From Oscillospiraceae bacterium (GTDB taxonomy: Bacteria > Bacillota > Clostridia > Oscillospirales > WRJC01): a stretch of DNA of 36,665 nt. The DNA lies in NCBI GenBank assembly GCA_009777355.1, contig WRMA01000010.1:1-36665 (forward strand). Reading direction: 5' to 3'. How positions within the stretch are numbered: position 1 is the stretch's first letter; each line of letters begins with the position of its first letter. The position numbers and the translations under genes are program-made. Below are positions 1 to 36,665 of the stretch, piece after piece. The notes beneath the pieces are model-generated. The model was not told the origin of the DNA, did no database searches, and was given only the letters and a program-made list of their open reading frames with translations.

Positions 1-1
1 C

Positions 2-640
2 GGTCACGGGGAGGCGGCGTATTCGCCGCTGCAGAAAGGCGAATATAATAATAGTTCCGTTGAAAAATACGAATATAATCCGGATAAGGCAAAGGCCGAA
101 ATAGAAGCCCTCGGCTGGACAATCGGCTCGGACGGGTATTATCAGAAGGACGGCGTTCAGCTCGCTTTCGCGGTTTCCGTACGTTCGTCCGACCCGGTAC
201 GGGTAGACATGGCTAATATATGCGTCCAGAATTTTCAGGATATCGGAGTAAACGCGTCCGTCGAGATTGTCTCCCGTACCGACTGGGTCGGGCAGCGGGC
301 GTTTCTAATCGGCTGGGGCAGCCCGTACGACCCCGACGACCACACTTATAAAGTTTTCGGGACGAACGGCGGCGCAAATTACAGCGGGTATTCGAACCGG
401 CGCGTCGACGAATTACTGACGCAGGGGCGTTCGTTTATTAATAAATCAGAGAGAAAAGTATTTTACGACGAGTTTCAGAAAGAATTGGCGGACGACCCGG
501 CGTACACGTTTATCGCCTATATAGACGCGTTATACGCGGCGAAGAAAGGATTGACGGGTATATCTGCCGATACTGTTCTGGGTCATCACGGGGTCGGTAT
601 ATTCCGGAATATATGGGAATGGGAATGGGAGCAGAAATAA
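2..640 (+). CDS. Peptide/oligopeptide ABC transporter substrate-binding protein (SBP_bac_5-like), C-terminal part, truncated by the window start
   Basis: The open frame runs in from base 2 (GHGEAAYSPLQKGEYNN...YNPDKAKAEIEALGW...); YNPDKAK..L...GW and the 'D...L...' C-terminus are typical of DppA/OppA-type proteins. It sits immediately upstream of a Dpp-type ATPase. Confidence 0.8.
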   Translation, partial: GHGEAAYSPLQKGEYNNSSVEKYEYNPDKAKAEIEALGWTIGSDGYYQKDGVQLAFAVSVRSSDPVRVDMANICVQNFQDIGVNASVEIVSRTDWVGQRAFLIGWGSPYDPDDHTYKVFGTNGGANYSGYSNRRVDELLTQGRSFINKSERKVFYDEFQKELADDPAYTFIAYIDALYAAKKGLTGISADTVLGHHGVGIFRNIWEWEWEQK

Positions 641-2019
641 CAGAAACAGAAAAAAAACCTGAAAAAATTATCAATATTGAAAACTTACGCGTAACTTTTC
701 AATGCGGAAAAGAAGCGGTTCGCGGGGTTAGCTTCGAGTTGTACCCGGGAGAACTGCTCGCGTTAGTCGGGGAATCCGGGAGCGGCAAGACTGCGTTATG
801 CCGTTCTTTGCTCGGACTGTCGCCGGACGGGGCGAAGATTACGTTCGACGTTTTGGAACGTCCCGCCTTGAATAAAATGTCGCTCATAATGCAGGACGCT
901 ATGACTTCCCTTGACCCGGCTATGCCCGTAGGCAAGCAAATAACGGAAGGTAATAAAATTTACCGTCCGAATCCCGAAGAACTTCTCTCCAGGGTCGGGA
1001 TAGATAACCCGAATATCCGCAAACGTCAGTATCCGGGGGAGTTTTCGGGAGGTATGCGTCAGCGCGCGGCCGCCGCGGTCGCTCTCGCTATGCGTCCGGA
1101 AGCGATATTCGCGGACGAGCCTACCACTTCTCTGGACGCCGATATAAGAATTAAAATCATGGAGTTAATAAGTAAAATACGGACGGACGGCGCCGCCGTC
1201 TTGTTTGTAACGCATGATTTGAGTCTTGTAAAAAACTTTGCGGACAGGGTCATGATTATGAAGGACGGCAAAATTATCGAGAAAGGCGAAACCGCTGAAA
1301 TTTTCGCAAACCCGCGGGAGGAATACTCGAAAGAACTGATTAGACACTCGTCCGAATCATATAAATTCCGTAAAGAAACGACTGGAAAACATTCGGATAC
1401 TAAACTTATAGAAATAAAAAAACTCAGCAAGTATTATCCGTTGGGGTACGGACGTTTAAACTGCGTTTTTAAAGACGTTGACTTTGATATTTACGAGGGA
1501 GAGACGACGGGTCTCTGCGGCGCTTCGGGCATTGGGAAATCGACGCTTGCGAGGTGTATCGCGGGACTGGAAAAGCCGTCCGGAGGAGAGCGTTACGCAA
1601 AGGACGGGCTTAGTATACAGATGATTTTCCAGGACTGTTCTTCGGCTTTTAATCCGCGTATGACCGTAGGGCAGATTATTGCCGAGCCCGTTTATCTGGC
1701 AGATAAACAAAGGCCGCCGCGCGAAGCCATACTTGAGCTTATGGGAAACTGCGGGCTTGAGCCGGAGCTCATTAACCGGCGTTCGCGCGAGTTATCGGGA
1801 GGACAGCGGCAGAGGGTCGCGATTGCCCGAGCCGTCGCGGCAAAACCCGGCCTGATAATTGCGGACGAGCCGTTTTCGTCTCTCGACGTTATCGCCTGCG
1901 GTAAAATTATACGTCTGTTGAAACGGCTGAAAGAAGAACATAACCTGACTATGCTGCTGATTTCGCACGATTTAAATCTTCTTGAGAATATCAGCGGCAG
2001 AATTATCCGTATGAGTTAA
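613..2019 (+). CDS. Fused double ABC ATPase of a dipeptide/oligopeptide importer (DppD-DppF-like in one polypeptide)
   Basis: Two complete nucleotide-binding domains: Walker A GESGSGKTALCR and GASGIGKSTLAR, signatures FSGGMRQR and LSGGQRQR, Walker B AIFADEPTTSLD and LIIADEPFSSLD. Confidence 0.9.
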   Translation: MGMGMGAEITETEKKPEKIINIENLRVTFQCGKEAVRGVSFELYPGELLALVGESGSGKTALCRSLLGLSPDGAKITFDVLERPALNKMSLIMQDAMTSLDPAMPVGKQITEGNKIYRPNPEELLSRVGIDNPNIRKRQYPGEFSGGMRQRAAAAVALAMRPEAIFADEPTTSLDADIRIKIMELISKIRTDGAAVLFVTHDLSLVKNFADRVMIMKDGKIIEKGETAEIFANPREEYSKELIRHSSESYKFRKETTGKHSDTKLIEIKKLSKYYPLGYGRLNCVFKDVDFDIYEGETTGLCGASGIGKSTLARCIAGLEKPSGGERYAKDGLSIQMIFQDCSSAFNPRMTVGQIIAEPVYLADKQRPPREAILELMGNCGLEPELINRRSRELSGGQRQRVAIARAVAAKPGLIIADEPFSSLDVIACGKIIRLLKRLKEEHNLTMLLISHDLNLLENISGRIIRMS

Positions 2020-2021
2020 TA

Positions 2022-2504
2022 TTAATTATATTTATTCAGCATAAACGGCTTGATATAATATTCGCGGCTTATCATCTCGCCGTTGTCTCTGTCCGAGAAA
2101 ATTCTCACGGTCAGAATATATTCGGTTGATATTTCCGTTAAATCGGGGGAATAATTAATTTTAACGCTTTTGTTTTTATAGAACGCCTTTGACAGAACAG
2201 GTTCGCCGTTTTTCGTCAGTATGCCGTCCGGGTTTACGTCAAAAGATAATAAACCCGGTAAATCATGCGCGCCGCTTATTATAAAATTAGCGACAGTATC
2301 GAGAATATTATTCAACTCCGCGAGTTCGTTTGATTTCGCAAATACGCCCATAACCGGTATAACGACGGCGGTTGCGGCGATTACGAGAATGACGAAAACG
2401 ACCAGACCCGCCGTAAGTTCTGTCAAAGACGCGCCTTTTTTTGATTTTAGAATTTTGATTATAATTATAAATACGCCTCCTGATTTCCGTTTAATCCGGA
2501 ACAA
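2022..2504 (-). CDS. Minor type IV pilin/pseudopilin
   Basis: Class III prepilin signal KSKKG|ASLTELTAGLVVFVILVIAATAVVIPV with Glu at +5; last gene of the pilus operon. Confidence 0.8.
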   Translation of the reverse strand: MFRIKRKSGGVFIIIIKILKSKKGASLTELTAGLVVFVILVIAATAVVIPVMGVFAKSNELAELNNILDTVANFIISGAHDLPGLLSFDVNPDGILTKNGEPVLSKAFYKNKSVKINYSPDLTEISTEYILTVRIFSDRDNGEMISREYYIKPFMLNKYN

Positions 2505-2814
2505 ACGCGGTAATATAAGCGTCGTTCAATATTATCTTGTGCGACGCCGATATATCTTTGCTTTCGGATTTAAAATTTATCGTCGTTCTTATTTCTGTTT
2601 CCGCCGGATAATTACCCCGTATTATATTATTTATATAATCCTGATTATCTTTTGCGCCGTCTAACGCGCTTCGCGTCATTGCGAACGAAACGTTTATAAT
2701 TGCCGCTATAGTGAGCAGAAGAAGCGACAGCAGAAGAAGCGCGGCGATACTCTCCGCAAGGGTTTCGCCTTTTTTATTCAATAATAAATTTATTATTCTA
2801 CTCCGTTTTTTCAT
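2491..2814 (-). CDS. Minor type IV pilin/pseudopilin
   Basis: Class III prepilin signal NKKG|ETLAESIAALLLLSLLLLTIAAIINV with Glu at +5; overlaps both neighbouring pilin genes. Confidence 0.8.
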   Translation of the reverse strand: MKKRSRIINLLLNKKGETLAESIAALLLLSLLLLTIAAIINVSFAMTRSALDGAKDNQDYINNIIRGNYPAETEIRTTINFKSESKDISASHKIILNDAYITAFVPD

Positions 2815-3433
2815 ATCCCGTCAGCTCCCATTTTCCGTAACCGGTAATATTCCCGTCTGTTAATTTACCGCCCGTATATTCGTAAAACGCCCTTGATTTT
2901 ACCGTTCCTCCGTTTCCGGATTTTATTTTTATTTCCAGGGTAACGGCCATGTTCGCGGTTATATACGCCGTCTCGGGGATTCCCGGCGCTTCGCCCTCTT
3001 CCGGAACCGCCGGATATATCCGGACGTCCGGTTCAGGGAAGAAATCAAGCGTTATATTAATTTCGCCGAACCCGTCCGAATTAAAATTTTCGATTTGCAT
3101 TTCCAGTTCTATCTGAAAATTATCAAGATTCAACCCCGGGGTTTTTTCCGCGTTATACAACGCTTTCACTATTTGCGCCGATAAAAAATCCGGGTTTGCG
3201 GGGTCGCTTTGCAGACTGTACATAATATTTCCGTGAATCGAATCTTCGAGAATCAAAGTTTTACTGCGTATATTCTGTCTTACGGGCGCGTTCAAATTCG
3301 CGCTTGCCGCAGTCAGGACAGATACTGCGGCAAACAAAAGCAGCATTGTAATGCCCAGGACATACATCAGAGACGCGCCGCTCTCGTCTTTTATTATTTT
3401 TATTATTCTGATTATATTTTTTCCCGTTGTCAT
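2798..3433 (-). CDS. PilX/GspK-like pseudopilin without Glu5
   Basis: DESG|ASLMYVLGITMLLLFAAVSVLTAASANL: prepilin-like signal with Tyr rather than Glu at +5; embedded among pilin genes. Confidence 0.7.
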   Translation of the reverse strand: MTTGKNIIRIIKIIKDESGASLMYVLGITMLLLFAAVSVLTAASANLNAPVRQNIRSKTLILEDSIHGNIMYSLQSDPANPDFLSAQIVKALYNAEKTPGLNLDNFQIELEMQIENFNSDGFGEINITLDFFPEPDVRIYPAVPEEGEAPGIPETAYITANMAVTLEIKIKSGNGGTVKSRAFYEYTGGKLTDGNITGYGKWELTGYEKTE

Positions 3434-6400
3434 CAGCCTTCTTCTCCTCCGTCCCCGCCGTTTTGAGGTTTTACGATAATTTTTATTTCTATAATATCAG
3501 AATCGAGATTAAATTTAAGCTGGGAACCCGACTTTTCAGCCGTAAGCAGAATCTTATATCTGATAATATATTCTCTTTCTTCGCCGATTATATCTGTGAT
3601 TCCCGGAGTTAAAGTAAACTCCAGTCTGCCGCTGCCTTTGTTGATAACCGCGCCGTAATCGTCGTTTGTTATACTGTCCGTAAGCTCGTATTCTCCGGAA
3701 TCGCCGTCTGTAAATTTTACCAGGAAAATCTCGGGAGTTACGTTGTAGTCGTCGTGGGCGAGTCTTTCGCCGGAACTGAAATTGACGGTTCTCGTTATAT
3801 CGAGCATATGCGTATCGGCCGTTTCGATAATAAACGTAAAATCTTCGTCCGTAAGATTATCGGCCGTTTTAACCGGTATTCCCGCGACGGGCTGGGGGAA
3901 CGCAAGAGAGACATAAATGGGCTGACCCGGAGATACCGACTCTATCCCGGTTTCGTACCTGTAATCGGAACTCATGCTTAAATACGAGACTCCGTAGCCT
4001 TTGCCGGTATATTCCAGTCTGTATTTAATCTCGCGTTCTCTTTCGTCAGGGCTCAAATTCACGTTATGCGCGACTATGCGCGAAGAACCGTCGCCGAAAG
4101 TATCGATAACGAAAACGCTTGAATCAAGACTGTCTTTATCGGCAATCCTGAAATCGCCTGAAATCCATTCCGTGACGAGACCTCTTGTATTAACCGCTCC
4201 CTGCTCGTAAACGTTTTCGGCTTTAAGGGTTATCTCAAACAAATTATGACCTAGTTCTTCGACTGTTTTGGTAAGTTTCACCGGATTTATATATACCTGA
4301 ACCGGTTCGGGTCCGGATGCGTTTCTGTATTCGTGAGACAGGGCCGCCAGTTTCATTCCGCTTTCCTGCGAGTAACTGACCGAAGTCTGATTTTTGAAAT
4401 AATACAGCAGGGTCGTCGTTTTATTCGGGTCGTCTTTTACTTCGGTTAGGACTTCTATCTGAAAAGTTATTTTGATTTCTTCGTTCGTTTCTAATTTTAA
4501 CCCGCCGGGATTAAATTTCAGAACGCCGCCGTTCTCGTCGAATACGGCGGTATCTTCACTATCCAGGCCGTTAATTTTTACGTTGCCTATATATTTTATA
4601 TATTCGTCGAAAGGCTTGATTTGATTGGTTATTAAAATATTTTCAGCGGTTATCTCACCGTAATTTATGACGTTTATCTCAACCGTCAGGACAGAACCGG
4701 GCAGGGTGAACATTACGTCCGATTCGCCGTTTTCGTCTTTGATATAAGAGTTTACGGAGAGAAACGCGGGAGATAGAAACGAAACGCCGTCAAGATAGTT
4801 TGAAGTGGTCGTCCTTTCGGTTTCTCTCGACCGGAAAGCAAACTCCGTGTTAAACTGTCCGTCGGGGACTTCATATATTCCGTAATAGTGTTTCCAGCCG
4901 TATTCGACTCCCCAGTAACCGATAATCCTGCCGTCTGCCTTTGCGTCTGCCGACAGTAACTGCCGTATTTCGCCGACGCCCGTATCCGGAATACCCGTTA
5001 TAATAACGGGAGACCAGAACGTTATGCCGTAACCAGAGTCCGCAATCCAGACGTCGTACAGATACGGCTTATTATCTGCGGGCCAGTCCGGGTCTTCTGA
5101 AAATCTATCCCTGTAGTAACTTAAATCTTCGCCGTCAGTATAAACAGTTTCCAAATCCTCGTATCTGACGGTATTCCATGCGTCCGGATTCCAGTCCGGA
5201 TTTTGGCTTCCGCCCTGATTCGATACGGACGAAGCCGGGCTGATTCTTCTTGGAGAGCGGCACGGACGAATCAGGGTAAGCGAATCCCCCGGCTGAAGTC
5301 CGGGGCTGTCTATGTCTATACCGGTCAGATAGAAATTCATTCTGTCGCCGGACACAGCCTCGCGTTTCGTACTGTTGAGCGTTCCCGTCCTTAATCTTGA
5401 CGCGTGATAAAAAGAATATATGAACTGAGTTTCGGGAGTCGTCGGGCAGACCTGATAAAGCGTTCCTGGTATTTCGGCGTTCAACTCGGCGTATCTGTAA
5501 TCAGAATCATTAATATTATACGGAAGAGGCGCGTAATTTCCTTTGTAATCAGAATACATAAAATCGTTAAGATAATTATTATGCTCGTCCGTCCACCATT
5601 GCCCGGCCGACGGATTCCACCAGCCGTTCGCGTCGTATCCCGGGTCGTTCAGCGGCATTTGCAGTTCGACCCAATTTACGCTTTCTCTCTGATAAGCGTC
5701 CAGACCGTTCAAATCGGGATTTACCGGACGGGTATTCCAGCCCGTAATATAATCCTGATTCACAAAATGGCGGGTCGGGGAATACGGATTGGGCGTAAGG
5801 GTCGTAAGATTTGTCAAAGCCGCGCCCGTTCCCGTTACGGCGTCCGGTATTTCCATGTAAGAAACGTCGGAAAAATCGCCGTTTTTAAATTCCACGCTCG
5901 CCGCCCTGTTCGCGTTGGGCTCTGTAAAATCCCATGCGCTTCTGTCAGCCTGTTCTGGTCTGGGAGGGCTGTCAGTAACGGTCCATTCGAGAGGTCTGCC
6001 CATGTTTTTTATAAAAAGATACGGATAGTCTGAATTTTGTTCCCATTCTGTCTTGTCTATTTTATAATAGAAATCCAGCCAGTCCATTTCAAGAAATTCC
6101 GTGTTCAGCCCGACTCCCCCGCCGGCGGCTTTTTTGCCGCCTGTTTCCAGATTATAACCCGAGTTAATCCATGACTGCCGCTTATCCGTCGAATATCTGT
6201 GTCCCGACAGGAAGAAAGACGACGGCCCGCCGTTTATAATATTGACGGTCGCGGGTTCGCCTTTTCTTACTATGGGATAAAATTCTCCCGTGTTTTCGTT
6301 TACGGGCGCGGGGGCGAGATAAAACGCGCGAGAGACTATACCCGCGTTGTTTCCGGCGATACCGCCGCCGTTTTCAGACACCGGAATATTATTGTGATTA

Positions 6401-9120
6401 TTTACCGAGAGAAAATAAACGTCGCTGATTATGCCCGTATTATTCCCCGCGACACCTCCTACGTTATTATTTAAGTTAATTCCACCGTTAATTTCCGACT
6501 GCTCTACGCTTACCCGCCTGATAATTCCGGAGTTTGTCCCCGCTATACCCCCGACGTTATTATTGCCGTTTATCTCTGATTTTTCAAGGGTTAAACTGTG
6601 TATTTCCCCTCTGTTATACGCAAATAAACCGGTATTATTATTATCCCCGCCGTTAATAACTACTCCGCTTATAATATTTCCGCCGCCGTTATATTCCCCT
6701 GTGAAATCCGAGTTAATAACCGCGGCGTTAAAAATCATCGCTTCGCCGTTGCTTAAATCCTCTAATTCCCCCAGTTCTTTTCTGTACAGTTTAAAATCCG
6801 CGTTTAACTGCTGCGTATAATTATCCGCCGGGAATTTGCTTATATTCGCGATATGTCTGGGAGAACGTATAAGCCCGTATTCTTCCGGGGCAAAATTAGG
6901 GTTGAAATCGAGAGATTCACCGAGAGTTTCAATAAAACCGTTGGGTATATATAAATATCCTTTTCCATCGCTTATCTCAACGTCAAATTCCGCGCCGTAT
7001 ATTTCAGTTATATATTCGCCGTCCTCGCTATGCGAAAACTCTATTCCGTAACCGTCGTGTACGACTAATTTATTATCGGGAAGAACTTCGCCGCTTAATA
7101 AATATCTATATATTTCCGGTTCTTCTCCTGCGTATATTTCATAATAAAATAAATTTTCGACAGAAATATTCTCCGGTTCTATATTTTTGACGACGGGCCA
7201 GCTTTCTGGGGTCTGTATACCGGAGTAAAACGGGTAGGGATATATTTTATTATCGGGATTTAATATTTCTTCTGTGTCAAGTTCCGCGTAATACGTCCAG
7301 TCTAATCCCGGATTATACTGCAAAATCCCGTCCGTTCCAACGCCTTGGCTCAATATTTCGTTCGGCGTTTCAAGATTATATTCTTTGATTTGTTCCGGGA
7401 TTATTCCTTCTCCCGAAAGATAATAAGTATCCGTTAATATCCCGCCGGGCAATATTTCTCCCGCTATAGGATTTATTATATTTATCTCTTTGTTTTTCGG
7501 GGAAACGGCGAGAAACAAAGCTTTATCAGTAACGCCGCCGTTTTGTCCGGTTATCCCGCCGGCGTTATTGTCGCTTATAACGCGAATATAATTATCCGGG
7601 GAAACAAACGTCGCGTTTGCGATAGTTCCGCCGTTTAAATTTACCCCTACAATTCCGCCCGCATTTGATTTAGCGTATATTTGCCGGTTTTCCGTTCCCG
7701 GATTTTCTGTGAAGCTTACGTAAATATTCGTTATTGCGCCGTCGTTTATTCCGGCGACTGAGCCCGCGTTTATTCCTCCTTTAATTTCCGGATTTATCAG
7801 CGTAAGATTTCTAACGCTTCCGGTATTTAAAATATTACCGAACAGACCGGCGTTTTCAGTTCCGGGAGCGTTGATTTTAATATTCTCGATATTTTTACCG
7901 TTGCCGTTATATTCGCCTCTGAAATTATCGACCGGCTTAAAATTCGCGACCCCGTTATATTCAAGACTCATATTAATATTTTCGGTCTGGATATAAATTT
8001 TATCGTCCGTCTGATTTGATATACGGCGTATATTATTTAAGTGCCTCGCGGATTTGATTTCGAAATTATTTTCGGGTCTGTTCGGGTTATAGTAAAAATG
8101 CGTGTTAGCGGTAGAGAGGGAATTAAAGGACGCGCCGTCTGATTTCGTTACTTTCGCTTTTATATTTACGGGTTCTGCAGCGCCGCTTATATTATTATTA
8201 ATAAGAGGAGTATTAACGATATCCGCTCCGTCCGGGATTTCGTCGAGAATCCAGATATATCTTTTATATAATCCGCCCGCGTAAACGCCGGGGATTAAAT
8301 CGCCGATTTTTACGGGAGCTGTAATTTGAACCCCGTTTGCGGCGTTTATAATTTCGAAAATATACTCCTCTCCGTTTGCGATATTCTCTTCAGACAGTAA
8401 AAACTCCGCGTAAAGTATATTGACTTTACCGTTGAGATTTTTGTCGAAGCCGTCGTAAATATACGCCGCCTCGGGAATATTCGCGGCAAACGCCGCGCCC
8501 GCCGGGTTCGCGCCGTAATATCCCTGTTTTCTTTTTGAGGCGTGAGTATAATTATCAAATCCGCGTCCTCCCGTAACGTTGTTTATATTATCGCCGTTCT
8601 CCGGGGTATTATAATAACTAAACTCCGACTGCCCCGCGTCTCCGTAAAAAACAGACAAGACGACGCCCGTCCTGATATTATACTCCATCAGGAGCGCGCC
8701 GTTTAATATCGCTTTGTCTAATATAATTTCATCCAGTAAATTATAAAACGCATCCGTTAAATCGTCTCCGCCCAGCTCGTATCCGCCGGGCTTGCTTATA
8801 TAATAAATATAGTCGGCGTTATCAGGATTATCTTCCGGAATTTTAATAAACCCGGGAAGTTTCGTGTTGTCATCGTGATATTTTGTAAGCGTCTCTTTTA
8901 AATTTCTGTCCGTTACGCTTCGAATAAGCCGGTCCTGAGCGGCGAGATACAGGGTTCTCGCTATATTCATGCGGCCGGTCTGTCTGCCGTGTTCGATATA
9001 TCCGAGCATCGACGGAACCGACGCGGCGGCCAGAACCCCGAGAACAAACATAACGGCTATGACCTCAATCAGGGTAAACGCGGCCCTGCTTTTTATTTTG
9101 TCTATTAATTTCCCCCGCAT
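3433..9120 (-). CDS. Giant modular prepilin-adhesin (about 1,895 aa; ORF 1,901 aa): pilin N-terminus, two GLUG-type repeat blocks, jelly-roll-like domain, DUF11-like Ig domains
   Basis: N-terminus KSRA|AFTLIEVIAVMFVLGVLAAASVPSMLGYIEHGRQ is a class III prepilin signal. NAGLFG/NAGSVAGIND/NAGGIVGVN and NVGGIAGTNSG/NVGGVAGNNTG are GLUG-like. YAELNAEIPGTLYQ..TTPET resembles surface-protein jelly-roll domains. PGSVLTVEINVINYGEITAENILITN resembles DUF11. ORF-track start is 9138; the ATG at 9120 has the better SD (GGAG). Confidence 0.85.
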   Translation of the reverse strand: MRGKLIDKIKSRAAFTLIEVIAVMFVLGVLAAASVPSMLGYIEHGRQTGRMNIARTLYLAAQDRLIRSVTDRNLKETLTKYHDDNTKLPGFIKIPEDNPDNADYIYYISKPGGYELGGDDLTDAFYNLLDEIILDKAILNGALLMEYNIRTGVVLSVFYGDAGQSEFSYYNTPENGDNINNVTGGRGFDNYTHASKRKQGYYGANPAGAAFAANIPEAAYIYDGFDKNLNGKVNILYAEFLLSEENIANGEEYIFEIINAANGVQITAPVKIGDLIPGVYAGGLYKRYIWILDEIPDGADIVNTPLINNNISGAAEPVNIKAKVTKSDGASFNSLSTANTHFYYNPNRPENNFEIKSARHLNNIRRISNQTDDKIYIQTENINMSLEYNGVANFKPVDNFRGEYNGNGKNIENIKINAPGTENAGLFGNILNTGSVRNLTLINPEIKGGINAGSVAGINDGAITNIYVSFTENPGTENRQIYAKSNAGGIVGVNLNGGTIANATFVSPDNYIRVISDNNAGGITGQNGGVTDKALFLAVSPKNKEINIINPIAGEILPGGILTDTYYLSGEGIIPEQIKEYNLETPNEILSQGVGTDGILQYNPGLDWTYYAELDTEEILNPDNKIYPYPFYSGIQTPESWPVVKNIEPENISVENLFYYEIYAGEEPEIYRYLLSGEVLPDNKLVVHDGYGIEFSHSEDGEYITEIYGAEFDVEISDGKGYLYIPNGFIETLGESLDFNPNFAPEEYGLIRSPRHIANISKFPADNYTQQLNADFKLYRKELGELEDLSNGEAMIFNAAVINSDFTGEYNGGGNIISGVVINGGDNNNTGLFAYNRGEIHSLTLEKSEINGNNNVGGIAGTNSGIIRRVSVEQSEINGGINLNNNVGGVAGNNTGIISDVYFLSVNNHNNIPVSENGGGIAGNNAGIVSRAFYLAPAPVNENTGEFYPIVRKGEPATVNIINGGPSSFFLSGHRYSTDKRQSWINSGYNLETGGKKAAGGGVGLNTEFLEMDWLDFYYKIDKTEWEQNSDYPYLFIKNMGRPLEWTVTDSPPRPEQADRSAWDFTEPNANRAASVEFKNGDFSDVSYMEIPDAVTGTGAALTNLTTLTPNPYSPTRHFVNQDYITGWNTRPVNPDLNGLDAYQRESVNWVELQMPLNDPGYDANGWWNPSAGQWWTDEHNNYLNDFMYSDYKGNYAPLPYNINDSDYRYAELNAEIPGTLYQVCPTTPETQFIYSFYHASRLRTGTLNSTKREAVSGDRMNFYLTGIDIDSPGLQPGDSLTLIRPCRSPRRISPASSVSNQGGSQNPDWNPDAWNTVRYEDLETVYTDGEDLSYYRDRFSEDPDWPADNKPYLYDVWIADSGYGITFWSPVIITGIPDTGVGEIRQLLSADAKADGRIIGYWGVEYGWKHYYGIYEVPDGQFNTEFAFRSRETERTTTSNYLDGVSFLSPAFLSVNSYIKDENGESDVMFTLPGSVLTVEINVINYGEITAENILITNQIKPFDEYIKYIGNVKINGLDSEDTAVFDENGGVLKFNPGGLKLETNEEIKITFQIEVLTEVKDDPNKTTTLLYYFKNQTSVSYSQESGMKLAALSHEYRNASGPEPVQVYINPVKLTKTVEELGHNLFEITLKAENVYEQGAVNTRGLVTEWISGDFRIADKDSLDSSVFVIDTFGDGSSRIVAHNVNLSPDEREREIKYRLEYTGKGYGVSYLSMSSDYRYETGIESVSPGQPIYVSLAFPQPVAGIPVKTADNLTDEDFTFIIETADTHMLDITRTVNFSSGERLAHDDYNVTPEIFLVKFTDGDSGEYELTDSITNDDYGAVINKGSGRLEFTLTPGITDIIGEEREYIIRYKILLTAEKSGSQLKFNLDSDIIEIKIIVKPQNGGDGGEEG

Positions 9121-9127
9121 AAATATT

Positions 9128-9715
9128 TCACACTCCAAAAAATCCGGAAAAGTCCATTACGGTAAATTCAAAGCTTACGGTTATATTAGAAATATTAGAC
9201 GAATAAAACTCATAATCCGATTCCGGCCGGACTGAAAGAGACAGCCGGCTTATTTTTATATTGTCTGTTTGACCCAGAACAGATATAAGATTTCTGACCG
9301 AATTATAATCTCCGTTAAGCGACGCCGTTACTTCCACTTCATAAAAAGCGCCGGTATCTTCGTCTGCCGGACGTTTTTGAGGTGAAACCGACAGGGACAA
9401 TATAGAATTGAAGCCGCTTTCTCTGCACAATTCAGTTAAAATACCCGATATTTTTTCGTTAGATATATTTACCGGATAACTGATATTTATAATATTGAAT
9501 TTTTCTTCGGCTTTCATGCGGCTTAAAATTATGCCGGGTTCGTTGTCCAGTTTGATTTCCGTCCGGCGCATTTCCATAGCCAGCGCATCATATTCTTCGG
9601 ACAGGACGCCGGTTAGATTATACATCGGAAATATAATAAACTGCATTGTAATATACGCCGTAACCGTTACCGCCGCCGTAAAAATCAGGACTCTTTCCCG
9701 TTTGCTTAACCTCAT
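9128..9715 (-). CDS. pilO: PilO/GspM-like pilus assembly protein
   Basis: Short cytoplasmic N-terminus, one TM (VLIFTAAVTVTAYITMQFIIFP), then a periplasmic-type alpha/beta domain; directly follows the PilM/N fusion. Confidence 0.7.
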   Translation of the reverse strand: MRLSKRERVLIFTAAVTVTAYITMQFIIFPMYNLTGVLSEEYDALAMEMRRTEIKLDNEPGIILSRMKAEEKFNIINISYPVNISNEKISGILTELCRESGFNSILSLSVSPQKRPADEDTGAFYEVEVTASLNGDYNSVRNLISVLGQTDNIKISRLSLSVRPESDYEFYSSNISNITVSFEFTVMDFSGFFGV

Positions 9716-9720
9716 TGACT

Positions 9721-11154
9721 TTATACCTCTACGTCTATATTAAAATTATAATATATTATGCCGTCGCTCCCGGCGCCGAAGCTGTAGCCGGTATACAAAA
9801 CCGATTCGACGAGCCCGCTCGCTTTGAGTTTTTCCGCGTAGTCCGAAGAATCCAGTTCGCTTACGCTCCTCGCGGCAATTCTTATAATGCCGGCAGACTC
9901 GTCGAACTCTATTCTTGAAACCGTTATTTTTTCTCCGTCCGCGTTAAAAATCAAATCCAGAATTTCGTTCGTGATTTCCGGCAGTTTATTTCCCGCCTCT
10001 TTTTTTTGATTCAGCTGTATTTCTATATCAGAATATTTCGCCGTCCGGTTCATAATCTCGTCGAGCTCGGCTGATTTTACGGATACGTCCGCTATATCTC
10101 CTTTTATTTTTTCAATATTTCCGGTAAGTTCGTATATTTGCGAAGCGAAATAAACGACCGTTCCCGCGAGCAGCGTCACGATTGCGAGGAAGGCGGCGAT
10201 TTCCGGCCTTCTCGGCCTTGTAAGTTCTTTGAATTGATTAAGCGTTTTAATACTTTGTATTAAATCGATTCCGTCCGGGGAAGAAACGAGATGAATATTA
10301 AGATACGCGAAGAGCGCCTCGGGAAGAGCTTCCGGGTTTTCGGGGTCTTTTCCCGTCGTTTCAATCTCCGTTATTTCAATTTCCTTATGCCGGTTGAGAG
10401 AGTTGATTATATCTGTATCGCCTTTTTCCAATCCCAGATAGCAGACGCGGGTTATATCGCTGATTTTCTCCGATTTCGCAAACCGTACAAGCCCGGATAA
10501 ATTATTCGCTATATCGTTTAAAAACGATTCTTTATTTTCGCCGTTAAGCCTGACTCTCGACATAAAGACGTTTACCCCGTTTTCAAATATAGCGGACAGC
10601 ATAGTTAAAGCGTCTATTACATTTATTACGAGAGTTTCGTTCTGAAATTCCAGCTTTGATTCTATATAGCTCATGACCGTCTGCGCGCCTATATGAACGG
10701 ACTTTAATTTTATTCCGGCGTTTCTAAAAACCGATATATATTCTTCGGCCTGGTTTCTGTCCGCGGCGCACGATAATATTTCAGCCTCGTTATTTTTCCC
10801 TTTGACAATACTGTAATCGAGAAGAAGCTCTCTAAAATTATCCGCCGCGTCTGAAAATTCGTCTTTTATAAGTCTGTAATACTGCCGCCGTTTGAGTTTT
10901 GGCGCGGGGAATTTCTTAACCGAAACGGAACCGCCGTCTATAACGAGCGACGTATTTCTGAAAAGCCCCGGGTTTTCGCGCCGCATAGAATCCAGACATT
11001 GCGTCAGGACTCCGCCGTCCGTTATTACGCCGTCGGCCATAACGCCTTCGGGCAGATAATAAACCTTATATTTATTTATTTTAAAGCTTCTGCCGGATTT
11101 AGTATAGCCTATCGCTTCGATTCTTTCCGGCGATATATAAACCGACGATTTCAT
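9721..11154 (-). CDS. PilM-PilN fusion (actin-like domain + TM + PilN-like domain)
   Basis: The N-terminal ~300 aa are PilM/GspL-like (YISPERIEAIGYTKSGRSFKI..., LVIDGGSVSVKKFPAPKL). TM PEIAAFLAIVTLLAGTVVYFASQIYEL is followed by a coiled-coil and a ferredoxin-like PilN region. Lies between pilC and pilO. Confidence 0.75.
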   Translation of the reverse strand: MKSSVYISPERIEAIGYTKSGRSFKINKYKVYYLPEGVMADGVITDGGVLTQCLDSMRRENPGLFRNTSLVIDGGSVSVKKFPAPKLKRRQYYRLIKDEFSDAADNFRELLLDYSIVKGKNNEAEILSCAADRNQAEEYISVFRNAGIKLKSVHIGAQTVMSYIESKLEFQNETLVINVIDALTMLSAIFENGVNVFMSRVRLNGENKESFLNDIANNLSGLVRFAKSEKISDITRVCYLGLEKGDTDIINSLNRHKEIEITEIETTGKDPENPEALPEALFAYLNIHLVSSPDGIDLIQSIKTLNQFKELTRPRRPEIAAFLAIVTLLAGTVVYFASQIYELTGNIEKIKGDIADVSVKSAELDEIMNRTAKYSDIEIQLNQKKEAGNKLPEITNEILDLIFNADGEKITVSRIEFDESAGIIRIAARSVSELDSSDYAEKLKASGLVESVLYTGYSFGAGSDGIIYYNFNIDVEV

Positions 11155-11192
11155 AATTTTCTATATCCTCAAAATATCGATTATTTTTATTT

Positions 11193-12251
11193 TTATTGCG
11201 CTATATTATTATACAAATCAAATACGGGCAGCATAACGGACAGCATAATAAAACAAATAATAGCCGCCATAGACACTATAAGAAGGGGTTCGAGAAGCCG
11301 CGTCATTCCCTCGGCCGCCGTTTCGGCTTCGTAATCGAGGCTTTCCGCCGCCGATATAAGCATACCGTCGAGATTGCCCGATTCCTCGCCTATTAAAACG
11401 TACGCCGCGAGTTTTTTGTCGAACCCCGATATTTTTCCGGCCGCTTCCGATAATAATTCCCCGTTCCTTACGTTTTCTATTAAGCCGTTAAGCTGTTCCC
11501 GTATAAACTTATTGCCGATTACGGACGCGCTTATTTCAAGGGAGTCTATAATCGATACCCCGCCCGAGTAAAGCGACGAGAGGGTCCTCGCGAATCTTGC
11601 CGTATAAATAGTTTTCAGTAATCTCCCGAACAATATAAACTTTAATTTTTTCTTATCGTACCAAAGGGAGACTTTATAAATCCCCGATAAATATTTTACA
11701 AAAGCCGTTATTATCAAAACTCCGGCTATCGTCCGGAGCCAGTAGGAGCGGAAAAACCGGCTGAGCGCGAACATGACCCGGGTAATAAGCGGCAGGGGCA
11801 TATCTTCAAACAGGCTGAACGTCTCGGGAAGTATGAGAGTGAATATAACCATCGCGGCAGTTCCGGTTACCGCCGATAAAACGACCGGGTAGGTCATTGC
11901 GGAGCGGATTTTATTGTTTAACCTATATTCTTTTTCGTAGTGCGCGGCCATCTTCGAGGCGGCGCGTCCGAGCTGACCGGACGTCTCTCCGGACGCGTAC
12001 ATATTTATTAGAAGCTCGGGGAACGCCGGTTTCTGAAGCCTCATCGCTTCGGACAGCGAAGAACCCGACGAAACGTCCTTATGCAGTTTGCCGTAAACCC
12101 CCAGAAGAACGGGCTTAAAATCCCTTGATTTTAAAATCCCGACGGCGCGTATAACCGTTATGCCGCTTTTCAGCATACCCGCAAGCTGTCTCGAAAATTC
12201 GGATATTTCGTTCGGTTTCAATTTATATCCCGGCATCTCTTTATTCTCCAA
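11193..12251 (-). CDS. pilC: Type IV pilus inner-membrane platform protein (PilC/GspF family)
   Basis: EFSRQLAGMLKSGITVIRAV, LSEAMRLQKPAFPELLINMYASGETSGQL and FARTLSSLYSGGVSIIDSLEIS are hallmark T2SSF repeats. Confidence 0.92.
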   Translation of the reverse strand: MENKEMPGYKLKPNEISEFSRQLAGMLKSGITVIRAVGILKSRDFKPVLLGVYGKLHKDVSSGSSLSEAMRLQKPAFPELLINMYASGETSGQLGRAASKMAAHYEKEYRLNNKIRSAMTYPVVLSAVTGTAAMVIFTLILPETFSLFEDMPLPLITRVMFALSRFFRSYWLRTIAGVLIITAFVKYLSGIYKVSLWYDKKKLKFILFGRLLKTIYTARFARTLSSLYSGGVSIIDSLEISASVIGNKFIREQLNGLIENVRNGELLSEAAGKISGFDKKLAAYVLIGEESGNLDGMLISAAESLDYEAETAAEGMTRLLEPLLIVSMAAIICFIMLSVMLPVFDLYNNIAQ

Positions 12252-12259
12252 AATTTACT

Positions 12260-12772
12260 TTACTGCCATATAAACAAAAATAAATTTAAATACGATTCGA
12301 TAATTCCGCCTATTTCGCCGCCGTAAAGCATGGCAAGGCAAATGCCCGCGCACAGATAAGGCCCGAACGCGATCGCCGCGCCTTTCTTCGCTTTACGGCT
12401 CAAGAGCAGATATATCGCGTATACTCCGCCCAGCAGGAGCGCTATGGAAAACGCCGCCAGCATATTTTTCCAGCCAAGTATAAATCCGCACGCCGCGGCG
12501 AGCTTTATGTCTCCCCCGCCGAAAGCGCCGTTTATTAAAAGCGAGATAATCAGCATGGGCAGGCTTATTACAAAAAAGCCGGCCGCGCGTTCCCAAATAT
12601 TAATTTCGGTAAATACCCGCGCAGACATAACCGCGAACGGCAGAAGGGCGAGTATTAGCGAATCCGGGATTTCCATCGTCTTAAAATCTATGACCGCTAT
12701 CGCGGCAAGTATTACGAATACTCCGAGAGTTATAATAAATCCCATCATAAGCCTATTAAGAGTTTCTGACAA
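12260..12772 (-). CDS. Prepilin peptidase (A24 family), short form lacking the N-terminal methyltransferase domain
   Basis: Aspartyl motifs AVIDFKTMEIPD and GGGDIKLAAACG; hydrophobic, 170 aa; within the pilus operon. Confidence 0.88.
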   Translation of the reverse strand: MSETLNRLMMGFIITLGVFVILAAIAVIDFKTMEIPDSLILALLPFAVMSARVFTEINIWERAAGFFVISLPMLIISLLINGAFGGGDIKLAAACGFILGWKNMLAAFSIALLLGGVYAIYLLLSRKAKKGAAIAFGPYLCAGICLAMLYGGEIGGIIESYLNLFLFIWQ

Positions 12773-13202
12773 TCGAAGCCGGTTCTCCGGGTTTTATCGT
12801 AACGGTATAGTCGTTTTTAACGTATATAAGCTGCGAAACCACCCCGTTGCCGAAAGTAATGCCGTTTATATTTTCGACCGACAGGTCGGGAGCGAGCAGA
12901 CCCGCCAGTTTGTTATTGTACGCCGCGTTATTTCCCGCCGTCGGATTTGAACCGAAATGACCGGACGGCTGCCACTGACCGATACTGTGGTTCATAACGT
13001 GGGCTTCCGTGATAACCGCCTGAGCCGCGGTATACGTCGCTCTCGCCTCCGCGACCAGAGTTTTTCCCCTCGCGTCGCTGATAAAGCCGATAAGCGACGG
13101 AATACCGGCCGCCGCGAGTACCGCGATAATGACCAGTACGACGATAATCTCAACCAGCGTGAAGCCTTTTTTGTTTTTCAGCGCGGATAATCTGTTAATC
13201 AT
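12756..13202 (-). CDS. pilA: Major type IV pilin (PilA-like)
   Basis: LKNKKG|FTLVEIIVVLVIIAVLAAAGIPSLIGFISDAR, a canonical class III prepilin signal; 148 aa; SD AGGGAG upstream. Confidence 0.9.
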   Translation of the reverse strand: MINRLSALKNKKGFTLVEIIVVLVIIAVLAAAGIPSLIGFISDARGKTLVAEARATYTAAQAVITEAHVMNHSIGQWQPSGHFGSNPTAGNNAAYNNKLAGLLAPDLSVENINGITFGNGVVSQLIYVKNDYTVTIKPGEPASIVRNS

Positions 13203-13304
13203 AAATAATTTTCTCCCTGTGTTTTAATATATTTTATTTTTATTATTCTCTTTTTCAAATTCGCAATCCCTGTTAATTATTCCCTTTTTGAAGAAATAAA
13301 AAAT

Positions 13305-14996
13305 TCAATCCGTAAAATACGTCAGTTTAAGCAGTTCGCCGACCGACGTCTTTTTTTCCAGGACTAAATTCAGCAGACTTTCCCGCAGGCTTTTCATTTT
13401 TTTATTCGCCTTTATATAACCGTAAATATCTTCGGCCGGAGATTTCTTTGAAATCATGCTTCTTATATTCGAATCGATATATAGAATCTCATGGACGGCG
13501 GCGCGTCCTTTAAATCCGGTGTTGTTGCAGTTATGGCAGCCCGCGCCCCTCGCGAGACTGGGCGCGTCCTTTAAAATCAGCCCGGGTTCGCTCCCGGACG
13601 GGGTATATTCTTCATAGCAGTTACGGCATATTTTTTTTACGAGGCGCTGCGCGGCGACGCCGATAAGGGAGTTTGCGAGAAGATATTCTTCCACTCCCAT
13701 ATCGATAAGCCTGACTATTGCCGAGACCGAATCGTTGGTGTGCAGAGACGACAGGACAAGATGCCCGGTCAGGGCAGACCGTACCGAAACGGCCGCGGTT
13801 TCCGGGTCCCGGGTCTCTCCTATCATGATGATATCGGGGTCCTGCCTGAGGATTGAACGCAGACCCGACTCAAACGTAAGGCCGGCGGGAGGGTTGATTT
13901 GCGTCTGGTTTATTTTCGGCAGATTTTTTTCTACGGGGTCTTCTATGGCGGCGATATTGACAAGTCTATGCGAGAGCGCTTCCATTATCATATAGAGCGT
14001 GGTCGTTTTTCCGCTGCCGGTCGGCCCGGTTATATATATCAGTCCGTGCGGAGCTTTTAATATATCCGTCATTTTCTCAAAATCTTCCCGGTCCATACCG
14101 AAAGTGTCCGCGTTGTCGAGAACCGTATTCCGGTCCATAAACCTCAGGACTATTTTTTCGCCGTATACCGTGGGCATGACCGAAACGCGGACGTTTATCT
14201 CGGCGTCTTCCAGTTTTGCGCTGAAGCGCCCGTCCTGGGGTATGCGTTTTTCGGCTATGTCGAGACCGGACAAAATTTTTATCCTCGAGACCATAGAATT
14301 ATGCAGAGACTTTGCAATAGTCAGGTAATCGACGATTTGACCGTCGATACGGATTCTTATATTTATATTATTCTCAAACGGTTCTATATGAATATCGCTC
14401 GCTCCCGCGCCGCGCGCCTTATAAAGCGTTGAATTTATAAGCGAGACTACGGGAGTATCTCCGGACGTTTCCGAAATATCGATTTTTAAATCCGTAAGAG
14501 GGCGCGCTCCGGTTTTTGCGGCGGTTTCGTTCGCTCCCCGGGCGGCTTTCTGAGCTTCGATTTCAGAGTAGAACTCGTCTATGGCCTTTAAAATATCGTC
14601 TCTTTTACAGATTCTCGTTTCGATTTGCATACGGGTAATTAACTTTACTTCTTCGAGAGCGTAATAATTAAGCGGGTCGTTTATGCATAAAATCAAAACG
14701 GAATTTTCCATATTAGCCGCGATAAGACAGTATTTGAGGGCGGTCGCCTTGGGTACTCTCGCGACTGCCTTTAAATCGACGGGAACGTCGCTTAAAGATA
14801 TATATTTTAAGTTAAGCTGCCTGGACAGCGCCGACAGTATCCTGTCCTCCGAAAGTATATTATTTTCGATTAATATATCTCCGAGCCGTTTTTTACCGCC
14901 GGACTCTTTTTGCAGACTTAACGCGCGTTCAAGCCGTTCGCGGGTTATATATCCCGACTCGAGCAGAACCTCGCCGAGTCTTAATGGCGCGCCCAT
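13305..14996 (-). CDS. pilB: Type IV pilus extension ATPase (PilB/GspE)
   Basis: N-terminal MshEN-like domain, Walker A ITGPTGSGKTTTLY, GETRDPETA, tetracysteine CRNC...CHNC; SD GGAGG before the ATG. Confidence 0.95.
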   Translation of the reverse strand: MGAPLRLGEVLLESGYITRERLERALSLQKESGGKKRLGDILIENNILSEDRILSALSRQLNLKYISLSDVPVDLKAVARVPKATALKYCLIAANMENSVLILCINDPLNYYALEEVKLITRMQIETRICKRDDILKAIDEFYSEIEAQKAARGANETAAKTGARPLTDLKIDISETSGDTPVVSLINSTLYKARGAGASDIHIEPFENNINIRIRIDGQIVDYLTIAKSLHNSMVSRIKILSGLDIAEKRIPQDGRFSAKLEDAEINVRVSVMPTVYGEKIVLRFMDRNTVLDNADTFGMDREDFEKMTDILKAPHGLIYITGPTGSGKTTTLYMIMEALSHRLVNIAAIEDPVEKNLPKINQTQINPPAGLTFESGLRSILRQDPDIIMIGETRDPETAAVSVRSALTGHLVLSSLHTNDSVSAIVRLIDMGVEEYLLANSLIGVAAQRLVKKICRNCYEEYTPSGSEPGLILKDAPSLARGAGCHNCNNTGFKGRAAVHEILYIDSNIRSMISKKSPAEDIYGYIKANKKMKSLRESLLNLVLEKKTSVGELLKLTYFTD

Positions 14997-15181
14997 ACGA
15001 ATCTCCTCCCGGAATTTATAATTATTTTATTAAATATATTAAATAATAGTATGCAGAATCGGGATAAAATCTATGCGGAATTTTTATTTTAAATTTTCTT
15101 AAAATACGCTTTTATTTAAATTAAAAATATGATAGAATATATTTATATTGTTTTAATTAAATTTTAGAGGAGATTTTATTC

Positions 15182-17050
15182 ATGGAATTTAGGCTTAATT
15201 TATCCGCGAAATATAATTACGCGAAAAACTATAACGGCGAGAAAGACAAATATATTTTTGAAAGGCACGGAGGCGAGGTTTTTTTTGAGGTAAACGGGAA
15301 GATTCCCCCGGAATGTAAATATTTCGCGTTCGATATCGAGAACCCGCAGGATTTTTCGGCAAGAATAGAAATCAGGTTTTATAAGGCGAAAATTTCGGAA
15401 CCCGCCGAATGGTTCATGGAAAACCCCGATTTTTCCATAACTACCGGCGTTCTGCCTTTTATTAAGACGACGGTTGAAATCCCGGTTTCTTATCTTGACG
15501 GTCAGAGACTGTTCGGGGAACGGCGCAAGGGTATATTAAAGACCGTCGTAAACGGCAAACGCATGAATCCCGACGATATAGCGTATATCGGCGTATATAT
15601 GGCGAAATGCCATATCAGGCCCGTTCTCGGCATAAGCGGCGCGCGTTTCGCTTCCGAAGCCTCTCCCCCAAGCGATTTCAATTTCGATTCCCTTATCGAC
15701 GGATTCGGTCAGTGGAACCAGAAAGACTGGAAAAACAAAACAAAATCTATTGAAGAATTAAAGTTATACCTCGACGGCGAACTGAAAAAAGCCGGGGAGT
15801 TTCTGAAAGATTACAAAGACGGGTTTTACGGGAGCGGCGAATCCGGCTATAAAGCGACGGGATATTTCAGAACGGAAAAACTGCCGGAAAATAAATTTAT
15901 TATGGTCGCGCCCGACGGCAGGGAATTTTTCGGGTTCGGCTGCGACTGCGTGGGCTTGAACATAAGCGGACCTCTTGAAAACGGCGAGACTATTAATTTT
16001 CTCGAAGAAAACCTGCGTAAAGTATGGGGAGATTTATACTATGAAAACTGGCAGGTTCTGACTAAATACCGGCTGATTAAATGGGGAATAAACACTATCG
16101 CCGCGTGGAGCGATATAAAATTCGCGAAACAGAGTAAAATCCCCTACGTATTTATTTTAAACGGATACCCGTCGTCAGAAAACTGCATTTACCGCGATTT
16201 CCCCGACGTATTTTCAGACGAGTTCAAATCAAATTCGGAAATTTACGCGAAAGCTCTGGAAGAATTCAGAGGAGACCCGTATTTAATCGGCTATTTTATG
16301 TCGAACGAACCTAACTGGGCGTTTGTCTGGGGGTTAAATTTAGGATATGAAACTTTTATTTCTCCCGGTCATATAAAATCTAAACGGGAATTAATTAAAT
16401 TTTTAGAGAGCGAATACGGCGGCGTTATAGATGATTTAAATTTAGATTTTGACACGGATTTCAAAGATTTCGGCGATATAATAAACGCGGGAATAAACAC
16501 GAAAATATCTGAAAAAGCAGTAAAGCGGCTCGATAAATTTTCAAAGATTTTAATTAGAGAGTACATAAAAATCCCCGCCCTGGCGTTAAAATCAGTAGAC
16601 GCGGAGCATTTGAACCTGGGTATACGCTACGCCTTTATATCGAACGACGATTTATTTGAGGGCAGGGAATATTTCGACGTTTTCTCGATAAACTGCTATG
16701 ATAATTACCCCGAAAAAGCGATAGAGCGAGTCGCCCAAAAAACTAATATGCCCGTTATGCTGGGCGAATTTCATTTCGGCGCGCTCGACGCGGGTCTCCC
16801 CGCGACGGGAATCAGGGGCGTCGAAAGCCAGAAAGACAGGGGCAAGGCGATAAACGAATATATAAGCGGGGCGAAAAATACAAGGCAATGCGTCGGAGCG
16901 CATTATTTCCAGTTGAACGACCAGCCGTATCTCGGCAGATTCGACGGCGAGAACTACAACATAGGACTGGTTGACATATGCTGCGTGGAATATTCTGAGC
17001 TGACAGATATAATCTCCCCCGTCGAGCGAATCCCGGAGATTTTCTTCTGA
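15182..17050 (+). CDS. Agarase (GH50)-like clan GH-A glycoside hydrolase, no evident signal peptide
   Basis: RLIKWGINTIAAWSD, DPYLIGYFMSNEPNW (acid/base NE), PVMLGEFHFGA (nucleophile E) and VGAHYFQLNDQPYLGRFDGENYNIGLVD resemble agarase-family TIM barrels. SD GAGGAG upstream. Confidence 0.72.
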   Translation: MEFRLNLSAKYNYAKNYNGEKDKYIFERHGGEVFFEVNGKIPPECKYFAFDIENPQDFSARIEIRFYKAKISEPAEWFMENPDFSITTGVLPFIKTTVEIPVSYLDGQRLFGERRKGILKTVVNGKRMNPDDIAYIGVYMAKCHIRPVLGISGARFASEASPPSDFNFDSLIDGFGQWNQKDWKNKTKSIEELKLYLDGELKKAGEFLKDYKDGFYGSGESGYKATGYFRTEKLPENKFIMVAPDGREFFGFGCDCVGLNISGPLENGETINFLEENLRKVWGDLYYENWQVLTKYRLIKWGINTIAAWSDIKFAKQSKIPYVFILNGYPSSENCIYRDFPDVFSDEFKSNSEIYAKALEEFRGDPYLIGYFMSNEPNWAFVWGLNLGYETFISPGHIKSKRELIKFLESEYGGVIDDLNLDFDTDFKDFGDIINAGINTKISEKAVKRLDKFSKILIREYIKIPALALKSVDAEHLNLGIRYAFISNDDLFEGREYFDVFSINCYDNYPEKAIERVAQKTNMPVMLGEFHFGALDAGLPATGIRGVESQKDRGKAINEYISGAKNTRQCVGAHYFQLNDQPYLGRFDGENYNIGLVDICCVEYSELTDIISPVERIPEIFF

Positions 17051-17060
17051 TGATAAAAAC

Positions 17061-17097
17061 AAAAAAACCGGCGTTAATTCTACGCCGGTTTTTTTAT
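17061..17097. terminator. Probable bidirectional intrinsic terminator
   Basis: AAAAAAACCGGCGT-TAATTCT-ACGCCGGTTTTTTT: an 8-bp GC-rich stem core with A and T tracts on either side, between convergent genes. Confidence 0.9.
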
Positions 17098-17112
17098 TTA
17101 TAGTTCTATCTT

Positions 17113-17460
17113 CTATGAGTTTTCCTCAATCCATGAATTTACGGCTTCGATTGTCCGGCTGACCGCAAGTTTCAGTTCCGCCGGATTAATATTTATATCG
17201 CCGTTCTTTAATTTAATATCCGCGTTTTCCATCCCCGACTTCAAATAATCGAGCGACAAATTCGCGGCGACTCCTTTCAGCGCGTGAGCCGACTCCTCCG
17301 CCGTCCTGACGGCGGCGGCGGCCGTATTGATTTTTTCCAGTAAATCGGCAAGCATACTGTTGATATCTTCGCCGGCTTTTATTAAAAGTTTAAGATACAG
17401 TTCTCTGTTATTGTTCAGACGCGCCATGGCGTTGTCCGCGTTAATAAAATTAGTATCCAC
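17113..17460 (-). CDS. Stand-alone histidine phosphotransfer (HPt) domain protein
   Basis: SAHALKGVAANLSLDYL matches the HPt consensus around the phospho-accepting His; four-helix bundle-like, 115 aa. Confidence 0.78.
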   Translation of the reverse strand: MDTNFINADNAMARLNNNRELYLKLLIKAGEDINSMLADLLEKINTAAAAVRTAEESAHALKGVAANLSLDYLKSGMENADIKLKNGDININPAELKLAVSRTIEAVNSWIEENS

Positions 17461-17511
17461 AACACAGCCACCCTTCCTTTCAATTAATAATCATTGATTA
17501 ATAATCACTAA

Positions 17512-18576
17512 TTATTTATAATATCTGTCTATTTTGACCGCTCTGCCCGTTTCGCTTGATTCGAATATCGCCGTTATAACCTGCATCGCCTTTCGGACTT
17601 CTTCTGGTTTTACTATTAATTCGGCTTCGCCGTCCAGAACCGCCATTATATTTTTGTAATAATCGCACCAGTCGGTCGCGACTTCGGGCAGCGGCAGTTC
17701 CTCGAGGGTTTCTTTCGGACGGGGAGCCATCGTTCTCGTCGGGCCGCCTTCGGTCTGGACGATTTCCTGCTCCCACGCCATTTCAAAATCTTTCGCGTGG
17801 GTTATCCTGCCGTTACATTCCCAGTCGTTTACGACTACCGCTCCGCCGTCTCCGCACACGTACCATCTGGGAAGCCTCTCTAAATTATACGTACCGACTT
17901 CGATTTGCGCCGTCAGGCCGCTGTCGAATCTCAAAACCGCCTTAAAATAATCGTCGACTTCGGGAGTTTTGACAGAGTGTAAATTCGCGTAGACTTCGCT
18001 GACCGGTTCTTTGAGCATCCATAATATCTGGTCGATTAAATGCACTCCCCAGTCGAAGACCATGCCGCCTCCCGCGACTTTATACGCTCTCCAGCCGTGC
18101 ATCACGCCGTTCTGACCCATAACTCTCGATTCAATCGTATAGGGTTTTCCCACAAGTCCGGTTTCTATGGTTTTTTTGATAATCTGAAAATCCCTGTCCC
18201 AGCGTCTGTTCTGGTGGACGGTGAATAATTTCCCGGTACTCTTGGCGGCGGCGTGCATAGCGTCGAAGTCTTCCATGTTCATTGCGACTGGTTTTTCGCA
18301 TACTACGTGCTTGCCGGCTTCGAGGGCCGAAATTACCATGCATTTGTGAAAATTATTGGGAGTCGCAACAAGAACTATATCAAAGCCGCCGTCCGAAAGA
18401 AAATCATCGAGATTTTCATAGGCTTTAAGCCCGCGCGATTTCGCCGCGGCGAGTCTGTCGGGATTAATATCGTAAGCCGCTACTACTTCCAGACCTTCTA
18501 TGCTTTTTTTTATATTCTCGTGATGCCAGCCCGCGGCCACTCCGCCGTAGCCGATTATGCCCATTTTATGCGCCAT
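17512..18576 (-). CDS. Gfo/Idh/MocA family oxidoreductase
   Basis: GIIGYGGVAAGWHHENI (Rossmann), HVVCEKPVAMN, GGGMVFDWGVHLIDQILW. The ATG at 18576 is preceded by GAGGTG. Confidence 0.92.
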   Translation of the reverse strand: MAHKMGIIGYGGVAAGWHHENIKKSIEGLEVVAAYDINPDRLAAAKSRGLKAYENLDDFLSDGGFDIVLVATPNNFHKCMVISALEAGKHVVCEKPVAMNMEDFDAMHAAAKSTGKLFTVHQNRRWDRDFQIIKKTIETGLVGKPYTIESRVMGQNGVMHGWRAYKVAGGGMVFDWGVHLIDQILWMLKEPVSEVYANLHSVKTPEVDDYFKAVLRFDSGLTAQIEVGTYNLERLPRWYVCGDGGAVVVNDWECNGRITHAKDFEMAWEQEIVQTEGGPTRTMAPRPKETLEELPLPEVATDWCDYYKNIMAVLDGEAELIVKPEEVRKAMQVITAIFESSETGRAVKIDRYYK

Positions 18577-18616
18577 ATATAACACCTCTTTTTTTTAATT
18601 TATAATTATTAACTGA

Positions 18617-19588
18617 CTAAGCCCATGATATTTCAGTAGGCTTCGGTTCGTTGATAATAGCCTGCTTCAGGAAATAAACGGCCTTTTCGAGACCTTCTTT
18701 TGGAGTCATGAGACTGTCCTCGTGTTCTATGCTCATAACAAAATCATAGCCGATTAACCTCAGCGCGCTGATTATCTCGCGCCACGTCTGCATATTGTGA
18801 CCGTAACCGACGCTTCTGAACACCCACGAACGATTGATTTCGTCAGTATAGTGCTTAACGTCGAGAACTCCGTTCGCAATCGTATTATACTCGTCGATTT
18901 TCACGTCTTTCGCGTGGAAATGCTGAATAACCGGACCGAGGTCTCTTATCGCCTTAACCGGGTCGATTCCCTGCCAGAATAAATGCGACGGGTCGAAATT
19001 CGCGCCTATCGTTATACCGTCGACGGCGTTTCTGAGTTTTAAAAGCGTCTCGGGATTATAGGCGCAGAACCCGGGATGCATCTCGAGGGCGATTTTCGTC
19101 ACGCCGTGATTTTTCGCAAATTCAGCCGTTTTCTTCCAGTACGGGATTAGAACGCCGTTCCACTGATAATCTAATATATCGAGAAAATCTCCCGGCCACG
19201 GACAGGTTACCCAGTTCGGGTATTTCGCGCCTTCGGAATCTCCGGGGCAGCCCGAAAAAGTTATAACCGTATCGATTCCGAGTTTTTCGGCGAGCAGTAC
19301 GGCGTTCTCAAAATCGCCGCGGAAAGCTCCCGCTTCTTCTTTGTTCGGGTGAACGGGGTTGCCGTGGCAGGACAGCGCGCTGATTATCATGCCGTTATCC
19401 GATACGAGTTTCCGCAAATCTTTTATCTTCGACTCGTCTTTTAAAAGCTCGGCGGGATTGCAGTGCGAATTTCCCGGATAGCCTCCGCAGCCGAGTTCGA
19501 CCGATTCGACCCCCAGCGACGCGAGATACTTTACCGCCTGTTCAAGCGGTTCGTTTGCCAATATGGCGGTAAACACGCCAAGTTTCAT
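18617..19588 (-). CDS. Sugar phosphate isomerase/epimerase (AP endonuclease family 2 / IolE-like TIM barrel)
   Basis: MKLGVFTAILANEPLEQAVKYLASLGVESVELG, IALEMHPGFCAYNPETLLKL, GANFDPSHLFWQGIDP, FVMSIEHED. Confidence 0.92.
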   Translation of the reverse strand: MKLGVFTAILANEPLEQAVKYLASLGVESVELGCGGYPGNSHCNPAELLKDESKIKDLRKLVSDNGMIISALSCHGNPVHPNKEEAGAFRGDFENAVLLAEKLGIDTVITFSGCPGDSEGAKYPNWVTCPWPGDFLDILDYQWNGVLIPYWKKTAEFAKNHGVTKIALEMHPGFCAYNPETLLKLRNAVDGITIGANFDPSHLFWQGIDPVKAIRDLGPVIQHFHAKDVKIDEYNTIANGVLDVKHYTDEINRSWVFRSVGYGHNMQTWREIISALRLIGYDFVMSIEHEDSLMTPKEGLEKAVYFLKQAIINEPKPTEISWA

Positions 19589-19620
19589 AATTCAAGAACT
19601 CCTTTATTATATTTTATGTT

Positions 19621-20715
19621 TTAAAAATAGAACGGTTTGCCGGTTTCGGCCGATTTATATATGCCTTCGAGAATCTGCGTAACGACGAACGCCTGCTCGG
19701 GCAGAACCAGCGGAGCTTTATCATTTACGACTGCGTCTATCCAGAGTCTCGCCTCTCTGTCCGCGGGGCTTTCCGCGCTGCCTTCGTAGAAAGCGACGCC
19801 CGCCGCGCTCAACGCGGGAGTGAGCACGTACTGTTTATCGTTTTTGACTCCGTTTATTCTCAAACTTCCCTGGTCGGGCATATCGGCTCCGGCCTTCGTT
19901 CCGCATATCGTCGTAACCGCTTCTTTTGAATCTATAATATTCAACGCCCACGACGCTTCGAGATATATAGTCGCGCCGTTTTCCATAACTATAAAGCCGA
20001 ACGCCGAATCTTCGACCGTGAATTTTTCAGGGTCCCAGTCTCCCCACGGGTTTCCTGATTTTGTCTGGTCGTTTAACTTATGGAAAGTCGTTCCGACGCA
20101 GAACTTTGGCTTGTAATTATCCATTGTCCAGAGGGTGAGGTCGAGAGCGTGGGTGCCTATGTCTATGAGCGGACCGCCGCCCTGTTTTTCGCCGTCGAGA
20201 AACACTCCCCACGTCGGAACGGCTCTTCTTCTGATTGCCGTCGCTTTAGCGTAGTAAATATCCCCGAAAGTACCGGCTTCGGCTTCGGCTTTCAGGAACT
20301 GCGAATCGGCCCTGTGGCGTCCCTGATATCCGATAGATAATTTCTTTCCGGTCTTCTTTGCCGCGTCGACCATTTTTTGGGCTTCTGAAGCGGAGACCGC
20401 CATCGGTTTTTCGCACATGACGTGTTTTCCCGCTTCGAGGGCGTCGCAGGTTATGGGGCAGTGCATGGTATTATGGGTCAGGACGTGAACTATTTCGATT
20501 GTTTTGTCTTCGAGAAGTTTTTTATAGCTGTCTTCGCCGACGTAGACCTTTGCGTCCGCCGAACCGTATTTTTCAGCCGCTTTCTCGGCTCTTTCCGCGA
20601 TTAAGTCGCAGAACGCGACCATCTCTGCGTTCGGGAGTTTTGCCAGGGACGGCATATGTTTGCCTTCGGCTATGCCTCCGCAGCCTATGATACCGATTCT
20701 GATTTTTTCCGCCAT
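19621..20715 (-). CDS. Gfo/Idh/MocA family oxidoreductase
   Basis: MAEKIRIGIIGCGGIAEGKHMPSL, HVMCEKPMAVS, GGGPLIDIGTHALDLTLW. SD GGAGG before the ATG at 20715; the upstream N-terminal extension of the ORF is probably not translated. Confidence 0.93.
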   Translation of the reverse strand: MAEKIRIGIIGCGGIAEGKHMPSLAKLPNAEMVAFCDLIAERAEKAAEKYGSADAKVYVGEDSYKKLLEDKTIEIVHVLTHNTMHCPITCDALEAGKHVMCEKPMAVSASEAQKMVDAAKKTGKKLSIGYQGRHRADSQFLKAEAEAGTFGDIYYAKATAIRRRAVPTWGVFLDGEKQGGGPLIDIGTHALDLTLWTMDNYKPKFCVGTTFHKLNDQTKSGNPWGDWDPEKFTVEDSAFGFIVMENGATIYLEASWALNIIDSKEAVTTICGTKAGADMPDQGSLRINGVKNDKQYVLTPALSAAGVAFYEGSAESPADREARLWIDAVVNDKAPLVLPEQAFVVTQILEGIYKSAETGKPFYF

Positions 20716-20788
20716 AATTTTTTTCCTCCAAAAATAATAAAAATTTTTTTTAATTTGCAAAATTTTATTAAAACTTACGCTGTTTACT

Positions 20789-20817
20789 ATAATAATAAAT
20801 TTTTTAAAATTTTGCAA
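20789..20817 (-). promoter_or_regulatory. Candidate sigma-A-type promoter of the MocA sugar operon
   Basis: Minus-strand TTGCAA-17 bp-TATTAT, about 75 bp upstream of the MocA start. Confidence 0.6.
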
Positions 20818-20868
20818 GCGTAATCTTATATTTGTTACAAATTATTTATAATCTATATTTAAATATTT

Positions 20869-21243
20869 TTATCTGTAATATTTATAATAGGCGATTACGC
20901 TTCTTTGTTTATTTGAAATTAAATCGAGAGATTCGAGAACGGCGCCTTCGAGAGATAGGAACTCATAGGCTTTCAAATCCCGAGTACGCGCTTTAAACAG
21001 CTCTTTTCCTCCGCAGGAGATAACGATTTCGCCATAGTCCGTTATATGAAAAAAACCGTCTTTGCCTATAATAGTATCTATAATTTCCCCCGACTGGGCG
21101 TCCGTTATTCTCTCGCTGACGTACCTTATTTTTTTCGACGCGATTTTTTGGGCGAATTTTATTCTGTATTCCGGATTGTCCTCGTTATTTTTTTTAATTT
21201 TATTCGATATTTTGTTTTTAATATTTTTAAATAAATCGAGCAT
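20869..21243 (-). CDS. DUF1854-like small protein (tentative)
   Basis: 124 aa; ERITDAQSGEIIDTIIGKDGFFHI...ELFKARTRDLKAYEFLSLEGAVLESLDLI loosely fits the DUF1854 pattern; divergent from a Zn-ribbon ABC exporter, a known partner type. Confidence 0.4.
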   Translation of the reverse strand: MLDLFKNIKNKISNKIKKNNEDNPEYRIKFAQKIASKKIRYVSERITDAQSGEIIDTIIGKDGFFHITDYGEIVISCGGKELFKARTRDLKAYEFLSLEGAVLESLDLISNKQRSVIAYYKYYR

Positions 21244-21342
21244 ATTCCCCGTATTCTCTTTTTTTATAACAATTATACAAAAAACAACTCTCGATTTGTT
21301 AAATTTTCTATGAAGTTTCCAATAACATTTTTACAAAACGGA

Positions 21343-21371
21343 TTGCTTTTTTTTAATATATTATGTATAAT
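21343..21371 (+). promoter_or_regulatory. Sigma-A-type promoter of the ABC exporter
   Basis: TTGCTT-17 bp-TATAAT, about 70 bp upstream of the start codon. Confidence 0.7.
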
Positions 21372-21438
21372 GAATACGTGGCGCGCGGAGCGCGCGCGAA
21401 ATATTTAATTTTATTTTTATCGGCGGGTGAATTGTTAT

Positions 21439-23721
21439 ATGCTGCCTCTTGACGCTCTTTCAAAAGAACTGGAATCGGCCCTGAAAAATCTGTTCGTCAG
21501 CGCCGGGGATATAATCGCCGCGGTATCCCTCGATTTGGATACGGCGGGGGATTTCGGCGAATCCTGGCTTTTTCTGTGCAAAGAATATTTATACTCCTAT
21601 TGTTTTTCGTCAAAGTCTCTCGAAAAATACCGGCTTGAAAAAATTACCGATTCTTACATAGACAGTTTTACTTCGACTAACAGGTTTTTTATTAAAACGG
21701 ACGGCGTAACCGTAGGCGCGGCTTTCTCGACGAATTCGAGAAAGCAGAAATTATTCGCTTTTCTCGAAATAATGAAACGCATACAGGAAGGCAAAGAAGT
21801 CGAGGAAGACGACGTTATATTCGAGCAGTTCAATATATTCTGTCCGAAATGCAAAACCAGATATAAAAACCAGAACAGAAAGGTATGCATGAACTGCATA
21901 GATAAAAATATGCTTTTCACGAGGCTTTTCAAGTATTTCGGCAGCCATGCGGGGAGGCTCGCGTTCGTGTTCGCGACGCTGCTCGTCACCGCCGGCGTCG
22001 CTCTTATTAACCCGGTTATCCACGGAAATATTTTCGTCAATCTCGTTATCGGGCAGAGCGGCGAGGATTTCGGCGTTCTCGAATATTTCCGGGGAAATAT
22101 TACAGGCTTCGTGATTTTAATCCTTTCTTTGAATCTATTTTCGGTCGCGGTTCAGATAATGCGTTCGCGTTCGGTGAACAAAATGTCGATTGCCGTAACC
22201 CAGAAAATGAAAACCGATATGTTTTCGGCGATGCAGAAATTATCCCTCGCTTATTTCAACAACAATCAGACCGGACGCCTTATGAACAGAATAAACTCGG
22301 ACCCCGAAGTAATAAGAAATTTTTACACCGATATCGTACCGAGTTTTGTTGTAAATTTTATAACCTTTACAGGCGTCGCAATCCTGATGTTCCTGACGAA
22401 CTGGAGACTTACGCTTATTGTTTTTATTCCTATACCCATAATAGTCTGGATATTCAGGACGCAGCTGCCGAAACTATGGCGTATGCTTTCGAGACGCTGG
22501 AGACGGTCTTCTTCCCTGAACAGCGTTCTGGGGGATTCTCTTAATAATATAAGAGTCGTGAAGGCGTTCGCGAAAGAAGTAGAAGAGGGAGCGAGATTCA
22601 GGAAATACAGCGACAGGTTATACTCGGCCGATTTAAAAGTGAATATAACTTCTCTGTCTATATTTCCCGTGGTAAATTTATTAATGGGGGTAACGGGAAC
22701 TTTAATCTGGGGATTCGGCGGGGCTCTCGTTATAAATACGAATCAGGCTCTTTTCGGACTGCTCGAGTATAACGGCAGGCTCATGAACTACGGGGAGCTG
22801 CTGACTTACATGAATTACATAGGCATGATTTTCGGGCCTTTGCAGTTTTTTACGACGCTGACGAATCAAATTACGGAAATTACAAACTCCGCGCAGAGGG
22901 TTTTTGAAGTGCTGGACACTCCCAGGGATATAACGGACATTGAAAATCCAATCAAACCCGGGAATATAAAAGGCGAAATCGAATTCGACAACGTGTGTTT
23001 CCACTATCTCGCGAACCGTCCGATTTTGAGAAACATGTCGTTTAAAATAAAGCCGGGGGATTATATAGGTCTCGTCGGGCATACGGGCGCGGGGAAATCG
23101 ACGATTGCGAATTTAATCACCCGGATGTACGACGTTATAAGCGGGTCGATTAAAATCGACGGGCATAATATAAAAAATATAGAGGCTGATATTTTAAGAA
23201 AAAATATCGCGATAGTCTCGCAGGAGATATTTATATTCAGGGGTACGGTCGCGGAGAATATAAGATACGCGAGACCGGGAGCGACGATGCAGGAAGTAAT
23301 CGCGGCGTCGAAAGCGGCGAACGCCCATGATTTTATTACGAATATGCCCGAGGGTTACGAAACGATAGTGGGAACGGGAAGCCGTTCCATGTCGGGGGGG
23401 GAACAGCAGAGAATATCTATCGCGAGGGCGCTTCTTCTCGACCCGAAGATTTTGATTCTTGACGAGGCGACGGCGGCTATGGACACAGAGACGGAGAGGC
23501 AGATTCAGGACGCTGTCAATATTCTGGTAAAAGACCGGACGACAATAGTGATAGCGCACAGACTATCGACGCTTAAAGAGTGTAATTATTTGTTTGCTAT
23601 CGACAACGGCGAAATCGCGGAGAGCGGAGGTCACGTCGAGCTTATAAAACAGAAAGGCATATATTATAAATTATACAAGCTGCAAAGCGACGCAATGAAA
23701 CAGGTTATCTCGGGGGAGTAA
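21439..23721 (+). CDS. ABC exporter (TM + NBD) with an N-terminal PH-like/Zn-ribbon extension
   Basis: N-terminal CPKCKTRYKNQNRKVCMNC, ABC_membrane TM region, GHTGAGKSTIANLI, MSGGEQQRISIARALLLDPKILILDEATAAMD. ATG at 21439 follows GGCGGG; a GTG at 21427 is an alternative. Confidence 0.9.
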   Translation: MLPLDALSKELESALKNLFVSAGDIIAAVSLDLDTAGDFGESWLFLCKEYLYSYCFSSKSLEKYRLEKITDSYIDSFTSTNRFFIKTDGVTVGAAFSTNSRKQKLFAFLEIMKRIQEGKEVEEDDVIFEQFNIFCPKCKTRYKNQNRKVCMNCIDKNMLFTRLFKYFGSHAGRLAFVFATLLVTAGVALINPVIHGNIFVNLVIGQSGEDFGVLEYFRGNITGFVILILSLNLFSVAVQIMRSRSVNKMSIAVTQKMKTDMFSAMQKLSLAYFNNNQTGRLMNRINSDPEVIRNFYTDIVPSFVVNFITFTGVAILMFLTNWRLTLIVFIPIPIIVWIFRTQLPKLWRMLSRRWRRSSSLNSVLGDSLNNIRVVKAFAKEVEEGARFRKYSDRLYSADLKVNITSLSIFPVVNLLMGVTGTLIWGFGGALVINTNQALFGLLEYNGRLMNYGELLTYMNYIGMIFGPLQFFTTLTNQITEITNSAQRVFEVLDTPRDITDIENPIKPGNIKGEIEFDNVCFHYLANRPILRNMSFKIKPGDYIGLVGHTGAGKSTIANLITRMYDVISGSIKIDGHNIKNIEADILRKNIAIVSQEIFIFRGTVAENIRYARPGATMQEVIAASKAANAHDFITNMPEGYETIVGTGSRSMSGGEQQRISIARALLLDPKILILDEATAAMDTETERQIQDAVNILVKDRTTIVIAHRLSTLKECNYLFAIDNGEIAESGGHVELIKQKGIYYKLYKLQSDAMKQVISGE

Positions 23722-23731
23722 ACGAGTAAAT

Positions 23732-23983
23732 ATGAAAGAATATTACGATTTTTCAAAAGGACGCAGAAATCCCCATGCTGAAAAAATATTAAAAGAAGGG
23801 TATTCCGTCACGGTTCGTTACAGCCCTCAAGATATAGAACAGGGTCATTTTGACGATACTAAAGATATTATACAAGCGTTGATAGAATTAATGTCTGTTG
23901 ACGATACTAAACAGTTGCTGAAATATATTAAAAATAATTATGACTTACCGTGTTCGCCTAATGTATGGGAAAATCTACAGTAA
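23732..23983 (+). CDS. Small antitoxin-like protein (related to the 29402-29632 protein), no toxin alongside
   Basis: YYDFSKGRRNPHAEKILKEGYSVTVRYSPQDIEQ aligns with PDLSRIQRNPFYEEIIKNGFSVAVHYSPEDVAE of the BrnT partner at 29402-29632. Confidence 0.55.
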   Translation: MKEYYDFSKGRRNPHAEKILKEGYSVTVRYSPQDIEQGHFDDTKDIIQALIELMSVDDTKQLLKYIKNNYDLPCSPNVWENLQ

Positions 23984-24001
23984 CGGGAGAGATAAATAAT
24001 T

Positions 24002-24865
24002 TTGCAGGAGAAAAATACAATCGCAAAAACAAAAAAAGCCGCGCTTTTTCACGATATGTCGTGTTTCGGACGCTGCGCGCTCGCCGTGATTATCCCGGTA
24101 ATCTCGGTTCTTAAAGTCCAGCCGGTTATGTTCCCGACGGCGCTGCTCTCGACCCATACGGGCGGGTTTGAAAATTTTACGTTTCTCGATTTAACCGGCG
24201 AATTAAAAAAAATTACAGCGCATCACGAAGAGTTAAATTTAATTCCCGACTGCGTTTACACGGGTTTTCTCGGGAGTTCCGAACAAATTAAAATAATCGG
24301 GGATTATATAGACGAACAGAAAGCAAGCGGCGCGTATATTTTTATAGACCCGGTTATGGGAGACGACGGGAAGTTATATTCTTCGTATACGAATAAAATG
24401 CGGGAAGGCATGTCGAAACTCGCAATGTCGGCGGACATTTTGACGCCCAATATAACAGAGGCGTTTTTTCTGCTTGACAGAAACTATATAAGTCAGCCGT
24501 ACGGCAAAGATTTTATTGATAATATTATAAATAGTTTGTTTGAGAAATTTCATAAAACCGGCAGAATAGTAATAACGAGCGTAGTTTTAAACGGCGGGGA
24601 TTACGGCGTCGTGTACGGTGAGAGAATAAATAAAAAAGTTGAGACGGGCTATGTTTTTACAAAGCGTTACGGAAAAAATTATCCGGGAAGCGGAGATATA
24701 TTCAGTTCCGTTCTGTGCGGGAAGATTTTAAACGGCGAAAAGCTTGAAGAAGCCGTCAGAACGGCCGTCGGCTTTATCGATAAGATTATAGAATATACTA
24801 TAGACGCGGAAACTCCCGCGAGAGAGGGTTTGATTTTTGAAAAATTTTTAGAAAGCTTGGTGTAA
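24002..24865 (+). CDS. Pyridoxamine/pyridoxal kinase (PfkB/ribokinase superfamily)
   Basis: HDMSCFGRCALAVIIPVISVLKVQPVMFPTALLSTHTGGF, FIDPVMGDDGKLY, YGKNYPGSGDIFSSVL. Reported TTG start; an ATG at MSCFGRC is an alternative. Confidence 0.88.
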   Translation: MQEKNTIAKTKKAALFHDMSCFGRCALAVIIPVISVLKVQPVMFPTALLSTHTGGFENFTFLDLTGELKKITAHHEELNLIPDCVYTGFLGSSEQIKIIGDYIDEQKASGAYIFIDPVMGDDGKLYSSYTNKMREGMSKLAMSADILTPNITEAFFLLDRNYISQPYGKDFIDNIINSLFEKFHKTGRIVITSVVLNGGDYGVVYGERINKKVETGYVFTKRYGKNYPGSGDIFSSVLCGKILNGEKLEEAVRTAVGFIDKIIEYTIDAETPAREGLIFEKFLESLV

Positions 24866-24869
24866 AACA

Positions 24870-25406
24870 GTGCTAAATAAAAAAATTAGAAATATAATAT
24901 ATACAGCGGTGTTCGCGGCTCTGGTTTTCGTCGCGGTACGATTTTTGGGAATTACGGCGGGAGGCGGATATTATCACATAGGCGACGCGTTTATATATCT
25001 CGCCGGGGTTTGCTTGCCGTTCCCGTACGCTTCGGCCGCGGGAGCGATAGGGGGTTCTTTGGCGAATCTTACAGTACCCGCGGCGGTTCAGTTCGCCCCG
25101 TTTACTTTTGTTATAAAGGCGTGCGCGGCGGCGTGTTTCTCAAACAAAACGCCGAAGATATTATGCGCGAGAAATTTTATCGCGATTGCGGCGGCTTCCG
25201 TTATAACGGTTGCCGGATACGGCGCCGCGTATATTATACTGTTCGGCCGGGGCGGTCTGGTAAATTCATACGGCGATTTTATACAGGTCGTCTTAAACGG
25301 GGTTATATTTATTACGCTTGGGGTTGCGGCAGATAAAACAAACTTACTTTTTTCTTTACGAAAAGAAAAAAGTAAGCAAAAAAGAAACGAAACTATATTT
25401 AAATAA
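24870..25406 (+). CDS. ECF transporter S component (possibly vitamin B6-specific by context)
   Basis: IRNIIYTAVFAALVFVAVRFLGI...GGYYHIGDAFIYLAGVCLPFPYASAAGAIGGSLANL; hydrophobic 178-aa protein 4 bp after the pyridoxamine kinase; GTG start. Confidence 0.8.
   Translation: MLNKKIRNIIYTAVFAALVFVAVRFLGITAGGGYYHIGDAFIYLAGVCLPFPYASAAGAIGGSLANLTVPAAVQFAPFTFVIKACAAACFSNKTPKILCARNFIAIAAASVITVAGYGAAYIILFGRGGLVNSYGDFIQVVLNGVIFITLGVAADKTNLLFSLRKEKSKQKRNETIFK
25343..25376. repeat. Perfect 15-bp stem / 4-nt loop palindromic element inside the S-component 3' end
   Basis: CTTACTTTTTTCTTT-ACGA-AAAGAAAAAAGTAAG, followed by CAAAAAAGAAACG. Confidence 0.85.
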
Positions 25407-25434
25407 TATTAAATTTACGGGAGGATATAATTTT

Positions 25435-25980
25435 ATGGGTTTTAAATCGATAGAACCAAGAGAGCTTCAGGGTAACGTTTTTGATTTGGTGGGCGAAAAA
25501 TGGATGCTGCTCACGGCGAAAAAATCCTGCGGAGCGCATAATACGATGACCGCGAGCTGGGGAGGAATGGGAATCATGTGGGGGAAACCCGTCGCGTGGT
25601 GCGTCGTCAGACCGGTGAGATATACTTATGAATTTATGGAAGAATCGGATTATTTTACGCTTTCGTTTCTACCGGACGGCGAAGAGTACAGAAAAGCTCT
25701 GAATCTTCTCGGTACGAAAAGCGGCAGAGCGGGCGACAAAATCAGAGAATCCGGCTTGAATGTTTTTGACGTTGAAAAATTTAACGGCAAGGCTTCGGCC
25801 TTTACAGAGTCTGATTTAATTATGACGTGCAGAAAATTATATTATCAGGACGTTGACCCGTCTAATTTTACCGACGAAACGCTTGATAAGAGTAATTATC
25901 CGAAAAAAGATTATCACAGAATGTACTTCGGCGAGATTTCAGACTGTCTTATCAGAATCGGGGAAGATTCTGTTGAATAA
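25435..25980 (+). CDS. Flavin reductase-like (FMN-binding split barrel) protein
   Basis: AKKSCGAHNTMTASWGGMGIMWGKPVAWCVVRPVRYTYEFMEESDYFTLSFL. ATG at 25435 preceded by GGGAGG; the longer ORF start at 25318 lies inside the previous gene. Confidence 0.88.
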   Translation: MGFKSIEPRELQGNVFDLVGEKWMLLTAKKSCGAHNTMTASWGGMGIMWGKPVAWCVVRPVRYTYEFMEESDYFTLSFLPDGEEYRKALNLLGTKSGRAGDKIRESGLNVFDVEKFNGKASAFTESDLIMTCRKLYYQDVDPSNFTDETLDKSNYPKKDYHRMYFGEISDCLIRIGEDSVE

Positions 25981-27171
25981 ATAATCTATGGATTCTCCTG
26001 ATTTTATCGCTTTGTCATAGTTTATTATCTGTGAGAAGCTCCCGGGATTTTTTGAGATATAATCATAGGAACCGGCTTGCTTTAATATTTCTTCGAGGCT
26101 TTGTCCGCTTAGTTTATCGCCCTTGAAATTTGCGGCGGCGGCGATTGCGAGACACATATATTTTACGGGCAGACTGTGGGTTATGCACATTTCGTAAACC
26201 CCGACGATTCTGTCGTTTGGAGACAGCTTGCGCTTTAAATCGACGCCGACGCGAAGAACGGTATCCCCGAGGGATTTGTTCGCGAATCTTTTAAGCAAGT
26301 CGTCTGTATAATCCCCGTCTGACTGCCCGTAAATCTTTTCGAGAGCCGTTCCCGAGCATCTCATCGCTTCTTCAGTAATTTTTTTAATACGGGGATTTTC
26401 TATCGCCTGCCATATATATTCGCAGTTTGCTATATCCCCGAGATACGCGCATAGCGCATGCCCCATGTTGTGAACGTATAATTTGCGTTTTATATAATAT
26501 TCGAAAGGCGAACGGGCGATAATATTTTTTATTTCCGGAATTTCGCCTTTAAATGCGTTTTTGTCGGCATAGAGATATTTATAATCGTCGGCGGCTATTC
26601 TCAAAGGGTCGCCGTCTTTTGTTTCGTCCGTCTGAATCGGGACCGCCCTTTCAACCGACGCCTGAACAAATCCGATTCTTTCGTTATATAAATTTTTATA
26701 TTCCGGGTTTATATATTCAGAAACGCCGTCCCGCATGATTTGAGCGGCGTTTATTAAATTCTCGCAGATAATTATATTAAGCTCTTTAAAATTTTTATCG
26801 CCGAATCTTTTGTTTATGCCGTTCGCGACGGCTTGCGTAATTAATTTTAATATATTCACCCCGACGGAAACCGCCATAATATCCGCTTTTGATATAACCC
26901 TGGCGATTTCCGTTAAACTGTTTATATTGTCTGACGAAGCGTCGAGAGCTTTTATATTTTTTATGATTATTTCGCTCTGAAAATTATCTTCTCCGGCGAA
27001 TTTTATGGGATATTCTTTTCTTTCGTTTAACAGATTTATCAGATTTTTATTCACGTCTATAAAAACAATTTCATAGCCGGATTCATAGAATAACTGCCCG
27101 ATAAACCCGCGTCCTATATTTCCCGCGCCGTAAATAACGGCTTGTTTTTTTTTATTTATATTTATATCCAT
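25939..27171 (-). CDS. mtlD: Mannitol-1-phosphate 5-dehydrogenase
   Basis: AVIYGAGNIGRGFIGQLFYESGYEIVFIDVN and KLYVHNMGHALCAYLG motifs of MtlD. Confidence 0.88.
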   Translation of the reverse strand: MDININKKKQAVIYGAGNIGRGFIGQLFYESGYEIVFIDVNKNLINLLNERKEYPIKFAGEDNFQSEIIIKNIKALDASSDNINSLTEIARVISKADIMAVSVGVNILKLITQAVANGINKRFGDKNFKELNIIICENLINAAQIMRDGVSEYINPEYKNLYNERIGFVQASVERAVPIQTDETKDGDPLRIAADDYKYLYADKNAFKGEIPEIKNIIARSPFEYYIKRKLYVHNMGHALCAYLGDIANCEYIWQAIENPRIKKITEEAMRCSGTALEKIYGQSDGDYTDDLLKRFANKSLGDTVLRVGVDLKRKLSPNDRIVGVYEMCITHSLPVKYMCLAIAAAANFKGDKLSGQSLEEILKQAGSYDYISKNPGSFSQIINYDKAIKSGESIDYLFNRIFPDSDKTV

Positions 27172-27207
27172 TTAGATTTTTTTACCTCTGTATTATTTAA
27201 AATTATA

Positions 27208-28569
27208 TTAGTTCAAACTCCCGAATAAATCATAGTCCAGAACTTTTTCTATTTTAACGTCGGCAAAATCTCCCTCGTTTATTTTTGTTTTTGTTCCTGT
27301 AAAATAAATTTTCCCGTCTATTTCCGGAGCGTCGGCTTCGCTTCTGCCGAAATATACCCCGCCGGCTTCATCATATCCTTCGCATAAAACTTTAATAACG
27401 CCGCCGATTTTCTTAATATTTAAACTGTAATTTATTCTCTCTTGAATTGTCATAATTAATTTTTGACGGCGTTCTCTTTCTTTTTGGCTGACTTGATTTT
27501 CAAATTCAGCCGCCGGAGTTCCCTCTTCGGGAGAATACGCGAACGCGCCGAGACGCTCGAACTTTATTTCTTTTAAAAATTCGCAAAGTTCGCCGAAATC
27601 TTCTTTTGTTTCTCCGGGAAAACCCGTTATAACAGTCGTCCGGATTGTTATATCCGGGATATTTTCCCGCAGTTTTTTTATTGCCGCTTTGATTTCTTCC
27701 CGCGTTCCCGAACGGTTCATGGATTTTAAAATTTTATTGTTTATGTGCTGTATCGGCATATCTATGTATTTTAAAATTTGATTTTGACTTTTTATAGTTT
27801 CTATTAATTCGTCCGTAATTTTATCGGGATAGCAGTATAATAGTCTAATCCACTTGAGGCCTTTAATTTCGCAGAGTTTATTTAAAAGCTCCGGCAGTTT
27901 ATATTCTCCGTATAAATCTTTGCCGTAGGCGGTCGTGTCCTGGGCGACTATGCATAATTCTTTTACGCCGATTTCCGCGAGTTCGCCCGCTTCTTTTATT
28001 ATATCCTCGATTTTACGCGAAACAAGCCCGCCTCTTATAGACGGGATAATACAGTAAGCGCAGGAATTATCGCAGCCGTCCGCGATTTTTATATACGCCG
28101 TATATTCCGGAGTCGTCAAAATCCTGTCTCCCCCGGGGATAAAATTTTCCCGGGATTTAAGCGAGATATATTTATTTTTATTATTATTTTTATTTTCGCA
28201 ATGCCTGACGGCTTCTAAAATATCGTGAATACTGAAAACTCCGATAAGAGCGTCTGCCTCCGGAAGTTCTTTTAAGATTTCTTCCCTGTATCTTTCCGCA
28301 AGGCAGCCGCAGACTATTATGCTTTTAAGATTTCTGTTTTGTTTAAGCCACGCGATATCTAAAATATTATCTATTGCCTCTTGCTTCGCGCTCTCGATAA
28401 ACGCGCACGTGTTTATTATTATAATATCGGCATGAATATCTTCAGAAACGATTTCATAGCCGTCGCCGGCTAAAATTTTAAGCATAATTTCCGTGTCTAT
28501 CAGATTTTTTGAACAGCCCAGTGATATAAACCCGATTTTTGATTTTAATTTTTTATTCTTTTCACCCAT
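27208..28569 (-). CDS. rimO: Ribosomal protein S12 methylthiotransferase
   Basis: IGFISLGCSKNLIDTEIML, radical SAM DGCDNSCAYCIIPSIRG, RLLYCYPDKITDELIETI, C-terminal TRAM domain. Confidence 0.95.
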   Translation of the reverse strand: MGEKNKKLKSKIGFISLGCSKNLIDTEIMLKILAGDGYEIVSEDIHADIIIINTCAFIESAKQEAIDNILDIAWLKQNRNLKSIIVCGCLAERYREEILKELPEADALIGVFSIHDILEAVRHCENKNNNKNKYISLKSRENFIPGGDRILTTPEYTAYIKIADGCDNSCAYCIIPSIRGGLVSRKIEDIIKEAGELAEIGVKELCIVAQDTTAYGKDLYGEYKLPELLNKLCEIKGLKWIRLLYCYPDKITDELIETIKSQNQILKYIDMPIQHINNKILKSMNRSGTREEIKAAIKKLRENIPDITIRTTVITGFPGETKEDFGELCEFLKEIKFERLGAFAYSPEEGTPAAEFENQVSQKERERRQKLIMTIQERINYSLNIKKIGGVIKVLCEGYDEAGGVYFGRSEADAPEIDGKIYFTGTKTKINEGDFADVKIEKVLDYDLFGSLN

Positions 28570-29341
28570 CGATATAATCCTCCGTATCTTCCGTATAATC
28601 ATAATCCAGAGCTTTTTTCGCGTCCTGGTATTTATATCCGTTTCTAATCAGCATACTTAACGCTTTGTTTATATTATTTCTATCCGATTTATCCAGTCTT
28701 TCTAAATTTTCTCCGTATTTTTTCTTTAGTAAATTACGCATATTCTCAAATTCAATTTCTACGTCGTTAAAAAAATTATCATCCAGAACTTCGCTTATGA
28801 TATCGGACTCTATGCCTTTCAGATACAAATATTCCCTGATTTTATTATTGCCGTATTTTTTATATTCTTTTAAGTATTTCGCCTTGTCTTCGGCGTAGCG
28901 GCCGTCGTTTATATATCCCGCCGCTTCAAATTCGTCGCATACGAGAGAACATAAATTTTTAATCGTATCTTTGCATATTTCCGTATTATTATTTTTAATA
29001 TTTTTATAAACGCCGAAACACAGCTTTTGGTAAAGCTGTCTTTTGGGCATATCGGTCAGCGCTACTTTTGAGATTGCGGACCGGTATATATTATATTTTT
29101 TTGATAAAAAAGCGAGAAATTCAACGCAGTCGCCGTCCAAATCGTTAAAATATTTATTCGTTTCGTTAAGATTTATTTTGTCTGTGTCGATTATTATATT
29201 TTCAAGACGGCTGCTATTTTTACATTCAAACGGCAGATTCTCGTAATCTTTGAGTAAAATTTTATATTTTTTCCCGTTCGACAGTTCTATATGAACAGAG
29301 TTTTCGGACAGAAATATTTCCGTTGCGTTTACTGTTATCAT
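28562..29341 (-). CDS. recX: Regulatory protein RecX
   Basis: RPKRQLYQKL-type repeats (MPKRQLYQKLCFG, EAAGYINDGRYAEDKAKYLKEYKKYGNNKIREYLYLKGI); downstream of recA. Confidence 0.85.
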   Translation of the reverse strand: MITVNATEIFLSENSVHIELSNGKKYKILLKDYENLPFECKNSSRLENIIIDTDKINLNETNKYFNDLDGDCVEFLAFLSKKYNIYRSAISKVALTDMPKRQLYQKLCFGVYKNIKNNNTEICKDTIKNLCSLVCDEFEAAGYINDGRYAEDKAKYLKEYKKYGNNKIREYLYLKGIESDIISEVLDDNFFNDVEIEFENMRNLLKKKYGENLERLDKSDRNNINKALSMLIRNGYKYQDAKKALDYDYTEDTEDYIDG

Positions 29342-29401
29342 TATTTTTAATCTTTAAATTATTTAAAATTGCCGATTGTTTCCGCGGTAACGGCTCATTT
29401 T

Positions 29402-29632
29402 CTACAGTTCCCGACGTTGGTTTGCTTGTCTGTATTTTTCGAAAGCCGCCAGTTCATCAGGGTCATGTTCAAGCAAGTCAAAATCAAATTTTTGTTTACC
29501 GTTAATAATTTCTGCTACGTCTTCCGGACTGTAATGTACGGCGACAGAGAACCCGTTCTTTATTATTTCTTCATAAAAAGGATTTCTTTGAATCCTTGAA
29601 AGGTCAGGCATTTTTTTAAGACCAAATTCCAT
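29402..29632 (-). CDS. Antitoxin of a BrnT/BrnA-like toxin-antitoxin pair
   Basis: Start codon overlaps the BrnT stop (TAATG); N-terminal DLSRIQRNPFYEEIIKNGF pattern is common in partner antitoxins. Confidence 0.65.
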   Translation of the reverse strand: MEFGLKKMPDLSRIQRNPFYEEIIKNGFSVAVHYSPEDVAEIINGKQKFDFDLLEHDPDELAAFEKYRQANQRREL

Positions 29633-29937
29633 TAAAAAGCACCTCCATACTCATAAACTTGTTTTTCATACCGGTTAGGTTTCCTTGCAGAAATAATCCG
29701 CACCACATCTCCGCCGTTTCGATAACAATGGCAAACGGTAAGCAGATTATCATATTTATTTATGCCTATAAGAATAAACCTGTCTTCGTCTTGTGAATGT
29801 TCGTCGTCGTCAACTCTAACGGCTTTCGGGTCAAAAAACGCTGAAGCCGCCATTTTGAAAGAAACGCCGTGTTTTTCAATATTTATTAAGTTCTTTTTAA
29901 CGTCCCAATCAAAAATTCTGCCGCTTATTTCAAACAT
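29632..29937 (-). CDS. BrnT family toxin
   Basis: FDWDVKKNLINIEKHGVSFKMAASAFFDPKAVRVDDDEHSQDEDRFILIGINKYDNLLTVCHCYRNGGDVVRIISARKPNRYEKQVY matches the BrnT consensus. Confidence 0.9.
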   Translation of the reverse strand: MFEISGRIFDWDVKKNLINIEKHGVSFKMAASAFFDPKAVRVDDDEHSQDEDRFILIGINKYDNLLTVCHCYRNGGDVVRIISARKPNRYEKQVYEYGGAF

Positions 29938-29948
29938 ATCCCGCTCCT

Positions 29949-31082
29949 CTAATCCTCGAAATCTTCCACGACTATATCGAGCGGCACGTCGTCCGGGTCA
30001 ACGTCGGAATCAATATCAGAATCAGCGTCGGCCGGTTCTTCTTCGGGCAGCTTCGCTTTCTCCGAATTTGTCCTGACGAGCTTTTCGATTTCCTCGGCTA
30101 AATCTCTATTATCGGCAAAATATTTCTTTACCGCTTCTTTTCCCTGTCCGATTCTCTCGCCGTTATAGGAAAACCATGAGCCGCTCTTTTTTATTATGCC
30201 CATGTTCGTCGCTATGTCGAGCACCTCTCCGGTATGGTCTATGCCTTCGCCGAAAACCATTGTAAACTCCGCGATTTTAAACGGCGGCGCGACTTTGTTC
30301 TTTACGACTTTACACTTGACCCTGTTCGCGATTGCTTCTTTCGCCTCTGTTATCGTCTCGGTCTTTCTTATGTCTATTCTTACGGACGCGTAAAACTTCA
30401 GAGCTTTTCCTCCCGTCGTGGTCTCGGGCGCTCCGTACATCGCCATAGACGACCTTAGCTGATTTATAAATATAACGAGGCACGAAGATTTCGCTATGCT
30501 TCCCGAAAGCTTTCTCAAAGCCTGAGACATGAGCCTCGCCTGAAGAGCCATGTTTTTATCGCCCATGTTACCGTCGAGTTCTTCTTTTGGAACAAGCGCG
30601 GCGACGCTGTCCACGATTATAATGTCGACCGCTCCCGAGTGGACCAACTTATCCGTGATTTCAAGGGCCTGTTCGCCGTAATCCGGCTGGGAAATCAATA
30701 AATTTTCCGTATCGACGCCGATATTTTTCGCGTATACCGGGTCGAGCGCGTGTTCGGCGTCGATAAACGCCGCGACTCCGCCCATCTTCTGGCACTGCGC
30801 GACGGCCGATAACGCAAGGGTCGTCTTACCCGACGATTCCGGACCGTAAATCTCGACGATTCTGCCTTTGGGCAATCCTCCGATTCCGAGGGCTAAATCC
30901 AGAGTGAGCGACCCCGTGGGTATGGCGCTGACGTTCATTTTCGCGTGTTCGCCGAGTTTCATTATAGCGCCCGCGCCGAAGCTCTTGTGAATATCGTCCA
31001 GCGCGCTTTTCAGCGCCGTCTTTTTTTGGTCCGCCGTTTCGGGCAGGTCTCTTTTAATTTGTCCTAACGTTGCTTTTGCCAT
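29949..31082 (-). CDS. recA: Recombinase RecA
   Basis: [12 protein letters not shown] Walker [56 protein letters not shown]. Confidence 0.99.
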
Positions 31083-31089
31083 CTTTTTA

Positions 31090-31133
31090 TTCTCCTCTTT
31101 TTATCTTGAAATTATATATTATTTATGCATAAA
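31090..31133. repeat. 44-bp promoter/leader direct repeat, copy 1 (upstream of recA)
   Basis: TTCTCCTCTTTTTATCTTGAAATTATATATTATTTATGCATAAA; 43/44 identical to 31852-31895. Confidence 0.95.
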
Positions 31134-31140
31134 GACACAA
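31111..31140 (-). promoter_or_regulatory. Candidate recA promoter with a palindrome in the spacer
   Basis: Minus-strand TTGTGT-18 bp-TATAAT; the spacer contains the perfect palindrome TTTATGCATAAA (31122-31133). Confidence 0.6.
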
Positions 31141-31148
31141 GTTGTTTT

Positions 31149-31403
31149 CTACGCTTCCGACGACTCGTCGCTTAACCCGAATGAAACGCTCTTCGGGTCG
31201 TTATCGGCGGCGGAATTAAGAAAGTTTTCAAGTTGAGATTTATCTCCGTCTTTGTAAGCGTTTCCGAAATACTCCCTGCGCCAACCGGTATAATCATACG
31301 CAGATTTCATGATAGCCGAAATAAACATTTCAATTTCGATAATACCAAGATTTTTATGAAGGCAATCCATACCTTTTTTTATTATCACCTGTTCATTAAT
31401 CAT
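31149..31403 (-). CDS. Small protein, putative partner (antitoxin) of the PIN-domain protein
   Basis: MINEQVIIKKGMDCLHKNLGIIEIEMFISAIMKSAYDYTGWRREYF; its ATG overlaps the PIN stop by 8 nt. Confidence 0.6.
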   Translation of the reverse strand: MINEQVIIKKGMDCLHKNLGIIEIEMFISAIMKSAYDYTGWRREYFGNAYKDGDKSQLENFLNSAADNDPKSVSFGLSDESSEA

Positions 31404-31845
31404 TATCGCTGTCCTCCCACATACGTATAAAATCAACGGGATTTATTATATTAATTTTATCTGATTTGTATTTTAATAGCCTTTTATCTGTCGTTATCAG
31501 GTAATCGCTGTTCGCTATTACCGCGCAGGCAACATGCGCGGCGTCCATATATTTTACGCCTGTTTTCATAATATCAATCGCCAAAACCAATACTTGTTCA
31601 AGTTTGTCTTTGGCTACATAAATCTCGGCATTATCAAGAAAATCAATTATTAATTTACGGGTTTCCTGATTGGGAACCGCCGATACTTCTTCATATATAA
31701 CGAACGAATTAACCAGCGTTATTTTTTTATTAGTAATAAGAGTCTGTATCAAAATTTTTGCCGCTGATTCAAAAACTATAGTCGGATTTGACGGCGGGTC
31801 AAAAGGTCTGCCGTAACAGCAGTTGTCAAGATATATTTTGAGCAC
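31396..31845 (-). CDS. PIN-domain protein (putative ribonuclease toxin)
   Basis: YLDNCCYGRPFD (PIN Asp), FVIYEEVSAV, GVKYMDAAHVACAVIANSDYLITTDKRLLKY; GTG start. Confidence 0.88.
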   Translation of the reverse strand: MLKIYLDNCCYGRPFDPPSNPTIVFESAAKILIQTLITNKKITLVNSFVIYEEVSAVPNQETRKLIIDFLDNAEIYVAKDKLEQVLVLAIDIMKTGVKYMDAAHVACAVIANSDYLITTDKRLLKYKSDKINIINPVDFIRMWEDSDND

Positions 31846-31851
31846 TATTAT

Positions 31852-31895
31852 TTCTCCTCTTTTTATCTCGAAATTATATATTATTTATGCATAAA
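31852..31895. repeat. 44-bp promoter/leader direct repeat, copy 2 (upstream of the PIN gene)
   Basis: TTCTCCTCTTTTTATCTCGAAATTATATATTATTTATGCATAAA; one mismatch relative to 31090-31133. Confidence 0.95.
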
Positions 31896-31917
31896 TAACA
31901 GTTATAATCCGCATTTA

Positions 31918-32298
31918 CTATACGAAAACGCACCAATTTACGCCGAATTTATCAATAACCCCGAATAAACAGGGACTCCACGGACATTCGCCCGGTTTTG
32001 TAATCGGCGCGATTAATTTAAGACAGTCCGCTTTCAGAATATCATATGCTCTTTTTACTGTTTCTTCTTTGCCTTCGCCAAAATGCAGACAAAATTGCAT
32101 TATATTCCCGGTGACTGCATTATTATCCTGTAGTTCGCAGATTGCGAAAATCTGACCGTAAATATCAAGTTCCGCGTGAGCGACCGAGCCGTTCTCATGA
32201 CGATGGTCGCAAATTAATTTCGCGTTAAAAGCGTTTTGATAAAACTCAAGAGCCTGTTCGCTGTTTTTAATATATATTTGCATCATTGACCTGTACAT
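31918..32298 (-). CDS. VOC family (PhnB/glyoxalase-like) protein
   Basis: MQIYIKNSEQALEFYQNAFNAKLICDHRHENGSVAHAELDIYGQIFAI and a C-terminal DKFGVNW; SD GGAGG upstream. Confidence 0.85.
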   Translation of the reverse strand: MYRSMMQIYIKNSEQALEFYQNAFNAKLICDHRHENGSVAHAELDIYGQIFAICELQDNNAVTGNIMQFCLHFGEGKEETVKRAYDILKADCLKLIAPITKPGECPWSPCLFGVIDKFGVNWCVFV

Positions 32299-32354
32299 CG
32301 TTTTTTAACCTCCGAAAATATAAACTCTATTTAATAATTGCTGTCAGCCTATAT

Positions 32355-32385
32355 ATTATATCACATTAACCATGACGGCGTCATG
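32355..32385 (-). promoter_or_regulatory. Promoter of the VOC gene with an operator-like palindrome over the -35
   Basis: Minus-strand ATGACG-18 bp-TATAAT; perfect palindrome CATGACG-G-CGTCATG at 32371-32385. Confidence 0.5.
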
Positions 32386-32417
32386 TCATATTATAATCCG
32401 AACGCTTTGTAAAATTT

Positions 32418-33224
32418 TTATTTACGACCTATAACGACCCTCTCTATATTTCCGTAATCGCGTATTATATCCCATGAAAACCCGATTTTTTCAAACATTT
32501 TTATTATATCCCCGCTTTGATTTAATCCGCACTCAAATATAGTTATTATATTATTATCCCTTAAAGCATCGCTGTAATTATCTATAATAAATCTATAGAA
32601 ATCAAGACCGTCCTCGCCGCCGTAAAACGCCGCCCGGGGCTCGTGATATAATTCTGTTTTTTCGCGTTTTATCTTCTCTATATCTGATTTATTAAGATAC
32701 GGCGGATTCGATACAATTATATTTATCTTATTTTTTATAATTTCCAAAATCTTTAAATAATCTTTCATTATATCAAGACAATAAAATTCCGTCCTGCCGG
32801 AAACGCCGTTTATTCCGGCGTTTTCCTTTGACATATTAACTGCCTCGGGCGATATGTCTATTAAAATCGCCGTCATATCTTTTCTGCGTTTCAGAGCCGA
32901 TATCGATATACATCCCGAACCGCTGCACAAGTCAAGCGCAATGCTATTTATTTTTGCGTTATTTATTATATATTCAGTAATAAATTCCGTTTCCGGCCTG
33001 GGAATAAGACAGCTTTTGTTTAATTTATATAAATCCCCGTAAAATTCCCATTCTCCGAGAATATACTGCAAAGGCTCCCGGTTTATCCTGCGTTTTATTA
33101 TATTATCTAAATCAGGCAATTCAAGATTATATTTTCTTACGTGTTCTTCTATGATTTTTGACTCGAACAAATAATTTTCTATGCCTGAATTTTTTAATAA
33201 ATCTATCGTTTTTTTATCCGGCAT
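32418..33224 (-). CDS. prmC: Release factor glutamine methyltransferase
   Basis: RREPLQYILGEWEFYG, IPRPETEFITEYI, LDLCSGSGCISIS, IVSNPPYL. Confidence 0.95.
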   Translation of the reverse strand: MPDKKTIDLLKNSGIENYLFESKIIEEHVRKYNLELPDLDNIIKRRINREPLQYILGEWEFYGDLYKLNKSCLIPRPETEFITEYIINNAKINSIALDLCSGSGCISISALKRRKDMTAILIDISPEAVNMSKENAGINGVSGRTEFYCLDIMKDYLKILEIIKNKINIIVSNPPYLNKSDIEKIKREKTELYHEPRAAFYGGEDGLDFYRFIIDNYSDALRDNNIITIFECGLNQSGDIIKMFEKIGFSWDIIRDYGNIERVVIGRK

Positions 33225-34281
33225 TTATTTTATTATCCGGTTCGGTTTCTTCTGTCTTGTCTATTTTCAGCGCGGTTCTTAGTGAAACCACGGCTACTTC
33301 GATTTGTTTGTCGTCGGGTTTTTTGGTAGTGAGAAGCTGCGTCCATTTTCCGGGAGCGGACGCTATTCTAACGAACGCCGAATCGTGTTTGCCCGCGTAT
33401 TTTATGAACTCATAGCCTATGCCGATAATAAACGGGAAAACCGAAAGCTTGACGGCTAGTCGCAGCCAGAACGCCACGTTATTCGAAAAATTAAAATTTT
33501 CGCCCGTAAAATCTGGGATAAACATTGATATTATAATGCCTATAAGCATCATCACTATCATAAACGAAGTGCCGCACCTCGGATGAAATCTCGAATATTC
33601 CCTGACGTTTTCAACCGTAAGCTCTCTTTTCGCTTCGTAGCAGAACACGGCCATATGTTCAGCGCCGTGATACTGGAACGTCCGTTTTATATCGGGAATT
33701 AAAGTTACCAGAAGAATATATAAAATGAAAATCGCGAGCCTTACTATTCCCTCGGTCATGCTTATAAACCAGCCGCCTTTTTCAAAATTCGTTAAACCGG
33801 TTATTTGGCTGCCGATAAAAGTCGGCAGGAAGAAAAACAGTCCGAAAGACAAAGCAAGTCCTAGGACAGTCCCTATTATCGACGCCGCGGCAATCATAGA
33901 CTTTGACTCTGATTTAGCTTTAACTTCTTTTTCGGGCTTTACGGCAATTTCGGCGGCGTTTTCAATATTTTCTTCTTCATCGTCATCGTCCAGACCGAGC
34001 ATTTCGGCAGAATCGTTAAGAGTGGACATTGCCATTTTCATCATCTCTATAAAATTCACGAAACCGCGAATAATTGGAATATTCAGGATTTTATATTTAT
34101 CCCTGATTGACTTGAACGGCTTTATTTTTTTCACTATTTCGCCTTTTCTCCGGCGTACCGCGATGGCTATATTATCTTTTGATTTCATCATTACGCCTTC
34201 AATCACGGCCTGTCCGCCCACCGCGCCTCGTATCGATTCTTCTTTTTCTTTCGCTTTAATTTTAACTTTATTTTCACTCAT
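33214..34281 (-). CDS. DUF1385 family membrane protein
   Basis: GGQAVIEGVMMKSKDNIAIAVRR, FQYHGAEHMAVFCYE, YSRFHPRCGTSFM; next to prmC as is common in Firmicutes. Confidence 0.92.
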   Translation of the reverse strand: MSENKVKIKAKEKEESIRGAVGGQAVIEGVMMKSKDNIAIAVRRRKGEIVKKIKPFKSIRDKYKILNIPIIRGFVNFIEMMKMAMSTLNDSAEMLGLDDDDEEENIENAAEIAVKPEKEVKAKSESKSMIAAASIIGTVLGLALSFGLFFFLPTFIGSQITGLTNFEKGGWFISMTEGIVRLAIFILYILLVTLIPDIKRTFQYHGAEHMAVFCYEAKRELTVENVREYSRFHPRCGTSFMIVMMLIGIIISMFIPDFTGENFNFSNNVAFWLRLAVKLSVFPFIIGIGYEFIKYAGKHDSAFVRIASAPGKWTQLLTTKKPDDKQIEVAVVSLRTALKIDKTEETEPDNKINAG

Positions 34282-34321
34282 ATACAACTTCACCTTAAAA
34301 ATATAATATAATCATAAAAAG

Positions 34322-34350
34322 ATTATATTATATTTAAACATATTTTGCAA
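34322..34350 (-). promoter_or_regulatory. Candidate promoter of the DUF1385-prmC unit
   Basis: Minus-strand TTGCAA-17 bp-TATAAT, just upstream of 34281; overlaps a 15-bp inverted repeat. Confidence 0.6.
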
Positions 34351-34360
34351 GCGTATTTTG

Positions 34361-35245
34361 TTAATTATTTATATTTCCGAACATTTTCTTTAAATTCAGC
34401 GACGCCGCGTAAACCTGATTTTTTGTGAAATCATATTCTTCTGAATCTGATATATATCTAATCGCGTCTTTGAGAGTATATTTTTGTTTTGTCATAACGT
34501 CGGCGATAACGGCTTCCGGCGATATGCAAGAAAGAAAATCGTCTGAACCCTGCCGCTCGCTTTCACTACCGTCAACGCTGACGATTACGGTATATTCGCC
34601 TTTTTGGACCGAGATATTTCCACGCAGCTCTTCTAAAACCTCCCCGGGAGAACCTCTGTAGATTCTCTCGAATTTTTTCGTGAGGTCGTTGCACAGGCAG
34701 ATATTACACCCCGGGAGATTCTCAGATAAAATCTCAAAAGTTTTTATTATTCTTTTTGGCGATTCGTAAAATACATAAACTCCGGGATTATTTTTTAATT
34801 TAAGTATTATTTTTTTCATATCTGATTTTTCGCGCGGGAAAAATCCCTCGAAAACAAACGATTTCAGAACAAATCCCGAAACAGATATTGCCGCCGCGGC
34901 CGCGCACGCTCCGGGAACCGCGATAATCTCTATATTATTTTCGGCGGCTTTTTTAACTATAACTCCTCCGGGGTCTGATATACACGGCGTTCCCGCGTCC
35001 GATATGACGGCGATATTTCTGCCGTTTAAAAGTTCTCTTATAAAATAATCCGCGGAATTTATTTCGTTGAACTTATGATTTGAAACGAGTTTTGTTCTTA
35101 TATCGAATTTTGTTAGGAGCTTCATGGAATTTTCAGTATCTTCCGCGGCTATAATATCCGCGTTTTTCAAAATTTCGACCGCTCTGGGGGTCATATCGTC
35201 CAGATTTCCTATCGGCGTCGCGACTATATATAATTTTCCGTTCAT
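34361..35245 (-). CDS. rsmI: 16S rRNA (cytidine1402-2'-O)-methyltransferase
   Basis: GKLYIVATPIGNLDDMTPRAVEILKNADIIAAEDT, ISDAGTPCISDPG, VFYESPKRI. Confidence 0.95.
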   Translation of the reverse strand: MNGKLYIVATPIGNLDDMTPRAVEILKNADIIAAEDTENSMKLLTKFDIRTKLVSNHKFNEINSADYFIRELLNGRNIAVISDAGTPCISDPGGVIVKKAAENNIEIIAVPGACAAAAAISVSGFVLKSFVFEGFFPREKSDMKKIILKLKNNPGVYVFYESPKRIIKTFEILSENLPGCNICLCNDLTKKFERIYRGSPGEVLEELRGNISVQKGEYTVIVSVDGSESERQGSDDFLSCISPEAVIADVMTKQKYTLKDAIRYISDSEEYDFTKNQVYAASLNLKKMFGNINN

Positions 35246-35409
35246 TTTTTTATATATCAATTCCTTATTTTAATTTTTATAAATTTATTATAAACCCAAA
35301 AATATAACCCGCTGTTAATATAATTTGAAAATATTAAAATATTCCAGTATAAAATATATAATATTTTCTAAAAATAATATAAAAATAATTTTTACCGGGG
35401 GTGTTATTT

Positions 35410-35847
35410 ATGCAGATGGACAAAGCGACGTATATAAAATATGCCGGAGAGAACGCTAAAAAATCAAATATATTATTAAACATAACGAAAGCGTTTATTG
35501 TGGGCGGGCTCATATGCTGTATAGGCGAGGCGATTATTAAATTATATATTTATCTGGGTGTAGAACTCGAGACGGCGAGAATACTGGAATCGGTCACGCT
35601 TATTTTTCTTGCCGCGCTGCTGACCGGTCTGGGATATTACGACAACATAGCCAAGCACGCGGGAGCGGGGACAATCCTGCCGATAACGGGATTCGCGAAC
35701 GCCGTCGTCTCTCCCGCTATCGACAGCAAAAGCGAAGGATTTATACTCGGGGTGGGTTCAAAAATGTTCGTGATTGCCGGTCCGGTTATAGTTTACGGCA
35801 CGATTGCTTCGATAATTTACGGCGTTGTGTATTATTTTATAAGATAA
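35410..35847 (+). CDS. spoVAC: Stage V sporulation protein AC
   Basis: NITKAFIVGGLICCIGEAI...TGLGYYDNIAKHAGAGTILPITGFANAVVSPAIDSKSEGFILGVGSKMFVIAGPVIVYG matches SpoVAC; SD GGGGGTG upstream. Confidence 0.92.
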   Translation: MQMDKATYIKYAGENAKKSNILLNITKAFIVGGLICCIGEAIIKLYIYLGVELETARILESVTLIFLAALLTGLGYYDNIAKHAGAGTILPITGFANAVVSPAIDSKSEGFILGVGSKMFVIAGPVIVYGTIASIIYGVVYYFIR

Positions 35848-35866
35848 TATTGGTTAGATATGTAGA

Positions 35867-35886
35867 GCGCGGCTTCTATGCCGCGC
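35867..35886. terminator. GC-rich hairpin between convergent genes (possible bidirectional terminator)
   Basis: GCGCGGC-TTCTAT-GCCGCGC; lacks a strong U tract. Confidence 0.45.
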
Positions 35887-35902
35887 CCTGCGTATATAAA
35901 TA

Positions 35903-36322
35903 TTAATTTTTATACATTTCCGCTATGCCGCATTCTGCCTTCGCGACCTCCGCGTCGAGTTTGCCGTACCTCGCTATATCCCCGACCGAAAGCATACCGA
36001 CGATTTCCCTGCCCGTTACGACGGGAAGCCGCCTTACTTGTCTGTCGCCCATTACTTTTACGGCTTCTTTTATATCCGCGTCGGGCATTATGCTGACGAC
36101 GTTTTTCGTCATTACTTTTTCTATTTTCTCTCCTGGTCCGAACCCTTTCGATATTCCTCTGGTTATAATATCCCTGTCGGTGACAATTCCGACGATTCCT
36201 CCGCCGTCGCATACCGGCACGACGCCTATATCCGCGCCGCGCATTAATTTAGACGCGTTTTCTATCGTCATATCGGGCGATACGCAGCATATATGACTTG
36301 TCATCAAATCTCTTACTTTCAT
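35903..36322 (-). CDS. CBS-domain pair protein
   Basis: Two CBS motifs: MTIENASKLMRGADIGVVPVCDGGGIVGIVTDRDI and DADIKEAVKVMGDRQVRRLPVVTGREIVGMLSVGDIA. Confidence 0.93.
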   Translation of the reverse strand: MKVRDLMTSHICCVSPDMTIENASKLMRGADIGVVPVCDGGGIVGIVTDRDIITRGISKGFGPGEKIEKVMTKNVVSIMPDADIKEAVKVMGDRQVRRLPVVTGREIVGMLSVGDIARYGKLDAEVAKAECGIAEMYKN

Positions 36323-36440
36323 AAATAAAAATAAACCTGCCTTTCTAATTAATAATTATAAAATATCACAGGTTTATTTTTAGCGTTTAATTTTTCGTTA
36401 TGCGTTTTAGGCGAAAAAATCACCGATGTAATTTTTGTTA

Positions 36441-36665
36441 TTATTCAAAATATAATCTTTCTCTGATATCAAGATATAATTTTTCCCAGACCGACATATT
36501 ATTTTTAACGTCGCCCAAAGCGATTGCCGCCTGAGACGTCGCGAGGGCGTTTTCTCTGCCGCCTATCGTATGAGAGTAGCCGGCTGAGTCTGTTAATTTA
36601 AAAAGCGACAATCCGGCGATTGTTTTTTCTCCCATTTCTCTGTATTTTTCGCTTGTTATTTCGTT
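36441..36665 (-). CDS. C-terminal end of an unidentified protein (possibly prenyltransferase/squalene-cyclase-like repeat), truncated by the window end
   Basis: The frame stays open to the window edge (NEITSEKYREMGEKTIAGLSLFKL...GGRENALATSQAAIALGDVK); TSQAAIALGD resembles the repeat fold. Confidence 0.35.
   Translation of the reverse strand, partial: NEITSEKYREMGEKTIAGLSLFKLTDSAGYSHTIGGRENALATSQAAIALGDVKNNMSVWEKLYLDIRERLYFE

Follow-up and report, generated by a model that had tools for sequence, protein, structure and literature searches.

A giant modular prepilin with an adhesin-type C-terminal graft encoded in a type IV pilus operon of a gut-type Clostridia bacterium

Surface recognition by type IV pili (T4P) is poorly understood, chiefly in Gram-positive gut bacteria. 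A stretch of 36,665 nucleotides from a gut-type Clostridia bacterium (contig WRMA01000010.1, Oscillospiraceae; hereafter the window) encodes a protein of about 1,900 amino acids that opens with a prepilin signal, which raises the question of what a subunit of this size could do in a pilus. The answer is relevant to how Oscillospiraceae-type bacteria attach to fibre and in the gut; a link between their small type IV pilins and adhesion to cellulose has been reported (PMC3672088).

An intact giant gene among pilus assembly genes

The region 3433..9138 of the minus strand is a single uninterrupted ORF of 1,901 codons when read from TTG 9138, confirming the unbroken frame described in an earlier note on this DNA, which gave no strand. 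The likely start is ATG 9120 with GGAG upstream, so that the giant prepilin (3433..9120) comprises 1,895 aa, with a predicted mature form of 1,881 aa, 208.2 kDa and pI 4.47. Proteins in other genomes are colinear with it at 35–44% identity, which rules out a chance ORF of 1,901 codons. A separate pilin gene is also known in two relatives (L055/L056), as would be expected if an assembly or annotation artefact had joined a pilin gene to an adjacent adhesin gene here; however, fused colinear ORFs at the same level of identity, free of internal stops, occur in independent assemblies, so that a fusion by sequencing error, a concern of the earlier note, was ruled out and an artefact of any such kind is vanishingly improbable.

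The giant is gene 7 in a 10-gene type IV pilus operon (14996–2022, minus strand), where it lies with a complete set of PilB, major pilin, PilD, PilC, PilM and PilO genes. Upstream of it, on the same strand, are genes for a PilB-type assembly ATPase (13305..14996), the sole T2SSE-family ATPase found in the genome; a short prepilin of 148 aa with profile matches, presumed to be the major pilin (12756..13202); a PilD-like prepilin peptidase of 170 aa that lacks the N-terminal A24_N domain (12260..12772); a PilC-type platform protein, assigned by gene order and homologues (11193..12251); PilM, assigned by profile and sequence, the C-terminal part of which looks PilN-like (9721..11154); and a PilO/T2SS-M-like protein, assigned by a weak profile match and gene order (9128..9715). 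Directly after the giant comes the gene for a K/PilX/ComGG-like pilin without Glu5 (G/ASLMY; 2798..3433, minus strand), the start of which overlaps the giant's stop codon (TGATG), followed on the same strand by genes for two minor prepilin-like proteins with Glu5 (KKG/ETLAE, 2491..2814; KKG/ASLTE, 2022..2504). PilT was not found in the genome (91% complete), making pilus retraction doubtful in the source bacterium; in the relatives G092 and G036, a PilT-like gene adjoins PilB.

A pilin module followed by a beta-rich graft

The class III leader MRGKLIDKIKSRAA (9079..9120, minus strand), recognized by profile matches and sequence, is short and hydrophilic and leads to a predicted cleavage site RAA/FTLIE, with F at +1, Glu at position 5 (E5) and a hydrophobic stretch behind it. 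Ala, not Gly, precedes the predicted cut, and PilD cuts after either residue (PMC3244431). Both N_methyl (21.7 bits, Pfam cut-off 21.2) and TIGR02532 (19.9 bits, NCBI cut-off 16.3) scored above their curated thresholds, bearing out the prepilin signal reported earlier. The pilin module that follows (residues 21–213; 8500..9078, minus strand; ending ..KQGYYG) consists of a long alpha-1 helix and then beta strands: in the AlphaFold model a 54-residue helix (residues 17–70) precedes the strands, giving the long helix and beta sheet of a pilin fold with moderate confidence in the globular part, and the family profile matches PDB pilins across the N-terminal helix. E5 and the complete pilin module are conserved. 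Such proteins are probably left out when modular pilins are counted by profile, because Pfam sees little past the 27-residue N-terminal motif.

The remaining graft of about 1,690 residues is made up of a beta-rich domain, two GLUG blocks, a putative jelly-roll module and tandem Ig-like domains, all encoded on the minus strand. The beta-rich domain (residues ~224–361; 8056..8469) was modelled with pLDDT roughly 50–85. GLUG block 1 (residues ~358–576; 7411..8067) forms a beta-helix in a model with pLDDT about 90; GLUG in the giant alone reached 10.6 bits, under the Pfam threshold, but columns 386–604 of the family profile match PDB 3n6z at 1.5e-7, and the model of this block matches the same structure in Foldseek at 1.8e-5. 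After a linking beta domain modelled with low confidence (residues ~658–732; 6943..7167), GLUG block 2 (residues ~752–970; 6229..6885), which starts GLIRSPRHIANI, was assigned by homology to block 1 and to the GLUG blocks of relatives. The putative jelly-roll module (residues ~1084–1462; 4753..5889) carries the motifs FxNGDF ... AELNAxxPGTLYQ ... YYGxYxVPxGQ ... NYLDG and also occurs on sortase-type surface proteins. Behind it lie tandem Ig-like/DUF11-like domains (residues ~1460–1889; 3472..4761); DUF11/Ig scores in the giant were under the Pfam threshold, but AlphaFold placed a tandem beta-sandwich region with Ig-type matches at residues ~1460–1890 (pLDDT about 75). Adhesin-type domains were thus found, and both the GLUG-type blocks and the DUF11-like Ig domains of the earlier note held up despite their sub-threshold Pfam scores. 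Its jelly-roll-like domain stood as a recognizable homologous unit but not as a confirmed fold: AlphaFold with 8 sequences gave pLDDT <50, and profile search gave no PDB relative for this module.

As noted earlier, there is neither an LPXTG nor a C-terminal transmembrane anchor: no LPXTG-like motif lies within the last 80 residues, and no transmembrane segment follows the pilin helix (C-terminal maximum 19-aa hydropathy 0.52). The giant therefore lacks the three C-terminal features of a sortase-anchored adhesin: an LPXTG-like motif, a hydrophobic segment and a basic tail. A congener (G002) nevertheless carries the putative jelly-roll/DUF11 part on a PPPTG-ended protein encoded in an operon for a sortase pilus, a different type of filament built by the enzyme sortase, and the part is also present in a few more surface proteins of sortase type. 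Identity is 27–38% over the stretches common to the giant and sortase-pilus proteins. Sortase-pilus tip or ancillary adhesins (the G002 protein; NCBIfam pilus_ancill_1) are like the giant in these two modules, but they carry a PPPTG sorting signal, are anchored by sortase and have no pilin module. One adhesin module is thus probably mounted on two unrelated filament machines within one genus, and sortase-type surface adhesins are a candidate donor of the graft.

Relatives, the unfused pilin and known modular pilins

Colinear single-ORF giants of 1.6–3.4 kaa were found in independent assemblies (G045, G078, L045 and L054); other Clostridia have more divergent ones, reaching >5,000 aa. Among 396 genomes sampled from the order, the pilin-module profile gave about 16 near-full-length matches, none in an ORF shorter than 787 aa and most in ORFs of 1,500–3,750 aa. 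The number of GLUG blocks varies among close relatives (1 in L045, 2 in the giant, 3 in L046 and L047); this variation and the many genomes provide material for asking whether T4P carry subunits of at least 200 kDa.

A distant lineage (Clostridiaceae MAGs; L055/L056) has an unfused pilin of 189–191 aa in the same slot, likewise followed by K-like and minor-pilin genes, and the pilin module of the giant matches these stand-alone pilins end to end, which places the graft point near residue 213. The stand-alone and the grafted form, occupying one and the same slot, make a natural before/after pair. No separate copy of the adhesin body was detectable elsewhere in the unfused-pilin genomes, so that pilin and adhesin as separate genes, an arrangement against which the earlier note had weighed its reading, were not encountered. 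With short prepilins left out, the pilin-module tree joins the unfused pilins as sister group to giants of this type (98/95); when they are included, long branches dominate the tree. On balance we consider it probable that giant minor pilins (~1,500 to >5,000 aa) make up a class of their own in Clostridia, in which a dedicated pilin module in a fixed slot under the Glu5-less cap gained long adhesin rods; in the giant's subfamily, part of the rod is shared with tip or ancillary adhesins of sortase pili.

IPR011493, which we take to be GLUG, forms part of the architecture IPR012902-IPR011493, which like the giant joins a prepilin signal to GLUG motifs. This N_methyl + IPR011493 architecture is already listed in PMC8179133 only as a predicted M26 peptidase, and the giant family, its locus and its donor are not described there. 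The same study defines a modular pilin as a pilin module joined to a second module that is not peculiar to the biology of T4P; the giant fits this published design, with a pilin module equivalent to a stand-alone pilin and graft modules of the IgA1-protease-like GLUG and sortase-type kinds. The adhesin-bearing pilin proposed earlier is hence the best-supported reading but not a new concept. The most extreme multi-domain example reported there has 860 aa, and direct adhesion is known for the modular pilin PilB of Streptococcus sanguinis (PMC8179133). The S. sanguinis minor pilins PilB and PilC resemble the giant in having an adhesive C-terminal module on a pilin module, in belonging to a monoderm T4P and in their proposed tip location (PMC8179133; in part PMC9934059), whereas PilB has 454 aa and one vWA module; the giant is ~4 times longer, combines modules of several types with a pilin module from another family, and is encoded next to a K-like pilin without Glu5. 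The large minor pilins CofB/TcpB (T4bP) and Thermus thermophilus ComZ likewise carry additional beta domains, but they are much smaller than the giant, and the beta-solenoid of ComZ is inserted inside the pilin sheet whereas the giant's graft is appended (PMC8179133). The PilC/PilY1 tip adhesin, described as a feature of diderm T4aP (PMC10191384), is also a large modular adhesin on T4P, but it is not a pilin and requires a minor-pilin complex. The PilC/PilY1 beta-propeller (PF05567/IPR008707) was absent from Pfam scans of the giant; a PilY1 search of the genome gave no match, but neither did its control search, so this result is uninformative on the earlier note's proposal that the giant acts in place of a PilY1-like tip protein. 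Tapirins are T4P-linked cellulose adhesins. The cellulose-linked type IV pilins of Ruminococcus, also from gut Clostridia and associated with adhesion to plant fibre, are ordinary small pilins of 13–14 kDa without a graft (PMC3672088). The literature searched yielded no account of the size class, its spread, the fixed slot, the unfused relative or the sharing with sortase pili.

A predicted place below the pilus cap

Residue 5 of the pilin encoded next to the giant is Y, not Glu, and absence of Glu5 has been described as a hallmark of the tip cap (PMC10191384). A Glu5-less K-like pilin is encoded by the adjoining gene in 16 of the 22 giants examined; in the other 6 a simple motif search found no K-like neighbour, 1 of these being near a contig end. 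None of the K-like neighbours examined (17 in total, 16 next to giants and 1 next to the unfused pilin) has Glu5. These proteins gave no T2SSK or PilX_N Pfam match, so that the K-like assignment follows from the missing Glu5 and gene order. The giant is thus adjacent to a candidate cap subunit, as in HIJK tip complexes, and its slot and neighbours fit an H subunit, for which an H-specific profile match is absent. Since the giant keeps Glu5 and its neighbour does not, the neighbour is the predicted cap, and the giant's probable position, judged from these sequences, is immediately below the tip. Of the earlier note's proposal, an adhesin-bearing pilin displayed by the type IV pilus machinery is the best-supported reading; within the tip region the giant is predicted to lie beneath the cap and not to be the cap itself.

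We therefore favour, with fairly good confidence, a giant modular minor pilin that presents an adhesin rod. PilD would cut after RAA to leave a standard pilin stalk (residues 21–213), and PilB and PilC would insert the giant among the first pilus subunits, just below the Glu5-less K-type cap supplied by the next, translationally coupled gene. The graft would project beyond the pilus end as a rod that attaches to a ligand; plant-fibre or other gut glycans, or host or bacterial surfaces, are conceivable targets.

The GLUG blocks resemble 3n6z, deposited as a putative IgA1 protease, and Peptidase_M26_N is barely above cut-off in the relative G078; the GLUG/M26-like stretch might accordingly belong to an IgA-protease-like enzyme, or the tip might process glycans or capture DNA without being adhesive. 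The M26 label for the N_methyl + IPR011493 architecture stems from PMC8179133 and reflects similarity in the GLUG region, whereas the giant has no HExxH zinc-protease motif, no catalytic domain was found in it, and related modules occur on sortase-type surface proteins; an IgA-protease function was thus rejected, and a non-adhesive tip effector is very unlikely. The single assembly ATPase without a detected PilT, together with GspG and ComGC among the best general N-terminal profile matches, would also suit a T2SS/Com-like pseudopilus for secretion or DNA uptake, with the giant as the effector of a short pseudopilus, but the PilM-type gene, and the PilT-like genes next to PilB in relatives that share the giant's slot, make this distinctly unlikely.

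The giant could also be a membrane-tethered adhesin, for which archaeal bindosome-type proteins offer a comparison. The prepilin signal of the giant would then serve only export and anchoring, and the protein would never enter a filament, an arrangement consistent with a size far above that of the ~150-aa major pilin and with a genome in which the retraction ATPase was not found. The minor-pilin slot coupled to a Glu5-less cap pilin, the conserved E5 and full pilin module, and unfused relatives that are plain pilins in the same slot argue against it, and we regard it as unlikely. A feature on its side is the short hydrophobic and basic C-terminal tail, weakly remnant-like, in four relatives (G078, G170, G092 and G045), which is odd for a subunit leaving the membrane at a filament tip. 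The tail of G092 is sorting-like (LPDAG..); that such relatives serve as substrates of a sortase as well, which would make the filament a hybrid, is highly improbable.

The giant prepilin and its operon

The frame at complement(3433..9138) is single and intact on the minus strand, with 1,901 codons counted from TTG, and the ATG at 9120, with GGAG twelve bases upstream, is the likelier start (1,895 codons). The leader is predicted to be MRGKLIDKIKSRAA, and the predicted mature protein (1,881 aa, 208.2 kDa, pI 4.47) starts with FTLIEV and bears Glu at residue 5 (Glu5). Pfam N_methyl and NCBIfam TIGR02532 both passed their curated cut-offs in a profile search, confirming the class III prepilin signal claimed in the earlier note. 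Its statement that no LPXTG or C-terminal anchor is present also held: the C-terminus bears no membrane segment, and no sorting-like motif was seen in the last 80 residues.

The giant (9120-3433) is the seventh of ten co-directional minus-strand genes. It is preceded by PilB (14996-13305), a short prepilin (13202-12756), a PilD-like peptidase (12772-12260), PilC (12251-11193), PilM with a PilN-like tail (11154-9721) and a PilO-like gene (9715-9128), and followed by a K/PilX/ComGG-like (K-like) pilin (3433-2798) and two small prepilin-like proteins (2814-2491 and 2504-2022). Intergenic gaps were −17 to +38 bp, except for 102 bp after PilB, and the stop of the giant overlaps the start of the K-like gene in TGATG. 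The ORF at 9721-11154 (−) is an apparent PilM-PilN fusion, in which PilM is followed by a TM segment and the PilN-like part; PilM genes of similar length are present in two loci of other genomes, L047 and L052. Convergent with the operon is one ORF (613-2019, +) with two ABC ATPase halves, by eye an oligopeptide transporter DppD/DppF-like fusion, and divergent from PilB is a 622-aa protein (15182-17050, +), glycoside hydrolase-like by eye and without a Pfam match at E 1e-4.

The host genome (2.0 Mb, 143 contigs, 91% complete) gave only two N_methyl matches, both in this operon, as well as one T2SSE-family ATPase and four sortases. One A24 prepilin peptidase was found (12260-12772, −; 170 aa), and A24_N had no match anywhere in the genome in searches with positive controls; since the sole A24 peptidase found is without this domain, the pilins may undergo cleavage without N-methylation.

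Graft domains and the boundary with the pilin

The AlphaFold model of residues 7-745 (mean pLDDT 64.7 over the whole model) contained a 54-residue alpha-1 helix, a beta-rich domain and a GLUG stretch (pLDDT about 90). Its top Foldseek match was 3n6z (E 1.8e-5), deposited as a putative IgA1 protease of Bacteroides ovatus, and a sequence profile independently reached the same chain (E 1.5e-7); the HExxH motif is absent from the giant. A second GLUG block is present, and among related loci L045 has apparently one and L046 and L047 three. Residues ~1460-1890 were modelled as tandem Ig-like sandwiches (pLDDT about 75). Residues 1084-1462 gave no confident fold, yet form a clear homologous module by sequence (FxNGDF, AELNAxxPGTLYQ, YYGxYxVPxGQ, NYLDG; hereafter the AELNA/GTLYQ module). 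Adhesin-type domains are thus present, and the GLUG blocks and Ig-like domains of the earlier note stand, whereas its jelly-roll survives only as this homologous module.

A sequencing error that fused two ORFs, which the earlier note had raised, would make the giant an assembly artefact. Single-ORF relatives with 35-44% identity across long colinear stretches in separately assembled genomes rule this out (2,832 aa in G045, 2,859 aa in G078, 1,665 aa in L045, 2,475 aa in L054, and further L050, L051 and L053); L048, L049 and L052 are fragments at contig ends. These colinear relatives come from Oscillospiraceae or Lachnospiraceae MAGs; of their codes, which also include Cx337 and Mx356, Th196, Nt197, Co191 and Lab288 denote termite samples (PMC7024585). 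Prepilins are absent from the two congeners sampled (G001, G002), so the distribution of the locus in the genus is patchy.

The earlier note had also considered pilin and adhesin as separate genes in relatives, and this applied to the pilin only. In two Clostridiaceae MAGs (loci L055 and L056) the homologous gene is 189-191 aa and ends (..GFYG) at the equivalent of residue ~213, with the same K-like and minor-pilin genes downstream as beside the giant, but no adhesin-body homologue was found in G563 or G622, genomes in which an equivalent stand-alone pilin sits at the corresponding position. On these observations the giant is a complete pilin with a C-terminal graft. The unfused pair was sister to window-type giants (98/95) in a pilin-module tree without short prepilins, whose addition made the deep order unreliable; a single gain of the graft, several gains, or loss in L055/L056 may each account for its history.

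Modular pilins and the pairing of N_methyl with IPR011493 have been published, the most extreme multi-domain case reported in PMC8179133 having 860 aa as against 1,895 aa here. The 'three large minor pilins' of Pelobacter carbinolicus are a precedent in size, unrelated to the giant. A search covering the main text of published articles in an open-access library found no description of giant pilins as a class, of the fixed slot they occupy, of the unfused relative or of modules in common with sortase-type proteins.

Spread of giants and the module common to sortase-type proteins

Searched against 396 genomes from the order, the pilin-module profile (A2) gave ~16 near-full-length matches. Every one of these lies in an ORF of 787 aa or longer, mostly 1,500-3,750 aa, and weaker matches extend to a 5,261-codon frame in G152 (locus L072, G152:C14; the prepilin ORF has at least 5,134 aa, reaching the end of the fetched stretch). 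A sample of 388 genomes of the class added giants of 1,893-3,284 aa in additional families, two short stand-alone pilins and a few ORFs of about 500-700 aa. The giants of G099/G185 and G036/G152/G035 have the pilin module in common and graft contents of their own, for example an F5/8 type C domain in G099. The G036 genome has 25 N_methyl matches. Many of them lie on ORFs of about 470-630 aa dispersed among contigs, which suggests that this genome has an enlarged set of mid-size modular pilins.

In the congener G002, a 906-aa ORF interrupted by the contig end has the AELNA/GTLYQ module ahead of two DUF11 repeats and DUF7601. Its C-terminal part matched NCBIfam 'pilus ancillary protein 1' under the family cut-off, and it ends in PPPTG, a hydrophobic segment and a basic tail. 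Adjoining are a signal peptidase, a DUF7601 pilin-like protein, a sortase, an FctA-domain backbone ending in VPKTG and a second sortase-like ORF. Among 297 genomes of the order, the module occurred in close giant pilins and otherwise in proteins such as those of G272 (IPITG end, adjoining an LPTTG protein), G280 (MPSTG), G233 (LPSTG) and G169 (TM end, with signal-peptidase-like and sortase-like neighbours); matches other than G002 and the giants were weak (E 2e-15 to 9e-7). The sortase-type surface proteins of G280 and G272 (L093 and L094) pair the module with Listeria-Bacteroides repeats (TIGR02543).

The close giants of G078, G045, G170 and G092 end in a short hydrophobic and basic tail, preceded in G092 by LPDAG, and this ending may represent a decayed sorting signal; sortase-type surface adhesins are a candidate donor of the module. 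Ahead of this tail, the G170 giant (L068) has a sub-threshold FIVAR-like stretch at residues ~3249-3405, and that of G078 (L046) a Cys/Asp/Glu-rich repeat (..CDCEEECDC..).

Predicted position at the filament tip

Filament assembly starts with the tip, where the core minor pilins build a complex whose cap subunit has no Glu5; it is Glu5 that pairs a subunit with the N-terminus of the one above it (PMC10191384). Glu5 was missing from the K-like neighbour in 17/17 loci inspected (16 giants and one unfused pilin), and was kept by the giant and both other minor pilins of the operon. Given this published rule, the giant is predicted to dock beneath the K cap, from where its rod would project past the filament end. 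The graft is probably an adhesin, on the model of S. sanguinis PilB (PMC8179133). As a guess, its ligand would be plant fibre or another glycan, in view of the relatives' habitat and the link between type IV pili and cellulose in Ruminococcus (PMC3672088).
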